Shown: piece after piece, positions 1 to 64,000 of the stretch | Layout of the letters: the number at the start of each line of letters is the position of its first letter | Numbering within the stretch: position 1 is the first letter of the stretch | NCBI RefSeq assembly: GCF_000721705.1 | Contig: NZ_JOJL01000028.1 | Location: 62,001-126,000 of the forward strand | Origin: Actinoplanes subtropicus | GTDB taxonomy: Bacteria > Actinomycetota > Actinomycetes > Mycobacteriales > Micromonosporaceae | Reading direction: 5' to 3' | DNA length: 64,000 nt | Notes under the pieces: model-generated | Told to the model about the DNA's origin: nothing | What the model saw: only the letters and a program-made list of their open reading frames with translations | Databases searched by the model: none | Position numbers and translations under genes: made by a program

Positions 1-227
1 ATGGTCGCGAAGACCGCCCGGATCGCCGGGTCGGCGTACGCGGCCATCAGGTCGGCGGCGCGCTCCGCCGGGGAGCCCTGGTGGCGCGTCGTCGGATATT
101 CCACCGGCTCGAGACCCAGCAGCTCACCGATCCGCCGGACGCCGAGGTCGTGCACGGCGGGGAACAGCCGCGGAGCGGCGAACGACGGCGACAGCACGGC
201 AACTCGATCGCCTGGCTTCACTTTCAT
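1..227 (-). CDS. LD-carboxypeptidase (peptidase S66 family), N-terminal part, runs off the window
   Basis: Only the first 75 codons are in the window; the gene continues past base 1. The start is ATG at 227, 12 bases after the stop of the upstream LuxR gene, so the two may be co-transcribed. The N-terminus reads MKVKPGDRVAVLSPS, followed by a segment like RRIGELLGLEPVEYPTT and a later AADLMAAYADPAIRAVFAT. This pattern is typical of S66 serine LD-carboxypeptidases and MccF-like immunity proteins, where the early VAVLSPS block begins the first Rossmann-like half. S66 enzymes cut the LD bond in peptidoglycan tetrapeptides or hydrolyse microcin C-type compounds. The catalytic Ser-Glu-His residues lie outside the window, so the exact role cannot be decided. 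Confidence 0.75.
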   Translation of the reverse strand, partial: MKVKPGDRVAVLSPSFAAPRLFPAVHDLGVRRIGELLGLEPVEYPTTRHQGSPAERAADLMAAYADPAIRAVFAT

Positions 228-239
228 CTGCCGAACGTA

Positions 240-863
240 CTAAATCATCCCGGCGCGCAGGGCGTAGGCGACGGCGTGCGACCGGTTGCGCAGCTTGAGC
301 CGGTGGGTGACTCCGTAGATCACGTTCTTCACGGTCCGCTCGGAGTAGCAGAGCTTGCCGGCGATCTCGTTGGTGTCGAACCCGTCGGCCATCAGCCGCA
401 GCACGTCGATCTCCCGCGGGGTCAGCCCCGACGCGTTCAGCCCGTTCGGCGCCAGCACGTCCCGCTGCATCCGGTCGACCTGTTTGAGCAGCTCGCCGAT
501 GAGGTTGGGGGGCAGCACCCCGCCCCCGGCCGCGGCCGCCCGCACGCTGTGCGCGAGCCGCTCGGTGGTCACCGCCGAGCGCGGCAGGATCGCCACCACC
601 CGGCACTCGACCGCGGTCAGCAGTTCGGCCTCGGCGACCTCCTGGCAGACCAGCACGATCGGCGCGCCGGTCTCGGCGCCGGCCCGGCGCAGCGCGGACA
701 CCACGTCCGGGGTGAGCCGCTCGGCGGCCGCCACCAGCACCTGGGCGTCCGCGCGCTGCTGCGGGCGCAGCAGCGAGATGTCGCCGCGGAACTGCAGCAG
801 CGCCGCCAGCCCCGCGTGGCTGACCGGATCCATCGCCTGCAATGCGACCCTGACCTGTTCCAT
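240..863 (-). CDS. LuxR/NarL-type transcriptional regulator with an atypical receiver-like N-terminus
   Basis: The 207-aa protein has a clear LuxR helix-turn-helix at about residues 143-205 (SGLTPREIDVLRLMADGF, then NEIAGKLCYSERTVKNVIYG). The first 125 residues have the length and alternation of a response-regulator receiver. However, the segment where the phosphorylated Asp should sit reads ADAQVLVAAAERL, with no acidic residue in the usual place. It is therefore probably not controlled by ordinary histidine-kinase phosphorylation. No histidine kinase gene is adjacent. The gene diverges from the BTAD regulator at 1093, and 11-bp direct repeats lie in the 229-bp gap about 50 bases upstream of its ATG. 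Confidence 0.85.
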   Translation of the reverse strand: MEQVRVALQAMDPVSHAGLAALLQFRGDISLLRPQQRADAQVLVAAAERLTPDVVSALRRAGAETGAPIVLVCQEVAEAELLTAVECRVVAILPRSAVTTERLAHSVRAAAAGGGVLPPNLIGELLKQVDRMQRDVLAPNGLNASGLTPREIDVLRLMADGFDTNEIAGKLCYSERTVKNVIYGVTHRLKLRNRSHAVAYALRAGMI

Positions 864-914
864 GGCCGACCCCTCCCGACGCGCCCAGCGTGGAGCAAGT
901 GTCGGAGAAGGTTC

Positions 915-941
915 TTCAGGAATTCTTCAGAGATCCTTCAT
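915..941. promoter_or_regulatory. Three TTCA-type direct repeats with exact 11-bp spacing (possible BTAD/SARP binding site)
   Basis: TTCAG at 915-919, TTCAG at 926-930 and TTCAT at 937-941 are spaced exactly 11 bp apart, and the first two sit in a longer shared TTCTTCAG. AfsR and SARP proteins are known to bind direct repeats with about one-helical-turn (11 bp) spacing near the -35 region. The site lies between the divergent LuxR and BTAD regulator genes. Binding is an inference. Confidence 0.45.
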
Positions 942-1092
942 CGCCGTACGAGGGTCGGTAGGCCAGTTCAGCAGAGGCGCGATTCGCCGCGGAAGGGGTA
1001 GCGCGGAGAACTGCCCGTCCGTGCGGTTTGTGTTATCCATTGACACCCGGCCCGTCTCCCTCGAAGTTGGGTTCACCGACTCGGGAGGACAA

Positions 1093-4000
1093 GTGCCAGA
1101 GGCTTTGCGCGCCAGCGTGCTGGGGCCGGTGCGCGCCTGGGTGGGGGATCGCGAGATCGACCTGGGCGCCGCCCGGCAGCGGGCCGTCTTCGCGGTGCTC
1201 GCCGCGCACGCCGGACGGCTGGTCGGGCGGGACGAGCTGATCACCGCGATCTGGGGCGACTCGCCGCCGGCGACCGCGGCCGGCAGCGTCTACACGTACG
1301 TCTCGGGCCTGCGCCGGGTGCTCTCGCCCGGCCAGCTGACCAGCGCGTCGGGCGGCTATCTGCTGCGGCTGGAGCCGGGCGAGCTGGATGCCGGCCGGTT
1401 CCAGCAGCTACGGGCGGGGGCGGCCGAGCTGCTGACGGCCGGCGACCATCGCGGCGCCGCCGGCCGGCTCGAGGAGGCGCTCGCGTTGTGGCGCGGCGAC
1501 GCGTACGCCGGCCTCGCCGGGCCCTTCCTGGAGCTGGACCGGCAGCGCCTGGCCGAGCTGCGCCTGGCCACCGCCGAGCAGCGCGCCCGGATCCTGGTCG
1601 ACCTCGGCGGCGACGACAGCCTGATCGCCGAGCTGACCGGCCTGGTCAAGGACAACCCGCTGCACGAGCCCCTGCACGAGCTGCTGATGCTGGCCCTGCA
1701 CCGGGCCGGCCGGCACGCCGAGGCGCTGGAGGTGTTCCGCGCCGCCCGCCGCACGCTGGTCGCCGAGCTCGGCATCGAACCCGGGCCGGCCCTGCGCGAG
1801 CTGCAACGCCAGGTACTGACCGGCACGGCCCAGAAAGAGCCGATCCGGACGGTCGTGCCGACCGCCGTGGCCAGGGCGCTGCGGGACGGCCTGGCCGGGC
1901 GGGACTGGATCGGCCGCGAGACCGAGGTCGATCAGCTGCGCGGGTACGTACGGCAGCTCGCGGCCGGCTCCGGCGGCGCGGTCTGGATCGAGGGCGAGCC
2001 GGGCATCGGCAAGACCGAGCTGCTCACCCACGCGTTCGCCGACGCGGCCCGCTGCGGCTGCCGGGTGGCCTGGGGCGCGGCCGACCAGCTCGGCTCCCGG
2101 GTGCCGCTGCAGGTGCTGTCCCGCGCGCTCGGCCTGGAGTCGGCGACCCGCCGGCCGCACGGCCCGCTGGCCGAGCCGGACATCGCCGAGGACCAGATCG
2201 TCGCCGCCGTCCGGGCCGCCTGCTCGGCCGCGCCGCTGATCCTCATCGTCGACGACATGCAGTGGGCCGACTCGGCCACCCAGCGGGTCTGGGAGCGGCT
2301 GCGCGGCCTGGTGACCCGGCTGCCGTTGCTGCTGGTCGCCTCGTCCCGGCCGGGCGACCCGGCCGGCCCGCCGACCGCGCTGCGGCTGCGCCCATTGCGG
2401 CCGGCCGAGCTCGACCGGCTGGTCGCGGCGCTGGTCGGGGCCCCGCCCGGGGACAACCTGCGGGCGCTGGTCGCCCGCTCGGGCGGCAACCCGCTGTTCG
2501 CCCGCGAGCTGGTCGGCGCGCTGCGGCAGCGGGACGCCGTCGAGGTGGCCGGCGGCCGGGCGGACATCGGGCCGGAGGTGACCGTCGAGCCGCCCCGGAC
2601 GCTGATGGCCGCCGTGCACGCCACCCTCGACCTGCTCTCCGGCTCGACCCGGGAGGTGCTGCGGCTGGCCGCGCTGCTCGGCTCGGAGTTCTCGGTGAGC
2701 GAGGTCGTGGCGGTGACCGGCCGCTCGGCGCTCGACCTGGTCGGCGCGCTGGAGGAGGCGCTGGCCGCGAGCGTGCTGGTGGACAGCGGGACCGACCTGG
2801 CGTTCCGGCACGCGTACCTGCGGCAGGCGCTGGTGGAGAGCGTCCCGCCGGCGCTGCGGGCGGGGCTGCACCGGCACGCGGCCGAGGTGCTGGCGGCCGG
2901 CGGCAGCGCGGTGACCCGGGTGGCCGAGCAGCTCGTGGCCGAGACGCCGGCGGTGGACACCTGGGTGCTGAACTGGCTGCTCGCCCATCACGCCGAGGTG
3001 GTCCGGCGGGCGCCGCAGATCGCCGGCGACCTGATCCGCCGTACGCTGCGGACCGACCTGCCCTCCGCGGCCCAGCGCGGCGTCCTGCTGGTGGCCCTGG
3101 CCCGGCTGGAGTTCCGCCGGCAGCGATTCCCGATGACCGAGGCCGAGGAGGCGATGAGCCTCGCCACCGACCCCGGCGACCGGGCCGAGATGCGCCAGCT
3201 GCTGGCCACCATGCGGCACCGCAGGGGCGAGGAGGCCGAGGCGGTCGCGATGCTGCGGGACGCGGTGGACGACCCGCGGGTGCCGGAGATCTGGCGGACC
3301 CGGCATCGGGTGCTGCTGGCCAATTTCCGCCGTGGCGACCTGGACGACCTGGACCGCGCCGAGCGCCGGGCCCGGGACGTGCACGCCGAGGCGGTGGCGG
3401 CGGGCCAGCCGTACGAGACCGCCTTCGCCCTGCAGACGATCTGGCTGACCAGTTCGATCCGGCGCGACCACGAGCGCGCGCTGCGGCACGTCGACCAGGC
3501 GCTGGACGTGGTGGCCGGCCGCGCCGAGCTGGCCGGCACGTACTTCGACCTGCTGGACAACCGCCTGTTCTCGCTGCAGAACCTGGACCGGCTGGACGAG
3601 GCGCAGAGCACCCTGCGCCGGGCCGCCGAGTTCGCCGCCGCGCACCGGCTGCCGGCCGGTCTCCAGGTGGCGACCGCGGTGCAGGACTACTGGCTGGGCC
3701 GCTGGGACGAGGCGCTGGCCGAGGTGTCCGCGGTGACCGAGGACGGCCCGGGCATCACCCGGCACGGCATGCGCGAGCCGGGCGCGGTGACCATGCTGCT
3801 GCACGGGGTGGCCGCGCTGATCGCGCTGCACCGGGACGCGCGCGACCTGGCGGCCGCGCACCTGGATGCGGCCGACGCGGTGCCGGCCAGCGAGGCGGAG
3901 CGGGAGAACTGCGACTTCCTGCTGGTGGCCAGGGCGCTGGCGGCCGAGCGGCGGGGGCAGGACGCCGAGGCGCTGGAGATGCTGGCGCCGCTGCTGCAGC

Positions 4001-4377
4001 CCTCGTACGCCCCGATGATGCTGCGCCACCAGTGGCTGCCGGAGGTCATGCGGCTGGCCCGGCGGCTGTCCAGGATGGACGTCGCCGAGCGGGCCGCCGC
4101 GATCTGCGCCGCCGAGGCCGCCCATGAGGTACGCCCGGCCCGCGCGCACGCGGCGCACCTGCGCTGCCAGGCGCTGCGCAGCGGCGATCCGGGGCCGGCC
4201 CGGGCCGCCGCCGAGCACTACCGGCAGGTGGGCCGGCGGTTCGAACTGGCGGCCGCGCTCGAGGACGCGGCGATGCTCAGCGGCGAGCGCCCGGACGAGG
4301 CGTTGCGCATCTACACCTCGATGTCGGCGCGCTGGGACATGGCGCGCATATCACTGTCCATAGCTTCGGCGGGTTAA
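1093..4377 (+). CDS. BTAD-domain (AfsR/SARP-like) transcriptional regulator with AAA ATPase and TPR-like region
   Basis: The 1094-aa protein starts at GTG 1093, chosen because GGGAGG stands at 1083-1088; the longer open frame upstream lacks this and is not conserved-looking. Domains in order are a winged-helix DNA-binding domain (about 1-95), a bacterial transcriptional activator domain (about 100-245), and an ATPase with Walker A at G301-T308 (GEPGIGKT) and Walker B ending D387-D388. A long helical C-terminus with TPR-like repeats follows (about 600-1094). AfsR-type proteins activate secondary metabolism or stress genes, often after ATP binding. No biosynthetic cluster adjoins, so the targets are unknown. 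The divergent LuxR gene and the 11-bp repeats between them are candidate targets. Confidence 0.88.
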   Translation: MPEALRASVLGPVRAWVGDREIDLGAARQRAVFAVLAAHAGRLVGRDELITAIWGDSPPATAAGSVYTYVSGLRRVLSPGQLTSASGGYLLRLEPGELDAGRFQQLRAGAAELLTAGDHRGAAGRLEEALALWRGDAYAGLAGPFLELDRQRLAELRLATAEQRARILVDLGGDDSLIAELTGLVKDNPLHEPLHELLMLALHRAGRHAEALEVFRAARRTLVAELGIEPGPALRELQRQVLTGTAQKEPIRTVVPTAVARALRDGLAGRDWIGRETEVDQLRGYVRQLAAGSGGAVWIEGEPGIGKTELLTHAFADAARCGCRVAWGAADQLGSRVPLQVLSRALGLESATRRPHGPLAEPDIAEDQIVAAVRAACSAAPLILIVDDMQWADSATQRVWERLRGLVTRLPLLLVASSRPGDPAGPPTALRLRPLRPAELDRLVAALVGAPPGDNLRALVARSGGNPLFARELVGALRQRDAVEVAGGRADIGPEVTVEPPRTLMAAVHATLDLLSGSTREVLRLAALLGSEFSVSEVVAVTGRSALDLVGALEEALAASVLVDSGTDLAFRHAYLRQALVESVPPALRAGLHRHAAEVLAAGGSAVTRVAEQLVAETPAVDTWVLNWLLAHHAEVVRRAPQIAGDLIRRTLRTDLPSAAQRGVLLVALARLEFRRQRFPMTEAEEAMSLATDPGDRAEMRQLLATMRHRRGEEAEAVAMLRDAVDDPRVPEIWRTRHRVLLANFRRGDLDDLDRAERRARDVHAEAVAAGQPYETAFALQTIWLTSSIRRDHERALRHVDQALDVVAGRAELAGTYFDLLDNRLFSLQNLDRLDEAQSTLRRAAEFAAAHRLPAGLQVATAVQDYWLGRWDEALAEVSAVTEDGPGITRHGMREPGAVTMLLHGVAALIALHRDARDLAAAHLDAADAVPASEAERENCDFLLVARALAAERRGQDAEALEMLAPLLQPSYAPMMLRHQWLPEVMRLARRLSRMDVAERAAAICAAEAAHEVRPARAHAAHLRCQALRSGDPGPARAAAEHYRQVGRRFELAAALEDAAMLSGERPDEALRIYTSMSARWDMARISLSIASAG

Positions 4378-4386
4378 CTAGGAGTC

Positions 4387-5247
4387 GTGACGAACGAACA
4401 AGTGGTCTTCGGCGGGGATCTGCCCGTCAACCGGGTCGGCTACGGAACCATGCGTCTCACCGGCTGGCCGCAGGGCAACCGGCCGGATCGTGACACCGCG
4501 CTCGCGGTCCTGCGGCGGGCGGTGGAGCTGGGCGTCAACCACCTCGACACCTCGAACTACTACGCGCGGGACGGGGTGGCGGCCAACGAGTTGATCCGGA
4601 CGGCTCTGCACCCGTACCCGCAAGGTTTGGTCTTGGTCACCAAGGTCGGCGCGCTGGTGGAGGGCGACGACATCGCCAAGCCGGCCGCCGAGCACTCCGG
4701 CCTCACCGCCGACGGCCTACGCCGCGGCGTCGAGGCGAACCTGCGGTCGCTCGGCGTGGACCGGATGGACGTGGTGAACCTGCGGATGGGCGACCGGGGG
4801 CACGACGGATCGGCGTTCGAGCCCGCGCTGGAGACCCTGATGGCGCTGCGGGCCGAGGGCCTGATCCGGCACATCGGCATCTCCAACGTGAGCCGGGCGG
4901 AATTCGACCGGGCCCGTGGCATCGCCGACATCGTCTGCGTGCAGAACCTCTACAACATCGCGGACCGCGACGACGACCCGCTGATCGACGCGTGCGCCGC
5001 GGCCGGGATCGCCTACGTCCCGTTCTTCCCGGTCGGCGGCGGGTTCCGGCCGCTGGCCGCCGAGCGGCTGAGCGCGGTGGCCGAGCGGCTCGGCGCCACG
5101 ATCCAGCAGGTGGCGCTGGCCTGGCTGCTCGCCCGCTCACCGAACGTGGCGGTCATCCCGGGCACCGGCTCCGTGGCGCACCTGGAGGAGAACGTCGCGG
5201 CCGGCCGGCTGCGACTGGACGAGAAGGACCTGGCCGAGCTGGGTTAA
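4387..5247 (+). CDS. Aldo/keto reductase family oxidoreductase
   Basis: The 286-aa protein starts at GTG 4387, ten bases after the regulator stop, so it may be read through from it. It has the TIM-barrel AKR pattern: VGYGTMRLTGWPQ near the N-terminus, HLDTSNYY with the tetrad Asp and Tyr, LVTKVG with the catalytic Lys, and near the C-terminus VAVIPGTGSVAHLEEN for NADPH binding. The position normally held by the fourth tetrad residue, His, reads MDVVNLRMGD, with Arg in place of His. Some AKR subfamilies show this replacement. The enzyme probably reduces aldehydes or ketones with NADPH; the substrate is unknown. Its end overlaps that of the convergent anti-sigma gene by four bases. Confidence 0.85.
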   Translation: MTNEQVVFGGDLPVNRVGYGTMRLTGWPQGNRPDRDTALAVLRRAVELGVNHLDTSNYYARDGVAANELIRTALHPYPQGLVLVTKVGALVEGDDIAKPAAEHSGLTADGLRRGVEANLRSLGVDRMDVVNLRMGDRGHDGSAFEPALETLMALRAEGLIRHIGISNVSRAEFDRARGIADIVCVQNLYNIADRDDDPLIDACAAAGIAYVPFFPVGGGFRPLAAERLSAVAERLGATIQQVALAWLLARSPNVAVIPGTGSVAHLEENVAAGRLRLDEKDLAELG

Positions 5248-5954
5248 TCCACGTTGGCCGTGCCGAGCGGGTGGCCGTCGTGATCGGCCACGGTCACCGA
5301 CTGCACGTCGTCGATCTGGAACGAGCTGGCCCCGATCACCTTGGCGTTGCCGGACGGGGTCGGCCCCCAGGCGGCCGCCTGCTCGACCTCGCCGTGCATG
5401 CTGCGTACCTGGCAGAGGAACGGCCCCTCGCCGCGCAGCTTGGTCACGTCGAGCGCCACCGAGACGCCCCAGGTCTTCGGGGTCAGCACCGCCTCGCCGG
5501 CGAGTCCACTGCCCTCGGCCGCCTCGAACTGCGCGGTCACCAGCTGCGGGCTGGGCAGCACCGACGGGGTCGTGGTCTCCCGGTTGCCGCGGATCACCCC
5601 GATCCCGATCACCGCGGCGACCACCACCACGGCGGCCGCGGCCAGCCAGCGCACCCGGGCGATCCGGTTCTCCCGGGAGCGCTCGGCCCGCATCCGGCGC
5701 AGCAGGCCCTCGACGTTCTCCGCGGTCGGCCGGGCCGACATGCTGATCGGTGCTTGCGCACCGCCGGGAAACGCACGCTGGGCGTCGGGCAGGCGTTGCA
5801 GCAGCTCCGGTACGGGCGCCAGCCGCTCCAACTCGTCGCGGCACTCGTCGCAGTCGCGCAGGTGAGCGTCGAGCCGGTCGGTGTCCGCGTCGTCGAGGCC
5901 GCCGAGCAGGTAGCCGCCGAGCAGTCGACGCAGGTCGTCGTGATCGGGGTTCAC
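5244..5954 (-). CDS. Zinc-finger anti-sigma factor (membrane-anchored, RskA/RsiW type)
   Basis: The 236-aa protein has an N-terminal anti-sigma zinc finger of the ZAS type, H31-x3-C35-x2-C38 (HLRDCDEC). One transmembrane helix follows at about 101-122, then an extracytoplasmic domain of about 110 residues. The GTG start at 5954 overlaps the stop of the ECF sigma gene (GTGA), the usual arrangement for a sigma factor and its inhibitor. It is expected to hold the sigma factor at the membrane and release it after proteolysis or redox change. The extracytoplasmic part resembles RskA-type domains. The inducing signal cannot be read from the sequence. Confidence 0.9.
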   Translation of the reverse strand: MNPDHDDLRRLLGGYLLGGLDDADTDRLDAHLRDCDECRDELERLAPVPELLQRLPDAQRAFPGGAQAPISMSARPTAENVEGLLRRMRAERSRENRIARVRWLAAAAVVVVAAVIGIGVIRGNRETTTPSVLPSPQLVTAQFEAAEGSGLAGEAVLTPKTWGVSVALDVTKLRGEGPFLCQVRSMHGEVEQAAAWGPTPSGNAKVIGASSFQIDDVQSVTVADHDGHPLGTANVD

Positions 5955-6481
5955 CGCAGCACCCCCATCTCCTCGAACGCCGTCCGTAACGCCCGGACCG
6001 CGTAATATGCCCGTGATTTCACCGTTCCCTCGGGCACGGACAACCGCCGTGCGGTCTCCGCCACGCTCTGCCCCTCGTAGTACATCGCCCGGACCACGGC
6101 CTGATGCTCGGCGGAGAGCCGCTCCAGCGCCTCGGCCACCAGCCAGCCCTCGACCAGCTGGTCGACGTTGTCCTCGACCGGCATGGTGTCGACCGCGATC
6201 TCGTCCGCCACCAGGTGCGGCCGGCGCTGCTCGGCCCGCCAGGCGTTGGTCACCACGTTGCGGGCGATGGTCAGCAGGTACGAGCGGGTCCGCCCCTGGT
6301 CGGTGTCGAGGTGATCGATGTGTTTCCAGGCGCGCAGCAGGGTCTCCTGCACCATGTCCTCGGCGCGATGCCGGTCGCGCACGTAGCGCAGGACGAAGCC
6401 GAGCAGGACCGCATAGTGCTCGTTGTAGAGCGCGGTCATCAGCTCCTCGTCGGGGCTCACCCGTCGCCTCATCCGCGCCAT
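5951..6481 (-). CDS. ECF-family RNA polymerase sigma factor
   Basis: The protein of about 176 aa has sigma-70 region 2 (YNEHYAVLLGFVLRYVRDRHRAEDMVQETLLRAW) and region 4 (LSAEHQAVVRAMYYEGQSVAETARRLSVPEGTVKSR). There is no region 1 or 3, which defines an ECF factor. I place the start at ATG 6481 because GGGGAAGGGC stands just before it. In-frame starts at 6496 (ATG) and 6511 (GTG) are possible and would add up to ten residues. It overlaps the downstream anti-sigma gene by four bases. Pairing with a single-helix ZAS anti-sigma factor suggests an envelope or redox stress response. Confidence 0.9.
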   Translation of the reverse strand: MARMRRRVSPDEELMTALYNEHYAVLLGFVLRYVRDRHRAEDMVQETLLRAWKHIDHLDTDQGRTRSYLLTIARNVVTNAWRAEQRRPHLVADEIAVDTMPVEDNVDQLVEGWLVAEALERLSAEHQAVVRAMYYEGQSVAETARRLSVPEGTVKSRAYYAVRALRTAFEEMGVLR

Positions 6482-6516
6482 GCCCTTCCCCAGCATCCGT
6501 CTGCCACCCACTTGTA

Positions 6517-6529
6517 CACCGTCACGGTG
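6517..6529. promoter_or_regulatory. 13-bp palindrome upstream of the ECF sigma gene
   Basis: CACCG-TCA-CGGTG is a perfect inverted repeat 36-48 bases upstream of the preferred sigma start. It could be an operator or part of the sigma factor's promoter. No binding protein can be named. Confidence 0.3.
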
Positions 6530-6567
6530 AAGCGGGTTCGATCGGAGCCGCCGGATCCCGGACAGGG

Positions 6568-6602
6568 CGATGCCCGGTCCCCCTCGCCGGGACCGGGCAT
6601 CG
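6568..6602 (-). terminator. Strong hairpin after the neprosin-like gene
   Basis: A perfect 14-bp stem, CGATGCCCGGTCCC at 6568-6581 and its complement at 6589-6602, encloses a 7-base loop. It lies 15 bases beyond the stop of the minus-strand neprosin-like gene and is not followed by a T-run. U-less hairpins of this kind are common terminators in high-GC actinobacteria. It also separates that gene from the sigma gene. Confidence 0.6.
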
Positions 6603-6616
6603 CGTCACTGAGAACC

Positions 6617-7792
6617 TCAGGAAGAGGACGGAGAGGGCGTGGCCGAGGCCTGCCTCTTCTGGTATGCACAGAAGCCGGCGCCGCCGTAGCGGAAGGTACG
6701 CGGGGGGGTATTCACCGCGGCGAACTTCTGGATCGGATAGAAAGCCGGCCCGTCGTAGAAGAGGGGGTTCACGGCCGGGCCATTGAGGTACGCGACGCTG
6801 GCCATGTACGCCGCCGCCGTGGATTGGTCGCCCCAGGCGCCCGTGCCCATGTCGGTGTCGCACGGCTGCAGGCTCTGCGTCGCCGTCTCGCCGAAGGCGT
6901 GGAGCTGGCCGGTGCGGGTGAACGTGGTGCCCTGATCGGTCCACAAATTCTCGGGGAAGTAGCCGATCCACTCCGAGTCGAAGGCGATCCACCAGGCGCC
7001 GTCGGAGTATTGAATGCCGAACTTCTTGGTGACGCCGTACGCGAGGGTGTCGCCCGGCTTGAGGTTCTTGCTGTACTGCTGGAAACCGCAGCCGTTGTAG
7101 CAGGTCGGCTTGTGTTCGACCCAGTGGAAGACGAACAGGTGCGGGTCGTCGTCGCCGTTCACCGCGCGGTCGACCGTCCAGCCGAGCTCGACGGCCTCGC
7201 CCCCGTCGGCCGACCGCACCGCGATCTCGCCGAGCGAGTGACCGTCCTGGTCGCCCAGCCTCGGCTTGCCGATCGTGACGTTCACGTACAAGCCATCCGA
7301 CTCGGCCGGATCCTTCAGCGAGCCCTGATGCATGCCCTGATACAGGTAGCAGGGGTCTTTCGTGTCTTCGCAGGTGGGGCCGCTGCTGGACGCCGACGGG
7401 TCGGGCTCGGGCGACGGCGGCGCCGCGGGGCGCGCCCCGGACTGGGACGAGAGGACCTCCGACAGATCGCCCTTCGGCGCGTACCGCCCCCGCGGCAGGA
7501 TCGAGCCGCTCGTGTCGTTGGAGGCGGCGTCCAGGCCGTCCGCCCGCAGCGTCCGGGCGCTCACGCCGGCACGGTCCTTACGCACCAGTTGCGGGCGGGC
7601 GCCCCACGGCAGCAGCGCGGGCGGCGTCGAGAGAGTGTCCGCCGAGCTGGTCGGCGTGGCGGCGACCGGCTGCTGGTCGGTGGAGTCGCCGATCTGCTCG
7701 GCGCCCGCGTTCAGGGTCGAGGCAACGCCCAGGGCGCCGACCACGGCGACCGCGATACCGGCGGCCAGCAGGCCGCGGCGTGACTTCAACAC
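6617..7792 (-). CDS. Secreted neprosin-like protein (putative glutamic endopeptidase)
   Basis: The 391-aa protein begins with a signal peptide (about 1-31: basic MLKSRR, hydrophobic core, then ASTLNAGA). A low-complexity Pro/Ser/Thr linker follows to about residue 140, and then a compact domain. That domain has GLYVNVTIGKP, AVELGWTVD, a Cys-containing CYNGCGF block, GAWWIAFDSEWIGYFPENLW and a late Cys. These blocks match the neprosin domain, known from plant prolyl endopeptidases with two catalytic glutamates and also found in actinobacteria. Glu residues are present in the ELGW and SEW/PENLW blocks, but I cannot assign the catalytic pair by eye. The protein likely acts outside the cell. The end carries a small Ser/Pro tail. 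Confidence 0.72.
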   Translation of the reverse strand: MLKSRRGLLAAGIAVAVVGALGVASTLNAGAEQIGDSTDQQPVAATPTSSADTLSTPPALLPWGARPQLVRKDRAGVSARTLRADGLDAASNDTSGSILPRGRYAPKGDLSEVLSSQSGARPAAPPSPEPDPSASSSGPTCEDTKDPCYLYQGMHQGSLKDPAESDGLYVNVTIGKPRLGDQDGHSLGEIAVRSADGGEAVELGWTVDRAVNGDDDPHLFVFHWVEHKPTCYNGCGFQQYSKNLKPGDTLAYGVTKKFGIQYSDGAWWIAFDSEWIGYFPENLWTDQGTTFTRTGQLHAFGETATQSLQPCDTDMGTGAWGDQSTAAAYMASVAYLNGPAVNPLFYDGPAFYPIQKFAAVNTPPRTFRYGGAGFCAYQKRQASATPSPSSS

Positions 7793-8061
7793 GTGTCCGT
7801 CCTCGTTGATCGTGTGGTCGGAGGTGTGGGCGAGGGGGCCTCCGGCACCGGTTCTCGGCGGCGCCCGTCACCATATAGCCTTCTCGATTCGAGGTGACCC
7901 TGCTGACGGGTTTTCCGCCTTAACGGCTGAGGCCGGGAACCGATCTGGTGAGGCAAACCGTAATTTCGGCGACGCAGCGTGTCGGCGTGATTGCGGAGGG
8001 CGGATTTCACGCCTGGATCGGAAAGAGGCAAAGTGCCACGAGCTTCTTTCCGGACTAGCGT
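7793..8061. other. Intergenic region between divergent neprosin-like and CorA genes
   Basis: This 269-base region should contain both promoters. Part of it (about 7888-7955) looks capable of folding: an ACGGGTTT block near 7900 could pair with a later AAACCGT, and CCG-ccttaa-CGG forms a short stem. I could not match it to a known riboswitch. No small ORF with a convincing ribosome site is visible. Confidence 0.3.
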
Positions 8062-9060
8062 GTGGACATGGGTGGGATCCGGGTCTTGTCGCTCACCGGC
8101 GGAGGCGTCGTGACGCACGCCCTGGCCGAGGTCGCAGCCCTGCTGGAGCGGCCGGACGCGCTGGTGTGGGTGGACATTCCGGAGTGCAGCGACGAGGCCG
8201 TCGCGCTGCTCACCGACGTGCTGGGCTGTCATCCCCTTGCCGTCCGCGACTGTATGCAACGGAATCGCGTGCCACGTGTCCGGATTTATCCGCATCAGCA
8301 GCTGGTTATCCTGCACGGACCGGAGCGGGGACCGTCCGGGCATGTGCACTATCTCGAACTCGATCAGATAATCGGCGAGAAGTACGTCGTAACCGTGCAC
8401 GGCCCGATCAATCCGAACCTTTCTCTCGATGTCGCACTACGGGAGACCGACGGGGTCCGGCGGCGGCTCGAATCCGGCCGGTTGCGCCCCAATTCGCCGT
8501 ACGATCTCTCGTACGCGATCACCTCCGCCTTGATCCACCGACTCGAAACGTTCATCGAGGAGATCACCACCGACGTGTGGCACCTCGAGCAGCGGGTCAC
8601 CAGCGGGCACATGGGCAACCCCGAGGAGTTCCTCGAGGAGCTGTTCCAAGCCCGGCACGGCCTGCTCGCGGTGCGCACGATGGGCGCGCTCGGCGCCGAG
8701 GTGTACGGCCGGATAGCCGCCCTCGAGGCCCGGGTGCCGGCCGACGACCGCCCGCTGGTCAACGACGTGGTCGACCAGCTCAACCGGATCCGCGGGCTGG
8801 CCGACGGCGAGCGCGAGTACCTGCAGGGTGTGATCGAGTTCTACCGGGCCCGGGCCGAGACCAAGATGACCATCGCGGCCGAGCGGCTCGCCGTGATCGC
8901 CGTGGTGACCCTGCCGATCACCGCGCTCTCCTCGATCTACGGCATGAACGTCATCGTCAACACGCACACCCACGTAGCGCAGCTGATCGCCGTCCTGGTG
9001 GTGATGGCCGTGATGTCCGTGCTGCTGCTGGGCTGGGCCAAGCGCCGCGGCTGGTGGTAG
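8062..9060 (+). CDS. corA: CorA-family magnesium/divalent-cation transporter
   Basis: The 332-aa protein has a large soluble N-terminal domain with the helical stalk typical of CorA. Two C-terminal transmembrane helices flank the signature YGMN (within LSSIYGMNVIVN), which forms the pore selectivity motif. The C-terminus ends in a basic stretch (WAKRRGWW), as expected for the cytoplasmic end. It should form a pentameric channel importing Mg2+ or exporting related metals. The start is GTG 8062; an ATG two codons later (8068) is equally possible. The gene stands alone, with about 40 bases before the next reading frame. Confidence 0.92.
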   Translation: MDMGGIRVLSLTGGGVVTHALAEVAALLERPDALVWVDIPECSDEAVALLTDVLGCHPLAVRDCMQRNRVPRVRIYPHQQLVILHGPERGPSGHVHYLELDQIIGEKYVVTVHGPINPNLSLDVALRETDGVRRRLESGRLRPNSPYDLSYAITSALIHRLETFIEEITTDVWHLEQRVTSGHMGNPEEFLEELFQARHGLLAVRTMGALGAEVYGRIAALEARVPADDRPLVNDVVDQLNRIRGLADGEREYLQGVIEFYRARAETKMTIAAERLAVIAVVTLPITALSSIYGMNVIVNTHTHVAQLIAVLVVMAVMSVLLLGWAKRRGWW

Positions 9061-9099
9061 GCGGCCCATCCGCGCGGGCCCGCGCTCCGAACCGGGGGC

Positions 9100-9375
9100 A
9101 TGACCGGGGTGGATGATCGTTACCGAGTGGTCCGGCTGCTCGACGAGGACGAGCTGGGCCGGGTCTGGCTGGCCGAGGACGAGGTGCTCTGGCGCTGGGT
9201 GACGCTGCGGGAGCTCGCCGACGGGCTGCCGATCGGCTCGGCCGTGGCACGGCTGCCGGCCATGAAGATCTACAACGCGGTCGTCTGGAGCGAGCGCTCC
9301 TGGATCGTCATGGAGTTCGTCGCGCGACCCGCCCTCAGCATCGGCCGGGCCGCCGTCCCCTCCCCAGGGAGCTAA
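9100..9375 (+). pseudogene. Decayed N-terminal fragment of a Ser/Thr protein kinase
   Basis: The 91-codon frame reads RYRVVRLLDEDELGRVWLAEDE and later RSWIVMEFVARPALS. These align with the P-loop and hinge regions of actinobacterial PknB-like kinases (RYxLxxLLGxGGMGxVWLAxDE, then WIVMEYVPxxSL). The glycine loop is lost (DEDELG), the VAVK block with the ATP-binding Lys reads WVTLREL, and everything after the hinge, including the HRD and DFG motifs, is missing. It cannot be an active kinase. A GGGG stretch before ATG 9100 could still allow translation, so a retained small pseudokinase is possible. Its stop codon directly abuts the palindrome in front of the dioxygenase gene. Confidence 0.6.
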
Positions 9376-9394
9376 GCCTATAGTCTCTATAGGC
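9376..9394 (+). promoter_or_regulatory. Perfect palindrome upstream of the cysteine dioxygenase gene
   Basis: GCCTATAG-TCT-CTATAGGC is a perfect 8-3-8 inverted repeat whose right edge is 25 bases before the GTG of the dioxygenase. It looks like a dimeric repressor or activator site controlling the dioxygenase-rhodanese operon. The regulator is not encoded next to it. Confidence 0.6.
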
Positions 9395-9419
9395 ATTGTA
9401 TGCGAACCGAGGAGCTCCC

Positions 9420-9893
9420 GTGACCGTCGTCGATCTTCGCCTCGACCATCTCGCCCTGGCCGCCCGCTACGCCGCCGAGCCCGAGCAGTGGCCGGTGGCG
9501 CCGCGCTACAACCCGGTCAGCCGGTGGTACCAGCGCCTGCACGTGGCCGACGATCACGAGGTCTGGCTGCTCACCTGGCTGCCCGGCCAGGGCACCGACC
9601 TGCACGACCACGGCGGCTCGGCCGGCGCGTTCCACGTCCTCGCCGGCACGCTCACCGAGGACGCCGTCACGACCCCGGCCGGCGCCCCGCCGCGCATCGT
9701 CGGTCGCGAGCTCGGCGAGGGCGCCGGGCGGCGGTTCGGCAGCCGGCACATCCACCGGATCACCAACCGCTCGTCGCGCCCGGCGGTGAGCATCCACGTG
9801 TACGGCCCGGCACTGACCACGATGACCCGGTACCGCCTCGGCGCCGACGGCCTCGAGACGCTCACCGTCGAACAGGCGGGGGTGCAGTGGTGA
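9420..9893 (+). CDS. Cysteine dioxygenase (type I, cupin fold)
   Basis: The 157-aa protein starts at GTG 9420 behind GAGGAGC at 9408-9414. The cupin metal site is visible: H62 and H64 in TDLHDHGGSAG, and a second pair H110 and H112 in SRHIHRI. The preceding YNPVSRWYQRL and the following FHVLAGTLTED fit bacterial cysteine dioxygenases, which use Fe(II) and O2 to convert L-cysteine to cysteine sulfinate. The next gene encodes a rhodanese-like protein and overlaps it by four bases (GTGA), so the pair probably handles cysteine sulfur together. Control is likely through the palindrome at 9376-9394. Confidence 0.88.
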   Translation: MTVVDLRLDHLALAARYAAEPEQWPVAPRYNPVSRWYQRLHVADDHEVWLLTWLPGQGTDLHDHGGSAGAFHVLAGTLTEDAVTTPAGAPPRIVGRELGEGAGRRFGSRHIHRITNRSSRPAVSIHVYGPALTTMTRYRLGADGLETLTVEQAGVQW

Positions 9894-10330
9894 GCGCTTC
9901 AGTGACCGGCGCCTCATTGATCGGCGCCGACGCTCCGCCACCCGGCTCCGCCGGCATCGCCGAGATCCTGGCCGGCGCCCGGGCCCGGCTGCGCCGCGTC
10001 GGCCCGCACGAGACGGCCGAGGCCCTGGAGCGCGGCGCCGTCCTGATCGACATCCGGCCGGCCGCCCAGCGCGCCGAGTTCGGCGAGATCCCCGGCGCGG
10101 TGATCATCGAGCGCAACGTCCTCGAGTGGCGGCTCGACCCGCGCAGCGACGCCCGATTGCCGTTCGCCGAGAGCTACGACCTCGAGGTGATCGTGACCTG
10201 CCAGGAGGGTTACACCAGCAGCCTGGCCGCGGCCGCGCTGCAGGACCTGGGCCTGCACCGGGCCACCGACCTGGCCGGCGGTTTCGCCGCGTGGCGAGAC
10301 GCCGGCCTGCCGGTGAGACGTGCCGATTAG
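9890..10330 (+). CDS. Rhodanese-like sulfurtransferase
   Basis: The 146-aa protein starts at GTG 9890 inside the dioxygenase stop (GTGA overlap), indicating translational coupling. It is a single rhodanese domain: VLIDIRPAAQRAEFGEIPGAVII is the CH2A-type N-terminal block. The active-site loop CQEGYTS starts at C104, and GGFAAWRDAGLPV is the C-terminal signature. The cysteine should carry a persulfide. Such enzymes move sulfane sulfur, for example to cyanide, thioredoxin or sulfite. Its coupling to cysteine dioxygenase suggests a role in disposing of excess cysteine or sulfide. It converges on the MFS gene, with the two stop codons overlapping. Confidence 0.88.
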   Translation: MSASVTGASLIGADAPPPGSAGIAEILAGARARLRRVGPHETAEALERGAVLIDIRPAAQRAEFGEIPGAVIIERNVLEWRLDPRSDARLPFAESYDLEVIVTCQEGYTSSLAAAALQDLGLHRATDLAGGFAAWRDAGLPVRRAD

Positions 10331-11988
10331 TGTTCCGCCGCGTCCGGTCTGGCCTTCTTCGGGAGCAGGAAGGACAGTCCGAAGGCGAGGAGCAGCAGGA
10401 TCAGCGTGACGCCGGTGGTCCGGATCGTGGCGTCCTGGAAACCGGCGCGGACCTGCTCCTGGGCGTACGCCTGGACCTGGGGTGCCGGTGCGCCGGCGCC
10501 CTGGCAGCTGGCCGGCACCGCGTCCGGGTCGTTCTCGGCGGTGCGGTCGCGCAGGCACTCGCGCAGGCCGGTGACGACGGCCGGCTGCGCGTCGGCGGGC
10601 ACCCCGGCCGTGGTGAGCACCGTCCGCACCTCGGCCGCCGAGCCGTCCACATGCGATGCCACCTGGCCGGGCAGGATGGCGAAGAAGATGGTGCCGAGCA
10701 CGGCGATGCCGAAGGCGCCGCCCAACTGCTGCACCGAGGTGAGCGCCCCGGAGGCCGAGCCGGTCTCCTCGGTGTCGACGCCGGCCAGCACGATGTTGAA
10801 GAACGGCGCCATCGCCAGGCCCATGCCGGCGCCGAGCAGCACCAGAGCCGGAATCATGTGGTACGGCGTGATGTCCGCCCCGGCCAGCCGTACGGTCAGC
10901 GCGAAGCCCGCGGTGCCGACGATCATCACGGCCGTGCCGATCAGCAGCAGCTTGCGCCCCAGCTTCTCGGCCAGGCCGGCGCCCGCCGCAATGAAGCCGG
11001 CGACCGTGCCCAGCGCCTGCGGCAGCGTGGTGAGACCGGCCTTGAGCGGCGAATATCCCAGCCCGATCTGCAGGTAGAAGGTGAACACCAGGCCGGTGCC
11101 GATCAGCGCGGCGAAGAAGACCAGGCCGACCGCGAGCCCGCCGGAGAACGCGCGCTTGCGGAACAGGCTGGGCGTGACCAGCGGGTCGAGCCGGCGCCGC
11201 TCGCGCCCGGTCTCGTAGATCGCGAACAGTCCGAACACGATCACGCCGGCGGCCAGCAGCACGAAGCACCAGACCGGCCAGTCCAGGTCGCGGCCCTGCA
11301 CCAGCGGGTAGAGCAGCAGGAAGGCGCCGACCCCGGCGAGCAGCACGCCCAGGACGTCCAGGCGCGGCGGACGCGCGCTGGAGAATTCCGGCAGGAACCG
11401 CAGCGCGCCGAAGACCGCGAACAGGCCGAGCGGCAGGTTGATGAAGAAGATCATCCGCCAGCCCCAGTCGAAGTAGTTCGCGTCGACCAGCCAGCCGGCC
11501 AGGATCGGGCCGCCCACCGAGGACAGGCCCATCACCGGGCCGAACGCGCCGAACGCCTTGGCCTGCTCCTCGTCGGAGAACATCTGCTTGATCATGCCGA
11601 GGCCCTGAGGCAGCATGACCGCGCCGAACAGGCCCTGCACCGCCCGGCCGATGATCAGCTGGGCCGGCGACTGGGCGAGACCACAGGCCAGCGAGGCGAG
11701 CGTGAAGCCGGCCGCGCCGATCAGGAACATCCGGCGGCGGCCGAAGATGTCGCCGAGCCGCCCGCCGGTGAGCAGGCCGATCGCCATGGCCAGGGTGTAG
11801 GCGGCGCCGAGCCACTGGATCAGGCTGTACGCCCCGCCCAGCTCGGCGCGGATCGACGGCCCGGCGATGTTGGTGACCAGGGCGTCGAGCAGGTCCATCA
11901 CCTCGACGGCCAGGATCACGAAGAGTGCGACCCACCGATATCGGTACGCGGTGGGCGTGGTGGCCGTCTTGTCGAGTACGGCTTCCAT
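10327..11988 (-). CDS. MFS drug efflux transporter, DHA2 (14-TM, EmrB/QacA) family
   Basis: The 553-aa protein starts at ATG 11988 (MEAVLDKTA). The first helix carries VMDLLDALVTNIAGPSI, equivalent to the DHA2 motif D1 (LDxTVVNVALP), followed by GRLGDIFGRRRMFLIG, the MFS motif A. The length and about 14 hydrophobic segments suit proton-driven multidrug exporters. A large loop with three cysteines (residues about 465-520) before the last helix is characteristic of the family in actinobacteria. It is transcribed away from a TetR gene, and three copies of a 13-bp operator lie in the 84-bp gap, so TetR control is highly likely. Confidence 0.9.
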   Translation of the reverse strand: MEAVLDKTATTPTAYRYRWVALFVILAVEVMDLLDALVTNIAGPSIRAELGGAYSLIQWLGAAYTLAMAIGLLTGGRLGDIFGRRRMFLIGAAGFTLASLACGLAQSPAQLIIGRAVQGLFGAVMLPQGLGMIKQMFSDEEQAKAFGAFGPVMGLSSVGGPILAGWLVDANYFDWGWRMIFFINLPLGLFAVFGALRFLPEFSSARPPRLDVLGVLLAGVGAFLLLYPLVQGRDLDWPVWCFVLLAAGVIVFGLFAIYETGRERRRLDPLVTPSLFRKRAFSGGLAVGLVFFAALIGTGLVFTFYLQIGLGYSPLKAGLTTLPQALGTVAGFIAAGAGLAEKLGRKLLLIGTAVMIVGTAGFALTVRLAGADITPYHMIPALVLLGAGMGLAMAPFFNIVLAGVDTEETGSASGALTSVQQLGGAFGIAVLGTIFFAILPGQVASHVDGSAAEVRTVLTTAGVPADAQPAVVTGLRECLRDRTAENDPDAVPASCQGAGAPAPQVQAYAQEQVRAGFQDATIRTTGVTLILLLLAFGLSFLLPKKARPDAAEH

Positions 11989-12000
11989 CGGGAGTCCCCC

Positions 12001-12051
12001 TGAACGGTGTTCGTTGGTTACGAACACCGTTCTACTGGCGAACACCGTTCG
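12001..12051. promoter_or_regulatory. Three copies of a 13-bp TetR operator between the efflux pump and its regulator
   Basis: The motif CGAACACCGTTCG is itself palindromic (CGAAC-acc-GTTCG). It occurs at 12001-12013 (reverse, first base changed), 12021-12033 (last base changed) and 12039-12051 (perfect). The first two form a 12-7-12 perfect inverted repeat. The cluster fills the gap between the DHA2 pump (start 11988) and the TetR gene (start 12073), and probably represses both. Confidence 0.8.
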
Positions 12052-12072
12052 CGTCAAGTAAGTTATCCGACG

Positions 12073-12774
12073 ATGAAAGAGTCGCCGTTCCTCCGGCGGG
12101 CGATCAAACCCCAGCGCCCCGCCAAGAACCCGCTCGGCCGCGACGAGATCGTGCGGGCGGCCCTGCGGATCGTGAAGACCGAGGGCATCGACGGGGTCAG
12201 CATGCGGCGCATCGCCGCCGAGTTCGAGACCGGTCCGTCCAGCCTCTACGCCCACGTGACGAGCAAGGACGAGCTGCTCCAGCTCATGTTCGACGAGGTC
12301 TGCGGCATGGTCGAGATCCCCCCGCTGGACCCGCCGCGGTGGAAGGAACAGATCCTCGAGATAGCCCGGGCGAGCCACCGCATCCTGCTCGACCACTACG
12401 ATCTCGCCCGCGCCGCGCTCGCCATCGTCCCCACCGGCCCGAACGCGCTGCGCGCCTCGGACGCCATGATCGGCATGATGCTGGCCGGCGGCGTTCCCGC
12501 CCAGCACGCGGCGTGGGCGATGGACCGGATCTTCTTGTACGTCACCGCGGACGCGTACGAAATGTCCATCTGGCGCGGGACGGCCACCGAGGAGGAAGCG
12601 TTCCCCGCCGAACTCGAGAGGGACCTGCGGGCATACTTCGAGCAGGTGCCGGTCGATCTCTACCCGAACATCCGCGCGCACGCGCAGGAGCTGGTCAGCG
12701 GCGACGCGGAGGCCCGCTTCGAGTTCGGCCTCGCCCTGCTGGTCGACGGCCTGGGCAAATATGTCACGAAATGA
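12073..12774 (+). CDS. TetR-family transcriptional repressor
   Basis: The 233-aa protein has an N-terminal helix-turn-helix (RDEIVRAALRIVKTEGIDGVSMRRIAAEFETGPSSLYAHVTSKDELLQLMFD, about 22-75). A helical ligand-binding domain follows, as in TetR proteins with a TetR_C-type C-terminus. ATG 12073 is the first start that fits the family; upstream frames run through the operator. There is no good ribosome site, so the transcript may be leaderless. It stands divergent to the DHA2 pump, and the three palindromes between them are its expected binding sites. The inducer is probably a pump substrate. Confidence 0.9.
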   Translation: MKESPFLRRAIKPQRPAKNPLGRDEIVRAALRIVKTEGIDGVSMRRIAAEFETGPSSLYAHVTSKDELLQLMFDEVCGMVEIPPLDPPRWKEQILEIARASHRILLDHYDLARAALAIVPTGPNALRASDAMIGMMLAGGVPAQHAAWAMDRIFLYVTADAYEMSIWRGTATEEEAFPAELERDLRAYFEQVPVDLYPNIRAHAQELVSGDAEARFEFGLALLVDGLGKYVTK

Positions 12775-12855
12775 GCGATCGACGATGTCTTCAACATCGA
12801 CAATCCGTTGTCGTCAGGCGTAGTTGATCTGAACGGTTTTGTTGATACTGGGTCG

Positions 12856-14391
12856 ATGGAAGGCCTGCCGGTCCCGGTCACCGCGTTCGGTCCGCTGCAC
12901 CTGCTCGTCCTGCGCGTGCACCGCCTGGCGAACACCGGCCGCGGGCACGAGGCGATCGCGGCCGCCGACGCGTACCTGGCGCTGGCCCGCGCGTGCGGCG
13001 ACGCCAAGAGCATCCCGTACCTGATCCAGGGCAAGATGTACGCCAACCTGCACATGGGCCGCTACCCGGAAGGCGCTGAGCTCGCCGAGCGGCTGTTGCG
13101 CCTGCACCGCGCCAACGGCTCGGCGCTCGCTGAGGCCAAGACCCTGTGCGACCTGGCCCACTTCGACATCCTCCGGTCCCGCTACGTCGACGCCATGCGC
13201 AACCTCGCCCGGGCCGCCGTGCTGATGGACGCGCCGCATCCGTACCGCGACCGCCGGGTCTCCGCGCTCTGCTCGTTCGCCGAGGCGGCCACCGCCGCCG
13301 AGATGTACGAGAACGCGGCCGCCGCCTACGAGCAGCTCAGCGAGACCACCAGCGCGTTCGACCTGGTGCACGCGATGACGTTGCTCTACTGGGGCCTGCG
13401 CCTGGACCACATCGGCCGGCACGACGAGGCGGCCGACCGGCTGCACCGCAGCGCCGCGATCACCCGCCGGCACGCCGACCAGCGCCCCGACGACATGGGC
13501 ACGGCGGCCATGCTGGCTCTCACCCTGGCCAAGCTCGGCGACGTGATCCCCGCGGAAAAGCTGGCCCGCGAGGCGATCATGCCGCTGCGTACGGCCGAAA
13601 GCTTCCAATACGCCCGGATGGCCCACCTGGCGCTCGGCATCAGCCTGCGCGCCCAGGGCGCCCTGGCCGAGGCCCGCACCGAGATCGTCGCGGCCGGCGA
13701 GCTGTGCGCCTTCGGCGGCCGGCCCGACGAGCAGCCGATCATCCGGTTCGAGCGGGCCCTCACCGCGCTCGCGCTCGACGACGGCCAGTCCAGCCGCGAC
13801 CTGTTCGACGCGGTCGCCGGCCAGACCCGCGAGCTGTGGCGGATGCGCCTGCAACGGGTGGCGATGCTGCGCCAGGCCCGCCAGCAGGAGGAGGCGGAGT
13901 CGGCCCGGGCCCGCGCCGAACGCGAGGTGCTCCGCGACCCGCTGACCGGCCTGGGCAACCGCCGCCGCTTCGACCTGCTGCTCGACCGCATCGACTCGGG
14001 CCGGCTGGCCGAGCCGCTGGTCCTGCTGCTGGTCGACGTCGACCACTTCAAGGCGGTGAACGACGCCTATTCGCACTCGGTCGGCGACCGGGCACTGCGC
14101 GAGGTGGCCCGCATCCTGCGCGCCCACTGCCGCACGGAGGACGTCCCGGTTCGCTACGCCGGCGACGAGTTCACCGTGTTCCTGCGCGGCGACCTGCAGG
14201 TGGGCCGGGAGGTGGCCGAACGCATCCGAGCCGCGGTGGCCAACTCCGACATCATCCCGGGCGTCCGGCTCACCGTGAGCGTCGGCCTGGCCGCCCTGAC
14301 CCCCGGCATGACCGGCGACGCCCTCTTCCGAGCCACCGACGACCGCCTCTACGCCGCCAAATTCAGCGGCCGCAACACCATCGCCTCCTGA
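12856..14391 (+). CDS. TPR-repeat protein with C-terminal GGDEF (diguanylate cyclase) domain
   Basis: The protein of about 511 aa has an N-terminal array of TPR-like helical repeats (about 10-350), a short coiled linker rich in Arg/Glu (RQQEEAESARARAERE), and a GGDEF domain (about 365-511). The domain has DPLTGLGNRRRFD, LLVDVDHFKAVND for the metal site, RYAGDEF as the active-site loop (about 432-438, A replacing the first G, which active cyclases tolerate), and SVGLA. No RxxD inhibitory site precedes the loop. There is no transmembrane helix, so it is a soluble c-di-GMP synthase controlled by protein interactions. The start could also be 12808. Confidence 0.9.
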   Translation: MEGLPVPVTAFGPLHLLVLRVHRLANTGRGHEAIAAADAYLALARACGDAKSIPYLIQGKMYANLHMGRYPEGAELAERLLRLHRANGSALAEAKTLCDLAHFDILRSRYVDAMRNLARAAVLMDAPHPYRDRRVSALCSFAEAATAAEMYENAAAAYEQLSETTSAFDLVHAMTLLYWGLRLDHIGRHDEAADRLHRSAAITRRHADQRPDDMGTAAMLALTLAKLGDVIPAEKLAREAIMPLRTAESFQYARMAHLALGISLRAQGALAEARTEIVAAGELCAFGGRPDEQPIIRFERALTALALDDGQSSRDLFDAVAGQTRELWRMRLQRVAMLRQARQQEEAESARARAEREVLRDPLTGLGNRRRFDLLLDRIDSGRLAEPLVLLLVDVDHFKAVNDAYSHSVGDRALREVARILRAHCRTEDVPVRYAGDEFTVFLRGDLQVGREVAERIRAAVANSDIIPGVRLTVSVGLAALTPGMTGDALFRATDDRLYAAKFSGRNTIAS

Positions 14392-14419
14392 CCCCACGCG
14401 CCGATCGGGCTAGGCTGCA

Positions 14420-14456
14420 GGTATAGCATTTTCTACACTTGCCCCACGCCTATACC
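14420..14456 (+). promoter_or_regulatory. Operator-like repeats upstream of the toxin-antitoxin module
   Basis: GGTATAG at 14420-14426 and CTATACC at 14450-14456 form a perfect 7-bp inverted repeat. Inside it, TATAGCATTTTCTACA (14422-14437) is an imperfect palindrome of the size bound by HigA-type antitoxins. The toxin start follows at 14463. TATAGC could also serve as a -10 box. Confidence 0.45.
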
Positions 14457-14462
14457 AGGCTA

Positions 14463-14822
14463 GTGACTACCGCCGAGTGGGACATCTACCTCGTCTCCGA
14501 AGTCAGGGAGTGGATCGATGGTTTGGACAGCGCCTCGTACGCGCGAGTCCAGGCACTCGACCTTCTCGCCGAAGCAGGCCCCGGACTCGGCCGTCCACTC
14601 GTCGACACCATCCACGGCTCCGCCTTGGCCAACCTGAAGGAACTGCGGCCCGGCACCGTGCGGATCCTGTTCGCCTTCGATCCATGGCGGTCGACCATCC
14701 TCCTGGTCGCCGGCGACAAGTCAGGCAGATGGAACGAGTGGTATCGGACAGCGATGCCGCTGGCCGAACAGCGATACGAGGTCTACTTGACGGAACGCGG
14801 CAACCAGGAGGGCGGGGAATGA
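14463..14822 (+). CDS. RelE/HigB-type toxin (phage-derived Gp49-like family)
   Basis: The 119-aa protein reads WDIYLVSEVREWIDGLD, then GPGLGRPLVDTIHGSALANLKELRPGTVRILFAFDPWRSTILLVAGDKSG, then WNEWYRTAMPLAEQRYEVYL. This is the Gp49-like branch of the RelE/HigB superfamily, whose members cleave mRNA on the ribosome. The start is GTG 14463; a TTG at 14439 would add eight residues unlike the family. The antitoxin gene follows with an ATGA overlap, giving toxin-first order as in HigBA. The AU-rich upstream region differs from its surroundings, in keeping with horizontal acquisition. Confidence 0.85.
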   Translation: MTTAEWDIYLVSEVREWIDGLDSASYARVQALDLLAEAGPGLGRPLVDTIHGSALANLKELRPGTVRILFAFDPWRSTILLVAGDKSGRWNEWYRTAMPLAEQRYEVYLTERGNQEGGE

Positions 14823-15136
14823 GCGGCTACTCGCGCTGGCAGGACATCCGGGCCGAGTACGTCGAGGCCGCTGGCGGCGAGGACGCGGTCACGGCCGGAA
14901 AGCAGGAACTGCTCGCGACCGTGCTCGGCCACCGGCTGGCCGAGGTGCGCCGCGCTCGCGGCTTCACCCAGCAGCAGGTCGCCGAGCGGATGGGGATCAC
15001 CAAGGGGCGGGTATCCCAGATCGAGCAGGGCAAGGTCTCCGGGCAGGATGTCGTCGCCCGCTACGCCGAGGCGCTCGGCGGCCGCCTCCACCAGGCCATC
15101 TACTTCGACGACGGGGACATCGCGGCGATCGCCTGA
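14819..15136 (+). CDS. XRE-family antitoxin (HigA-like)
   Basis: The 105-aa protein has an N-terminal segment (SRWQDIRAEYVEAAGGED) that probably wraps the toxin. A classical helix-turn-helix follows: LAEVRRARGFTQQQVAERMGITKGRVSQIEQGKVS (about 42-76). Its ATG lies within the toxin stop (ATGA), so translation is coupled. Antitoxins of this type neutralise the toxin and repress the operon, probably via the repeats at 14420-14456. It converges with the lipoprotein gene, leaving only seven bases between the ends. Confidence 0.88.
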   Translation: MSGYSRWQDIRAEYVEAAGGEDAVTAGKQELLATVLGHRLAEVRRARGFTQQQVAERMGITKGRVSQIEQGKVSGQDVVARYAEALGGRLHQAIYFDDGDIAAIA

Positions 15137-15143
15137 CGGCGCG

Positions 15144-15701
15144 TCACAGGGGTTTGACGACGCCGGATTTGCCGCTGTAGAGGCTTCGGGAGCCGTCGGC
15201 CCGGCGCGGCGTGTCCGGGGCGTCCAGCCAGATGATGTACGGCGCCCCCGTCGTCAACCCGGTGATGGTCGTCGTGGTCGTGCAGCCCGCCCCCGCCGGC
15301 ACCGTCTGCCACGACGGCGCCGGCTGCGCGCCCGCGACCAGCCCCTGCAACACCGCCGTGATCCGGTAGTACGACCCGTACGCCGACGGCCACTCGACCT
15401 TGAACCCCCCGGTGATCGGCGTGATGTTCATCGGGATCAGCACCTCGCCCGAGTCCGGCCACCCGATCGCGCACCCGGCCGAACTGGTCGACAGGAACGA
15501 CACCGACGGCAGCCCGGCCGGCCGGGTACCGCTGTAGAAGGGGCCCACCGGCGTCGACGTAGGGCTGCCCGACTGGAAGAGCACCCACGGCCCCCTCGTC
15601 GGCGTCGGCGACGAGGTGGCGGACGGCATCGGCGCGCTGCCGCAGCCGGCCAGCCCGACCGGCAGCGCCGCCAGCGCCAGCACGAACGCCCGGCCTCGCA
15701 T
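15144..15701 (-). CDS. Secreted lipoprotein of unknown function
   Basis: The 185-aa protein begins MRGRAFVLALAALPVGLAGC, a lipoprotein signal peptide with lipobox LAGC and lipidation at C20. A Ser/Thr/Pro-rich stretch follows. The rest is beta-rich and ends with a segment resembling a fibronectin type III edge (TTTTTITGLTTGAPYIIWLDAP), so a small Ig-like domain is possible. Two further Cys residues could form a disulfide. ATG 15701 has GGGAGGGG just upstream. It lies 17 bases downstream of the LacI gene on the same strand, so it may share its transcript. I do not recognise the family. Confidence 0.75.
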   Translation of the reverse strand: MRGRAFVLALAALPVGLAGCGSAPMPSATSSPTPTRGPWVLFQSGSPTSTPVGPFYSGTRPAGLPSVSFLSTSSAGCAIGWPDSGEVLIPMNITPITGGFKVEWPSAYGSYYRITAVLQGLVAGAQPAPSWQTVPAGAGCTTTTTITGLTTGAPYIIWLDAPDTPRRADGSRSLYSGKSGVVKPL

Positions 15702-15718
15702 CCGACCCCTCCCTACCC

Positions 15719-16750
15719 CTACTCTCCGATCGGCCCGCGCGCCCCCACACTTAGCGGCGCCGGGCCGGTGGTGCCGCGGATGACCAGCCGCGGCGGGATC
15801 ACCGTCTCCCGGTGGACGACGTGCGCTCCGGCGATCCGCTCGACCGCGCGCGCCACCCCCAGTGTCGCCATCGTGTCGATGTCCTGGGCGACCGTGGTCA
15901 GGTCGATGTGCGCGAGCCGGCTGAAGCTGCTGTCGTCGTAGCCCACCACGCTGATGTCCCCGGGCACGTCCAGCCCGCCGCGCCGCAGGCCGTCGAGCAG
16001 GCCGGTCGCGCTCAGGTCGTTGAAGGTCGTCACCGCGGTCGGCGGATCGTCGAGCAGTTCCCGAGCCGCCCGGGCACCGTCTTCCTCGCCCGGACCACCC
16101 AGAACCACTCTTGTGTACGCGTCGAGCCCGTGCCGCCGCATCGCCTCCCGATAGCCCTGTCGCCGGTCGGCCGACGCCACCATCCGGCCGCCGTCGACGT
16201 GCGCTATCCGGGTGTGGCCGAGCCCCACGAGGTGGTCGACGGCCAGGTGCAGCCCTCGGGGATCGTCGGTGCGTACCACGTCGACGGCCTTGTGCCGCAC
16301 CCCACGCATCATCGACACCACCGGCAGCCGCCCGGCCAGCGCCGCCAGCTCGGCGATCGGCAGCTGCGGCCCGAGCAGCACCAGCGCGGCGCACCGGTCC
16401 TGCAGCAGCCCGGCGATCGCGGTGCGCTCGTCCCGGCGCGGGGTCACCGCGCTCAGCGCCAGCTCGTACCCGAGCCGGTCGGCCGCGTCGTACAGCCCGA
16501 TGAGCATGTCGTCGTGGAACGGGTGCCGGACCGCGAAGACGACGCCGAGCAGCCGGCTCTCCCCGCTGCGCAGCAACCGGGCCCGGCTGTCCGGCTGGTA
16601 GTCGAGCCGGCGAGCCACCTCGAGCACGCGTTCCCGGGTGGTCGCGCTCGCCCCCGGCGCGTCCCGCATCACGATCGACACCAGGGCCACCGACACGCCC
16701 GCCTCGGCGGCGACGTCGGCCAGCGTGGGTCGCCGCTCCCCTGCGCGCAT
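15719..16750 (-). CDS. LacI-family transcriptional regulator
   Basis: The 343-aa protein has an N-terminal LacI helix-turn-helix with hinge (RRPTLADVAAEAGVSVALVSIVMRDAPGASATTRERVLEVARRLDYQPDSRARLLRSG). A periplasmic-binding-like effector domain follows (VVFAVRHPFHDDMLIGLYDAADRLGYEL, ISVVGYDDSSFSRLAHIDLTTVAQD). It is divergent from an MFS exporter, and two 14-bp palindromes sit between them. It most likely represses itself and the exporter and responds to a sugar or sugar-like ligand. The downstream lipoprotein may be in the same transcript. Confidence 0.92.
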   Translation of the reverse strand: MRAGERRPTLADVAAEAGVSVALVSIVMRDAPGASATTRERVLEVARRLDYQPDSRARLLRSGESRLLGVVFAVRHPFHDDMLIGLYDAADRLGYELALSAVTPRRDERTAIAGLLQDRCAALVLLGPQLPIAELAALAGRLPVVSMMRGVRHKAVDVVRTDDPRGLHLAVDHLVGLGHTRIAHVDGGRMVASADRRQGYREAMRRHGLDAYTRVVLGGPGEEDGARAARELLDDPPTAVTTFNDLSATGLLDGLRRGGLDVPGDISVVGYDDSSFSRLAHIDLTTVAQDIDTMATLGVARAVERIAGAHVVHRETVIPPRLVIRGTTGPAPLSVGARGPIGE

Positions 16751-16774
16751 GGCCGGGAAGTTTACCTGTGATCA

Positions 16775-16813
16775 CTAGAACGTTCTACGACGCGACGGCC
16801 TAGAACGTTCTAG
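16775..16813. promoter_or_regulatory. Two LacI-type operators between the regulator and the MFS pump
   Basis: CTAGAACGTTCTAG is perfect at 16800-16813 and differs only in its last base at 16775-16788. The centres are 25 bp apart, close to the spacing needed for two dimers on one face of the helix. The second copy ends ten bases before the pump's GTG. The symmetrical central CG is typical of LacI-family operators. Confidence 0.8.
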
Positions 16814-16823
16814 AGTCGTTGGC

Positions 16824-18056
16824 GTGGAGAAACTTGCCGCCGGCCGGCGCTGGGCCGCCCTGCTCGCCCTGGCCCTGGGCGGCTTCGGGCTGGGCCTGAC
16901 CGAGTTCGTCGCGATGGGCCTGCTGCCCGACATGGCCCGCGACCTGTTGCCGACCGCGTACGCGCACTCCAGCGCCGGCGCCGTCGCCAAGGCCGGCTGG
17001 ATGATCACGAGCTACGCGCTCGGCGTGGTGGTCGGCGCGCCCACGATCGCGGCGCTCACCGCCCGGGTGCCCCGCCGCCGGCTGGTGGTCGGGCTGCTCG
17101 GCCTGTTCGTGCTCGGGACGGTGGCCTCCGCGCTGGCACCCACCTTCGGGCTGGTCCTCGCCGGCCGGTTCGTCGCGGCCCTGGCCCACGGCGCGTACTT
17201 CGGGGCGGCCGGGCTGCTCGCCGCGGCCATGCTCGGCCCCGGCAACGCCGGGCGCGGCTTCTCGATCGTGCTGGGCGGGCTGACCGCGGCCAACGTCTTC
17301 GGCGTCCCGCTGATCACCGGCCTCGGGCAGGCGGCCGGCTGGCGGGTCGCGTACCTGGCGGTGGCCGGTGTCTTCGCGCTCACCCTCATCGCCGTGCTGC
17401 TGGTGGTCCCCGAGGTGGCGGCCGCGCCCAACGGCTCGCCCCGGGACGAACTCGCCGCCTTCCGGCTCCCCCAGGTCTGGCTGGCGGCCCTGGTCGCCGC
17501 GGTCGGCTTCGGTGGCTTCTTCGCGGTCAACAGCTACATCGCGCCGGTCACCACGCACGTCACCGGCCTGCGCGAGTCGGCGGTGCCCTGGGCGCTGGCC
17601 GTGATGGGCCTCGGCATGACCGTCGGCAACGCGCTCGGCGGCATCGCCGCGGACCGCAACCTCAAGCGCAGCGTGCTGCTCGGCTTCGGCGGCATCATCG
17701 CCTCGGCCGTCCTGTTCGGCCTGACCGCGCGGCACCCGGCCGGCCTCTTCGCCGGCGCCTTCCTGGTCGGCGCGGCCAGCCTGTTCGCCGGCCCGGCGCT
17801 GCAGGCCCGGCTGATCGCGGTGGCGCCCGGCGCGCAACTGATGGGCGCCGCCGTCAACCAGTCGGCCAGCAACATCGCCAACAGCGTCGGCGCGGCCCTC
17901 GGCGGCGCCGCGATCGCGGCCGGCTGGGGCTACCTGGCCTCGGCCTGGATCGGCGTGGCCCTGGCGGTGATCGGTCTGGCGCTCGCGGTGCAGAGCTTCC
18001 GCCTGGACACCCGAGCAACGACAAACGCCGACCGCCCAGAGGCGGCGCTCGTCTAG
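16824..18056 (+). CDS. MFS transporter, DHA1 family (AraJ/sugar-efflux like)
   Basis: The 410-aa protein has about 12 hydrophobic helices and begins with a long first helix containing LGLTEFVAMGLLPDMARDL, typical of the AraJ/YdhP arabinose and sugar-efflux branch. After helix 2, VPRRRLVVGLLGLF replaces a full motif A. The GTG 16824 start lies behind the second LacI operator, which would overlap the promoter. A LacI-type repressor next door suggests export of a sugar, nucleoside or antibiotic. The C-terminus ends at 18056. A 105-bp inserted element begins four bases after the stop, and the stop codon lies inside the element's target duplication. Confidence 0.88.
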   Translation: MEKLAAGRRWAALLALALGGFGLGLTEFVAMGLLPDMARDLLPTAYAHSSAGAVAKAGWMITSYALGVVVGAPTIAALTARVPRRRLVVGLLGLFVLGTVASALAPTFGLVLAGRFVAALAHGAYFGAAGLLAAAMLGPGNAGRGFSIVLGGLTAANVFGVPLITGLGQAAGWRVAYLAVAGVFALTLIAVLLVVPEVAAAPNGSPRDELAAFRLPQVWLAALVAAVGFGGFFAVNSYIAPVTTHVTGLRESAVPWALAVMGLGMTVGNALGGIAADRNLKRSVLLGFGGIIASAVLFGLTARHPAGLFAGAFLVGAASLFAGPALQARLIAVAPGAQLMGAAVNQSASNIANSVGAALGGAAIAAGWGYLASAWIGVALAVIGLALAVQSFRLDTRATTNADRPEAALV

Positions 18057-18059
18057 GGC

Positions 18060-18164
18060 CAACGCCGCTCGGTTAAGGCGGGGGTGGTGCTGTCGAGGGT
18101 GTGTTGTTCGGGCAACGGAAAGCGGAGTTCCGGTGTTGAGGCAGACCTTAACCGAGCGGCGTTG
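18060..18164. mobile_element. 105-bp MITE-like element with 19-bp perfect inverted repeats and 10-bp target duplication
   Basis: The left end CAACGCCGCTCGGTTAAGG (18060-18078) is the exact reverse complement of the right end (18146-18164). Immediately outside both ends stands the same 10-mer CGTCTAGGGC (18050-18059 and 18165-18174). Together these are the signature of a transposed element that carries no gene: the inner 67 bases have no ORF. The 10-mer includes the TAG stop of the MFS gene, so the insertion left that protein intact. It may also act as a hairpin at the end of the transcript. The transposase that mobilises it is not in the window. Confidence 0.85.
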
Positions 18165-18327
18165 CGTCTAGGGCAGCGCCGATCACGCCCCGGCCGTAGC
18201 CCACCCTCCCAAGGGGGAGCCCCCTCAGGTCATTGTCGCGGGGAATTGCGGTCTTGGGCGGGTGCGCCGACGCGCCCTGTGGACAACCCCGGACCTGTGG
18301 AAATCCGCGGGTGATCGGCGGAATGTG

Positions 18328-18672
18328 CTAACCGACGGCCGGGCTCAGGTGGTAGCCGGCCATCTCCAGTTCGCCCACGCCCAGCGTCACTGCCGTGAAC
18401 AGGCCCGAGTCGTCGCTCAGGGTCATCAGCGAGCCGTCGATGTGATACGTGCCATGTGCGTGCCGCCTACGTCCGGCGACCTGCCCGTCGTACGTGCCGT
18501 CGGAGAAGATGTCGAGGCGGACCGTGCCGTCCTCGCTCAGCCAGACCCCCACCGGCGCCGAGGTCTTGACCCGGGCGGGTGTCTGCCCGCCCCGCTCGGC
18601 CGGCCGGCCGCCCATCACGCGCTTGAGCAGCGCGGCGGCGTCGACGACGGGGTGCTCGACGGACGGACGCAT
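18328..18672 (-). CDS. Atu4866-family small protein
   Basis: The 114-aa protein has a core APVGVWLSEDGTVRLDIFSDGTYDGQVAGRRRHAHGTYHIDGSLMTLSDDSG that matches the Atu4866 family, a small beta-barrel of unknown function found in proteobacteria and actinobacteria. In some organisms members accompany oxidoreductases or are fused to cupins; no such partner is adjacent here. The first 35 residues are not conserved-looking. There is no signal peptide. The gene stands alone between the MITE region and a TetR gene. Confidence 0.7.
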   Translation of the reverse strand: MRPSVEHPVVDAAALLKRVMGGRPAERGGQTPARVKTSAPVGVWLSEDGTVRLDIFSDGTYDGQVAGRRRHAHGTYHIDGSLMTLSDDSGLFTAVTLGVGELEMAGYHLSPAVG

Positions 18673-18794
18673 TGCGGCTCCTGGGCTCGGAGAGGAGGAT
18701 GGCCCCTACCTTCGGCGGCGACGCGCGATTGCCGAGTGCCGCCCGGGTGCGGTTCGGTTGCCGACGATCAGCTCAAGACCCATCACGGCGGCGA

Positions 18795-19388
18795 TCAGGC
18801 GCGCAACGCCCCCATCACGGCGGCGATCAGCTTGTCGAGGTAGTCGTCGCCCAGCGGGGTACGGGCGACCGCAAGCCGCCAGTACAGCGGGCCGAGGATC
18901 AGGTCGACGGCCACCTCCGGGTCGGTGCCCTCGGGCAGCTCGCCGCGCGCCACCGCCTGGCCGATCAGCTTGTCGCCGACCGCCTGCTGGTGGGTGCGCA
19001 GCGCCTTCTGGAGGGTCTCGGCGATCTGCGGGTTGCGCGAGGCCTCGGCCATCAGGTCCGGGATGATCTGCGAGGCGATCCGGTGTTGCAGCGCCCGGCT
19101 TACAATCATCATCAACAACTGCAGGTCGCCGGCGAAGCTGCCGGTGTCGGGGAGCGGCACGCTGCGACCCGCCACGTCGGAGACGATCTCGAGGACCATC
19201 TCGAGCTTGTTGCCCCAGCGGCGGTAGACCGCGGTCTTGCCGACGCCGGCCCGGCGGGCCACCGCCTCGATCGAGAGCCGGCCATAGCCCACGTCGGCCA
19301 GCTCCTGCATGACCGCATCGCGGATCGCCTTCGTGATGTCGCCTCGGAGCACCGCCGCGCCGGCGGGTGCACGCTTCGCTGTCGTCAC
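18795..19388 (-). CDS. TetR-family transcriptional regulator
   Basis: The 197-aa protein starts at GTG 19388. The helix-turn-helix is ITKAIRDAVMQELADVGYGRLSIEAVARRAGVGKTAVYRRWGNKLEMVLEIV (about 18-68). The C-terminal half resembles TetR_C_16-type dimerisation domains (LLMMIVSRALQHR, then LPEGTDPEVAVDLILGPLYWRLAV). TATAGT at 19396-19401 lies only seven bases before the GTG, suggesting a leaderless transcript. The divergent neighbour is the ABC polysaccharide exporter, about 180 bases away, which makes that operon a candidate target. No clear operator was found. Confidence 0.88.
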   Translation of the reverse strand: MTTAKRAPAGAAVLRGDITKAIRDAVMQELADVGYGRLSIEAVARRAGVGKTAVYRRWGNKLEMVLEIVSDVAGRSVPLPDTGSFAGDLQLLMMIVSRALQHRIASQIIPDLMAEASRNPQIAETLQKALRTHQQAVGDKLIGQAVARGELPEGTDPEVAVDLILGPLYWRLAVARTPLGDDYLDKLIAAVMGALRA

Positions 19389-19566
19389 GCGATCACTATA
19401 CGCCAGGACGTAACGGTTGCGTTCCGCCGTTTGGTCGGATAGCCTCGCACCACGTCGATACGAACCCGTTCCATCGACAACGGCTTGGCATGCTGAAGTT
19501 GTGTTCTCGCGGAAAGCATCTGGTCCCGATTCCCCGGTCGGGCCGACGAGATCGGAGCACCACTCC

Positions 19567-20463
19567 ATGGCTCAGACGACCGTCGTCGAGTCCTACACCG
19601 GGCCATCCGCCAAGGAGCTGGCCCGGAAGTATGGACTAGGCGCCGCCGGGCGACTGCCCAGCCTGCTGGAATACACCCGGCAGCTGTGGGCGTACCGGCA
19701 CTTCATCTGGGAGTTCGCGGGCGCCAAGGTCTCGGCCGCGCTCGGCAACACGCGGCTGGGCATGGTCTGGCAGGTCCTGACCCCGCTGTTCAACGCGGGC
19801 GTCTACTACGTGATCTTCGGCGTGCTGCTGAACACCAAGGGCGGCGTCCACAACTTCATCCCGTACCTGTGCACCGGCGTCTTCATCTTCGGCTACACCC
19901 AGTCCGTCGTGCAGGCCGGTATCCAGGCGATCAGCGGCAACCTCGGGCTGATCCGGGCGCTGCACTTCCCGCGGGCCAGCCTGCCGCTCTCGATCACGCT
20001 CGTCGAGGCGCGCAACATGATCGCCTCGATCGCCGTGCTGATGGGCATCGTGCTGCTCACCGGCGAGCCGATCAACCTTCAGTGGCTGCTGCTGGTCCCG
20101 GCCCTGCTCCTGCAGACGATCTTCAACGCCGGCTTCGCGATGCTGGTCGGCCGGCTCGGTTCGAAGCTGCACGACCTGCGCCAGCTCATCCCGTTCATCA
20201 TGCGCGTCTGGATGTACGGCTCGGCCGTGCTCTACCCGGTCACCCGGTTCACCGAGCACCTGCACGGCTGGAAGCTGAACCTGGTCCTGGCGAACCCGAT
20301 GCTGGTCTACATCGAGCTGATGCGGCACGCCCTGATGGAGAACGTGAAGCTGGCCGCCTCCCCGACCCTCCTCTGGACCGAGGCGGTCATCTGGGCCGTG
20401 GTCATGGGCATCGGTGGGTATGCGTACTTCTGGCGTGGAGAGAAGGGTTACGGCCGTGGCTGA
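19567..20463 (+). CDS. ABC-2 polysaccharide/teichoic-acid export permease (TagG-like)
   Basis: The 298-aa protein starts at ATG 19567 (MAQTTVVESYTG). A cytoplasmic N-terminus precedes six helices of the ABC-2 type. The amphipathic start LWAYRHFIWEFAGAKVSAALGNTRLGMVWQVLTPLFNAGVYYVIFGVLL is characteristic of TagG/Wzm permeases that export lipid-linked wall teichoic acid or O-antigen. Its partner ATPase follows and overlaps by eight bases. The CDP-glycerol transferase 10 kb downstream makes a polyol-phosphate polymer a reasonable substrate, although a galactan exporter of the RfbD type would look similar. Confidence 0.88.
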   Translation: MAQTTVVESYTGPSAKELARKYGLGAAGRLPSLLEYTRQLWAYRHFIWEFAGAKVSAALGNTRLGMVWQVLTPLFNAGVYYVIFGVLLNTKGGVHNFIPYLCTGVFIFGYTQSVVQAGIQAISGNLGLIRALHFPRASLPLSITLVEARNMIASIAVLMGIVLLTGEPINLQWLLLVPALLLQTIFNAGFAMLVGRLGSKLHDLRQLIPFIMRVWMYGSAVLYPVTRFTEHLHGWKLNLVLANPMLVYIELMRHALMENVKLAASPTLLWTEAVIWAVVMGIGGYAYFWRGEKGYGRG

Positions 20464-21232
20464 CGAAGAGCGGATCCCCACCGTCATCGCGGAGAACGCG
20501 CACATCATCTACCGCATCCACGGCTCGGTCTCGGCCGCGCAGAACTCGCCGGTGAGCAGCTTCCGGCGGTTGGTGACAAGGACCAAGAGCGCGGCCGTAC
20601 GCGAGGTCCACGCGGTCAAGGGGGTCAACTTCATCGCGTACAAGGGCGAGGCGATCGGCCTGATCGGCACCAACGGCTCGGGCAAGTCCACGCTCCTGCG
20701 GGCGATCGCCGGGCTGCTCCCGGTCGAGGCCGGCGGCGCGATCTACGCGGCCGGCCAGCCCTCGCTGCTCGGCGTGAACGCGGCGCTGATGAACGACCTC
20801 TCCGGCGAGCGCAACGTGGTCCTCGGCTGCCTGGCCATGGGCATGACCCCGGCCGAGGTCAAGGGCCAGGTGGACGACATCATCGAGTTCTCCGGCATCA
20901 ACGAGCGGGGCGACTTCAGCTCGCTGCCGATGCGGACGTACTCGTCCGGCATGGGCGCCCGGCTGCGCTTCGCGATCGCCGCGGCCAAGAAGCACGACGT
21001 GCTGCTCATCGACGAGGCGCTGGCCACCGGCGACGCGAAGTTCCGCAAGCGCAGCGAGCAGCGGGTCCGCGACCTGCGCGCCGAGGCCGGCACCGTCTTC
21101 CTGGTCAGCCACAGCGAGCAGTCGATCCGGGACACCTGCGAACGCACGATCTGGCTGGAGAGCGGCGAGCTGCGCGCCGACGGCCCGACCGAGGACGTGA
21201 TGAAGGAGTACGAGACCTACGTCAAGAAGTAG
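20456..21232 (+). CDS. ABC polysaccharide export ATPase (TagH/Wzt-like)
   Basis: The 258-aa protein starts at GTG 20456, inside the permease gene and behind GAGAAGGG. Walker A is GTNGSGKST (71-79). The degenerate signature YSSGMGARLRFA is typical of TagH/Wzt ATPases, and Walker B is DVLLIDEALATGD. The C-terminus ends soon after the switch region, so it lacks the carbohydrate-binding domain of O-antigen Wzt proteins. This suits TagH-like or RfbE-like exporters that do not recognise a terminal cap. It works as a dimer with the upstream permease to flip a lipid-linked glycan across the membrane. Confidence 0.9.
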   Translation: MADEERIPTVIAENAHIIYRIHGSVSAAQNSPVSSFRRLVTRTKSAAVREVHAVKGVNFIAYKGEAIGLIGTNGSGKSTLLRAIAGLLPVEAGGAIYAAGQPSLLGVNAALMNDLSGERNVVLGCLAMGMTPAEVKGQVDDIIEFSGINERGDFSSLPMRTYSSGMGARLRFAIAAAKKHDVLLIDEALATGDAKFRKRSEQRVRDLRAEAGTVFLVSHSEQSIRDTCERTIWLESGELRADGPTEDVMKEYETYVKK

Positions 21233-21266
21233 GCGTAGATCTCGTACCCCTCCGGGGTGAAATCCC

Positions 21267-22274
21267 TCAGATCACCGACAGGTGTACGTGGTTGGTGTGG
21301 TCGCTGGACGGGTCGCCGTTGCCTCGGGTGTACGCCTTCCAGCCGCTGCTGGGCAGCCAGATGCGTTTGAACCAGATGACGTAGAGCACGCCCAGTTTGT
21401 CGGAGTTGTTGATGAAGTAGTTGGCCAGGTTCGTCCCGTACGTCTTGCTGGCGCCGGTCGCGACCCCGCCGAAGCCGCCCGGGTCGGCCGCGAAGTCGCA
21501 GGCCCGGCCCTTCGGATGCTCGCCGCTGTTCTGCTCGCGCCAGCAGTGCACGTAGTGCGTGAAGCCGGCGGCCTGGGCCTGCTGCATGGCGTGCAGCATG
21601 CGCAGGGTGATCCGGCCACTGCTGGTCGGGTCGTCCACCATGCCGCTGCCACCCTGGAACGCGGACGCGCCCTTGCTGGTGCCACCGTCACTCGGCTGCG
21701 GGTCGTCCTGGCCGGCGTTCGCCGCCTTCAGCGCGCCCTCGGCCTGCGCCTTGCGCCGGGCCATCAGGTTGACCTGCTTCTGCTGGTCCGCGACGGTGGC
21801 GTCGATGGCGAGCTTGGCCTGGGCCTGGCTGTCCCGGGTGGTCTCGAGGTCGCGCAGGATCGCCCGCTGCTGGACCCCGACCGTCTCGAGCATCTCGGCG
21901 CGGTCCAGGAAGCCGGCCGGCGAGTCGGCGGTGACCAGCGCGCTCATCGGGCCGAGCCGGCCGGTCTTATAGGCCTGCTGGACGATCACGTCGAATGCCT
22001 TCTGCTTCGGCCCGACCTCGGCGTCCAGCTGCTTGAGCTGGGCGTTCAGATCGGCCTGCCGCTTCTGGCCGGCGGCCAGCGCGGCCTTGGCGTCGAGCCA
22101 GCCGCGGGAGGCCGCCTCGAGCTGCGAGGTCAACGACTTGGAGCCGCCCTCGCCGTCGTCGCCGGTGCCCGGCGCGGCGGAGGCCGGGCCGGCGACCGCG
22201 ACCGCCAGGCCGGTGACGGCCATCATCAGGGCGAGCGTCGCCGCTAATCGGCCGCGGACAGAAATGTGCCGCAC
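21267..22274 (-). CDS. Secreted coiled-coil protein with C-terminal LAS-type (M15-like) metallopeptidase domain
   Basis: The 335-aa protein starts at GTG 22274, nine bases after GGAAGGA. It has a signal peptide ending at ASAAP (about 33), a helical coiled-coil region (about 45-180), a polar linker, and a C-terminal domain (about 215-335). That domain has EHPKGRACDF (H-x6-D) and a final HTNHVHLSV (HxH), the zinc pattern of LAS peptidases such as VanY, and matches the ARB-07466-like C-terminal domain of actinobacteria. The coiled coil resembles those of NlpC/P60 and EnvC-like wall hydrolases. A c-di-AMP riboswitch in its leader supports a wall-remodelling role. Its paralog is divergent at 22771. 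Confidence 0.78.
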   Translation of the reverse strand: MRHISVRGRLAATLALMMAVTGLAVAVAGPASAAPGTGDDGEGGSKSLTSQLEAASRGWLDAKAALAAGQKRQADLNAQLKQLDAEVGPKQKAFDVIVQQAYKTGRLGPMSALVTADSPAGFLDRAEMLETVGVQQRAILRDLETTRDSQAQAKLAIDATVADQQKQVNLMARRKAQAEGALKAANAGQDDPQPSDGGTSKGASAFQGGSGMVDDPTSSGRITLRMLHAMQQAQAAGFTHYVHCWREQNSGEHPKGRACDFAADPGGFGGVATGASKTYGTNLANYFINNSDKLGVLYVIWFKRIWLPSSGWKAYTRGNGDPSSDHTNHVHLSVI

Positions 22275-22291
22275 AACAGTTCCTTCCGTCG

Positions 22292-22410
22292 GCCGCCGAC
22301 CGGGTTAGCTGACGGGTTCGGGATGGAAGCGATCCCTACCGCTCGCGCGGATTCACCCCAAAACGGGAAACGGTGGTTCCCCGGCTCGCCCTCGCGGGCG
22401 ATTAGGCGGC
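22292..22410 (-). promoter_or_regulatory. c-di-AMP riboswitch (ydaO-yuaA class) for the minus-strand hydrolase gene
   Basis: Read on the minus strand, the leader has the conserved ydaO blocks in order: GAGCCGGGGAACC, GGGGTGAAT, GGTAGGGA and CGAACCCGTCAGCTAAC. Closing helix GCCGCC (22410-22405) pairs with GGCGGC (22297-22292). It ends 18 bases before the GTG of the hydrolase gene. In actinobacteria this class usually turns off wall hydrolases when c-di-AMP is high. The expression platform is not evident. Confidence 0.92.
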
Positions 22411-22635
22411 GATCTCCGTGTGGAGATCGGCTCCGACCATACCCATGATATCGATTGATCGACAGTTCTCGTACTCTGCGCAATTCCGCGATGACCCGTG
22501 GTCACTTTCTTACGGAACGTCGCCGGAGGATTACTGCATTGACATTCTTTGAACCCTTAAGGCCGGCTTGAGCTCGGGTAAACTCTCCGACGGCTCTGCC
22601 GTCGTGGCGCCGCCCCCGAGGCGCCGGCAGGGCCA
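22411..22635. other. Promoter region between the two divergent riboswitches
   Basis: This gene-free stretch must hold both promoters. It contains three perfect hairpins: GATCTCC-gtgt-GGAGATC (22411-22428), CGACGGC-tct-GCCGTCG (22588-22604) and GGCGCC...GGCGCC (22607-22624). On the plus strand TTGACA occurs at 22539-22544 and TAAACT at 22579-22584, but not with standard spacing. No small ORF is supported. Confidence 0.4.
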
Positions 22636-22751
22636 CCGCCCAATCGCCGTGAGGCGAGCCGGGGAACCAATGTTCCTCACCACTGGGGTGAATCCGCGCG
22701 AGCGGTAGGGATCGCTTCCGTCCCGAACCCGTCAGCTAACCCGGTCGGCGG
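22636..22751 (+). promoter_or_regulatory. c-di-AMP riboswitch (ydaO-yuaA class) for the plus-strand hydrolase gene
   Basis: The conserved blocks are GAGCCGGGGAACC (22656-22668), GGGGTGAAT (22685-22693), GGTAGGGA (22704-22711) and CGAACCCGTCAGCTAAC. CCGCC (22636-22640) pairs with GGCGG (22747-22751). Bases 22685-22751 match the divergent riboswitch at 66 of 67 positions. The hydrolase ATG is at 22771 behind GGAAGGAA. Confidence 0.93.
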
Positions 22752-22770
22752 ATAACCGGAAGGAACTTGG

Positions 22771-23838
22771 ATGACCGTACGCCCCCGCCGGTGGCAGACG
22801 CTTGCCCTGGCACCGCTCGTGGCGCTCTCGTTCCTGGCGGCGCCCACCGCCCCCGCGAGCGCCGACCCTGACACCTCTTCCTCTTCCTCTTCCTCTTCCT
22901 CGTCGTCCGGCTCGTCGGCCACGCCGGACGAGGGCTCGGACGAGGTCGAGGCGAACGCCACCCTCAACGACGTGCTCGAGTCGTCGAACCGCAAGTACGT
23001 GCAGGCCAAGGCCGCGGTCACGAAGTCGACCGCGACCCAGAAGCAGCTGGGCACCAAGATCGCCGAGGCCGAGGCCAAGCGGGACGCGCTGATTCCCGAG
23101 GTCAACGCGATCGCCGCGCAGCAGTACGCGATCGGTCACATCGGCACCGCCGGCTACCTGCTCGGCAGCCAGGGGCAGGACGACTTCTTCGCCAAGGCGG
23201 TATCGCTCGAGGAGATCAACACCCTGCACGATCGCAAGCTGCACGAACTCAACGCGGCGATCGACGAGGTCACCGCGACGAAGTCGGCGCTGGACGCCGA
23301 GGTGAAGGCGCAGCAGACCAACCTGCTCGCGATGCAGAAGCAGAAGACCGCGGCCGAGAACGCGCTCACCCTGGTCGGCGGCACGAGCCTCACCGGCGGC
23401 TTCGTCGACGCGGTCTCGAAGGTGGCGGCGCCCGCGCCGCGCAACGCCGACGGCGGTTTCTCCCCGGAGAAATGCACCGTCGACGATCCGACCACGGACG
23501 GTTGCATCACTCCGCGCATGCTGCACCTCTACCAAGAGGTGAAGAAGGCGGGCTTCAATCGATTCGTCGGCTGTCACCGCAACGGCGGGCCGTTCGAGCA
23601 TCCGAAGGGCCGGGCCTGCGACTGGTCCCTGCAGATGAGCGGATTCTCCAACGCGCACAACGCCGACATGAAGAACTACGGCAACAACCTGATGGCGTTC
23701 CTGGTACGCAACGCCGACCGGTTGGGCATCTACTACGTCATCTGGTACAAGCAGATCTGGTTCCCCGCGACGGGTAACTGGCACGCCTATCACGGCGTCA
23801 GCGCGCACATGGACCACGTACACGTATCGGTGCTTTAG
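22771..23838 (+). CDS. Secreted coiled-coil protein with LAS-type metallopeptidase domain, paralog of the 21267 gene
   Basis: The 355-aa protein has a signal peptide ending near ASADP (about 31), a tract of 11 serines (36-46), a coiled coil (about 60-205), and a C-terminal domain (about 235-355). The domain has EHPKGRACDW (H-x6-D) and MDHVHVSVL (HxH at the end), the expected zinc ligands, and YYVIWYKQIWFP shared with its paralog. Cysteines in EKCTVDD, DGCITP, GCHRN and ACDW may pair. It lies behind its own c-di-AMP riboswitch and is followed by a strong terminator, so it is a single-gene unit. Wall peptide cleavage is the likely activity, but other zinc-dependent functions are possible. Confidence 0.78.
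   Translation: MTVRPRRWQTLALAPLVALSFLAAPTAPASADPDTSSSSSSSSSSSGSSATPDEGSDEVEANATLNDVLESSNRKYVQAKAAVTKSTATQKQLGTKIAEAEAKRDALIPEVNAIAAQQYAIGHIGTAGYLLGSQGQDDFFAKAVSLEEINTLHDRKLHELNAAIDEVTATKSALDAEVKAQQTNLLAMQKQKTAAENALTLVGGTSLTGGFVDAVSKVAAPAPRNADGGFSPEKCTVDDPTTDGCITPRMLHLYQEVKKAGFNRFVGCHRNGGPFEHPKGRACDWSLQMSGFSNAHNADMKNYGNNLMAFLVRNADRLGIYYVIWYKQIWFPATGNWHAYHGVSAHMDHVHVSVL
22876..22899 (+). repeat. Hexanucleotide repeat (TCTTCC)4 encoding serine
   Basis: Four perfect TCTTCC units encode eight of the eleven serines following the signal peptide of the hydrolase. Other codons for the tract are TCG and TCC. In-frame slippage would change linker length without breaking the gene. Confidence 0.8.
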
Positions 23839-23850
23839 CCGCCCGACGAG

Positions 23851-23880
23851 AAGGCCCCCGCGGAACTGGCGGGGGCCTTT
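23851..23880 (+). terminator. Rho-independent terminator after the hydrolase gene
   Basis: AAGGCCCCCGC (23851-23861) pairs with GCGGGGGCCTT (23869-23879) around a 7-base loop, followed by TTGTCGTTTT. It is 12 bases after the stop at 23838. On the other strand it also follows the GH65 gene (ends 23892), so it may work in both directions. Confidence 0.92.
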
Positions 23881-23891
23881 GTCGTTTTCGG

Positions 23892-26258
23892 TCAGTCCTG
23901 CGGCGCCCGGCGCACCGGGGCGCGACCGGCCGGCTGGGTGGGCGGCGGCCCGACCGGACCGGCCGGCGGGATCGGCACGCTCACCGGCTTCACCTGGGTG
24001 ACCTCGACCTCCTTGCCGTGGTGCAGCAGCACCAGGCGGGCCGAGCCGCCGCCGTTGCGCAGCGAGTAGGTCACCTCGTCGGCGGTCACGTTCACCCGCA
24101 GCCGCAGACCCCGCCAGAGCAGCGAGAACTCCAGGTTGTTGATCCGGCTGGGCAGGCGCGGCGCGAACGACAGCTGGCCGTTGAAGTCACGCATGCCGCC
24201 GAGGCCGGCGATCAGCGAGATCCAGGTGCCGGCCAGCGACGCCACGTGCACGCCGTCCCGGGAGTTCTGGTGCAGGTCGTGCAGGTCCATCAGGGCGGCC
24301 TCGCCCAGATAGTCGTGCGCCAGCTCGAGGTGGCCCACCTCGGCCGCCATGACCGCCTGGATGCACGCCGACAGCGAGGAGTCCCGAACGGTCCGGGCGT
24401 CGTAGTAGGCGAAGTTGCGCTGCTTCTCCTCCGGGGTGAACGCGTCGCCCCGGATGTACATCGCCATGACCAGGTCGGCCTGCTTGACCACCTGCTTGCG
24501 GTACAGGTCGAAGTACGGGTAGTTCAGCAGCAGCGGATAAGCCTCCGGCGGCGTGTTCTCGAAGTCCCACTCCTGCAGCCGGGTGAAGCCCTCCGACTGC
24601 TGATGGACCTGCAATTCCCGGTCGTACGGGATGTGCACGGCCGCCGCGGCGTCCCGCCAGGAGGCCATCTCCTCGTCGTCCACGCCCAGCTTGCGGGCCA
24701 GGTCGGGGTGGCGCTTGGCCGCCTCGACGGCGCTGAACATGTTCTGCTGCGCCATCAGGTTCGTATAGATGTTGTCGTCCACCACGGCGGTGTACTCGTC
24801 GGGGCCGGTGACCCCGTCGATGTGGAAGCGGCCGTGCCGGTCGTGGTGACCCAGCGACCGCCACAGGCGCGCGGTCTCGACGAGCAGCTCCAGCCCGACC
24901 TCGCGCTCGAAGTCGTAGTCGCCGGTGGCCTGCACGTACCGGCGGACCGCGTCGGCGATGTCCGCGCCGATGTGGAAGCCCGCGGTGCCGGCCGGCCAGT
25001 ACGCCGAGCACTCCTGCCCGCGGATCGTCCGCCACGGGAACGCGGCGCCCTGCAGGCCCAGCGTCTGCGCCCGCTCCCGGGCCAGATCCAGCGTCGAGTG
25101 CCGCCAGCGCAGCACGTCGGCCGCCGCCGAGGGCTGGGTGTAGGTCAGCGCGGGCAGTACGAACGTCTCGGCGTCCCAGAACGTGTGGCCGTCGTAGCCG
25201 GGGCCGGAGAGACCCTTGGAGCCGATCGGCCGCTGCTCGGCCCGGGCGCCGGCCTGCAGCGTGTGGAACAGCCCGAAGCGGACCGCCTGCTGCACCTCGG
25301 GGTCGCCCTCGACCCGGACGTCGGAGTGGTCCCAGAACGCGTCCAGGTACTCCCGCTGGGCCTCGACCAGACCCTCCCAGCCGTCCAGCCGGGCGCTGGC
25401 GAGCGCGGCGCCCACCTGGTCGCGGATGGCCGGCAGCGAGCGGCTGCCGGACCAGCCGTACGCGGCGAGCTTGACCACCCGCAGCTTCTGGCCCGGCTCG
25501 AGCTTGGTGGCCACCGTGGTGCGCAGCCAGTCCGGGTGGCCCTCGGTGGTGATCGCGTGCTTGCCGGGGGTCTCGATCAGGTGCTCCATGGCCGCGGCCA
25601 TCCGCAGGTCGCTCGCCTTGGTGCGGTGCACCAGCAGGCCGCCGGTGCGCTGTTCGAGCATCTCCTCGGCCTGCAGCGGGTGGTCGAGCACGGCGGCGAC
25701 CCGCGGGTCCTTGCTCATCGGCGGCAGCTGCTCGTTGGCGACCAGCTCGGACTGCAGGATCAGCCGGGCGGACGCGTCGAGCGGCTCGACCTCGTACAGG
25801 AAGGCGACCACGGCGCGCTGGGTGAACGAGACCAGGCGTACGGTGCGGACCCGGATCGCCTGGCCGGAGGGCGAGACCCACTCGACGGTCCGCTCGAGCG
25901 TGCCGGCCCGCAGGTCGAGCACCCGCTCGTGGGAGCGGAGCTCGCCGTACCGCACGTCGAACGGCTCGTCGTCGACCAGCAGCCGCATGAGCTTGGCGTT
26001 GGTCACGTTGATCATCGTCTGGCCGGACTCGGGGAAGCCGTAGCCGGCCTCGGCGTACGGCAGCGGGCGCAGCTCGTAGAACGAGTTCAGGTACGTTCCC
26101 GGCAGGCCGTGCGGCTCGCCCTCGTCCAGGTTCCCGCGTATCCCGATGTGCCCGTTGGCAAGCGCGAACACCGACTCGGACTGGGCCAGCAGGTCCAGAT
26201 CGAGCCGGGTCTCCCGGATGTGCCAGGGGTCCACGGGATATGCCCGTTCACGGATCAC
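23892..26258 (-). CDS. Glycoside hydrolase family 65 disaccharide phosphorylase
   Basis: The 788-aa protein has the GH65 three-part structure: an N-terminal beta-sandwich (LANGHIGIRGNLDEG, then LNSFYELRPLPYAEAGYGFPESGQTMINVTN), an (alpha/alpha)6 barrel, and a C-terminal beta-sheet. The general acid is E488 in GVTGPDEYTAVVDDNIYTN, and KQADLVM supplies the phosphate/substrate region. Such enzymes split alpha-linked glucose disaccharides (maltose, trehalose, kojibiose or nigerose) with phosphate to give beta-glucose-1-phosphate. The upstream gene encodes a beta-phosphoglucomutase-like enzyme that would convert that product. The C-terminal Pro/Gly-rich tail is probably disordered. The exact disaccharide cannot be told by eye. 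Confidence 0.9.
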   Translation of the reverse strand: MIRERAYPVDPWHIRETRLDLDLLAQSESVFALANGHIGIRGNLDEGEPHGLPGTYLNSFYELRPLPYAEAGYGFPESGQTMINVTNAKLMRLLVDDEPFDVRYGELRSHERVLDLRAGTLERTVEWVSPSGQAIRVRTVRLVSFTQRAVVAFLYEVEPLDASARLILQSELVANEQLPPMSKDPRVAAVLDHPLQAEEMLEQRTGGLLVHRTKASDLRMAAAMEHLIETPGKHAITTEGHPDWLRTTVATKLEPGQKLRVVKLAAYGWSGSRSLPAIRDQVGAALASARLDGWEGLVEAQREYLDAFWDHSDVRVEGDPEVQQAVRFGLFHTLQAGARAEQRPIGSKGLSGPGYDGHTFWDAETFVLPALTYTQPSAAADVLRWRHSTLDLARERAQTLGLQGAAFPWRTIRGQECSAYWPAGTAGFHIGADIADAVRRYVQATGDYDFEREVGLELLVETARLWRSLGHHDRHGRFHIDGVTGPDEYTAVVDDNIYTNLMAQQNMFSAVEAAKRHPDLARKLGVDDEEMASWRDAAAAVHIPYDRELQVHQQSEGFTRLQEWDFENTPPEAYPLLLNYPYFDLYRKQVVKQADLVMAMYIRGDAFTPEEKQRNFAYYDARTVRDSSLSACIQAVMAAEVGHLELAHDYLGEAALMDLHDLHQNSRDGVHVASLAGTWISLIAGLGGMRDFNGQLSFAPRLPSRINNLEFSLLWRGLRLRVNVTADEVTYSLRNGGGSARLVLLHHGKEVEVTQVKPVSVPIPPAGPVGPPPTQPAGRAPVRRAPQD

Positions 26259-26316
26259 GGTGGTGCCTCTCGAATGAAAAAGAGAAAGTGGTGAAGATAT
26301 AAGCGCTGATACGGGC

Positions 26317-27057
26317 TCAGCGCTTCAGGAGTTCGGACAGGTCTGTGACAACGATGTCGGCCCCGTGCTCCAACAAAGCGTCACGCTGCCCGACGCGGTC
26401 CACTCCGACCACGATCCCGAAATTGCCGGCCCGACCTGCGGCGACGCCTGCCTGTGCATCCTCGAAGACGGCACACGCCTCCGGCGGCAGGCCCAGCAGT
26501 TTTGCCCCGTACAGAAAAGTGTCGGGTGCCGGCTTGCCTGGCAAGTGTTGCTCACGGGCGGTCACGCCGTCCACGCGCTCCTCGATGAGGTCGGCTATAC
26601 CGGCCGCCTCCAGCACGTCCTTGCAGTTGGCGCTCGCCGAGACCACGACGCGCCGCAGTCCCGCGTCTCGCGCGGCCTTGAGGTACTCCACCGAGCCCTC
26701 GTAGACCTGCACGGCGCCCTCTTTGATCTTCTGGAGGACGAGGATGTTCTTCTTGTTCCCGATGCCGTTCACGGTCAACTGGTCAGGACCGTCGGCGGGG
26801 CTGCCCTCGGGCAGGGTGATACCGCGAGAGGCGAGGAAGGTACGGACGCCGTCGGCGCGTGGCCGACCGTCCACGTAACGCTGGTAGTCGGCGCCGGAGT
26901 CGAAGGGCACGAACGGAACGTCGTGCTGAGCCGACCACGTCTCGAGGAACGTGTCGAACGTCTGTTTCCACGCAGCATTGTGCACGAGTGCGGTCTGCGT
27001 AAGCACGCCATCAAGATCGAAAAGGCATGCGGTCACATGGGGAGGTAGTCCGAGCAC
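26317..27057 (-). CDS. pgmB: Beta-phosphoglucomutase family HAD enzyme
   Basis: The 246-aa protein starts at GTG 27057. HAD motif I is CLFDLDGVLTQTA (both Asp present), motif II is VVVSASANC, the Lys is in HLPGKPAPDTF, and motif IV is VFEDAQAGVAAG. A helical cap with NGIGNKKN follows motif I, as in beta-phosphoglucomutases. It lies 58 bases upstream of the GH65 gene on the same strand. The pair would turn a disaccharide plus phosphate into glucose and glucose-6-phosphate. A role as a general sugar phosphatase is the alternative. Confidence 0.87.
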   Translation of the reverse strand: MLGLPPHVTACLFDLDGVLTQTALVHNAAWKQTFDTFLETWSAQHDVPFVPFDSGADYQRYVDGRPRADGVRTFLASRGITLPEGSPADGPDQLTVNGIGNKKNILVLQKIKEGAVQVYEGSVEYLKAARDAGLRRVVVSASANCKDVLEAAGIADLIEERVDGVTAREQHLPGKPAPDTFLYGAKLLGLPPEACAVFEDAQAGVAAGRAGNFGIVVGVDRVGQRDALLEHGADIVVTDLSELLKR

Positions 27058-27148
27058 GCGCCCAATGTAGTCGCATGCGGCCCGTCGCGAGCCCCGAAGG
27101 GCGCCTTCACGTTTCCGACAGGCTTTACGCCCTGTTCAAACTGCTGTT

Positions 27149-27631
27149 TCAGTTAGGTGACGTCCGGCGTGGCAGCGCGATCCGCAGCCCGATCGTGGTA
27201 CCGATCGGGCCGGTCGCCACGGTGACCTCGTCGCAGAGCTGGTGGGCGAGCCAGATGCCCCGGCCGCCCACCTCGAAGGCCTCGGGCACCTCGGGCCGGC
27301 GCAGATAGTGCGCCGGGATGCCGGGGCCCGAGTCGGTGACCGTGCACCACGCCGAGCCGCCGGCCAGCCAGAGCACCGCACGCCCCTGGCCGCCGGCGTG
27401 CAGCACGACGTTGGTGATCACCTCGTTGACCGCGAGGACGAAGCCGTGCAGCCGGTCACCGACCAGGCCGGCCGCGGCCAGCCGGCCGGAGACCTCGTGC
27501 CGCACCACGGCGATCTCGTCCCGCCCGAAGCGGCGGTCGAGGAGCTGGGAGGCGTCGGTGGGCGAGCCGCTCAGGACGCTCGACTCCGCACCGGGAGCCG
27601 AACGCAATCTCTGGCCGATTCTCTCCTCCAC
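27149..27631 (-). CDS. Anti-sigma regulatory factor-like ATPase (RsbW/HATPase_c_2 family)
   Basis: The protein of about 160 aa is a single GHKL ATPase domain: N-box AVNEVITNVVLHA, G1 box VTDSGPGIP and G2 box EVGGRGIWLAHQLCDEV. These proteins either bind sigma-B-type factors and phosphorylate anti-anti-sigma partners, or act as small regulatory kinases. No anti-anti-sigma gene is adjacent, so it is an orphan, as is common in actinobacteria with many paralogs. I prefer GTG 27631; the frame is open to 27676. Domain assignment is secure; partner unknown. Confidence 0.8.
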   Translation of the reverse strand: MEERIGQRLRSAPGAESSVLSGSPTDASQLLDRRFGRDEIAVVRHEVSGRLAAAGLVGDRLHGFVLAVNEVITNVVLHAGGQGRAVLWLAGGSAWCTVTDSGPGIPAHYLRRPEVPEAFEVGGRGIWLAHQLCDEVTVATGPIGTTIGLRIALPRRTSPN

Positions 27632-27688
27632 CGTCGTGCAGCCTACGCGGTGTCCCCCGCCCGTGGCACGAGGCACCGACGATCACCC

Positions 27689-28567
27689 TCAGAAGAGGTG
27701 CGAGATCGTCTTGAAGATCTCGGCGTAGAAGTTGCCGTCGATCTCCCGGTACAGGCTGAACGGCTTGCCCGGGCTGCCGAAGAACGGGCGCAGCGTCCAC
27801 GCCAGCTGGGTGCCCACGAAGCCGAACAGCAGGATCCAGATGTAGAGCAGGGTCATGCTGGGCGGGGTCTGCCCGCCGGCCCGGGCCGGTGCCGGCCGCT
27901 GGATCGGCTGCAGGACGTACCCGAGCGGCACCTGGACCTGCTGCGCGGGCGGCGCGGCGCCGTTGCCCGCGCCGACCGCCGCCGGCACCTTCTCCTCGGC
28001 CGGGACAGCCGCCGCCTCGGCCGGGACCGGCACAGCCTCGGCCGGAACGGTCGAGGCGACCGGCGGGGCGAGCAGGCCGTGCTGGTTGAGGACCCGCATG
28101 CCGTCGGTCATGAAGCGCAGCCCGACCAGCGCCGACAGCGCCAGGATCGCCACGTTCAGCAGCTTGAAGAACTGGTAGTTGGGCGCGGTGATCAAGAAGA
28201 ACAGGCTGATCGGCGCGAACGCGAGCGCCAGCATCGCGGTCACGGTGAGCGCCACCATCACCAGGGCCAGCGACTGCCGCACCGACAGCCGGGCCCCGAA
28301 GACCAGGTTGAACAGGTACAGGGTGGGCAGGCAGATGGCCAGCGTGGCCAGGAACAGCAGCGGCAGCTTCACGGCCGAGGTGCCGGCCATCGCCGCCGAG
28401 TGGAACGAGCCCAGCACCGCGCCGTACACCGCCAGCGCCAGCACCGTGCTGGCCAGCATCTGACCCACCAGGCGGGGCAGGTCGCGGTCCTCCACCAGCT
28501 GTCGCCACACGCCTTGCCGGTCGCGCAGGATGCGTTCGATAACCAGCAATCCGGACGCACTCGCCAA
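27689..28567 (-). CDS. Multi-spanning membrane protein of unknown function
   Basis: The protein of about 292 aa has around five hydrophobic helices in its first 150 residues (for example QMLASTVLALAVYGAVLGS). A cytoplasmic loop rich in Pro/Ala/Glu with repeated VPAEA/VPAEE units follows, and a last helix (MTLLYIWILLFGFVGTQLAW) is followed by a conserved-looking tail. I place the start at TTG 28567 because GGAGG lies eight bases before it; GTG codons at 28576 and 28582 are alternatives without a properly spaced site. It resembles YIP1-like or actinobacterial hypothetical membrane proteins, but I do not recognise the family. An inverted repeat at 28591-28616 lies just upstream. Confidence 0.65.
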   Translation of the reverse strand: MASASGLLVIERILRDRQGVWRQLVEDRDLPRLVGQMLASTVLALAVYGAVLGSFHSAAMAGTSAVKLPLLFLATLAICLPTLYLFNLVFGARLSVRQSLALVMVALTVTAMLALAFAPISLFFLITAPNYQFFKLLNVAILALSALVGLRFMTDGMRVLNQHGLLAPPVASTVPAEAVPVPAEAAAVPAEEKVPAAVGAGNGAAPPAQQVQVPLGYVLQPIQRPAPARAGGQTPPSMTLLYIWILLFGFVGTQLAWTLRPFFGSPGKPFSLYREIDGNFYAEIFKTISHLF

Positions 28568-28590
28568 CGTGCCCACCTCCACCGGTCGGT

Positions 28591-28616
28591 ACGTCGATAC
28601 GCCGTCGCATCGACGT
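28591..28616. promoter_or_regulatory. Inverted repeat upstream of the membrane protein gene
   Basis: ACGTCGAT (28591-28598) and ATCGACGT (28609-28616) form a perfect 8-10-8 inverted repeat, 24 bases before the preferred TTG start. It could be an operator, or a weak terminator for the upstream ABC gene (ends 28663). Confidence 0.35.
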
Positions 28617-28662
28617 GTGCGCGGAACGGTAGTCGATCCCGTCAAGTGCGGAAAGGGGCCCG

Positions 28663-29961
28663 TCACCGCCAACCGACGTCGATGCGGTCGCCGCGTTCGT
28701 CGAAGAAGTGCAGCATGTCCATCCGCACCGCCACGGCGAGCGGGTGCCCGGGCGAGACCGCCGGGTACGGCGCCAGCCGCACCGCCAGCTCGGCCGGCCG
28801 CCGGTGGTGCCGGCCCGGGTCGAGCACGCTGGCCCGCTCCTCCGGGGCCTGGACCGTCGCGGTGCTGGCGGCCGTACCGCGGCCGGCCAGCTTCTGCAGG
28901 GTGCTGCCGAAGCGCCGGAACGCGCCGTTGGGCTCCGGGTCGGGCTTGCCGGTGCCCATCTCGTCCACCACGATCGCGGTCGCGCCGATGTCCAGATAGG
29001 CCAGCGACTCGTGCCCGTGGTGCTCCAGGTAGCGGATCCGGCCGCGGAGGATGTCGCCCTGCACGTCCGGCGACACCGGGGTGAGCGCCTCGGCCCGCAT
29101 GCCGACCACGATGCGCTCGCCGTGGTAATGCGCCACGGCCCGCGCCCGGATGTCGTTCCACGGCAGGTAGAGCGCCTGGTCGCCGAGGTTCAGCGCGACG
29201 TACTGGTCGAGGTGTACGTAGACCGAGGCCTCGAGCAGGTTCATCCGGGGCGAGCCGAGGAACGCGGCCACGTAGAGGGTGGCCGGCCGCCCGTACACCT
29301 GGGTGGGGGTGCCGACGTCCTGCAGGATGCCCTTGCGCATGATCGCGACCCGGTCGGCCATGGTGAGCGCCTCGGCCTGGTCGTGCGTGACGTACATGGT
29401 GGTGACGCCGAGCTCCCGGGTGAGGCCGGTGATCTCGGCGCGCAGCTCGGCGCGCAGGCCGCTGTCGAGGTTGGACAGCGGCTCGTCCATCAGGAAGAGG
29501 CCGGGGCGGCGCACGATGGCGCGGCCCATCGCGACCCGCTGGCGCTGGCCGCCGGAGAGTTGACTGGGCTTGCGCCCGAGCACGTCGCCGATGCCGAGAG
29601 CGCTTGCGACGTCGCCGACTCTCTCCAGTCGGTTGTTGGTCTCCATACCGGACAAACGCAGCGGAAAGCCGATATTGTCGTTCACCGTCATATGCGGATA
29701 AAGCGCGAAATCCTGGAAGACCATGGCGATACTGCGATCACGCGGCGCCAATTCGAGCACGGGGTCACCATTGAGGAGAATGTCCCCTTCGGACGGATCC
29801 TCCAGGCCCGCGATCATCCGGAGAATCGTCGATTTCCCGCAGCCGGACGGGCCCAGGAGCACGAGAAACTCACCGTCCTCCACGTCGAGACTCACGTGAT
29901 TGACGGCAACCGTGCCATCGGGCCAGATCTTGGTGACGTCCTTCAGCAAGACGGTGGACAC
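28663..29961 (-). CDS. ABC transporter ATPase for sugar uptake (MsmK/UgpC/MalK type), orphan
   Basis: The 432-aa protein has a nucleotide-binding domain with Walker A GPSGCGKST (about 37-45), Q-loop VFQDFALYPHMTV, signature LSGGQRQRVAMGRA, Walker B LFLMDEPLSNLD and switch TMYVTHD. A C-terminal MalK-type OB domain follows (from about 235), with an insertion of roughly 60 residues (about 320-395) rich in charged and Pro residues. This ATPase type powers CUT1 sugar importers, and a single copy often serves several of them. No permease or binding protein lies nearby. It ends with HFFDERGDRIDV as in MsmK proteins. It may feed the GH65 pathway upstream. Confidence 0.9.
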   Translation of the reverse strand: MSTVLLKDVTKIWPDGTVAVNHVSLDVEDGEFLVLLGPSGCGKSTILRMIAGLEDPSEGDILLNGDPVLELAPRDRSIAMVFQDFALYPHMTVNDNIGFPLRLSGMETNNRLERVGDVASALGIGDVLGRKPSQLSGGQRQRVAMGRAIVRRPGLFLMDEPLSNLDSGLRAELRAEITGLTRELGVTTMYVTHDQAEALTMADRVAIMRKGILQDVGTPTQVYGRPATLYVAAFLGSPRMNLLEASVYVHLDQYVALNLGDQALYLPWNDIRARAVAHYHGERIVVGMRAEALTPVSPDVQGDILRGRIRYLEHHGHESLAYLDIGATAIVVDEMGTGKPDPEPNGAFRRFGSTLQKLAGRGTAASTATVQAPEERASVLDPGRHHRRPAELAVRLAPYPAVSPGHPLAVAVRMDMLHFFDERGDRIDVGWR

Positions 29962-30105
29962 CGTCTCTACCTCCTGCCGGGGAAGCTGGCAACGATCGCG
30001 GCCCGGGGATGACCGGCGATCTAGCTCACTTTGACGAGGAGTATCGATATGCCGCCATCGGGTGAACGTGCCATTTGCGCACAGTAGCGGACTGATTACG
30101 GCAGA

Positions 30106-32226
30106 TTAACGCGGGTCGCGAAAGACCCGGCGAACCACGCGTTCGGCCGCGCCGCCGTCGTCGAGACCGCAGAACCGCTCCCGGAACGCCCGCCGCGCCG
30201 CGTCGTCCCAGCGGCGCTCCTGGAAGATCTTGACGAGCTCGTCGAACTCGGTGGCGACCGGGCCGGGCGGCTGGGCGAGCAGGTCGAAGTACACGCCGCG
30301 CAGGTCGCGGTAGACCGGCCAGTCGGGCGCGAAGATCACCAGCGGCCGGTCGAGCACGGCGAAGTCGAACATCGCCGACGAGTAGTCGGTCAGCAGCACG
30401 TCGGCGGCCAGGTAGAGATCCTCGACGACCGGGTGGCCGGCGACTTCGGCGAAGTAGTGCTCGCGCACCAGCAGATCGGTGTCCGGGCCGAGCGCCCCGG
30501 CCAGCCGCTCGACATCGAGGACCCGGGCGCCCTTCGGCAGCCACTCGCGGTGGGTCGGCATGTACAGCACCACCCGCCGGCCCGGCGCGATGCCCAGCCG
30601 CTCGCGGACCGCCGCGACCTCGGCCGCGGTCGCCGTGGCCAGCCGGTCGTTGCGCGGGTAGCCGACCTCCAGCGTCTCGTACGCGCACGGATACGCCCGC
30701 TCCCAGGCGATCGTGCTGTGCGCGTTCGCGGTGACCGAGAAGTCCCAGCGGTCGGCCCGGCGCATCTGCCCGGTGAAATCGGTGTCCCGGACCGCGGCCG
30801 GGTGGTCCAGCTGGTCCATCCCCATCATCTTGAGCGGGGTGCCGTGGTGGGTCATCACGTGCGTGGTGCCGCGCCGCTTGACCGTCATATTCGGCCAGTT
30901 GACGTTGTTGATCAGGTAGCGGGCGCGGGCCAGGGCGCGGTAGTAGGCCCGGGAGTCCTCCACCACGTAGTCGACGCCGGGCGGGACCGCCGCCACCCTC
31001 GATCGGCCGACCACCCAGACCGCGCGCACCTCGGGCACCAGCTCGGCGGCCTTCGCCGCGATCGCCGCCGGGTTACACGCGACCCCGCGATACCAGTACG
31101 CGGCGTACAGGGCGAGCGACGGATCCACCGGACGCAGGAGTTGGAGCCGGTAGTAGAGGCGGCCGAACACCTGCCGGCCGAGCCGCACCAGCTTGCGGCG
31201 CGGGCGGCCGGCCCGGCGCTGCAGGTCGCGGGTGACCCGCATCGCCACCTCGGCGACCAGGTACGACCGGTACGCCCCGCGGCCCACGAACCGATAGCGC
31301 AGCCCTTCCCCGCTGCCCGGCGACGAGAAGGCGCCCCGCGGCGGCCGGTGTCGCTGATACATCTCGGTCATCCGGGCGAAGAACCGGCGACGCGACCCGA
31401 CCGGCACCCGGGCGTCGTGCCGGAGCACCCGCGTCAGGTGCCAGAGCATCCGCTGGAACAGCAGGTCGCGCACCTCGTCGCCGTACGCCGCCGGCCGGGC
31501 CTCGGCGTACTTGGCGCACAGCCCGAGCGCGTGCTCCCAGTGCTCGAAGACCTCGAAGTGCCGCTCCCCCACGGTCCGGGTGATCGCCCCGGTGCGCCGC
31601 TGGCGGTAGTGCACGCAGGTGCGCGGCAGGCCGCTGATCCGCGGCGCGGCCACCATCAGCGGGAAGGTGAACGAGACGTCCTCGTACCAGCCGGCCTCGA
31701 AGGCCAGGCCGAGCCGGTCCAGCAACTCCCGGCGAATCACCCGGTTCCAGGCCACGTGCAGCACGTTCAGCACCTGCGGCCACTGCTCGACCGAGAAGAC
31801 CCGGGGCGCGTCGCCGAGCACCGCCCCGGCCGAGCCGCTCTGCACCGGGCCGTCCCAGTGCACCCGGTCCCAGCCGACCACCAGCACGTCCGCCTCGGTG
31901 GCGCGCAGCCGGCCGGCGACCGCGGCGAGCGCGCCGGCGGCCAGCCAGTCGTCGCTGTCGAGGAACCAGACGTACGTCCCGCGGGCGTGCTCGAGGCCCA
32001 GGTTGCGGGCGCGGCCCAGGCCGACGTTCGCCGGCGAGGTGAGCACCCGGACCCGCGGGTCGCGGGCCGCGTATTCGGCGAGGATCCGGCCGCTGTAATC
32101 GGGCGAGCAGTCGTCCACCGCGACGATCTCGAAGTCGTCGAAGGACTGCCCCAGCACCGAGTCGAGGCACTGACGCAGGTACCCCTGAACCCGGTAGACC
32201 GGAAGGACGATGCTCAGAAAGGTCAC
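30106..32226 (-). CDS. Bifunctional glycosyltransferase family 2 / CDP-glycerol glycerophosphotransferase (TagF-like)
   Basis: The 706-aa protein starts at GTG 32226, overlapping the upstream stop (GTGA). Residues about 1-230 form a GT-A glycosyltransferase: LSIVLPVYRVQGYLRQCLDSVLGQ, VDDCSPD, and WFLDSDDWLA with the DxD-like site. After a basic linker, residues about 330-700 match the Glyphos_transf family: MTHHGTPLKMMGMDQ with the conserved His, NDRLATA, LYMPTHREW and LLTDYSSAMFDFA with the second catalytic block. It should extend a polyol-phosphate chain from CDP-glycerol or CDP-ribitol and add sugar. It is translationally coupled to a CDP-alcohol transferase, consistent with wall teichoic acid-like synthesis. 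Confidence 0.88.
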   Translation of the reverse strand: MTFLSIVLPVYRVQGYLRQCLDSVLGQSFDDFEIVAVDDCSPDYSGRILAEYAARDPRVRVLTSPANVGLGRARNLGLEHARGTYVWFLDSDDWLAAGALAAVAGRLRATEADVLVVGWDRVHWDGPVQSGSAGAVLGDAPRVFSVEQWPQVLNVLHVAWNRVIRRELLDRLGLAFEAGWYEDVSFTFPLMVAAPRISGLPRTCVHYRQRRTGAITRTVGERHFEVFEHWEHALGLCAKYAEARPAAYGDEVRDLLFQRMLWHLTRVLRHDARVPVGSRRRFFARMTEMYQRHRPPRGAFSSPGSGEGLRYRFVGRGAYRSYLVAEVAMRVTRDLQRRAGRPRRKLVRLGRQVFGRLYYRLQLLRPVDPSLALYAAYWYRGVACNPAAIAAKAAELVPEVRAVWVVGRSRVAAVPPGVDYVVEDSRAYYRALARARYLINNVNWPNMTVKRRGTTHVMTHHGTPLKMMGMDQLDHPAAVRDTDFTGQMRRADRWDFSVTANAHSTIAWERAYPCAYETLEVGYPRNDRLATATAAEVAAVRERLGIAPGRRVVLYMPTHREWLPKGARVLDVERLAGALGPDTDLLVREHYFAEVAGHPVVEDLYLAADVLLTDYSSAMFDFAVLDRPLVIFAPDWPVYRDLRGVYFDLLAQPPGPVATEFDELVKIFQERRWDDAARRAFRERFCGLDDGGAAERVVRRVFRDPR

Positions 32227-34067
32227 GACCGCAGCCAGTCCGCGACGGCGCGCCCGAGGAACGAGCCGCCCACCACGGCGGCCAGCCCGGCCTCGGCGAG
32301 CGTCACACACCCGGCCAGCGTGGACACCGCCAGCGCCAGCACACGGATGTCCCAGCCGGCCAGCGCGCCGGTGCCGCGACCGGCCGGCGCGCCCTTCTCC
32401 ATCCGGGCGGTCAAGTCGTAGTGCCGCAGGGCCAGCGCGAACAGCAGCAGGAAGAGCACCGGCGTGGACACCGAGCCGGCCCAGCCGACCGCGACCACGT
32501 ACAGGTACTCGGCGGCGCGCAGGGCGGCCGGGACCAGCCAGTCGAGCGCGCCGCCGTGCCGGGCCCGGGCCGGCAGCCCGGCCGCGAGCACGAGCAGCCC
32601 GACCACCCCCACCGTCCCCTTGGCCGGCGGCTCCACCCAGCCGAACAGCAGGGCCGCCACCAGCACGAGGGCCGCCACCGCGCCCACCGCCGCGAAGGTG
32701 AGCGGGGAATGCAGGCCCGGGGCGGCCAGCAGATGGCGGACCAGCGGGCCGTCGTCGCGGTGCCGGGCGGTGTCGACCTTGTCGAGCACCCCGACCCCCA
32801 TCGAGAGTGACCGCAAAGAGCGCAGGGCGAGGGTGTACGCGAAGGCGAGCAGCCCGCAACCGGCCACGGCGCCGAGCGCGACCCGCCCGTCGGTCAGCAT
32901 GGCCAGCACGGCGATCAGCGCCCACCGCTCGCCGATCGGGAAGACCACGATCCGCTTCAGCCAGTACGCCGCCGAGCCGGCCTCGCCCTGCACCCGGGTG
33001 GAGGCCGCGGTGAGCCGGGCGCCGACCCCGCCGGCCGGCGGGGTCGGCCGGGCCGCGGCCTCGTCGTGCAGCGCGCCGTACCACGTGTCGGTCATGTGCC
33101 GGACGGTCTGCAGCACAATCGCGGTGATCGCCAGCGGCCACGCGTACGGCAGGCCGATCCGCTCGGCGCCGGCCGCGAGCCCGGCGTACACCGCGTACTC
33201 CTTGGCGCGGTCGGCCATCGTGTCGAGCCAGCCGCCGAAGGTGCCGAACGTGCGGGTGTAGCGGGCCAGCTGACCGTCCACACAGTCGAGCACGAAGCCG
33301 AGGTAGAGCAGGACGCCGCCGGCGATCATCGCGGGCCGGGACGCCTGCCCGAAGGCGACCGCGGCCAGCCCGGCGAGCAGCACGGACAGCCAGGTCACCG
33401 CCGTCGGCGAGAGGCCGAGCCGGGCGGCGGCCCGGGTGACCGCCGGCGACCAGGTGCTCACCGCGTACGTGGTGAAGAAGTCGTCCTGCTCCTTGACGGC
33501 CAGCCGCAGGCGGGCGGCCTCCTCGTCGACGGCGGCCACCTCGGCCCGGGCCTCGGCCAGCTCGGACGAGGTGCGCACCTGGGTGGCCCGCAACAGCCGC
33601 ACCGCGGTGGCGACCGGCACCACGCCCGCGTCGAGCAGCGCGGCCAGCAGATCGGGGCGGTCGGCGACCTTTTCCAGGGTGGGCAGGTCGGCCGGGGCGA
33701 CGCAGAGCGCGCCGAGGTAGCGCACGGTGCCCGCGCCCGGCTCGGCCGGCAGCAGCTTGCCGCGCTCGTCGCGCAGGTCGCCGGCCGGGTCGGCGACGAC
33801 CAGCGCGGTGCTGCGGCCGCCCGGCTCGGTGGCGAGCGTCCGCAGCAGGCTGGCGTGCGCGACGAGATTGTCGGCGCAGATCAGCACCCGCTGGTTGGCG
33901 TCGTACGCGCGGCGGGAGAGCGCCCGCAGCGCGCCCGGGTCGTCGAGCCGCTCGACCTCGGAGGCGCCGGCCGCCCGTAGCGCGCTGACCAGGTCGGCCA
34001 CCAGCCGGGTGGCCTCGGGCGGGTCGAGGGCATCGCCGCCGCCGGCGGAGAGGACGGCCAGCGTCAC
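32223..34067 (-). CDS. CDP-alcohol phosphatidyltransferase family membrane protein with N-terminal nucleotidyltransferase-like region
   Basis: The 614-aa protein has a degenerate GT-A/nucleotidyltransferase-like N-terminus (about 1-195: LAVLSAGGG, then VLICADNLVAH, LVVADPAGDLRD). A CDP-alcohol phosphotransferase domain follows with the full signature D-x2-DG-x2-AR-x8-G-x3-D-x3-D, seen in DCVDGQLARYTRTF and GGWLDTMADRAKEY. The last 200 residues carry several further helices of the DUF5941 type. The enzyme would move a phospho-alcohol from a CDP-alcohol to an acceptor in the membrane. It overlaps the TagF-like gene, so both probably serve one envelope phosphopolymer or a modified phospholipid. 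Confidence 0.82.
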   Translation of the reverse strand: MTLAVLSAGGGDALDPPEATRLVADLVSALRAAGASEVERLDDPGALRALSRRAYDANQRVLICADNLVAHASLLRTLATEPGGRSTALVVADPAGDLRDERGKLLPAEPGAGTVRYLGALCVAPADLPTLEKVADRPDLLAALLDAGVVPVATAVRLLRATQVRTSSELAEARAEVAAVDEEAARLRLAVKEQDDFFTTYAVSTWSPAVTRAAARLGLSPTAVTWLSVLLAGLAAVAFGQASRPAMIAGGVLLYLGFVLDCVDGQLARYTRTFGTFGGWLDTMADRAKEYAVYAGLAAGAERIGLPYAWPLAITAIVLQTVRHMTDTWYGALHDEAAARPTPPAGGVGARLTAASTRVQGEAGSAAYWLKRIVVFPIGERWALIAVLAMLTDGRVALGAVAGCGLLAFAYTLALRSLRSLSMGVGVLDKVDTARHRDDGPLVRHLLAAPGLHSPLTFAAVGAVAALVLVAALLFGWVEPPAKGTVGVVGLLVLAAGLPARARHGGALDWLVPAALRAAEYLYVVAVGWAGSVSTPVLFLLLFALALRHYDLTARMEKGAPAGRGTGALAGWDIRVLALAVSTLAGCVTLAEAGLAAVVGGSFLGRAVADWLRS

Positions 34068-34208
34068 GGGGTTATCACCGGCTTGACCGGGGTACGGGTC
34101 ACCCTTACGGGAACCGGACCGCCCATCTCCACCTCGGGACGGAGGGAAGCCAATCGCGGCGCCCCTACCGTCGAGACAAGACCACAGCGAGTGAAGGAGA
34201 AAACGATC

Positions 34209-34391
34209 GTGACCCGCCGCCTCGCCCGCCCCCGCGACGACCGCTGGATCGCCGGCGTCTGCTCAGGACTGGCCCGCCGCTTCGGACTCTCGTCCGGCGT
34301 GGTGCGCCTGCTCTTCGTGCTCTCCTGCCTGCTGCCCGGACCACAGTTCGTCATCTACCTCATCCTTTGGGCCTTGCTGCCCAACGAGTGA
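34209..34391 (+). CDS. Small PspC-domain membrane protein
   Basis: The 60-aa protein starts at GTG 34209 behind GAAGGAG. It is a bare PspC domain: RRLARPRDDRWIAGVCSGLARRFGLSSGVVRLLFVLSCLLPGPQFVIYLILWALLPNE. The conserved IAGVCSGLA block and single helix ending LLPxE are the family pattern. PspC proteins sense membrane stress in enterobacteria; the short actinobacterial versions have no defined role. Its TGA stop lies inside a 10-bp direct repeat (34384-34393) that recurs at 34514-34523. Confidence 0.88.
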   Translation: MTRRLARPRDDRWIAGVCSGLARRFGLSSGVVRLLFVLSCLLPGPQFVIYLILWALLPNE

Positions 34392-34393
34392 GG

Positions 34394-34513
34394 GTTGGAA
34401 AAAGTCAGGCGCGCCCACCCATCCGTGGGGCTTCCGGGGGCTCGGCCCCCGGAACCAGCATGGCGAGTCGTCGAGGTCCGCGCTTGCTGCGGACGCGCCC
34501 ACCCCACCCAACG
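34394..34513. repeat. Candidate small inserted element with central hairpin, flanked by 10-bp direct repeats
   Basis: ACGAGTGAGG occurs at 34384-34393 and again at 34514-34523, enclosing 120 bp without a gene. The ends are imperfectly inverted (GTTGG...GGCGCGCCC at the left against GTTGG...GGCGCGTCC read from the right). Inside is a perfect hairpin, TTCCGGGGGC (34432-34441) with GCCCCCGGAA (34445-34454), which could end both convergent transcripts. It may be a degenerate MITE or a REP-like element. Confidence 0.5.
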
Positions 34514-34527
34514 ACGAGTGAGGTCGA

Positions 34528-35271
34528 CTACGGTGTCGTAAAGGTGACGGTCACCGAGGTGTAGCCGAGGCGGGTGAACAGGCTCTCCAGCATGTGCTGG
34601 GTGTTGTCCCGGGCCCGCTGGTCGAGGCCGCTCGACCGGGCCGCCTCGGTGATCCGCTGCTGGGACAGCTGGTAGACCCGCTGCTGCTTGTCGGTGTCGC
34701 TCTTGAACGCGTCGCCGATGCTGGTCAGCAGCCCGCGATCCTCCTCGACCACGTAGCTCTTCTGCAGGTCGAGCGCGGCGTCGCCCTGCTGCGGCGGCGG
34801 CAGCGTCAGCTTGATCGTCTTCTTGTCGTTGTCGACCTGGAGCGCCTTGTCGGAGAGCGAGGAGAAGTCGACATACTCCTCGACGGTGCCGGAGCCGACG
34901 AACAGGATGCGCCGGTTGATCAGCCAGTCGGGGACGTATTTCCGGTCGTCCTGCAGGTCGACGATCACCTGGAAGGTGCCGTCGGCCGCCACATAACGGC
35001 TCAGGTCGCGCATGGACTGCAGCAGCACCGGCTGGCTGCGGTCGGTGGTCTGCTTGTCGAACGGGTTGTCGAAGCTGGGCAGCACATTGAGCGAGCGCAG
35101 CCCGAAGCAGGCGGCGACGATGACGGCGAAGACCACACCGAAGAAGATGAGGACGCGAGCGACGATGCTCCTGCGTGGGGGATCGGGAACGGCGGCCGAC
35201 GGCTCGTCGTCGGGGACGGCCGGATATTCCCTCGTGGGTTCGTCGACATCCGGTGACTGGGCCATACCCAT
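34528..35271 (-). CDS. DUF4230 membrane-anchored protein
   Basis: The 247-aa protein has a disordered acidic/Pro-rich N-terminus, one transmembrane helix at about 36-57 (ARVLIFFGVVFAVIVAACFGL), and an extracytoplasmic domain of about 185 residues. Blocks such as ADGTFQVIVDLQDDRKYVPDWLINRRILFVGSGTVEEYVDFSSL and ITEAARSSGLDQRARDNTQHMLESLFTRLGY match DUF4230. The family has no known function, but its members are widespread in actinobacteria and Firmicutes and sit at the membrane. The gene converges on the PspC gene; the repeat element lies between them. Confidence 0.85.
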   Translation of the reverse strand: MGMAQSPDVDEPTREYPAVPDDEPSAAVPDPPRRSIVARVLIFFGVVFAVIVAACFGLRSLNVLPSFDNPFDKQTTDRSQPVLLQSMRDLSRYVAADGTFQVIVDLQDDRKYVPDWLINRRILFVGSGTVEEYVDFSSLSDKALQVDNDKKTIKLTLPPPQQGDAALDLQKSYVVEEDRGLLTSIGDAFKSDTDKQQRVYQLSQQRITEAARSSGLDQRARDNTQHMLESLFTRLGYTSVTVTFTTP

Positions 35272-35304
35272 AAGGTACGAGAGGGGTACGACAGTCGCAC
35301 TCGC

Positions 35305-36477
35305 TCAGCCGGCGAAGGCGCTCAGACCGGTCAATTTCTGACCTATCACCAGCTGGTGGATCTCCGAGGTTCCCTCGTACGTGAGCACGCTTTCGAGGTT
35401 CGCCGCGTGCCGCATGATCGGGTACTCCCCGCTGATGCCGTTGCCGCCGAGGATCGTGCGGCACTGCCGGGCGATCTTGATGGCCTCGCGCACGTTGTTC
35501 AGCTTGCCCACGCTCACCTGCTCGGGTCGCAGCGCCCCGGCCGAGTCGCGCAGCCGGCCCAGGTGCAGCGCGAGCAGGAAGCCCTTCTGCAACTCCAGCG
35601 CCATGTCGGCCAGCTTGGCCTGGGTGAGCTGGAACCCGGCGATCGGGCGGCCGAACTGCTCCCGGCTGCCGGCGTAGTCGATCGCGGTGGCCACGCAGTC
35701 GCGGGCCGCCCCGAGCGCGCCCCAGACGATGCCGAACCGCGCCTCGGTGAGGCAGGACAGCGGCGCCTTCAACCCGAGAGCACCGGGGAGCCGAGCCGAG
35801 TCCGGCAGGCGCACCTCATCCAGGGTGATCTCCCCGGTCGACGACGCGCGCAGCGACATCTTGTGCTTGATCTCCCGGGCGGAAAAACCGGGCGTATCGG
35901 TCGGAACCGCAAAACCGATTACGTTATCTGAAGCTCGCGCCCAGATCACCGCGACGTCGGCCAGCGGCGCGTTGGTGATCCACATCTTGCCGCCGCTCAG
36001 CACCCAGTCGGCGCCGTCGCGGCGGGCCCGGGTCGACATGGTGGCCGGGTCGGAGCCGTGGTCGGGCTCGGTCAAGCCGAAGCAGCCGAGCAGCTCGCCG
36101 GCCGCCATGCCGGGCAGCCACCGCTGTTTCTGCTCGTCGGACCCGTACTTCCAGATCGCGAACATCGCCAGCGAGCCCTGCACGCTGACCAGCGAGCGGA
36201 CGCCCGAGTCGGCGGCCTCCAGCTCCATGCAGGCCAGGCCGTAGGAGACCGCGTTGGCGCCGGCGCAGCCGTACCCGGTCAGATGCATGCCGAGCAGGCC
36301 GAGCTTGCCGAACTCGAGGGCCAGGTCGCGGACGGGGGTGGCGCCGTTCTCGTACCAGTCGGCCACATACGGGCGGACGCGCTCGTCGGCCACCCGGCGA
36401 CAGAGCGCGCGGATGTCGCGCTCCTCGTCGGTCAGCAGGGTGTCGAGATCGAGGAGATCCAGCGGGGCGACCGGCAT
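35305..36477 (-). CDS. Acyl-CoA dehydrogenase (glutaryl-CoA dehydrogenase-like)
   Basis: The 390-aa protein has the usual three parts: a helical N-terminus, a middle beta domain with LGCFGLTEPDHGSDPATMSTRARRDG, and a C-terminal helical domain with REQFGRPIAGFQLTQAKLADM, ILGGNGISGEYPIMRHAANLESVLTYEGTSEIHQLVIG. The catalytic Glu is in YEGT. The pattern fits glutaryl-CoA dehydrogenases better than straight-chain enzymes. It uses FAD to introduce a double bond, passing electrons to ETF. ATG 36477 follows the preceding stop by two bases, so it is coupled to the 98-aa gene upstream. Confidence 0.9.
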   Translation of the reverse strand: MPVAPLDLLDLDTLLTDEERDIRALCRRVADERVRPYVADWYENGATPVRDLALEFGKLGLLGMHLTGYGCAGANAVSYGLACMELEAADSGVRSLVSVQGSLAMFAIWKYGSDEQKQRWLPGMAAGELLGCFGLTEPDHGSDPATMSTRARRDGADWVLSGGKMWITNAPLADVAVIWARASDNVIGFAVPTDTPGFSAREIKHKMSLRASSTGEITLDEVRLPDSARLPGALGLKAPLSCLTEARFGIVWGALGAARDCVATAIDYAGSREQFGRPIAGFQLTQAKLADMALELQKGFLLALHLGRLRDSAGALRPEQVSVGKLNNVREAIKIARQCRTILGGNGISGEYPIMRHAANLESVLTYEGTSEIHQLVIGQKLTGLSAFAG

Positions 36478-36479
36478 GA

Positions 36480-36776
36480 TCAGCCCTCGACGACCAGGAC
36501 GCGGGCGTGGATCTGGTTGCGCTGCTGCAGGGCCGCCCGCAGCGCGCGGTGCAGCCCGTCCTCCAGGTAGAGGGCGCCCTGATACTCCACGACGTGCGGG
36601 AAGAGGTCGCCGTAGAACGTCGAATCCTCGGCCAGCAGCTTGTCGAGCGCCAGCTCGCGTTTCGTGGTGATCAGATCGGCCAGCCGGATCGGCCGGGGCG
36701 GAATCTCGGCCCACGCCTTGAGCGTGGTGTGGTGATCGGGGTACGGGGCACCGTCCCGGACCGCTTTGAAGATCAC
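36480..36776 (-). CDS. Small conserved actinobacterial protein with ParB-like motif
   Basis: The 98-aa protein reads MIFKAVRDGAPYPDHHTTLKAWAEIPPRPIRLADLITTKRELALDKLLAEDSTFYGDLFPHVVEYQGALYLEDGLHRALRAALQQRN. The block YLEDGLHRALRAA resembles the phosphate-binding GxHRxxA loop of ParB/sulfiredoxin-fold proteins, and the preceding order of secondary structure is compatible with it. I recall close relatives in streptomycetes without an established function. It directly precedes the acyl-CoA dehydrogenase and is 37 bases downstream of the nitroreductase, so it may belong to the same operon. Confidence 0.75.
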   Translation of the reverse strand: MIFKAVRDGAPYPDHHTTLKAWAEIPPRPIRLADLITTKRELALDKLLAEDSTFYGDLFPHVVEYQGALYLEDGLHRALRAALQQRNQIHARVLVVEG

Positions 36777-36813
36777 GTCGAGTTTCCTCCCCTCTCCCGG
36801 TCCTGGTTACCGG

Positions 36814-37479
36814 CTAGCCTAGCCCGGCCCATCGGCCATGATGCACTACCTCGTCTACCGGGCGATGCCCCCGCTTCAGTGACGGTGACCTCTTGTCCGG
36901 GGCGGGGTAGCCCACCGAGAGGGTTCCGATCGGGTGGAACTGCGCCGGCACCCCGAAGGCCGCCTGGAAGTCGGCCACCGTCTCGGCCGGGATGCCGAAG
37001 AAGCACGAGCCCAGCCCCTCGTCGACGGCGCTGAGGTGCATGAGCAGCGCGGCGAAGCCGGTGTCGATGTCCCAGTACGGCACCGGCCAGTGCTTCTCCG
37101 AGCGGTCCGTCCAGCCCTTGTCCGGCTGCGCGTACCGGTCGAGGTAGGCCGACTTGTTCGCGAGGCAGACGACGAGCACCGGGGCGTTGCGCATGCGGGT
37201 CAGCCAGCCTTTAGTCCTTTCAGGGGCGGCGGGCGGGGCGGTCGGATGGCAGTCGCCGCGCCACACCGGCTCGGCCTCGCCGCCGGTGGTCACCGACCAG
37301 TAGCGATCGCGGTCGGCCGGCTCGGTGAGCACCAGGAAGCCCCAGCCCTGGGAGAACCCGGCGCTCGGCGCGCGCAGGCCGTGCTTGACGATCTTGTCGA
37401 CGACCTCCGGCGGGACCGGGCGGTCCGCGTCGTACGTGCGCACCATCCGCCGCCTGCGGACCACCTCGGCGAACTCCAT
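36814..37479 (-). CDS. Nitroreductase family protein
   Basis: The 221-aa protein begins MEFAEVVRRRRMVRTYD, the FMN-binding start of nitroreductases. HGLRAPSAGFSQGWGFLVLTEP and DIDTGFAALLMHLSAVDEGLGSCFFGIP follow, with IGTLSVGYPAPDKRSPSLKRGHRP near the end. Such enzymes are FMN dimers that reduce nitro compounds, quinones or F420-type substrates using NAD(P)H. The start overlaps the aldose epimerase stop by one base (TGATG), showing translational coupling. The true substrate is unknown. Confidence 0.88.
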   Translation of the reverse strand: MEFAEVVRRRRMVRTYDADRPVPPEVVDKIVKHGLRAPSAGFSQGWGFLVLTEPADRDRYWSVTTGGEAEPVWRGDCHPTAPPAAPERTKGWLTRMRNAPVLVVCLANKSAYLDRYAQPDKGWTDRSEKHWPVPYWDIDTGFAALLMHLSAVDEGLGSCFFGIPAETVADFQAAFGVPAQFHPIGTLSVGYPAPDKRSPSLKRGHRPVDEVVHHGRWAGLG

Positions 37480-38399
37480 CAGTGCCGGATCCCCCAGCTG
37501 GCCGTCCAGGGCTCGCCCGGCGCCAGGACGATCAGGTCGCGGCCGGTCCGGAACGCGTCCGGCGGGCAGGTCATCGGCTCGATCGCGACCGACCGGCGGA
37601 ACCGCTCGCCGTGCAGGGTGTCGCCGGAGAAGACCTGCCAGTACTTGAACTTCTCGTCGGCCCAGACCACCACCTTCGCCGGGGAACCCGGGTCGGCGAT
37701 GGAGACCTCGGTGAGCCCGGCGGCGTCGTGCTCGATGTCGGCGAACGTGGTGTCCAGCACGAGATCGCCGATCTTGCGAGGCTGGGTGAAGTCGTACTCG
37801 GTGCCGGCCACGCTCGCCGAGCCGATCGGCAGCAGCCGGCCGTCGGCCTGGATGCGGGTCTTGCCCGGGACGTGCAGCAGGATGTCGTCCACGGCGACGC
37901 CGGGCAGCTGCAGGTACGGGTGGACCGAGTAGCCCCACGGCGCGTTCGTCGGGCTGTTGTTGACCACCTCCTGCTCGCAGCGCAGGCCCTCGGCCGAGAT
38001 CTGCCAGCGCGTCCGCAGGGTCAGCCACCACGGGTAGCCGACCTGGGCGGGCAGCTCGTACTGCAGGGTGATCGCGTCGGCGGCCTGCTCGACCGGCGTC
38101 CAGCGGGCCCAGTTGGCCAGGCCGTGGATCGCGTTGTGCCGGGCCGGCTCGGTCAGCGGCAGCTGGTACGACTGCCCCTCGAAGGTGTACTTGCCGTCCC
38201 GGATCCGGTTGGGCCAGGGCGCCAGGATCTGCCCGGCCGACGCGGGCGACAGCTCGTCGGCCTCGAAGCCGTCCAGCACCGGCACGTCGCCGACGGAGTA
38301 ATGGCGCAGCACGCCACCGACCTCGACCACGACCGCCCGGGCGTTGCCCGCCTCGATCGACCACTGGGTTCCGGATATCGCCGGTACGACACTTGTCAT
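37479..38399 (-). CDS. Aldose 1-epimerase family protein
   Basis: The 306-aa beta-sandwich protein has the GalM signature residues. These are HNAIHGLANW with the substrate His, GYSVHPYLQL with the catalytic acid His, DTTFADI with the conserved Asp, and VAIEPMTCPPDAF with the catalytic Glu. It would interconvert alpha and beta anomers of aldoses or sugar phosphates. It is translationally linked to an MFS gene upstream (4-bp overlap) and the nitroreductase downstream, inside the pdxH-led operon. No sugar pathway gene is close, so it may be a general mutarotase. Confidence 0.88.
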   Translation of the reverse strand: MTSVVPAISGTQWSIEAGNARAVVVEVGGVLRHYSVGDVPVLDGFEADELSPASAGQILAPWPNRIRDGKYTFEGQSYQLPLTEPARHNAIHGLANWARWTPVEQAADAITLQYELPAQVGYPWWLTLRTRWQISAEGLRCEQEVVNNSPTNAPWGYSVHPYLQLPGVAVDDILLHVPGKTRIQADGRLLPIGSASVAGTEYDFTQPRKIGDLVLDTTFADIEHDAAGLTEVSIADPGSPAKVVVWADEKFKYWQVFSGDTLHGERFRRSVAIEPMTCPPDAFRTGRDLIVLAPGEPWTASWGIRH

Positions 38400-39709
38400 G
38401 GCTCGAACACTATCGGTTCGTCACCTTTTCGGGGGCTACCCGGAGGCCGGTAACGTATCAATGCCGGGAAGGCCGCGGCCAGCCCGAGGGCCAGCCCGGC
38501 CGCCAGGAAGCCGCCGCCGGACCAGGCGACGGTCGTGCCGGTGAGGCCGGCGCTCGCGCCCGCCCGCAGGTCACCGAGCCGCGGCCCGCCGGCCACCACC
38601 ACGATGAAGACGCCCTGCAGCCGGCCGCGCATCCGGTCGGGCGCGAAGGTCTGCAGCATCGACTGCCGGTAGACGGCGCTCACCAGGTCGGCCGCGCCGC
38701 CCACGGCGAGCAGCAGCACCATCAGCCACAGCTGGTGGGCCAGGCCGGAGAAGCCGATCGCCACGCCCCAGCCGACCACCGCCAGCACCAGCGCCACGCC
38801 CTGCCGCTTGACCCGGCCGATCCAGCCCGAGCCGAGGCCGGCCACCACCGAGCCGATCGCGATCGCCGCGTACAGCCAGCCGATCGCCGCGCCGCCGCCG
38901 AACCGGTCGGTCGCCACCTCGGGGAACAGCGCCCGTGGCATGGCGAACACCATGGCGATGATGTCCACCGCGAAGGAGAGCAGCAGGACCGGCTGGGTGA
39001 CCAGGAACCGCAGGCCGTCGACGATGCCGCGGAGGCCGGCCGAGGGCTTCTCCTCGCCCTCGGCGTGACCGAGAGGCGGGATCGGCGGCAGCTTCCAGGT
39101 GGCCCAGAAGGAGACCGTGAACAGAGCCGCGTCGACCAGGTAGGCCACGGTCACGCCGGTGCTGGTGGTGGCCACGCCGAAGATCAGGCCGGCGGCCAGC
39201 GGGCCCAGCACTCCGCCGGCGGTGGTGGTCGTGTAGCTGAGCGTGTTCGCCGCCGGGACCAGACCGCCCGGCACGATCCGCGGGATGATCGCCTGCCGGG
39301 TCGGCGAGCTCACCGCGAAACCGGCCGACTGCAGCGCGGTCAGCGCCAGCAGCAGCCAGCCGCTGCGCACCCCGGCCAGCGCCTGGGCGAGCAGCCCGAC
39401 CGTCGACAGCCAGGCCAGGACCGAGCTGGCGATCAGCAGCTTGCGCCGGTCGATCACGTCCGCCGCCGCGCCGCCCCACAGCCCGAAGATCAGCAGCGGG
39501 ACCAGGGCGGCGACACCGAGCAGGCCGACCCAGCTCGAGGAGTGGGTGACCGCGTACATCTGGACCGGCACCGCCACCGAGGTGAACTGGAAGCCGAAGA
39601 ACGACACCCCGTTGCCGATCCACATGCGTCGATAGGCAGGGATCCTCAGCGGGCGGGTGTCGATCATCCAGGAGGTGCGCTCGGCCTCCTCGACGACGTC
39701 CTGGCTCAT
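38396..39709 (-). CDS. MFS transporter, EntS-like (MFS_3) family
   Basis: The 437-aa protein has 12 predicted helices. YRRMWIGNGVSFFGFQFTSVAVPVQMYAVTHSSSWVGLLGVAALVPLLIFGLWGGAAADVIDRRKLLI contains motif A (GGAAADVIDRRK). This is typical of EntS-like exporters, which move siderophores, macrolides or other small molecules out of the cell. It overlaps the pdxH stop by four bases and the epimerase start by four, so it is expressed from the pdxH transcript. There is no siderophore gene nearby, so the substrate is open. Confidence 0.85.
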   Translation of the reverse strand: MSQDVVEEAERTSWMIDTRPLRIPAYRRMWIGNGVSFFGFQFTSVAVPVQMYAVTHSSSWVGLLGVAALVPLLIFGLWGGAAADVIDRRKLLIASSVLAWLSTVGLLAQALAGVRSGWLLLALTALQSAGFAVSSPTRQAIIPRIVPGGLVPAANTLSYTTTTAGGVLGPLAAGLIFGVATTSTGVTVAYLVDAALFTVSFWATWKLPPIPPLGHAEGEEKPSAGLRGIVDGLRFLVTQPVLLLSFAVDIIAMVFAMPRALFPEVATDRFGGGAAIGWLYAAIAIGSVVAGLGSGWIGRVKRQGVALVLAVVGWGVAIGFSGLAHQLWLMVLLLAVGGAADLVSAVYRQSMLQTFAPDRMRGRLQGVFIVVVAGGPRLGDLRAGASAGLTGTTVAWSGGGFLAAGLALGLAAAFPALIRYRPPGSPRKGDEPIVFEP

Positions 39710-40362
39710 GGGGCGAGCCTTTCCAAGATCCAGGACTCGTTTGCCGTACGCCGGAAGCGCAGCCGATCGTGCAGCCGGTTCGAGCGTCCCTGCCAGAACT
39801 CCACCGTCTCCGGCCGGACCCGCAGGCCACCCCAGTGCGGCGGGGCCGGCACCGGACCGTCCCCGAAGCGCTCAACCGCCGCCGCCAGCCCCGCCTCCAC
39901 CGCGGCTCGGTCGGCCAGCACCCGCGACTGCGGGCTCGCCCACGCGCCCAGCTGCGAACCGCGCGGGCGGGAGGCGAAGTACTCCTCGGTCTCGGCCCGC
40001 GACACCCGCTCCACCGCCCCTGCCACGATCACCTGGCGCTGCATGGCAAACCACGGAAAAACCAGGCTTGCGTACGGGTTGGCCGCCAGTTCCGAGCCCT
40101 TCCGCGACTCGTAATTGGTGAAAAAGGTGAAGCCCCGCTCGTCGTACTCCTTGAGCAGGACGGTGCGCGCCGAGGGCCGCCCCTTCGCACTTGCGGTCGC
40201 CACGATCATCGCGTTCGGCTCGGGCAGCCCGTAGGCCGCCGCGTCCGCGAACCAGGCCGCGAACTGGCTGGTCCAGCTCCCGGCGAGGTCGTTCTCCAGC
40301 AGTTCACCACGCTCGGTGTAGTCGCGCCGCATCACCGCGGGCGAGGGGGGTTCCACGGTCAC
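39706..40362 (-). CDS. pdxH: Pyridoxamine 5'-phosphate oxidase
   Basis: The 218-aa protein has the PdxH pattern: MRRDYTERGELLENDLAGSWTSQFAAWFADA with the N-terminal substrate-binding segment, NAMIVATASAKGRPSARTVLLKEYDERGFTFFTNYESRKGSELAANPYASLVFPW with FMN contacts, SPQSRVL, and the C-terminal FWQGRSNRLHDRLRFRR with substrate-binding Arg and His. It oxidises pyridoxine or pyridoxamine 5'-phosphate to PLP using FMN and O2. It leads an operon and diverges from citrate synthase. Its PLP product is needed by SerC encoded just across the divide. The start is GTG 40362. Confidence 0.95.
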   Translation of the reverse strand: MTVEPPSPAVMRRDYTERGELLENDLAGSWTSQFAAWFADAAAYGLPEPNAMIVATASAKGRPSARTVLLKEYDERGFTFFTNYESRKGSELAANPYASLVFPWFAMQRQVIVAGAVERVSRAETEEYFASRPRGSQLGAWASPQSRVLADRAAVEAGLAAAVERFGDGPVPAPPHWGGLRVRPETVEFWQGRSNRLHDRLRFRRTANESWILERLAP

Positions 40363-40398
40363 GAGCGCTCCTAAGGAAATACTTTCCGGTTCAACGAC

Positions 40399-40421
40399 CG
40401 TAAGTCGGAGCGGGCCTTACG
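40399..40421. promoter_or_regulatory. Inverted repeat between pdxH and the citrate synthase gene
   Basis: CGTAAG (40399-40404) and CTTACG (40416-40421) form a perfect 6-11-6 inverted repeat in the 164-bp divergent promoter region. It could be an operator for either gene. Nothing identifies the binding protein. Confidence 0.3.
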
Positions 40422-40526
40422 TCAGCTCGGAAAGGATGGGTGTCGTCCAGAGCACATCGCATCACCACCATCGGACGGGCAATATGAAGAACTCATAGCG
40501 TTTTTTCACAGGGAGACCTGTCTCAA

Positions 40527-41642
40527 TTGAGTGCCGTGTCCGATTTCAAGCCGGGCCTCGAGGGCGTCGTCGCCTTCGAGACCGAGATCGCCGAGCCCGA
40601 CCAGGCCGGCGGATCCCTGCGCTACCGCGGGGTGGACATCGAGGACCTGATCGGCCAGGTCTCCTTCGGCGACGTGTGGGGGCTGCTGGTCGACGGGAAG
40701 TTCGGCCCCGGCCTGCCGCCCGCCGAGCCGTTCCCGGTCCCGGTCCACTCCGGCGACATCCGGGTCGACGTCCAGTCCGCCGTGGCCATGCTCGCGCCCT
40801 ACTGGGGGCTGCGCCAACTGCTCGACATCGACGACGAGCAGGCCCGCCGTGACCTCGCCCGGGTGTCGGTGACCGCGCTCTCGTTCGTCGCCCAGGCCGC
40901 CCGCGGCCTCGGCCTGCCGGCCGTCCCGCAGAAGGACATCGACAAGGCCGGGACGATCGTCGAGCGGTTCATGCGCCGGTGGCGCGGCGAGCCCGACCCG
41001 CGGCACGTCAAGGCGGTCGACGCGTATTTCATCTCGGCCGCCGAGCACGGGCTGAACGCGTCGACCTTCACGTGCCGGATAGCCGCCTCGGTCGGCGCCG
41101 ACGTGGCCGCGTGCATCTCGGCCGGCATCGGCGCGCTCTCCGGCCCGCTGCACGGCGGCGCGCCCTCCCGGGTGCTGCACATGATCGAGGCGGTGGAGCG
41201 CAGCGGCGACGCCGAGGGGTACGTCAAGGGCGTCCTCGACCGGCACGAGCGGCTGATGGGCTTCGGTCACCGCGTCTACCAGACCGAGGACCCGCGCGCC
41301 CGGGTGCTCAAGAACATCGCCCGCGAGCTGGGCGCGTCCCGCTACGACGTGGCCGTCTCGCTCGAACGGGCGGCGCTGGCCGAGTTGCGGGCCCGCAAGC
41401 CGGACAGGGCGATCGCCACCAACGTGGATTTCTGGTCGGCGGTGGTGCTCGACTTCGCCGAGGTGCCGGCGCACATGTTCACCTCGATGTTCACCTGCGC
41501 CCGGGTGGCCGGGTGGAGCGCGCACGTGCTCGAGCAGAAGCGGCTGGGCCGCATCCTGCGCCCGAGCCTGCGCTACATCGGGCCGGGGCCGCGCAAGCCG
41601 AACGCGGTCGAGGGCTGGGAGGCGCTCGCGCATAATGGGTGA
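40527..41642 (+). CDS. citA: Citrate synthase 2 (CitA-type)
   Basis: The 371-aa protein has the citrate synthase core: GSLRYRGVDIEDLIGQ near the start, LSGPLHGGAPSRVLHMIEA with the first catalytic His, LMGFGHRVYQTEDPRARVLK with the oxaloacetate-binding His, and ATNVDFWSAVVLDF with the catalytic Asp. Length and sequence fit the second citrate synthase of actinobacteria (CitA), not the main GltA. The start is TTG 40527, twelve bases after AGGGAG; GTG 40536 is possible. The serC gene follows with a GTGA overlap. CitA-SerC-SepH grouping occurs in mycobacteria too. Confidence 0.93.
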   Translation: MSAVSDFKPGLEGVVAFETEIAEPDQAGGSLRYRGVDIEDLIGQVSFGDVWGLLVDGKFGPGLPPAEPFPVPVHSGDIRVDVQSAVAMLAPYWGLRQLLDIDDEQARRDLARVSVTALSFVAQAARGLGLPAVPQKDIDKAGTIVERFMRRWRGEPDPRHVKAVDAYFISAAEHGLNASTFTCRIAASVGADVAACISAGIGALSGPLHGGAPSRVLHMIEAVERSGDAEGYVKGVLDRHERLMGFGHRVYQTEDPRARVLKNIARELGASRYDVAVSLERAALAELRARKPDRAIATNVDFWSAVVLDFAEVPAHMFTSMFTCARVAGWSAHVLEQKRLGRILRPSLRYIGPGPRKPNAVEGWEALAHNG

Positions 41643-42808
41643 CCGTGACTGAGCCAACCCGCGGCGGAAAACAAAATGACAAACCGTTGATGAGCATCGC
41701 GATCCCCGAGGACCTCAAACCGGTAGACGGCCGCTTCGGCTCCGGCCCCAGCAAGGTGCGCCCCGAGGGCGTCGAGGCGCTGTCCGCGGTGTCACGCACG
41801 TACCTGGGCACCTCGCACCGGCAGAAGACGGTGAAGAACCAGGTCGCCCGCCTGCGCCGCGGCCTGGCCGAGTTCTTCGCGCTGCCCGAGGGGTACGAGG
41901 TGATCCTCGCCAACGGCGGCACCAGCGCGTTCTGGGAGGTCGCCACCTTCGGCCTGATCCGCGACCGGGCCCAGTTCGCCGAGTTCGGCGAGTTCGGCGC
42001 CAAGTTCGCCAAGGCCGCGGCGGACGCGCCGTTCCTGGCCGACCCGACCGTGCACAAGGCGCCCGGCGGCCAGGCGGCGTTCCTCACCGCCGAGGCCGGC
42101 GTCGACGTCTACGCGTCGGTGCAGAACGAGACCTCCACCGGCGTGGCCGTGCCGGTCCGCCGGGTCGCCGGCGCCGACAAGGGCGCGCTGCTGCTCACCG
42201 ACGCGACCTCGGGCGGCGGCAGCCTCGACGTCGACCTGCGCGAGACCGACGTGTACTACCTCGCCCCGCAGAAGGCGCTCGGCTCGGACGGCGGCATCTG
42301 GCTCGCGCTGATGTCCCCGGCGGCGATCGCCCGCGCGTACGAGATCAAGTCGTCGGGGCGGTACATCCCGCAGTTCCTCGACCTGGTCACGGCGATCGAG
42401 CAGTCCCGCCTCGAGCAGACGTACAACACCCCGGCGCTGGCCACCGTGTTCCTGGCGGCCGAGCAGCTGGACTGGATGAATGCGCAGGGCGGCCTCTCCT
42501 GGGCGGTCAAGCGCAGCGCGGAGAGCGCGGCGGCGATCTACGGCTGGGCCGACAAGTCGCCGTATGCGACGCCGTTCGTCACCGACCCGGCGCTGCGCTC
42601 GGCCGCGGTGGCCACCATCGACTTCGCCGAGGGCGTCGACGCGGCGGCGATCGCCAAGGTGCTGCGGGCCAACGACGTGGTGGACACCGAGCCGTACCGC
42701 AAGCTCGGCCGCAACCAGCTGCGCATCGCGCTCTACCCGACGGTCGACCCGTCGGATGTGACCGCGCTGACCGCCTGCATCGACTACGTGGTGGAGCGGC
42801 TGTCCTAG
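41639..42808 (+). CDS. serC: Phosphoserine aminotransferase
   Basis: The 389-aa PLP enzyme begins with DLKPVDGRFGSGPSKVRPEGVEAL, the actinobacterial SerC signature. The PLP Lys is in YYLAPQKALGSDGG, with ANGGTSAFWEVATFG as the cofactor phosphate cradle. It converts 3-phosphohydroxypyruvate and glutamate to phosphoserine and 2-oxoglutarate, and also serves pyridoxal synthesis in some bacteria. GTG 41639 overlaps the citrate synthase stop; ATG 41690, 17 codons later, is a realistic alternative because residues before it look unconserved. The neighbouring pdxH makes the cofactor. Confidence 0.94.
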   Translation: MTVTEPTRGGKQNDKPLMSIAIPEDLKPVDGRFGSGPSKVRPEGVEALSAVSRTYLGTSHRQKTVKNQVARLRRGLAEFFALPEGYEVILANGGTSAFWEVATFGLIRDRAQFAEFGEFGAKFAKAAADAPFLADPTVHKAPGGQAAFLTAEAGVDVYASVQNETSTGVAVPVRRVAGADKGALLLTDATSGGGSLDVDLRETDVYYLAPQKALGSDGGIWLALMSPAAIARAYEIKSSGRYIPQFLDLVTAIEQSRLEQTYNTPALATVFLAAEQLDWMNAQGGLSWAVKRSAESAAAIYGWADKSPYATPFVTDPALRSAAVATIDFAEGVDAAAIAKVLRANDVVDTEPYRKLGRNQLRIALYPTVDPSDVTALTACIDYVVERLS

Positions 42809-43095
42809 GCACGAGCGTGACCACGCACTTCAGCCCGGATGGTCGCGCTGCGGCCCCGGCCATGCAGTGAGCTCGCGCTGAGCATCGAGAGCCGCGGTTC
42901 GTGCTCTTGGTCACTCCCCCCTCGTACGATATGGGAGTTTTATGAAGTTGAATGGTCTTTGCTGTCGACGAGTTTAAGATCATCTCCCCAGGTCAGCGAA
43001 CATGAGACCTCGTGAATAACGGCGCGCCTCCCCCATTGGGTTACCCGGACGCGTACCGTGTTGCAGACGGCAGGCCCACGGAATGGAGGCAACGC
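42809..43095. other. Intergenic region between serC and sepH
   Basis: This 287-base region has no supported gene. It is AT-richer near 42930-42985 (for example GGAGTTTTATGAAGTTGAATGG), where the sepH promoter probably lies. The open frame from 43012 to the sepH ATG lacks a ribosome site. Confidence 0.5.
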
Positions 43096-44172
43096 ATGCG
43101 GCCGGTACGCTTCGTCGCCCTTTCCGAGGACGGTCAGGCCCTGGTGCTCGCCGATGAGGTCGGCCGGCTTCTGGCCCTCCCTCTCGACGACCGGGTCAAC
43201 AGCGCGGTGGCCCACGAGCCGCACCTGGCCCCCTCCGGCGCGCCCATCGCCGCGTCCACTCCGGAGTCCATGGCCTCGCTGTCCCCGCGCGACATCCAGG
43301 CCCGCATCCGCTCCGGCGAGTCCGCCGAAGACGTCGCCCGCATCGCCGGCGTCCCGGTCGACCGCGTGCTGCGCTATGCCGGCCCGGTGCTGCAGGAGCG
43401 CGCCATGCTCGCCCAGCATGCGCGGCGCACCCGCCTGAAGACCTCCGACTCGGGCGCCCCGCTGGCCGAGGTGGTCGACAGCCGCCTGGCCCAGCACGGC
43501 ATCGACACCGAGAAGATCTCGTGGGACGCGTTCCGCCGCGAGGACGGCACCTGGCGGATCATCGCGACCTGGCCCTCCGGCAAGGCGACCGCCCAGGCCA
43601 TCTGGGATCTCGACAAGGGACGCCAGGTCGTCTCCCCGCACGACGACATGGCGCAGTACCTGTGCGCCGAGCGCCCCACCCAGATCCTCGGCCAGGAACC
43701 GGTCCCCGAGCGCACGTTCCTCGAGCAGCGCGGCGGCCACGGCCTGCCCGGGCCCGCCCGCACGACCGAGCCGGCCCGCGGCGGCCACTCGCTACCCACC
43801 CCCGAGACCACGACGCCTCGCCCGACCCGCGACCCGATCCGCTCCGGCCGCGACGCCCTGCTGGCCTCGCTCGACCGCCCGCTGGGCGGCGGCCGCGGCC
43901 TGGACGGCCCAGAGCCCCGACGCCCCGTCGCGGGCGGCGCCGCGGCCCTGCTCGGCGGCGGCTCCGGCTCGGCCTTCGACGAGGACGCCGACCTCCCCAA
44001 GGAGGTCCCGGCCGTGCCCTCGCTGGCGGTGCTGCGCCCGCGGCGCACCGTCGGCCAGTCCGGCGCCCAGTCAGGCACCGGCGAGACCGACGAGACCAAG
44101 CCCCGCAAGCGCCTCCCCAGCTGGGATGACGTCCTGTTCGGCGGAGGCCCCGCCGCCCGCGAGTCATCCTGA
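43096..44172 (+). CDS. sepH: Septation protein SepH
   Basis: The 358-aa protein starts at ATG 43096, seven bases after GGAGG. MRPVRFVALSEDGQALVLADEVGRLLALPLDD is the conserved SepH (DUF3071) start. The helix-turn-helix-like block SPRDIQARIRSGESAEDVARIAGVPVDRVLRYAGPVLQERAMLA follows, and then DGTWRIIATWPSGKATAQAIWDLDKGRQVVSPHDD. A long disordered Pro/Gly/Arg-rich C-terminus ends at WDDVLFGG. SepH binds FtsZ and stimulates its assembly in actinobacteria. The usual neighbourhood with serC is kept. The stop overlaps the thpR start. Confidence 0.94.
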   Translation: MRPVRFVALSEDGQALVLADEVGRLLALPLDDRVNSAVAHEPHLAPSGAPIAASTPESMASLSPRDIQARIRSGESAEDVARIAGVPVDRVLRYAGPVLQERAMLAQHARRTRLKTSDSGAPLAEVVDSRLAQHGIDTEKISWDAFRREDGTWRIIATWPSGKATAQAIWDLDKGRQVVSPHDDMAQYLCAERPTQILGQEPVPERTFLEQRGGHGLPGPARTTEPARGGHSLPTPETTTPRPTRDPIRSGRDALLASLDRPLGGGRGLDGPEPRRPVAGGAAALLGGGSGSAFDEDADLPKEVPAVPSLAVLRPRRTVGQSGAQSGTGETDETKPRKRLPSWDDVLFGGGPAARESS

Positions 44173-44657
44173 CCCGCCTCTTCGTAGCCCTCTTCCCACC
44201 GGAGCCGGTGATCCGGTCGCTGCGCGCCGCGTTGCCGCCCGGCGCGCCCTTGACCAAGCCCTCCAAATGGCACATCACGCTGGTCTTCCTCGGCGAGGCA
44301 CCGCCCGGCGAGGTGTCGGCGGTCCTTTCCGAGCTCCGCCCCGGCGCCAGTTTCTCCCTACGGCTCACCGGCGGCGGGCGCTTCGGCACCGCCGCCTGGG
44401 CAGGCGTAGCCGGCGATCTCGAAGCCCTGACGGCCTTGCAGGGCGGGATCAAGTCCCTTTTATCCGCCTCGGGGTATTTATCGGATGCACGCCCCTACCA
44501 GCCCCACCTGACCGTCTCGTATCGCGGCGACCGTGCGACAAGCACGGCGCTGGCCGCCCATGAGAGCACACCGTGGACGGTCACCGAGTTCGCACTCGTG
44601 GAAAGCCGAGACGGCAACTACGACCGGCTGCAGTCCTGGCCGCTCGCCGACCACTGA
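44169..44657 (+). CDS. thpR: RNA 2',3'-cyclic phosphodiesterase (2'-5' RNA ligase family), apparent CTG start
   Basis: The 162-aa protein has both HxT motifs of the 2H phosphoesterase family: WHITLVFLG and PHLTVSY. The family's N-terminus (xTRLFVALFPPEPVIRSLRAALP) is encoded in frame from 44169, but the codon there is CTG; no ATG, GTG or TTG exists before GTG 44208. Starting at 44208 would delete the first beta-strand of the fold. CTG at 44169 forms a CTGA overlap with the sepH stop, exactly where an ATGA or GTGA would be expected, so a CTG start with translational coupling is the best reading. The enzyme opens 2',3'-cyclic phosphates on RNA. Confidence 0.82.
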   Translation: MTRLFVALFPPEPVIRSLRAALPPGAPLTKPSKWHITLVFLGEAPPGEVSAVLSELRPGASFSLRLTGGGRFGTAAWAGVAGDLEALTALQGGIKSLLSASGYLSDARPYQPHLTVSYRGDRATSTALAAHESTPWTVTEFALVESRDGNYDRLQSWPLADH

Positions 44658-44678
44658 CACGAACCCCCACCGCAACAA

Positions 44679-45326
44679 TCACGCCCCCGCATCTCCGAGC
44701 GCTCGGCCGGGGTCTGGGGCAGCGCCGCAGGGTCTTCCCACAGCCGCAGCCAGCAACGCCTGCCCCGAAGACCGCATCAGCTCAACGGCGTCCGAACGGG
44801 ACAACCCGGCGATATCGACCAGCCAGATCAACGACTCGATCCCGGTAGTGGCCCGAATAGCGATCGCCAACCGCCGCACATCAACCTCAGGATGCGACGA
44901 CCGCAACGGCTCCAACGCATCCACGATCCAATCGATCGCCCGCCCCCGCCGCAGCACAGGCTGATCCGCTCCCGGCGACAGCGAGAGCCGCAACGAGGCC
45001 CGCAACTGCGGCTCCCAATCAAGATTGACCCGGCCGAACTCCCGCAACACCAGATCAAGCCGAGCCGAAGCATCATCGGCAGGCGCATCCGGCGGCAACA
45101 ACGACCGCTGCGAGATCTCCGGATGCGCCGCCAACAGCAGCGCCCGCTGACTCGGAAAATACCGATAAGCCGTCGTACGCGAAATACGCGCCTCGGCAGC
45201 GGCTTGCTCAACCGTCGGATCCACTCCGTCGGCCAACAACCGCCGAACCGCGGCAACCAACGCCTCCCGAGTGCGCGCCTTCTGGTCACGCCGACCGGTG
45301 GCTTCATATGGTACTGCCATCACCAT
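44679..45326 (-). CDS. TetR-family transcriptional regulator
   Basis: The 215-aa protein has the helix-turn-helix RDQKARTREALVAAVRRLLADGVDPTVEQAAAEARISRTTAYRYFPSQRALLLAAHPEI at about 13-70, then an all-helical effector domain. ATG 45326 overlaps a palindrome; ATG 45320 is an alternative start. It is divergent from a small cupin gene, with the shared operator region of about 45 bases between them, so the cupin is the likely target. Codon use appears less GC3-biased (many CGA, ATC and AAC codons in the + strand complement) than in its neighbours, hinting at transfer. Confidence 0.87.
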   Translation of the reverse strand: MVMAVPYEATGRRDQKARTREALVAAVRRLLADGVDPTVEQAAAEARISRTTAYRYFPSQRALLLAAHPEISQRSLLPPDAPADDASARLDLVLREFGRVNLDWEPQLRASLRLSLSPGADQPVLRRGRAIDWIVDALEPLRSSHPEVDVRRLAIAIRATTGIESLIWLVDIAGLSRSDAVELMRSSGQALLAAAVGRPCGAAPDPGRALGDAGA

Positions 45327-45334
45327 AATGGTAC
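45308..45334. promoter_or_regulatory. TetR operator candidate between the regulator and the cupin gene
   Basis: ACCAT-A-ATGGT (45322-45332) is a perfect odd palindrome. ATGGTAC occurs twice in direct orientation, at 45308-45314 and 45328-45334, two helical turns apart. The site overlaps the start of the TetR gene, so binding would autorepress. Confidence 0.5.
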
Positions 45335-45373
45335 CGTAGTCCCATCTTGACGATGCAGGGAGGGCACAACCAC

Positions 45374-45709
45374 ATGGATCCCACCGAGGTAAGCCCCGAC
45401 CTCTACGCGACAGTCTTCGAGAACGATCGAGTACGAGTCCTGAAATATCGGGACAAGCCGGGTGATTGCACCAAGCCGCACACCCACCCCGACTCGGTCA
45501 TGGTCACCCTGTCCGCGTTCCGCCGCCGCATCTTCTCCGGCGACCGCAGCGTCGAGGTGGAGATCCCGGCCGGCGCGGTGCGCTGGGTCGGCGCCCAGGA
45601 GCACTCCGGCGAGAACATCGGCGACACCGAGACGGTCTCCATCTTCATCGAGCTCAAGGAACCCGGCCCCGCCACCGCCGAGGCGCCCCTGGGCCCGACC
45701 GCCGGCTAG
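45374..45709 (+). CDS. Small cupin-domain protein
   Basis: The 111-aa single-domain cupin starts at ATG 45374 behind GGGAGGG. Metal-site residues are seen in CTKPHTHPDSVMVTLSAFRRRIF (two His four apart with a further acidic residue) and the second cupin half VEVEIPAGAVRWVGAQEHSGENIGDTETVSIFIELKE. Proteins of this type are described as cytoplasmic cupins of unknown function. Divergent TetR control suggests a response to a small molecule. It could be an isomerase, dioxygenase or binding protein. Confidence 0.8.
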   Translation: MDPTEVSPDLYATVFENDRVRVLKYRDKPGDCTKPHTHPDSVMVTLSAFRRRIFSGDRSVEVEIPAGAVRWVGAQEHSGENIGDTETVSIFIELKEPGPATAEAPLGPTAG

Positions 45710-46137
45710 CGCAGAACCAACCCGGCCGCCTGCAGCTCGCTCTCCACCCGCAGCCGCTCGAGATCCCGATCCATGCCCTCCAGCGGCTCGAGGTGCTCGC
45801 TCACCCCCAGGCACTGGCAGGCAAGACAGAGCCGCACGTCGTACGCGCTCAGCACGGCAGCCCGCCACTTCTCCGACAGCTGGGTCGGCCCGCCGCGGCG
45901 CTGCCGGCCCAGGCGGCGCAGGTCACAGGCGATCTGCTCGATCGAGGGCGTACCCAGGACGACCGGCACCGGCCCATCCGAGCGCAGCGCCCGGTCAAGC
46001 CGCCGAAGCGCCCGCCCATCACGCCGGAACCGACCCAGGACCATCTCGTCACCATTCACCACGGCCACCACGGCGCACGAAACGCACAGCAGCGTCAGCA
46101 ACACCGCCGAAAGCACCACCACGTGCGCCAGGCCCAC
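45706..46137 (-). CDS. Small membrane protein of unknown function, actinobacterial
   Basis: The protein of about 143 aa has one N-terminal helix (VVVLSAVLLTLLCVSCAVVAVVNG, about 6-29), possibly preceded by a short periplasmic start. The cytoplasmic part has RRLDRALRSDGP, TPSIEQIACDLRRLGRQRRGG and a Cys-containing block AYDVRLCLACQCLGVSEHLEPLEGMDRDLERLRVESELQAAGL. That final block looks strongly conserved and I recall similar streptomycete proteins with no known role. The start is uncertain: GTG 46137 or TTG 46143. It overlaps the cupin stop by four bases on the opposite strand. Confidence 0.7.
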   Translation of the reverse strand: MGLAHVVVLSAVLLTLLCVSCAVVAVVNGDEMVLGRFRRDGRALRRLDRALRSDGPVPVVLGTPSIEQIACDLRRLGRQRRGGPTQLSEKWRAAVLSAYDVRLCLACQCLGVSEHLEPLEGMDRDLERLRVESELQAAGLVLR

Positions 46138-46258
46138 GGACAAGACGCTAGGTCGCCAATTCCCGGCCTGCTATACCCATTCGGCCGACCGGGCCTGCCA
46201 ATCCACGACATTGGCGGATCCCGGACACGGGCGTCCCCCAGGTACGCTCGGGGCCCTC

Positions 46259-48946
46259 ATGCAGCCGTCGACCGTCCTTGCCGTTCTCGCCGAGCTGGCG
46301 CCGGCCGGCGGCGACCGGGTGCTCGACGTGACCCGCGGCGGTCAGCCGCTGGCCTGGCTCGAGGACGCCGAGCGGGCTCGCCGCCGTGCCGAGATCGACC
46401 GCCTGGCTGCCCTGGACGCCCTGCACCGCGAGGAGCGGCTGCTGCGCCGCGGCTGGGGCTTCCTGGCCGGCCGGGCCGAGGCGGACGGCAAGGTTCGCAA
46501 GATCCGGGTGCCGCTGCTCAGCCAGCCGGTCCGCCTGGAACGCGGCCTCACCGGCTATCGCGTCGTCCCGGCCGGCGACCTCGAGGTCACTCCCCTGGTG
46601 ACCGATCGCGACCTGGCCGCGGCCCTGGAGTCGGCGCCCGGGCTGGCCGCGCCCGGCTGGCTCGACGCGATCGGCAGCAAGGCGTGGCTGCGCTCGGCGG
46701 CCGAGGCGACCGGCCTGACCGTGGACGCGCTGGTCGAGGAGAGCAGGCACATCCCGGCCGACCGGATCGTGCTGGTCGCCCGGGCGGCGCTGTTCGTGGT
46801 GCGGGACGTCTTCGGCGGCGGCCTCCAGGACAGCCTGCGCAGCTGGGCCGGGCGCGACCTGAGCGGGACGGCGCTCGCCGCGATCTACGGCGCCGGCGCT
46901 TCCGGCGGGGATGATCAGCCGGACGACTCGCCGGTCCTCTCGCCGCTTCCGCTGACCGGGGCGCAGGCCGAGGTGGTGGCCCGGGCCCGGACGGCGCCGA
47001 TCACCGTGGTCTCCGGGCCGCCGGGCAACGGCAAGAGCCACACGGTCGTGGCGGCGGCGCTCGAGGTGGTGCATCGGGGCGGGTCGGTGCTGGTGGCGAC
47101 GCAGTCCCCGCACGCCGCCGAGGTGCTGGCCGGGCTGCTGGCCCGCTATCCGGGACCGACGCCGGTGCTCTTCGGCGACGCGGTGCGCCGGGAGGGCCTG
47201 GCGGCCGAGCTGACCGCGGGCGCGGCGCAAGGACCGAGCGAGCGAGACCTGCGTGCCGATCTCATGGCCGTTCAAGAAAACCACGCTTGCGTACGCCGAG
47301 AGCGCGCCGAAATCGCGGCGGCCCTCGGCCGGGAGCTCTCGGCCGAGGGCCTGCCGGCGTGGGAGCCGCGGTTGCCGGCCCTGGCCGTGGACGTGCCGGG
47401 CGCGTTCGCCGACGACTTCGACCCCGCCCGGTTGCGGCGGAAGGGCCTCGCCGGCTGGTGGGCCCGGCGCCGGCTGGGGACCCGCCGGGGCGTACCGCCG
47501 GAACGGGTGAGCGAAGCGATCGCCGCGGCCACCGCCCGCCGCGACGCCGCGCACCTGGCCGCGACCGGCGGCACCGACCTCTCGTCGCGCTGGCTCGCCC
47601 TGCACGCGGCCGAGGAGAAACTGGCCACCGCGGTCGGCACGGCCATGCGCAATGGCGCCCGCAGCGAGCAGCGCTGGGACCGCGAGGCTCGCCGCGGCGC
47701 CGCATCGCTGGCCGCGGCCCTGCGTGCGGGCCGGAACCGCCGCCGCGAACTGCTCGCCCAGCTGGACGCGCCGCCGGTGGTGCGCGCGCTGCCGCTGTGG
47801 ATCGGCACGGTGGCGGACGTGGAGGACCTGCTGCCCGCCGCGCCCGGCATGTTCGACCTGGTGGTGATCGACGAGGCGTCGCACGTCGACCAGGTGCGGG
47901 CGGCGCCGGTGCTGGCCCGGGCCCGCCGCGCGCTGATCGTCGGGGACCCGCGGCAGCTGCGGTTCGTGTCGTTCGTGAGCGATCTGGACGTGGCCGGGGT
48001 GCTCGACCGGCACGGCGCGGACGAGCGGCTCGACGTGCGCCGGGTCAGCACGTACGACCTGGCCGCGGGCGCCGCGCCGGCCACCTGGCTGACCGAGCAT
48101 CACCGCGGCGCGCCGCACCTGATCGGGTTCTCGGCGCGGCGCTTCTACGCGGACCGGATAGCGGTGATGACCCGTACCCCGGCGGCCGAGGCGACCGACG
48201 CGATCGACGTGGTGCAGGTGCCCTCGGCGACCCTGTCCGGCGAGGTCGACACGGTGCTGAAGGTGGTCGGCGACCTGGTCGCCGAGGGCCGCCGCGGGAT
48301 CGGCGTGATCTCGCCGTTCCGAGCCCAGGCCGAGGCCCTGGAGAAGGCACTGGTGGCCGCCTACCCGGTCGAGCGGATCGAGGAGCTGGGGCTACGGGTC
48401 GGCACGGTCCACGCCTTCCAGGGCAGCGAGGCCGAGGTGGTCGTGGTGTCGCTGGGTCTGCTGCCCGGCGACCCGGCCGGCCGGCGGCGCTTCGTCACGG
48501 ACCCGCACCTGTTCAACGTGATGATCACCCGAGCCCGACGCCGCCTGATCGTGGTCACCGCCCTGGAGACCGCCGACGGCCTGCTCGGCGACTACCTCAC
48601 CTACGCCTCCACGGCACCGGGTCACCAGCCGGACATTTCTGATTTATCCGGAGGGTGGGTCGGTGAGCTGGCCGCCGAGCTCGAGCGGCTCGAGGTGGTC
48701 GTCCGGGTCGGTTACCGGGTCGGGCCGTGGGTCGTCGACCTCTGTGTGGACTCGGACGACCAACCCATCGGCGTCCTCTGCGGACCGCACCCCGACGGCG
48801 CCGAGGCCCACCTGGAACGGCAGCGCGCCCTGCACCAGGCCGGCTGGCGACTGATCGACGCCTTCGCCAGCCGCTGGGCCGACGACCCGCGCCGCGCCGC
48901 CCTGGAGATAGCGGCGGCGCAGCGCCCGGTCAGCGCCGCCAGCTGA
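46259..48946 (+). CDS. SF1 (UPF1/DNA2-like) helicase with a C-terminal Vsr-like domain
   Basis: The 895-aa protein starts at ATG 46259. Walker A is GPPGNGKS at 253-260 (K259), the Walker B DEAS is at D538-E539 (LVVIDEASH), and motif III is LIVGDPRQLRFVSF. Helicase domain 2 has IGVISPFRAQ, VGTVHAFQGSEAEVVVVSL and FNVMITRARRRLIVVT, typical of UPF1-like SF1B helicases. A 250-residue insertion, partly helical, separates motifs I and II. The last 85 residues (VRVGYRVGPWVVDLCVD, GVLCGPHPDG, ERQRALHQAGWRLIDAFASRW) resemble the Vsr-like PD-(D/E)xK tail of such helicases, but Cys occupies the place of the acidic metal ligand. It may act in DNA or RNA repair or in defence. Confidence 0.85.
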   Translation: MQPSTVLAVLAELAPAGGDRVLDVTRGGQPLAWLEDAERARRRAEIDRLAALDALHREERLLRRGWGFLAGRAEADGKVRKIRVPLLSQPVRLERGLTGYRVVPAGDLEVTPLVTDRDLAAALESAPGLAAPGWLDAIGSKAWLRSAAEATGLTVDALVEESRHIPADRIVLVARAALFVVRDVFGGGLQDSLRSWAGRDLSGTALAAIYGAGASGGDDQPDDSPVLSPLPLTGAQAEVVARARTAPITVVSGPPGNGKSHTVVAAALEVVHRGGSVLVATQSPHAAEVLAGLLARYPGPTPVLFGDAVRREGLAAELTAGAAQGPSERDLRADLMAVQENHACVRRERAEIAAALGRELSAEGLPAWEPRLPALAVDVPGAFADDFDPARLRRKGLAGWWARRRLGTRRGVPPERVSEAIAAATARRDAAHLAATGGTDLSSRWLALHAAEEKLATAVGTAMRNGARSEQRWDREARRGAASLAAALRAGRNRRRELLAQLDAPPVVRALPLWIGTVADVEDLLPAAPGMFDLVVIDEASHVDQVRAAPVLARARRALIVGDPRQLRFVSFVSDLDVAGVLDRHGADERLDVRRVSTYDLAAGAAPATWLTEHHRGAPHLIGFSARRFYADRIAVMTRTPAAEATDAIDVVQVPSATLSGEVDTVLKVVGDLVAEGRRGIGVISPFRAQAEALEKALVAAYPVERIEELGLRVGTVHAFQGSEAEVVVVSLGLLPGDPAGRRRFVTDPHLFNVMITRARRRLIVVTALETADGLLGDYLTYASTAPGHQPDISDLSGGWVGELAAELERLEVVVRVGYRVGPWVVDLCVDSDDQPIGVLCGPHPDGAEAHLERQRALHQAGWRLIDAFASRWADDPRRAALEIAAAQRPVSAAS

Positions 48947-50363
48947 GCGCCGGCTCGTCGTCCGCCTCGGCGATCTCCGTGTCTTCCGGGACCGGCGCGT
49001 CGTCCCCGGCCTCCGAGACCACCGGCGGCGTGTCGAGCACCGCGACCGCCGGCCCGTCCGCCCGGACCTCCGCCGGCGCCTGCTCGCGGTCGCGGACCCG
49101 GTGCACGATTTGCACGCTCGGCCGTGGCCGTACCCGCAGCACGATCCGATCCCCGCTCACCCGCAGCTGCCACACCAGCGCCGCCACCGCGGCCAGGAAA
49201 CAGACCAGCCCGGCGCCCCAGATGCTGGACGGCACCCCGAAGTGGTCGCCCCACCAGCCGACCGCCGACGCCCCGATCGGCGTCGTCCCCAGGAAGACCA
49301 GCACGTACAGCGCCATCACCCGGCCGCGGTACTCGCCGTCGACGCCCATCTGCACCCGGTGGTTCGCGGCCTGGGCCAGGAACACCGAGAAGAACCCGGT
49401 CGGCAGCAGGATCGCCATCGCCACCAGGAAGCTGGGCGCGAACCCGACCGCGAACTCCAGCAGCCCGAACGCCAGCGCCGCCCCGAGCACCAGGTAGATC
49501 CCGGGCCGGGCCCGCCGCGCGCTGCCGGCGAGCGCGCCGCAGAGCGAGCCGACCGCGAGCATGGTGGTGAGCAGCCCGAACGAGGACGGCCCGGCGTGGA
49601 AGTCGATCTTCGCGAGGGCGGCGAGGGTGACCGGGAAGTTGAAGCCGATCATGCCGACCACCGCCATCAGGCTGATCGGCAGCAGCAGGTCGGACCGCTT
49701 GCGTACGTAGTGCAGGCCGTCCAGCACCCGGGCGTCCTTCTGGGCCACCGCGTCCTTGCGGTACAGCTCGCCGGGCCGCATCGTCAGGTAGGTGAAGACC
49801 GGCGCGATCGCCAGCACGGTCGCGATCAGGAAGACCGGCCCGGTGTTGAAGACCGCGAGCGCTATCCCGGCCAGCGCCGGCCCGCTGATCCGGGCCATGT
49901 TGAAAGTCGCCGCCGAGAGCGCGAGCGCGTTGGGCAGCAGCCGGATCTCCACCAGCTCGGAGACGAACGCCTGGCGGACCGGGGTCTCGATGGCGTTGGC
50001 GATGCCGAGCAGGCCGGCGAAGAGGAACACATGCCAGAGGCGTACGACGCCGGAGGCCACCAGGATGGCGAAGACGACCGCGGTGATCGCGAAGGCCGCG
50101 TTGGCGACGACCAGCAGGTGGCGCTTGTCATAGCGGTCGGCGAGCCGGCCGCCATAGAGGGTGAGCAGCAGGACCGGCGTGAACTGCAGGGCGGCCACCG
50201 AGCCGAGCGCCCCGGGCGAGTTCCCGGACAGGTCGAGCACCAGCCAGTCCTGGGCCGTGAACATCATCCACACCCCGACCAGCTTCACGAGCTGCCCGGT
50301 GGCGAAGATGCGGTAGTTACGAACCCGGAGGGACCGGAACGTGGTATTCAGCACTGCCCGCAC
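48930..50363 (-). CDS. MFS transporter, EntS-like (MFS_3) family, with acidic C-terminal tail
   Basis: The 477-aa protein begins FRSLRVRNYRIFATGQLVKLVGVWMMFTAQDWLVLDLSGNSPGALGSVAALQFTPVLLLTLYGGRLADRYDKRHLLV, with motif A (GGRLADRYDKR). About 12 helices follow, then a 65-residue cytoplasmic tail rich in Glu/Asp/Pro. It belongs to the same broad group as the 38396 transporter. The MarR gene lies upstream on the same strand (ends 50433), 69 bases before its start, so the two probably form one regulated unit. The 3' end overlaps the helicase gene by 17 bases. Confidence 0.87.
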   Translation of the reverse strand: MRAVLNTTFRSLRVRNYRIFATGQLVKLVGVWMMFTAQDWLVLDLSGNSPGALGSVAALQFTPVLLLTLYGGRLADRYDKRHLLVVANAAFAITAVVFAILVASGVVRLWHVFLFAGLLGIANAIETPVRQAFVSELVEIRLLPNALALSAATFNMARISGPALAGIALAVFNTGPVFLIATVLAIAPVFTYLTMRPGELYRKDAVAQKDARVLDGLHYVRKRSDLLLPISLMAVVGMIGFNFPVTLAALAKIDFHAGPSSFGLLTTMLAVGSLCGALAGSARRARPGIYLVLGAALAFGLLEFAVGFAPSFLVAMAILLPTGFFSVFLAQAANHRVQMGVDGEYRGRVMALYVLVFLGTTPIGASAVGWWGDHFGVPSSIWGAGLVCFLAAVAALVWQLRVSGDRIVLRVRPRPSVQIVHRVRDREQAPAEVRADGPAVAVLDTPPVVSEAGDDAPVPEDTEIAEADDEPALSWRR

Positions 50364-50432
50364 TAGGCTGCGCCTCCCTTATCCGCCGTACGCGTCATCG
50401 ACATGTGATGAAGCGCGGCGACCCGGAGGCGG

Positions 50433-50882
50433 TCAGGCGCGGGCGACCTGCTGCAAGATCTCTGCAGCCCGGACGAGCACGGCCCGATCCTCGGGCTCCA
50501 GCGCGGCCAGCTGATCGGCCAGCCACTCGTTGCGCAGCTGCTCGAACTGGGCGTAAACCGCCCGCCCCGGCTCGGTGGGCGCCAGGATGACCTGCCGACC
50601 ATCGGTGGGGTGCGGGGTGCGGATCACGAGACCGCGCTCCTCCAGCTTTCCGACGATCTTGGTCATCGTCGGGGGCTGGACCCGTTCGACATCGGCGAGC
50701 TCGCGCGGGGTCAGCGCGCCGGCCAGCTGCAAGCTGGTCAGGGCGGAGAGCTGGCCGGGGGTGAGATCGCCGACTGGGCGGGTCTGCCGGACCCGCCGGT
50801 TGAGCCGCTGGATGGCCTCGCGCAGCGTCCTGGCCAGCTCGTCCGCTGCCCCTCGCTCCGTAGCCACCGGCAACTCCATCAC
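50433..50882 (-). CDS. MarR-family transcriptional regulator
   Basis: The 149-aa protein has the MarR winged helix: LTPGQLSALTSLQLAGALTPRELADVERVQPPTMTKIVGKLEERGLVIRTPHPTDGRQVILAPTEPGRAVYAQF, including the wing DGRQVIL. The start is GTG 50882 or ATG 50879. A palindromic site lies six bases upstream. The MFS pump follows on the same strand, suggesting that the repressor and pump share a transcript that is relieved by pump substrates such as phenolic compounds or antibiotics. Confidence 0.92.
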   Translation of the reverse strand: MMELPVATERGAADELARTLREAIQRLNRRVRQTRPVGDLTPGQLSALTSLQLAGALTPRELADVERVQPPTMTKIVGKLEERGLVIRTPHPTDGRQVILAPTEPGRAVYAQFEQLRNEWLADQLAALEPEDRAVLVRAAEILQQVARA

Positions 50883-50887
50883 GATTC

Positions 50888-50913
50888 TTAGCCTAGCTAA
50901 TGAGCTTGGCTAA
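50888..50913. promoter_or_regulatory. MarR operator candidate
   Basis: TTAGC-CTA-GCTAA (50888-50900) is a perfect palindrome, and a further GGCTAA half at 50908-50913 pairs with TTAGCC at 50888-50893. It lies directly upstream of the MarR gene and looks like an autoregulatory site. AT-rich TTAGC/GCTAA arms are common for this family. Confidence 0.6.
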
Positions 50914-50990
50914 CGACCATCGATTACGCGTATGACCGCCGTCACCGGGCCCGCGTCGGCCGGCCCGGTAGACGGCAGTCTAGATACGCC

Positions 50991-52436
50991 CTAGTGCATC
51001 CAGGTCTCCAGGGGACCACGGCAGAAGTACAGGACGAAGAGCGCGGCCACGCCGTACAGGATGGGGTGAATCTCGCGCGCCCGGCCGGTGGCGAGCTTCA
51101 GGACGACGTACGTGATGATCCCGGCGCCGATGCCGTTGGAGATCGAATAGGTGAACGGCATGATCGTGATCGCCAGGAACGCCGGCACCGCGATGGAGTA
51201 GTCGCTCCAGTCGATGTTCCGGACCGCGGTCATCATCAGGAAGCCGACCACCACCAGCGCGGTCGAGGCGGCCTCGAACGGCACCACCTGCACCAACGGC
51301 GACAGGAACATGGCCAGCAGGAACAGCCCGCCGGTGACCAGGTTGGCCACGCCGGTCCGGGCGCCCTCGCCGACCCCGGCCGCACTCTCGATGAACGACG
51401 TGTTGCTGGACACACTGGCCGCGCCGCCGGCCGCCGCGGCGATCGAGTCGACCAGCAGGATCTCCCGGGTCCGCGGCGGCATCCCGTTCTCGTCGAGCAG
51501 GTCGCCCTCCTGGCCGATCGCGACCATCGTGCCCATGGTGTCGAAGAAGTCGGTGATCACCAGGGTGAAGACGAACATCGCGCAGACCAGCCAGCCGGCC
51601 CGCGACCAGGAGTTGAACAGGTCGAAGTGCCCGATCAGCGACAGGTCCGGCGTGCTCACCACCTTCTCCGGCAGCTTGGGCACGTTCAGCGACCAGCCGT
51701 GCGGGTTGGTGGCCGAGGAGCCGACCTTGGCGATCGCCTCCACGATGATCGCCAGCACGGTGGTGCCCAGGATGCCGATCAGGATCGCGCCCTTCACCTT
51801 GCGGGCGAACAGCACCAACGAGAACAGCAGGCCGATCACGAAGACCATCGACGGCCAGGTCAGCAGCGTGCCGCCGAGGCCCAGTTCGACCGGCACGGTG
51901 GTGCCCGCGGCGTCCGGCACGCGGTGCACGAACCCGGCGTCGACCAGCCCAATGATCATCAGGAAGAGACCGATGCCGACCCCGATCGCGGTCTTGAGCT
52001 GGGTCGGCACCGCCCGGAAGACCAACGTGCGCAGCCCGGTCAGCACCAGGATGCCCATCAGGATGCCCTCGATCACCACGAGGCCCATCGCGTCGGCCCA
52101 CGTCATGTCGGGCGCGATCTCGTACGCGACCAGCGCGTTCAGGCCGAGCCCGGCGGCCAGCGCGAGCGGGAACCGGGCCAGCACGCCCATCAGAATGGTC
52201 AGCACCCCGGCCACCAGGGCGGTGCCGGCGGCGAGCGCGGCAATCGGCAGCTTCTTGTTGTCGCCGTCCACCGCCGAGCCGAGAATCAGCGGGTTCAGCA
52301 CGACGATGTAGGCCATCGTGAAGAAGGTGGCGAAACCGCCGCGGACCTCGCGCGCGAGGTGCGATCCGCGCGCAGATATCTCGAAATATCGGTCGAAAGC
52401 GCTGCGTACGCCCGCATTGGTGGCGGTCGTCGGCAT
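50991..52436 (-). CDS. NCS2-family purine permease (AzgA-like)
   Basis: The 481-aa protein has about 13 hydrophobic segments. FDRYFEISARGSHLAREVRGGFATFFTMAYIVVLNPLIL is the N-terminal signature of AzgA-type permeases. LAAGLGLNALVAYEI and VFTLVITDFFDTMGTMVAIGQEG contain the substrate and proton-site residues, and SSNTSFIESAAGVGEGARTG is the third conserved block. The family imports hypoxanthine, guanine and adenine with protons. ATG 52436 has GGAGGG just upstream. It is divergent from the DUF2530 gene. No purine riboswitch was seen in its leader. Confidence 0.92.
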   Translation of the reverse strand: MPTTATNAGVRSAFDRYFEISARGSHLAREVRGGFATFFTMAYIVVLNPLILGSAVDGDNKKLPIAALAAGTALVAGVLTILMGVLARFPLALAAGLGLNALVAYEIAPDMTWADAMGLVVIEGILMGILVLTGLRTLVFRAVPTQLKTAIGVGIGLFLMIIGLVDAGFVHRVPDAAGTTVPVELGLGGTLLTWPSMVFVIGLLFSLVLFARKVKGAILIGILGTTVLAIIVEAIAKVGSSATNPHGWSLNVPKLPEKVVSTPDLSLIGHFDLFNSWSRAGWLVCAMFVFTLVITDFFDTMGTMVAIGQEGDLLDENGMPPRTREILLVDSIAAAAGGAASVSSNTSFIESAAGVGEGARTGVANLVTGGLFLLAMFLSPLVQVVPFEAASTALVVVGFLMMTAVRNIDWSDYSIAVPAFLAITIMPFTYSISNGIGAGIITYVVLKLATGRAREIHPILYGVAALFVLYFCRGPLETWMH

Positions 52437-52557
52437 GCCGGCCCTCCGGAAGATCGAAGAAACTGTATTGCGCGCATGCTTTCAGATGCGATGAGCTGCG
52501 CAAAGCCTGCTGTGCCGCCGGCCGGCGCCTGGTCCTCCGGACGGCGCGGAGAACCCG

Positions 52558-52572
52558 AGGCCCTTCGGGCCT
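52558..52572. other. Short hairpin between the purine permease and DUF2530 genes
   Basis: AGGCCC-TTC-GGGCCT is a perfect 6-bp stem with a stable loop, 34 bases upstream of the DUF2530 start. It is too short and in the wrong place for a clear terminator; an operator or leader hairpin is possible. Confidence 0.25.
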
Positions 52573-52605
52573 ACCGACGATCGTCAGGGACGTAGGCTGT
52601 CGGGT

Positions 52606-52851
52606 GTGACTCAGCCGAAGCCCCGGGTCGAACCGCTCGACCCGCCGATGGTCCCGTTCGCGATCGCCGGCCTGGCCGCGTTCGCGGTCGCCGGCGCGAT
52701 CGTCTGGCTGGCGAACGGGCCGGAAAGTTGGCTGCAGACCTGCGTCGCCGGCTTCCTGGTCGGCATACCGGGCCTGATCACGATGATCGTGCACGACCGG
52801 AACCGCCGCCGGCGGCGGTCGATCACCCACGCGGCCTTCAGAGAAAACTAG
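52606..52851 (+). CDS. DUF2530 small membrane protein
   Basis: The 81-aa protein starts at GTG 52606. It has two transmembrane helices (about 16-36 MVPFAIAGLAAFAVAGAIVWL, and about 43-62 LQTCVAGFLVGIPGLITMIV) and a basic tail RNRRRRRSI. This matches DUF2530, an actinobacterial family usually found beside the NCS2 permease and the DUF3027 gene, as here. Its role is unknown; the conserved position suggests a helper of the permease or a membrane regulator. It converges with the DUF3027 gene, with 14 bases between the ends. Confidence 0.85.
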   Translation: MTQPKPRVEPLDPPMVPFAIAGLAAFAVAGAIVWLANGPESWLQTCVAGFLVGIPGLITMIVHDRNRRRRRSITHAAFREN

Positions 52852-52865
52852 TCCGGCACCGAGGA

Positions 52866-53687
52866 CTAGCTGTGGCCGTAGTCCTCGGCCGGCTCCTCGT
52901 CCTCGACCGAGCCGTGGCCGCGGCTCACCGCGACCGACTCGACCTCACTGTCGTCATACACCGTCGGCAGCTCGTCGACCGGCTGCTCGGCGGCGCCCAG
53001 CAGGGCCTCGGAATGCGCACCGCAGCCGTGGTCGGCGCTGACCGCCTTGCCGTCGTCGGGGGCGTACAGGTTTCCGCAGACGCCGAACATCGCGCGCAGC
53101 GAGCCGGCCAGCGGGAGGTAGAAGCCGCACGTGCCGCAGCGGGCGTTGCGCGGGGCGGCCGTGGAGATCGCCGCCTCGGGGCCGGAGTCGCCGTCATACC
53201 AGCGCTGGGCGGTGTCGATGCGGCCCTCGCGGGACATCACCCGGGACCGGCCGAGGCCGAGCTCCCAGCTGACCTCCTCCACGGCGGAGTCGTCGCTCAG
53301 CACGTACCCCTGGGTCAGGCGGTCGTCGTCGGGCGCGGTCGGCATGAGATCGCCCACGCCGAGGTCGCCGGGCTGGAGCCGCTCATTCCACGGGACCCAG
53401 CTCGGGGCGAGCAGCGCGTCGGGGCCGGGCAGCAGCACCGTCTCGCAGACCGTGACGTGCCGGCTGCGCGGGACCCGGGTCACCGTGACCGCCCACCGCC
53501 AGCCCCGATAGCCCGCGAGGTGACTCTCGAAGAAGTGGGTCACGACCCGGTCGCCCTCGGCCACCGCCTCGAGGTGCTCCCCGATGTCGGCCGGGTCAAC
53601 CTCGGTGATCGCACCACGAGCCACCCCGACGGCATCGGCACAAACCTGGTCGAGGCGGGGGGCGCGCGCGGTGGTCCTGGTCGTCAC
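52866..53687 (-). CDS. DUF3027 protein
   Basis: The 273-aa protein matches DUF3027: VGEHLEAVAEGDRVVTHFFESHLAGYRGWRWAVTVTRVPRSRHVTVCETVLLPGPDALLAPSWVPW-like N-terminal half (here IGEHLEAVAEGDRV onward), then LRPGDLGVGDLMPT-type block (RLQPGDLGVGDLMPT). A cysteine-rich part RNARCGTCGFYLPLAGSLRAMFGVCGN...DHGCGAHSE follows, which probably binds zinc. An acidic tail ends the protein. The family is confined to actinobacteria and has no established function. It is transcribed away from the large palindrome at 53750-53842. Confidence 0.85.
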   Translation of the reverse strand: MTTRTTARAPRLDQVCADAVGVARGAITEVDPADIGEHLEAVAEGDRVVTHFFESHLAGYRGWRWAVTVTRVPRSRHVTVCETVLLPGPDALLAPSWVPWNERLQPGDLGVGDLMPTAPDDDRLTQGYVLSDDSAVEEVSWELGLGRSRVMSREGRIDTAQRWYDGDSGPEAAISTAAPRNARCGTCGFYLPLAGSLRAMFGVCGNLYAPDDGKAVSADHGCGAHSEALLGAAEQPVDELPTVYDDSEVESVAVSRGHGSVEDEEPAEDYGHS

Positions 53688-53749
53688 GTATCCATTGTCC
53701 CCTACCGGGACAGGTGAGCCGCAGCGACTCCCCCGAATTGGACGGCTCC

Positions 53750-53842
53750 AGGGCCTGTGCCGAAGTGGGAGCCGGAGCGAGGCGAGGCCCAGGCGTCGTC
53801 TGGGCCACGCCGCAGCCCGGCTCCCACTTCGGCACAGGCCCT
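53750..53842. repeat. 93-bp near-perfect palindrome (26-bp perfect stem with inner stem)
   Basis: Bases 53750-53775 (beginning AGGGCCTGTGCCGAAG) are the exact reverse complement of 53817-53842. The 41-base middle contains a further stem: GGCG-a-GGCCCA pairs with TGGGCC-a-CGCC. It sits between two genes transcribed away from each other (starts 53687 and 53873), so it is not placed as a terminator. No flanking target duplication was found. It could be a solo palindromic mobile element, a structured RNA or a cruciform-forming site. Confidence 0.8.
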
Positions 53843-53872
53843 ACGAGACGATAGTCGCGGGCATCAGTCAGG

Positions 53873-55798
53873 ATGGTTTCCATGCCGCTGCTTCCCACAA
53901 TTGGACGCACCGTCGGCACCGGGATCAAGGCCGCCCGCCTGATGGTGCGCGGCTCGGTGCGCGGCGGAGTCTGGGCGACCCGGCGGGTCGGCAGCGCGCG
54001 GGCCCGGGGCGCCGCCAACGAGATCGGCATGATCCGCCTCTTCGACCTGCACGCGATCTCCTGCGCCGGCGACACGCTCATCGCCATCGGCCTGGCCGGC
54101 ACGATCTTCTTCAACGTCCCGCTCGGCGAGGCGCGCAGCAAGGTCGCGCTCTACCTGCTCATCACGATGGTCCCGTTCGCGCTGCTGGCGCCGGTCGTCG
54201 GCCCGCTGCTCGACCACTTCCGGCACGGCCGGCGCTACGCGCTCGCGGTCACCATGCTGGGCCGGGCCTTCCTGGCCTACGTGATCTCCGATCACCTCTT
54301 CGGCTGGGGACTTTATCCGGCGGCCTTCGGGGTGCTGGCGCTTTCCCGGGCGTACGGAGTGGCCCGCTCCGCCGCCGTGCCGCGCCTGCTGCCGGAGGGG
54401 GTCGGCCTCTCCCAGGTCGGCGCCCGGGCCAGCGTCTACGGCACCTTCGCCGGCGCCATCGTCGCCCCGCTCGGCCTGCTCGCCTTCAAGATCGGTCCGC
54501 AGTGGCCGCTGCGGGTGGCGACGATCATCTTCGTGGTCGGCATGGTCATCTCGCTGCGCCTGCCGCCCCGCGCCGACTCCGACCCGCCCGAGGCGGTGCC
54601 CCGGCCGTGGCGGACGGCAATGGGCCTGGGCCGCGACGGCGACCGGCCGCTCTCCGGCAAGCTGGTGGTCGCCACCCTGATCGGGAGCGCCTGCCTCCGC
54701 CTGCTCTACGGCTTCCTGCTGCTGTTCCTGGCCTTCGTCACGGCCGCCCACCAGCTCGACACCACGCTGCTCGGCCGGGACGTCGGCCAGAAGGGCGCAG
54801 TCGGCGTGATCGGCGGCGCGCTCGCGGTCGGCACGTTCCTCTCCACCGCCGTCGGCACCCGGCTGCGCATCCGCCGCCCGCTCGTCCTCCAGTCGACCGG
54901 ACTGATCATCACGGCCGGCGTCGCGGTGCTCTCCGCGATCTTCTACAGCCTCACCATGCTGGCCCTGCTCGCCCTGGTCACCGCCATCTTCAGCGGCATC
55001 TCCAAGCTGGCCATCGACGCGAGCATCCAGGAGCGCGTGCCGGAACGCCTGCGGGCCAGCGCCTTCGCCCACTCCGAGACAGTCCTGATGGTCGCCTGGG
55101 TGGCCGGCGGCGCGCTCGGCATCATCCCGATCCCGGGCCGCCTGGGCGTCGCCGTGGCCGCCGCGCTGGCGGTGGCCATGGCCGGCCGCGCCACCTGGGT
55201 GGCCGCCCGCCTGCGTAGTGAGCATCTCAGCGGCCGGGCCGACCACCCGACCGAGGCCGACGCCGCCGAGCCGGCCGCCGCCCCGAAGCCCGCCGAGCCG
55301 ACGGACCCCTGGCCCGACGCGCCGACCGTGCCGGTCCGAAACCGCCCCAACCCGCCCGTCTCCGGCGGCACCCGCACCGCGGCCCGCCCCGCCGACCGCA
55401 CCACGGCCCGCCCCGCCGAAGCCCAGCCGCCCGACCGCCCGACCGCCCGGCCCGCCGAAGCCCGGCCGGCCGACCGCACCACGCCCCGGCCCACCGACCC
55501 CACGCGCGCCGCCTCCGCCGACCGCACCCGAATTGACCCTGCCCCCATTCCCGACATTTCTGGAATGGGGGATAAGAAGGCGCGCCGCTGGGGTTTCGGC
55601 AAGCGCAAGGAGGCGCCCCAACCGCCGCCCGCGCCGCGATCCGCCACTCCCCCGCCGCGGCCCGCAGCGGAGCCGGAGCCCGCGCAACCCGACGCCGCCC
55701 TGGCCCCACCCGGTTATCACGTCTACCGGCCCACCTCGGCCGATCGCCCGGACGGCGGCGGCGACGTGTTCGACTTCGACGGCGACGACCGCTGATGG
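53873..55798 (+). CDS. MFS-type transporter with long repetitive Pro/Ala/Arg-rich C-terminal tail
   Basis: The protein of about 640 aa has an N-terminal basic segment, around 12 helices (about 55-450) and a disordered cytoplasmic tail of about 190 residues. The tail holds imperfect repeats of the type TARPAEARPADRTT and then PPGYHVYRPTSADRPDGGGDVFDFDGDDR. The membrane part (AGDTLIAIGLAGTIFFNVP, then LLAPVVGPLLDHFRHGRRYAL, and RSAAVPRLLPE) is MFS-like and common in actinobacteria. The stop overlaps the futalosine hydrolase start (TGATG), so the two are translated together. A link to menaquinone synthesis is possible but unproven. ATG 53882 is an alternative start. Confidence 0.8.
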
Positions 55799-56421
55799 CG
55801 TATCCCCTGCTGGTGGTCACCGCGGTGGCCGCCGAGGCGGAGGCAGTCCGCGCCGGGGCCGACCCCGATCAGGTGGTCGTCGAGCCGGTGGGTGTCGGTC
55901 CCGCGGCCGCCGCGGCCGGAACCGCGAGGCTGCTGGCCACCGGGCGCTATCGGGCGGTGATCAGCGCCGGGATCGCCGGGGGCTTCGTCGGCCGGGCGCC
56001 GGTGGGGGCAACCGTGCTCGGCGCCCGCAGCATCGCCGCCGACCTCGGCGCCGAGTCACCCGGCGGCTTCCTGCCGATCGAGGAGCTGGGCTTCGGGACC
56101 AGCCGGGTCACCGCCGACCCCGTGCTGCTCAAGGCCCTCGCCGCCGCCCTGCCCGACGCGATCACCGGCGACGTGCTGACCCTCGCCACGGTCACCGGCA
56201 CGGCCGCCACCGCCGACGCCTTGGCCGCCCGCTTCCCGCGGGCGGTCGCCGAGGCGATGGAGGGCTTCGGGGTCGCCACCGCGGCCGCCGGGCTGCCCTT
56301 CGCCGAGCTGCGCGCGATCTCCAACCCGATCGGTCCGCGGGACCGGGCGGCCTGGCGGCTCAAGGACGCCTTCGCCGCGTTGTCCACAGCCTCCGCCGCC
56401 CTGTGGACAGCCTGTGGATAA
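55795..56421 (+). CDS. mqnB: Futalosine hydrolase
   Basis: The 208-aa protein is a nucleoside phosphorylase-fold hydrolase: LLVVTAVAAEAEAV at the start, VISAGIAGGFVGRAPVGATVLGARSIAADLGAE with the conserved glycine-rich strand, and FPRAVAEAMEGFGVATAAAGLPFAELRAISNPIGPRDRAAW with the catalytic Glu in MEGFG. These features match MqnB, which removes hypoxanthine from futalosine in the futalosine pathway to menaquinone. The nearby mqnD supports this. ATG 55795 overlaps the MFS stop (TGATG). Confidence 0.92.
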   Translation: MAYPLLVVTAVAAEAEAVRAGADPDQVVVEPVGVGPAAAAAGTARLLATGRYRAVISAGIAGGFVGRAPVGATVLGARSIAADLGAESPGGFLPIEELGFGTSRVTADPVLLKALAAALPDAITGDVLTLATVTGTAATADALAARFPRAVAEAMEGFGVATAAAGLPFAELRAISNPIGPRDRAAWRLKDAFAALSTASAALWTACG

Positions 56422-56492
56422 GTTCACCGTGTGGGATGGTAGACAGCCGTCGTGACCCTCGGGCCCGCAGTGACAGGTCTACCTTGAACCCC

Positions 56493-57302
56493 GTGGCCCT
56501 TTCCCTCGCGGCGTCGCCGTGCCCCAACGACACCTTCGTCTTTCACGCCCTCGTGCACGGTCTCATCCCCGGCGCGCCGGAGGTCGACCTGACCTTCGCG
56601 GATGTCGACGTCACCAACGCGGCGGCCGAGCGCGGCGAGTTCGACCTGGTCAAGGTGAGCTACGCGGCGCTGCCCTGGCTGCTCGACGACTACGACCTGC
56701 TGCCCACCGGCGGCGCGCTCGGCCGCGGCTGCGGGCCGCTGGTGCTGGCACGCGACGCCGGGCAGGAGCTGACCGGCGCGACGGTGGCGGTCCCCGGTGA
56801 CCGCACCACGGCGTACCTGCTGTTCCGCCTCTGGGCCGCCGACCAGCCGGCCAAGATCGAGGTCGTCCCGTTCCACGAGATCATGCCGGGCGTCGCCGCC
56901 GGCCGCTTCGATGTCGGCCTGGTGATCCACGAGGCGCGCTTCACCTACCAGCGGCACGGCCTGGTCTCGCTGGCCGACCTCGGCGAGTGGTGGGAGGCGG
57001 AGACCAAGCTGCCGATCCCACTCGGCGCGATCCTGGCCAAGAAGGGCTCGGTCGACCCGGCCGAGGCCACCGAGTGGATCCGCAATTCGGTGAGCATGGC
57101 CTGGGCGAACCCGGACGCCAGCCGCGACTTCATCCTCGCCAACGCGCAGGAGATGGAGCCCGAGGTGATCCAGCAGCACATCGATCTCTATGTGAACGAA
57201 TTCACCCTGGATCTGGGCCGAGACGGACTCGCCGCCGCCGACGCCCTGTTGCAGCGTGCGGCGGCGGCGGGTCTGACGCCTCAGGTAAAGCCCTTTATCT
57301 AG
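56493..57302 (+). CDS. mqnD: 1,4-dihydroxy-6-naphthoate synthase
   Basis: The protein of about 269 aa is a periplasmic-binding-like enzyme. SLAASPCPNDTFVFHALVHG is the MqnD start, then FDLVKVSYAALPWLLDDYDLLPTGGALGRGCGPLVLAR, VAVPGDRTTAYLLFRLW, and FDVGLVIHEARFTYQRHGLVSLADLGEWWEAETKLPIPLGAIL. It converts cyclic dehypoxanthinyl futalosine to 1,4-dihydroxy-6-naphthoate. The start is GTG 56493; TTG 56484, with AGG a few bases upstream, is an alternative. It lies 71 bases after mqnB. mqnA and mqnC are not in the window. Confidence 0.93.
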   Translation: MALSLAASPCPNDTFVFHALVHGLIPGAPEVDLTFADVDVTNAAAERGEFDLVKVSYAALPWLLDDYDLLPTGGALGRGCGPLVLARDAGQELTGATVAVPGDRTTAYLLFRLWAADQPAKIEVVPFHEIMPGVAAGRFDVGLVIHEARFTYQRHGLVSLADLGEWWEAETKLPIPLGAILAKKGSVDPAEATEWIRNSVSMAWANPDASRDFILANAQEMEPEVIQQHIDLYVNEFTLDLGRDGLAAADALLQRAAAAGLTPQVKPFI

Positions 57303-57685
57303 ATTTCGAACTCGCGCGCGACGGCGTGGACGACCTGGGCAATCGTCTGCGCCGTCTTCTTGTCCGGGTAACGACCCCGGGACAGGCCCGGCTGCACCTG
57401 CTGCTCGAGCACCTTGATCATGTCCTCGATCATGCTGTGCAGCTGGTCGGCCGGACGCCGGCGCAGCTCCGCGAGGGACGGCGGCGCATCGATCAGCTTG
57501 ACGCCCATGGCCTGAGACCCCTTGCGACTGTCCACGACGCCGAACTCGATCCGCTGACCGGATTTCAGTTCGGCGACGCCGGCCGGCAAGGCGCCCTTGG
57601 GCAGGAACACGTCGCCGCCCTCATCGCTGGTGACGAACCCGAATCCCTTCGTCGCGTCGTACCACTTCACTCGACCCGTGGGCAC
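57299..57685 (-). CDS. Cold-shock domain protein with C-terminal extension
   Basis: The 128-aa protein begins with a cold-shock domain: GRVKWYDATKGFGFVTSDEGGDVFLPKGALP. RNP1 is KGFGFV and RNP2 is DVFLPKG, where most family members have DVFVHxS. A 60-residue C-terminal extension (SLAELRRRPADQLHSMIEDMIKVLEQQVQPGLSRGRYPDKKTAQTIAQVVHAVAREFEI) is predicted helical. This longer form is typical of actinobacteria. It should bind single-stranded RNA or DNA as a chaperone. GTG 57685 is the start. Its stop overlaps that of mqnD by four bases. Confidence 0.92.
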   Translation of the reverse strand: MPTGRVKWYDATKGFGFVTSDEGGDVFLPKGALPAGVAELKSGQRIEFGVVDSRKGSQAMGVKLIDAPPSLAELRRRPADQLHSMIEDMIKVLEQQVQPGLSRGRYPDKKTAQTIAQVVHAVAREFEI

Positions 57686-57796
57686 CGCAAGACCTCAACT
57701 TCACTCAATGGAAACAACCGCTCACCGCAAGGCTACTGAAGCCGCGGGCAAGTACCCAACTGGAATCTCGTGAAGGGGCGGCGGAACCCGAGGGCC

Positions 57797-57985
57797 CTAG
57801 AACTTGTCGGCCGAGATGTAGGTGAGGCGCTCGACGGGCAGCGGGAAAACCTGGTCGTCACCGAACGGCGACGGCGCGCCGACCCGGTCGGACAAGAGCT
57901 CCGACACGGCGTGCGGGCCGTGATCCGGACCCGGCTTCGCCACCTGAACCGCGGCGCTTCCCGGCTTCTTGTTCTCTGCGGCCAC
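57797..57985 (-). CDS. Small conserved-looking protein of unknown function
   Basis: The protein of about 62 aa (start GTG 57985 behind GAAGGGG) reads [20 protein letters not shown], then [40 protein letters not shown]. The N-terminal half is low-complexity and basic; the C-terminal half looks ordered and ends in aromatic and basic residues. There is no signal peptide or helix long enough for a membrane. It is divergent from the XPB-associated gene. I do not recognise it. Confidence 0.55.
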
Positions 57986-58080
57986 GAATGTCCCCTTCAG
58001 TGTCACTACCCGTACGGCTGAGTGGTCCGGAGATCCCCGGACACCTCAATATCGTCCCACGGCGGCTAATTTTGAGAACG

Positions 58081-60498
58081 ATGGCCACCACATTCGCCGA
58101 TCAGCTGCGCGCGCTCACGGACGAGGCGCTGGGCGCGCTCGTCCAACTGCGCCCCGACCTCGTCGTGCCCCTGCCCGCCGACATCTCCGCGCTGGCCGTG
58201 CGGGCCCAGTCCCGCGGCTCGGTCGCGCGCTGCCTGGACGGGCTGGACGAGTTCACCCTGCGCATTCTCGACGCGGCCCGGCTCAGCCGCTCCGCGGAGA
58301 CGGCGCTGACCTCGGTGGATGCCATTCTGAAGCTGGCCGGCGGGGTGGCCGCCGACGACGTACGGGTCGCGATCGACCGGCTCCGGGTGCGCTTCCTGCT
58401 GCACGGCACCGAGGAGGCGCTGCAGGTGGCCGGCGCGGTCGACGAGGTGACCTCGCCGTACCCGGCGGGGCTGGGCCGCCCGGCCGACTATCTCGACCCG
58501 CAGACCGCCGTCCTGGTCGCCGACCGGGCCCGGCTGCGCCGCACGGTGCTGTCCGCGCCGCCGGCCGCCCGGGCCGTGCTCGACCGGCTCGCCGCCGGGC
58601 CGCCGATCGGGGCGCTGGGCCGGGACACCATGGCCGAGCCGGTGCGCTGGCTGGTCGAGCAGCACGTGCTGGTGCCGGTCGGCGAGGCCGGCCGGGCGCC
58701 CCGGCCGGATGGCGAGCTGGTCGAGCTGCCCCGCGAGGTGGGCATGCTGCTGCGGCGGGAGACCGGGCCGCTGGGCCCGCTGCGGCCGTTCCCACCGCTG
58801 CCCGAGGGCGGCCGGCGTGACCCGAAATCGGTCGACTCGGCCGGCGCGGGCCAGGTGATGGAGGCGGTGCGCAGCGCCGAGGCACTGCTCGAGGCGCTCG
58901 CCGCCGAGCCGGCCCCGGTGCTGCGGGCCGGCGGCCTGGGCGTCCGCGACCTGCGCCGGCTGGCCCGGGCGGCCGGCCTCGACGAGGCGCCCGCCGCCCT
59001 GCTGCTGGAGGTCATCTACGCGGCCGGGCTGTTCGGCGAGGCGGACGCGCACGGCTCCTCCCGGTCGGTGACGGTGAGCCGGGCCGGCGCCCCGGCCGAC
59101 GAGATCTTCCTGCCCACCGGCGCGTACGACCTGTGGCGGGCGCTCAGCATCGCCCAGCGCTGGCACACGCTGGCCCGCGCCTGGCTGTCGATGACCCGCC
59201 AGCCGGGCCTGGTCGGCAGCCGGGACGAACGCGACCGCCCGATCAACGCGCTCGCCCCCGAGGCGGAGCGGGCCGCCGCGCCGCAGGCCCGGCGGGAGGC
59301 GCTGCTCGTGCTCGCCGATCTGGCTCCGGGCGCCGCGCCGGGCGCCGACGAGGTGCTCGAGCTGCTGGCCTGGCAGACGCCGCGGCGCGCCCGGGGCCGG
59401 GAGGCGGCGCACCGGGACGCCCTGGCCGGCGCCGCCCACCTCGGCGTCACCGCGATCGGCGCGCTCACCTCGTACGCAAGGCTGGTTTTGGAGGATCCGG
59501 ACGAGAGCGACGAGGCCGACCCGCTCGGGGTACGCGCCTCGGCGACCCAGCAGAGCGGCGACTCCGTCCGCACCCTGGACGCGCTGCTGCCGGCCCCGGT
59601 CGATCACGTCCTGGTGCAGGCCGACCTGTCGGTGGTGGTGCCCGGGCCGCCCGAGCCCGAGCTCGCCGCCGAGCTGGACGTGGTGGCCGAGCCCGAGTCG
59701 GCCGGCGGGGCGAGCGTGTTCCGGGTGACCGCGGCCAGCGTTCGCCGGGCGCTGGATGTCGGGTATACCGCGGCCGACCTGCACGCGCTGTTCAAGCGGC
59801 GCTCGCGCACGCCGGTGCCGCAGACGCTCGCCTACATGATCGACGACGCGGCCCGGCGGCACGGCGGCCTGCGTACCGGCTCGGCCGGCTCCTACCTGCG
59901 CAGCGATGACGAGACGCTGATCGCCGAGGTGCTGGCCGACAAGCGGCTGGCCCCGCTGGCGCTGCGCCAGATCGCGCCGACCGTGCTGGTCAGCCCGGCG
60001 CAGACGGCCCGGCTGCTGGCCCAGCTGCGCGATGCCGGTTTCGCCCCGGTGGCCGAGGATGCGGGCGGCGCGGCCGTGCTGTCCCGCCCCAAGGTTCGGC
60101 GTGCTCCGACCCGTACCTCCCTGGCGGCGCGACTGCACGACCAGGCCGGGCCCCCGGTCCTGGCCGGACCACGGCTGGCCGGGGTGGTCGAGCAGATCCG
60201 CCGGGGCGACATCGCCACCCGCGCCGCACGGCGCGCCCCGGTCACCGTGCGGGCCGCGAACGGGCCGGGCGCCTCCGTTCAGCGGCATGGCGAGGCAATG
60301 GCGGTGCTGCAGCAGGCGGTACGCGAGAAGGCCCGGGTCTGGGTCGGCTACGTCGACTCGCACGGCGCGACGCTCTCCCGGCTGGTCCGGGCGGTCTCGC
60401 TGAGCGCCGGCTACCTGCGCGCCGAGGACGAACGCACCGAGACGTTGCACACCTTCGCCCTGCACCGGATCACCGCGGCGGTGCCTGAGGACGAGTGA
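58081..60498 (+). CDS. XPB-associated protein (helicase C-terminal domain family, WYL-like end)
   Basis: The 805-aa protein starts at ATG 58081. The N-terminus TTFADQLRALTDEALGALVQLRPDLVVPLPADISALAVRAQSRGSVARCLDGLDEFTLRILDAARL is the conserved start of the actinobacterial helicase-associated family. The middle contains several winged-helix-like units, and DHVLVQADLSVVVPGPPEPELAAELDVVAEPESAGGASVFRVTAASVRRALDVGYTAADLHALFKRRSRTPVPQTLAYMIDD is the Helicase_C_3 signature. The end (QQAVREKARVWVGYVDSHGATLSRLVRAVSLSAGYLRAEDERTETLHTFALHRI) resembles a WYL domain. The XPB helicase follows 46 bases later. It is probably a regulator or DNA-binding partner of that helicase in repair. Confidence 0.87.
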   Translation: MATTFADQLRALTDEALGALVQLRPDLVVPLPADISALAVRAQSRGSVARCLDGLDEFTLRILDAARLSRSAETALTSVDAILKLAGGVAADDVRVAIDRLRVRFLLHGTEEALQVAGAVDEVTSPYPAGLGRPADYLDPQTAVLVADRARLRRTVLSAPPAARAVLDRLAAGPPIGALGRDTMAEPVRWLVEQHVLVPVGEAGRAPRPDGELVELPREVGMLLRRETGPLGPLRPFPPLPEGGRRDPKSVDSAGAGQVMEAVRSAEALLEALAAEPAPVLRAGGLGVRDLRRLARAAGLDEAPAALLLEVIYAAGLFGEADAHGSSRSVTVSRAGAPADEIFLPTGAYDLWRALSIAQRWHTLARAWLSMTRQPGLVGSRDERDRPINALAPEAERAAAPQARREALLVLADLAPGAAPGADEVLELLAWQTPRRARGREAAHRDALAGAAHLGVTAIGALTSYARLVLEDPDESDEADPLGVRASATQQSGDSVRTLDALLPAPVDHVLVQADLSVVVPGPPEPELAAELDVVAEPESAGGASVFRVTAASVRRALDVGYTAADLHALFKRRSRTPVPQTLAYMIDDAARRHGGLRTGSAGSYLRSDDETLIAEVLADKRLAPLALRQIAPTVLVSPAQTARLLAQLRDAGFAPVAEDAGGAAVLSRPKVRRAPTRTSLAARLHDQAGPPVLAGPRLAGVVEQIRRGDIATRAARRAPVTVRAANGPGASVQRHGEAMAVLQQAVREKARVWVGYVDSHGATLSRLVRAVSLSAGYLRAEDERTETLHTFALHRITAAVPEDE

Positions 60499-60544
60499 GT
60501 GGCACACTGGAGGGTCGGCTTTTGCTGGGCGAGGGAGACTTCGG

Positions 60545-62206
60545 GTGAGCGACGGACCACTGATCGTGCAGTCGGACAAGACTCTCCTGCTTGAGGTCGA
60601 CCATCCGGATGCGCAGGCGTGCCGGATGGCGATCGCGCCCTTCGCCGAGCTGGAGCGCTCGCCCGAGCACGTGCACACCTACCGGCTGACCCCGCTCGGC
60701 CTGTGGAACGCGCGGGCGGCCGGCCACGACGCGGAAAGCGTGGTCGACTCGCTGATCCGCTTCTCCCGCTACCCGGTGCCGAACGCGCTGCTGGTCGACG
60801 TGGCCGAGACGATGGACCGCTACGGCCGGCTGCAGCTGGTCAACGACCCGGTGCACGGGCTGGTCCTGCGCGGCCTCGACAAGATCGTGCTGATCGAGGT
60901 GGCGAAGTCGAAGAAGCTGGCCGGCATGCTCGGCGCCCGGCTCGACGACGAGACCATCGTGGTGCACCCCTCCGAGCGCGGGCGGCTCAAGCAGGCCCTG
61001 CTCAAGCTCGGCTGGCCGGCCGAAGACCTCGCAGGCTACGTGGACGGCGAGGCGCACGACATCTCCCTGGCTGAGGACGGCTGGCATCTCCGCTCCTACC
61101 AGCAGGAGGCGGTCGACGGCTTCTGGGCCGGCGGCTCCGGCGTGGTGGTGCTTCCCTGCGGCGCGGGCAAGACGCTGGTCGGCGCGGCCGCGATGGCCAC
61201 CGCCAAGGCCACCACGCTGATCCTGGTCACCAACACCGTGGCCGGCCGGCAGTGGAAACGTGAGCTGATCGCGCGCACCTCGCTGACCGAGGAGGAGATC
61301 GGCGAGTACTCCGGCGAGCGCAAGGAGATCCGCCCGGTCACCATCGCGACCTATCAGGTGCTGACCGCCCGCCGCGGCGGCGCGTTCGCCCACCTCGACC
61401 TGTTCAACGCCCGCGACTGGGGCCTGGTCATCTACGACGAGGTGCACCTGCTGCCCGCGCCGATCTTCCGGTTCACCGCCGATCTGCAGGCCCGCCGCCG
61501 GCTCGGGCTGACCGCCACGCTGGTGCGCGAGGACGGCCGCGAGGGCGACGTCTTCTCGCTGATCGGGCCGAAACGCTACGACGCGCCGTGGAAGGACATC
61601 GAGGCCCAGGGCTGGATAGCGCCGGCCGAGTGCGTCGAGGTCCGGGTCACGCTGACCGAGGCCGAGCGGATGGCGTACGCGGTGACCGACGCCGAGGAGC
61701 GCTACCGGGTCGCCGCCACCGCGCGCACCAAGCTGCCGGTGGTCCGCGCCCTGCTCGACCGGCACCCCGGCGAGCAGGTGCTGGTCATCGGCGGCTACAT
61801 CGACCAGCTGCACGAGTTGAGCGAGTTCCTGGACGCGCCCATCGTGCAGGGCGCGACCACGAACAAGGAGCGCGAGCGGCTGTTCGACGCCTTCCGCGAC
61901 GGCTCGGTGAAGACGCTGGTGATCTCCAAGGTGGGCAACTTCTCGATCGACCTGCCCGAGGCGGCGGTGGCGATCCAGGTGTCCGGCACCTTCGGCTCCC
62001 GGCAGGAGGAGGCGCAGCGCCTCGGCCGGGTGCTGCGGCCCAAGGCGGACGGCCGGCAGGCGCACTTCTACACGGTCGTGTCGCGGGACACGATCGACAC
62101 CGAGTATGCCGCGCATCGGCAGCGCTTCCTGGCCGAGCAGGGGTACGCGTACACCATCGTGGACGCGGACGACGTGCTCGGCCCGCCGCTCCCGCAGATC
62201 GACTGA
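60545..62206 (+). CDS. XPB/Ssl2-type DNA repair helicase
   Basis: The 553-aa SF2 helicase starts at GTG 60545 behind GAGGGAGA. The N-terminal damage-recognition-like domain (about 1-170) is followed by LRSYQQEAVDGFWAGGSGVVVLPCGAGKTLVGAAAM with Walker A at G206-T210. The RED motif LVREDGREGDVFSLIGPKRY and DEVH box at D298-H301 follow. Helicase domain 2 has QVLVIGGYIDQLHELSEFLDAPIVQGATTNKERERLFDAFRDGSVKTLVISKVGNFSIDLPEA and QRLGRVLRPK. Bacterial XPB unwinds DNA 3'-5' and is found in actinobacteria, where it likely helps nucleotide excision repair. The upstream gene encodes its usual partner. Confidence 0.95.
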   Translation: MSDGPLIVQSDKTLLLEVDHPDAQACRMAIAPFAELERSPEHVHTYRLTPLGLWNARAAGHDAESVVDSLIRFSRYPVPNALLVDVAETMDRYGRLQLVNDPVHGLVLRGLDKIVLIEVAKSKKLAGMLGARLDDETIVVHPSERGRLKQALLKLGWPAEDLAGYVDGEAHDISLAEDGWHLRSYQQEAVDGFWAGGSGVVVLPCGAGKTLVGAAAMATAKATTLILVTNTVAGRQWKRELIARTSLTEEEIGEYSGERKEIRPVTIATYQVLTARRGGAFAHLDLFNARDWGLVIYDEVHLLPAPIFRFTADLQARRRLGLTATLVREDGREGDVFSLIGPKRYDAPWKDIEAQGWIAPAECVEVRVTLTEAERMAYAVTDAEERYRVAATARTKLPVVRALLDRHPGEQVLVIGGYIDQLHELSEFLDAPIVQGATTNKERERLFDAFRDGSVKTLVISKVGNFSIDLPEAAVAIQVSGTFGSRQEEAQRLGRVLRPKADGRQAHFYTVVSRDTIDTEYAAHRQRFLAEQGYAYTIVDADDVLGPPLPQID

Positions 62207-62207
62207 C

Positions 62208-62675
62208 CTAGTTGGTGGGGTCGGCGAAGCTCGGCGTCGGGGCCGCCGGCGCGACCGTCGCCTCCGGCGCCACCTGCTGCGGCGCCGACTGTCTGCTGCT
62301 GGCGAGGAAGAAGCCCGCGCAGAGCACCAGCATGACCAGAAACGCGACCACTCCGGCGCCGATCACCGGCAGCACCCAGGGCGCCCGGTCACGCGACCGG
62401 GCCACGGTGGGCGGCGGCAGCGGCGGCGCGGCGATCGGCGGCAGCGGGCCGGCCTCCGCATAGGCCGCCCGGGCCACCACCTCGGGGCTGCCGAGCCGCT
62501 CGAGCACCTCGATCAGCTCGGCCTCGCCCCGCAGGTGGCGCTCGACCCGCTCGGTCTCGATGTGCGCGGCCAGGTCGGCGAGGAGCTCGCGCCGCTGCAG
62601 CACGGGCAGCCCGGCCAGGCGCAGGTCAACCTCGCGCAGGTACTCGGCGACGACGTCGGTGTACTGGGTCTTCAT
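62208..62675 (-). CDS. HAAS-domain signalling membrane protein
   Basis: The 155-aa protein begins with the helical HAAS domain: VVAEYLREVDLRLAGLPVLQRRELLADLAAHIETERVERHLRGEAELIEVLERLGSPEVVARAAYAEAG. A Pro-rich linker, one transmembrane helix (PWVLPVIGAGVVAFLVMLVLCAGFFLAS) and a short Pro/Ala tail follow. HAAS proteins are encoded with PadR-type regulators, as here. The ATG overlaps the PadR stop by four bases. It probably transmits or receives a membrane signal for PadR. Confidence 0.88.
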   Translation of the reverse strand: MKTQYTDVVAEYLREVDLRLAGLPVLQRRELLADLAAHIETERVERHLRGEAELIEVLERLGSPEVVARAAYAEAGPLPPIAAPPLPPPTVARSRDRAPWVLPVIGAGVVAFLVMLVLCAGFFLASSRQSAPQQVAPEATVAPAAPTPSFADPTN

Positions 62676-63016
62676 GCGGCCTCACCGGTTCCCACGAGAC
62701 GGTCGACGGTCTGTCGAAACGAAACCCATTCGGTGCGGAAGTGCTCGAGCGCGGCCCGACCGGCGGCGGTCAGCCCGTAATACCGCCGGGGCGGCCCGGA
62801 CGGGGACTCGGCCCACTTGCTGTCCAGCCAGCCGACCCGGCGCAGCCGGGAGAGCAGCGGGTAGATGGTGCCCTCGCTCGCGGCCAGCCCGGGCTCGTCG
62901 CCGAACCGGCGGACGATCTCGGTGCCATACCGATCCTCGTGCTCGACCATGGCGAGCACACAGAACTCGAGCGTCCCGCGGCGCAGGCTGGTCGCCAACT
63001 GGCCGACGTCTGACAT
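62672..63016 (-). CDS. PadR-family transcriptional regulator
   Basis: The 114-aa protein is a winged-helix PadR-like regulator: LRRGTLEFCVLAMVEHEDRYGTEIVRRFGDEPGLAASEGTIYPLLSRLRRVGWLDSKWAESPSGPPRRYYGLTAAGRAALEHF. The recognition helix and wing are complete and the C-terminal helix is short (subfamily 2). It is followed by the HAAS protein in a coupled pair. A perfect 9-3-9 palindrome just upstream of the ATG is its likely autoregulatory operator. Confidence 0.93.
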   Translation of the reverse strand: MSDVGQLATSLRRGTLEFCVLAMVEHEDRYGTEIVRRFGDEPGLAASEGTIYPLLSRLRRVGWLDSKWAESPSGPPRRYYGLTAAGRAALEHFRTEWVSFRQTVDRLVGTGEAA

Positions 63017-63026
63017 GCCTCACAGG

Positions 63027-63047
63027 GTACCTTGCGCCGCAAGGTAC
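63027..63047. promoter_or_regulatory. PadR operator (perfect palindrome)
   Basis: GTACCTTGC-GCC-GCAAGGTAC is a perfect 9-3-9 inverted repeat beginning ten bases upstream of the PadR ATG and ending just before the end of the LigD-type gene (63049). Position and symmetry suit repression of the PadR-HAAS pair. Confidence 0.75.
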
Positions 63048-63048
63048 T

Positions 63049-63960
63049 TCAATCGGCGGGCAGCTCGGGGCCGGTGGTCAGCAGGCCGGCCAGCAGATCG
63101 CCGTGCTGCGAGACCCGCTCGAGCACCTCGCCCGCCCGATAGTGGTGCGGCTCGGCCGAGCCGGTCGCGACCGCCTCCACCTCGTCCCAGGTCAGCGGCG
63201 TCGAGGCGGTCGGGAACTCCTGGGCCCGCAGCGAGTACGGCGTCACCGTCGTCTTGGCCGCCGCGTTCTGGCTCCAGTCGATGAAGACCTTGCCGGGCCG
63301 CACCGCCTTGGTCATCCTCGCGGTGATCGAGCCGGGCACCATCGCCGCCAACTCCTCGGCGACCTTCTTCGCGTACCGGGAAACGGTTTCGGAATCCTGC
63401 CGGCCGGAGACCGGGCAGCACAGCTGCATGCCCTTCTTCCCGGAGGTCTTCGGGTACGCCGCGACCCCGTCGTCGGCCAGCCGGTCGCGCATCAGCACCG
63501 CCACCGCGCTGCACTCGCGCAGCCCGGCCGGCGCCCCCGGGTCCAGGTCGACCACCAACAGGTCCGGATCGGCGCCGACCCGCCACTGCGGCGTGTGCAA
63601 CTCCAGCGCCGCCAGGTTGGCCAGCCAGACCAGCGTCGGGAGGTCGTCGACCACCACGAAGTCGATGGTCTCCCGGCTCTTCGTCGACCCCGGCACCGGC
63701 AGCGTCTCCAGGCGGACCCAGTCCGGCGTACCCCCGGGCTTGTTCTTCTCGAAGAAATGGGCGCCCTCGACGCCGTTGGGATAGCGGATCCGGGTCACCG
63801 CCCGGCCGGCCAGATGCGGGAGGATCACCGGCCCGATCCGGGTGTAGTAGTCGATGACCTCGCCCTTGGTGAAGCCCGCGGCCGGATACATCAGCTTGTC
63901 GAGGTTGGAGAGCTCCAGGTCGCGCCCGCCGATCGAGACGTGGAACCGGTCACGAGGCAT
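63049..63960 (-). CDS. LigD polymerase-domain protein (non-homologous end-joining primase-polymerase)
   Basis: The 303-aa protein is a stand-alone LigD polymerase domain of the AEP superfamily. LSNLDKLMYPAAGFTKGEVIDYYTRI is the start, HFFEKNKPGGTPDWV and LLVVDLDPG carry the DxD metal site, and KTSGKKGMQLCCPV has the conserved SGxxG/H region with Cys-containing end. FIDWSQNAAAKTTVTPYSLRA follows with the third catalytic Asp. It would add ribo- or deoxynucleotides at DNA breaks with Ku and a ligase. ATG 63960 lies behind GGAGGAGG and overlaps the end of an upstream gene. No nuclease or ligase domain is attached. Confidence 0.93.
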   Translation of the reverse strand: MPRDRFHVSIGGRDLELSNLDKLMYPAAGFTKGEVIDYYTRIGPVILPHLAGRAVTRIRYPNGVEGAHFFEKNKPGGTPDWVRLETLPVPGSTKSRETIDFVVVDDLPTLVWLANLAALELHTPQWRVGADPDLLVVDLDPGAPAGLRECSAVAVLMRDRLADDGVAAYPKTSGKKGMQLCCPVSGRQDSETVSRYAKKVAEELAAMVPGSITARMTKAVRPGKVFIDWSQNAAAKTTVTPYSLRAQEFPTASTPLTWDEVEAVATGSAEPHHYRAGEVLERVSQHGDLLAGLLTTGPELPAD

Positions 63961-64000
63961 CCGCGTCCTCCTCCGCGCACTCCTCCGGCGTCTTGTCGTC
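63950..64000 (-). CDS. C-terminal end of an upstream gene, runs off the window
   Basis: A reading frame open from the window edge encodes DDKTPEECAEEDADAS and then a TGA at 63952-63950, overlapping the LigD-type start by 11 bases. Its frame, acidic tail and tight overlap suggest a real gene end, co-transcribed with the polymerase. A DNA end-joining partner (Ku or ligase) would be usual, but 16 residues cannot show this. Confidence 0.4.
   Translation of the reverse strand, partial: DDKTPEECAEEDADAS

Follow-up and report, generated by a model that had tools for sequence, protein, structure and literature searches.

Two paralogous genes for putative wall hydrolases, here called A and B, diverge from a single intergenic region of about 0.5 kb in which each is preceded by a full-length c-di-AMP riboswitch aptamer of its own, and this divergent two-aptamer layout is old and has been kept across the Actinoplanes group. 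The reading that we consider probable is that of an old divergent pair of wall-hydrolase paralogues, each with its own riboswitch and its own candidate promoter, in which the switches turn translation off via a pseudoknot. c-di-AMP, the presumed ligand, would bind and fold the aptamer; in the folded state, the CTTCC loop of the last hairpin would pair with the GGAAG of the Shine-Dalgarno sequence, and the resulting pseudoknot would keep the ribosome off the mRNA, so that both hydrolases would be turned down together at translation. The OFF direction and the level of control are what we infer for this locus.

The coordinates of all features are collected in Table 1. A cmscan search with all Rfam families returned the two RF00379 (ydaO/yuaA) aptamers as the sole matches above cut-off in the window (the whole 64-kb stretch of DNA analysed here). 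Both are full length against the model (1–134 of 134) and score more than twice the RF00379 cut-off of 38 bits, which bears out an earlier sequence-only reading that had called a complete ydaO-class aptamer on each strand, ahead of two divergent paralogous genes. The spacing between aptamer end and start codon is 3 nt for A (GTG) and 5 nt for B (ATG). The window's genome (11.26 Mb) carries seven RF00379 aptamers in total and one match to c-di-AMP synthase (DAC; E 2.2e-27), so the host should be able to make the messenger. The two aptamers share an inverted repeat with arms of 68 nt at 99% identity and a spacing of 323 nt, plus a second stretch (22369-22390 and 22653-22674) at 91% identity. Over the 67-nt arms as first delimited, our recount likewise gives a single base difference.

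Table 1 Features of the divergent locus, with positions counted from the first letter of the window.
Feature	Position	Strand or location	Basis
Gene A, 335 aa, GTG start	21267..22274	minus	reading frame
c-di-AMP riboswitch aptamer of gene A	22278..22418	minus	RF00379, 88.1 bits, E 3.2e-19
Shine-Dalgarno of gene A, GGAAGGAA	22280..22287	minus	sequence
GGAAG, proposed pseudoknot strand of A	22283-22287	minus	loop-tail pairing tests
Inverted repeat, left arm	22293..22360	inside aptamer A	sequence self-comparison
CTTCC, last hairpin loop of aptamer A, proposed Shine-Dalgarno partner	22325..22329	minus	sequence and pairing tests
Leader hairpin directly 5' of aptamer A	22410..22429	minus	consensus fold of 35 leaders; pair-preserving changes in relatives
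Candidate promoter of A: TGTCGA, 17 nt, TATGGT	22436..22464	minus	conserved block facing A, centre alignment of 35 loci
Candidate -10 of B: TAAACT in conserved GGTAA(A/G)C block	22579..22584	plus	centre alignment of 35 loci
GGCGCC-loop-GGCGCC hairpin directly 5' of aptamer B	22606..22625	plus	fold of the window's own sequence
c-di-AMP riboswitch aptamer of gene B	22627..22765	plus	RF00379, 85.5 bits, E 1.7e-18
Inverted repeat, right arm	22684..22751	inside aptamer B	sequence self-comparison
CTTCCG, last hairpin loop of aptamer B	22715..22720	plus	sequence and pairing tests
Shine-Dalgarno of gene B, CGGAAGGAA, with proposed pseudoknot strand CGGAAG (22757-22762)	22757..22765	plus	sequence and pairing tests
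Gene B, 355 aa, ATG start, paralogue of A	22771..23838	plus	reading frame

The controlled proteins are strongly diverged, as had been claimed. In the window they share 32% identity across 368 columns (E 3e-56), and within genomes the identity between A and B is about 32–37%. Protein A consists of a coiled coil (residues ~46-184) followed by a VldE-like LAS metallopeptidase domain (~215-335), with the catalytic-domain fold of VldE found in a model of A. VldE (Spr1875) is an L,D-endopeptidase of S. pneumoniae, and in excerpts of its description an Asp372 Ala mutant is inactive (PMC11667670). The likeness, as far as those excerpts go, comprises the modelled fold, the zinc ligands His, Asp and His and the framing Arg (PMC11667670); the corresponding motifs R-x6-H-x6-D and H-x-x-HVH occur in all 60 A and all 60 B proteins. 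VldE differs, in the same part of the source, in having a wall-binding module and a linker where there is an N-terminal coiled coil here, and in the Asp372 position (PMC11667670), which is Asp in all 60 B proteins but Asn in all 60 A proteins, so that catalysis of A may be altered. RipC/EnvC FtsEX-type hydrolases also have coiled coils, but the catalytic domain here is VldE-like, and the coiled-coil match to that type (8idc, E 4.7e-6; Foldseek 3.3e-3) is weak evidence, as long helices match many unrelated proteins; the VIA structure-match list was likewise filled by unrelated coiled coils. No Pfam family scored above cut-off, the NCBIfam matches, RipC and DIP1281 among them, were all weak, and PF26571 was seen solely in precomputed annotation of homologues. 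Protein B is 88% identical to a protein of Actinoplanes sp. KI2. Taken together, A and B appear to be hydrolases that combine a coiled coil with a VldE-like domain of predicted L,D-endopeptidase activity, the structure being modelled for A. The earlier proposal of two secreted LAS-type peptidase candidates stands for the C-terminal domain, and secretion, like enzyme activity, is a prediction for both proteins. Two plus-strand frames at 19417-21232, convergent with gene A and ending just before it, resemble by eye the permease and ATPase of an ABC exporter.

In its aptamer model and its place before wall-hydrolase genes, the pair belongs with the actinobacterial rpfA/nlpC type of ydaO/yuaA switches. 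Excerpts of one study report six such leaders in S. lividans, before secreted hydrolases and a transglycosylase (PMC8079986). What sets the present locus apart from that type is the presence of two back-to-back copies serving two divergent paralogues. The closest mechanistic parallel is the nlpC riboswitch of C. glutamicum, described in part of the text of PMC9960051 as an OFF switch, probably translational, for which a CTCC/GGAG pseudoknot was proposed. Here, as there, a canonical terminator is lacking and the aptamer is complementary to the ribosome site; nlpC is, however, reported in that text as a single riboswitch, and the motif here is CTTCC/GGAAG rather than CTCC/GGAG (PMC9960051). Given the short distance between aptamer and start codon there is no room for an intrinsic terminator, so control is most likely translational.

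The proposed pairing can be followed through the relatives. Across 60 pairs, 119 of 120 last-hairpin loops contain TTCC and 119 of 120 tails contain GGAAGGA. For 94 unique loop-tail combinations, the mean duplex energy was -9.12 kcal/mol for own partners, -8.54 for swapped partners (0 of 5000 as low) and -5.96 for shuffled loops; the 47 combinations from other loci gave -9.14 for own versus -8.42 for swapped partners (7 of 5000). In this pairing test 11 of the 64 loci yielded no row since the pattern failed, and the two rows of L109 represent the Spirilliplanes pair discussed below. Outside the usual motif the partners change jointly, as in AGCC/GGCT (L150) and CCTCTC/GAGAGG (L157). In 61 of 100 combinations the tail finds its best partner in the loop; on average, 2.2% of sequence segments elsewhere do better. 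Across classes, then, the loop is both complementary to and co-varying with the Shine-Dalgarno sequence. Within A alone or B alone, own loop-tail pairs had no advantage over swapped pairs (3518 and 1335 of 5000), because loop and tail hardly vary there; the support comes from differences between the classes. An alternative is that premature transcription termination controls the genes, as reported for the S. coelicolor rpfA riboswitch in excerpts of PMC10117811, and that the match between loop and Shine-Dalgarno sequence is a by-product of purine-rich ribosome sites. CTTCC does match any GGAAG site, and the indifference to swapping within A or B fits this explanation, but aptamers that stop so close to the start codons and the advantage of matched over swapped pairs across classes argue against it, and we regard it as unlikely.

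A sigma-70 consensus scan gave no promoter in the region, and the candidate promoters of A and B in Table 1 derive from conservation; the same scan reported two terminator-like sites, both on the plus strand in the centre between the aptamers, which measures 203-294 nt in 35 loci. For the B-leader hairpin region, the consensus fold of 35 leaders favours a different pairing from the fold of the window's own sequence. The B leader ahead of the aptamer (22586-22636) is strongly conserved, and GCCCCCGA within it is nearly invariant. Between the candidate promoters, a block at 22489-22521 is partly conserved in relatives and could be a regulator site, conceivably an MtrA box. In two loci, L065 (G007, 1839-2057) and L076 (G018, 2343-2557), aptamer A has an insert of ~80 nt that is long-hairpin-like.

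The inverted repeat had also been suggested to act as a recombination switch that flips the 325-bp centre and thereby exchanges promoters between the genes. Near-identical 68-nt arms could in principle recombine, and in one genome (Actinoplanes sp. TBRC 11911, described below) aptamer A is lost and the B tail is A-like, which indicates that the locus does rearrange at times. Against this, the centre aligned better in the forward direction in all 59 relatives against two references (the margins were small for L049, at 4.5, and L137, at 5.0), and the conserved block facing A is unlike that facing B in the centre alignment of 35 loci. The single orientation in these relatives leaves inversion unsupported, and as an explanation of the repeat it is very improbable.

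How widespread is the paired layout? In a first draw it was found in 35 of 36 genomes of the genus, the window's genome included, and in a draw of 250 genomes of the family it was present in 60 of 61 Actinoplanes sensu lato genomes. Of these 60, one spacing pattern recovered 40 and another 13, and seven were found individually (G001, G008, G017, G023, G024, G159 and G234). The pair also occurs, at another spacing, in a genome assigned to Spirilliplanes yamanashiensis (G087). Among 189 genomes from other genera, neither spacing pattern gave a match; this zero is to be read as a lower bound because the patterns miss other spacings, the Spirilliplanes pair among them. Eleven genomes of other genera searched with the full RF00379 model contained no pair; Rfam scans covered 19 of the 22 loci from other genera (L109-L130). 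The core pattern found 42 of 80 named loci to be paired, and 0 of 35 Micromonospora and Phytohabitans loci, where this exact pattern would miss variant aptamers; in tblastn, these loci showed no A-like gene on the opposite strand. A homologue of B is present in 121 of 121 genomes of the family, so this gene is older than the pair. The one Actinoplanes exception is G021 (assigned to Actinoplanes sp. TBRC 11911; L071 and L186, on the same contig). Here A (65%) and B (73%) are still divergent and aptamer B is retained, aptamer A is lost, and the promoter side joins the A tail directly (L071, about 1740-2160). The B tail of this genome is of the A type, resembling the A tails of other species.

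The near-identity of the two arms in the window raises the question of whether the aptamers are held alike by constraint or homogenised by gene conversion, both of which had been put forward. The aptamers are more constrained than the proteins they precede: within genomes, 23% of aptamer columns differ between A and B (35 pairs), compared with the low protein identities given above. We compared whole aptamers over 154 columns in 60 pairs, L099 and L142 having been dropped from 62 loci since one aptamer in each did not match the core pattern. The nearest aptamer was one of the same type from another genome in 119 of 120 cases and one of the other type from another genome in the remaining case; it was never the partner from the same genome. 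Mean distances were 0.297 between A and B within a genome and 0.302 between A and B across genomes, versus 0.196 among A and 0.146 among B; the window's own A-B distance is 0.255. Own partners are thus no closer than same-type copies from other genomes, and bulk homogenisation is unsupported. These nearest-neighbour and distance tests rule out bulk concerted evolution, and homogenisation fails as a general explanation. Judged by their sequences, the two aptamer types have otherwise followed separate lines of descent.

The arms themselves present a more nuanced picture. A single base separates the A arm of the window from its own B arm, and the B arms of L054 and L059 are just as close to this A arm; the window's B arm differs from the nearest foreign A arm by two bases. 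At one edit or less, the window stands alone among the 60 own pairs, and 7 of 3540 cross pairs are as close; at two edits or less, the counts are 4 of 60 versus 35 of 3540. We split the arm into conserved segments, loop 1 (the variable hairpin loop) and loop 2 (the last hairpin's loop), and shuffled partners inside four protein-tree groups for 59 of the 60 pairs (L141 left out). Loop 1 was more alike in own than in permuted pairs (3.80 vs 4.38; 4 of 5000 permutations, and 0 of 5000 when shuffling was unrestricted by group), as was the whole arm (1 of 5000). Loop 2 gave 625 of 5000, and the conserved segments showed no within-genome excess at all (1.58 vs 1.58; 3082 of 5000), nor was there any in groups C3a and C3b. 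Leaving out L049, which by the tree lies outside group C2, changed the figures to 13 of 5000 for loop 1 and 24 of 5000 for the whole arm, and thinning eight near-identical sisters as well gave 86 and 96 of 5000. In C2, the window's own group, loop 1 gave 970 and the whole arm 59 of 5000 without L049.

Several single cases are suggestive of local conversion. L040 and L043 have a common 12-nt loop in both aptamer copies, and L092/L097, L066 and L049 are further cases. In L132 (G197), loop 2 of A has the form of its own B, and in the sisters L104 and L131 it is still of the A form. The GGGGTGCATCC variant occurs in A of only two genomes (L042 and L078), both of which are among the 10 of 60 with the variant in B. 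Ongoing gene conversion across the inverted repeat, keeping both aptamers alike, would account for these cases, for the excess of close arms among own pairs and for the loop 1 and whole-arm permutation results. It sits poorly with the weakening of the loop 1 signal once L049 is omitted and sisters are thinned, with the conserved segments and two groups that show no excess, with the whole-aptamer comparison, and with foreign B arms that match the window's A arm as well as its own partner does; we think it rather improbable. That the window's two arms are almost identical is mostly due to strong constraint on the aptamer core, with perhaps a little local conversion. Of the conversion proposal, what survives is local: in a few lineages the short variable loop has likely been converted, with modest statistical support, and the comparison across genomes shows this small loop excess and none over whole aptamers. 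A further, tentative and rather unlikely idea is that the back-to-back aptamers serve as a local recombination substrate, in which short patches (the variable loop, the loop that pairs with the Shine-Dalgarno sequence, the tail) would occasionally be copied, or a whole switch lost, while promoters and enzymes stay apart. If true, the c-di-AMP response of the pair would be retuned jointly. A literature search on riboswitches and gene conversion returned nothing on point.

We found no description of a divergent c-di-AMP riboswitch pair in a literature search whose coverage mostly excluded subscription papers, including the original ydaO work, and the available portion of a paper on contiguous riboswitches (PMC12452182) makes no mention of divergent, opposite strand, inverted, c-di-AMP or ydaO. 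The parts of the locus are known, and the layout, in which two switches for one messenger share one short region, is one for which that search gave no description. It constitutes a naturally replicated system that the Actinoplanes group has retained; in Actinoplanes sp. TBRC 11911, the one natural case of its kind, one of the two switches has been lost. The matching of loop and Shine-Dalgarno sequence over many aptamers supports the pseudoknot proposed for C. glutamicum nlpC, and can be tested by paired mutations. Finally, the locus adds a predicted VldE-type hydrolase to the set of wall-remodelling functions linked to c-di-AMP, and brings to light an Asp-to-Asn split between the two paralogues.
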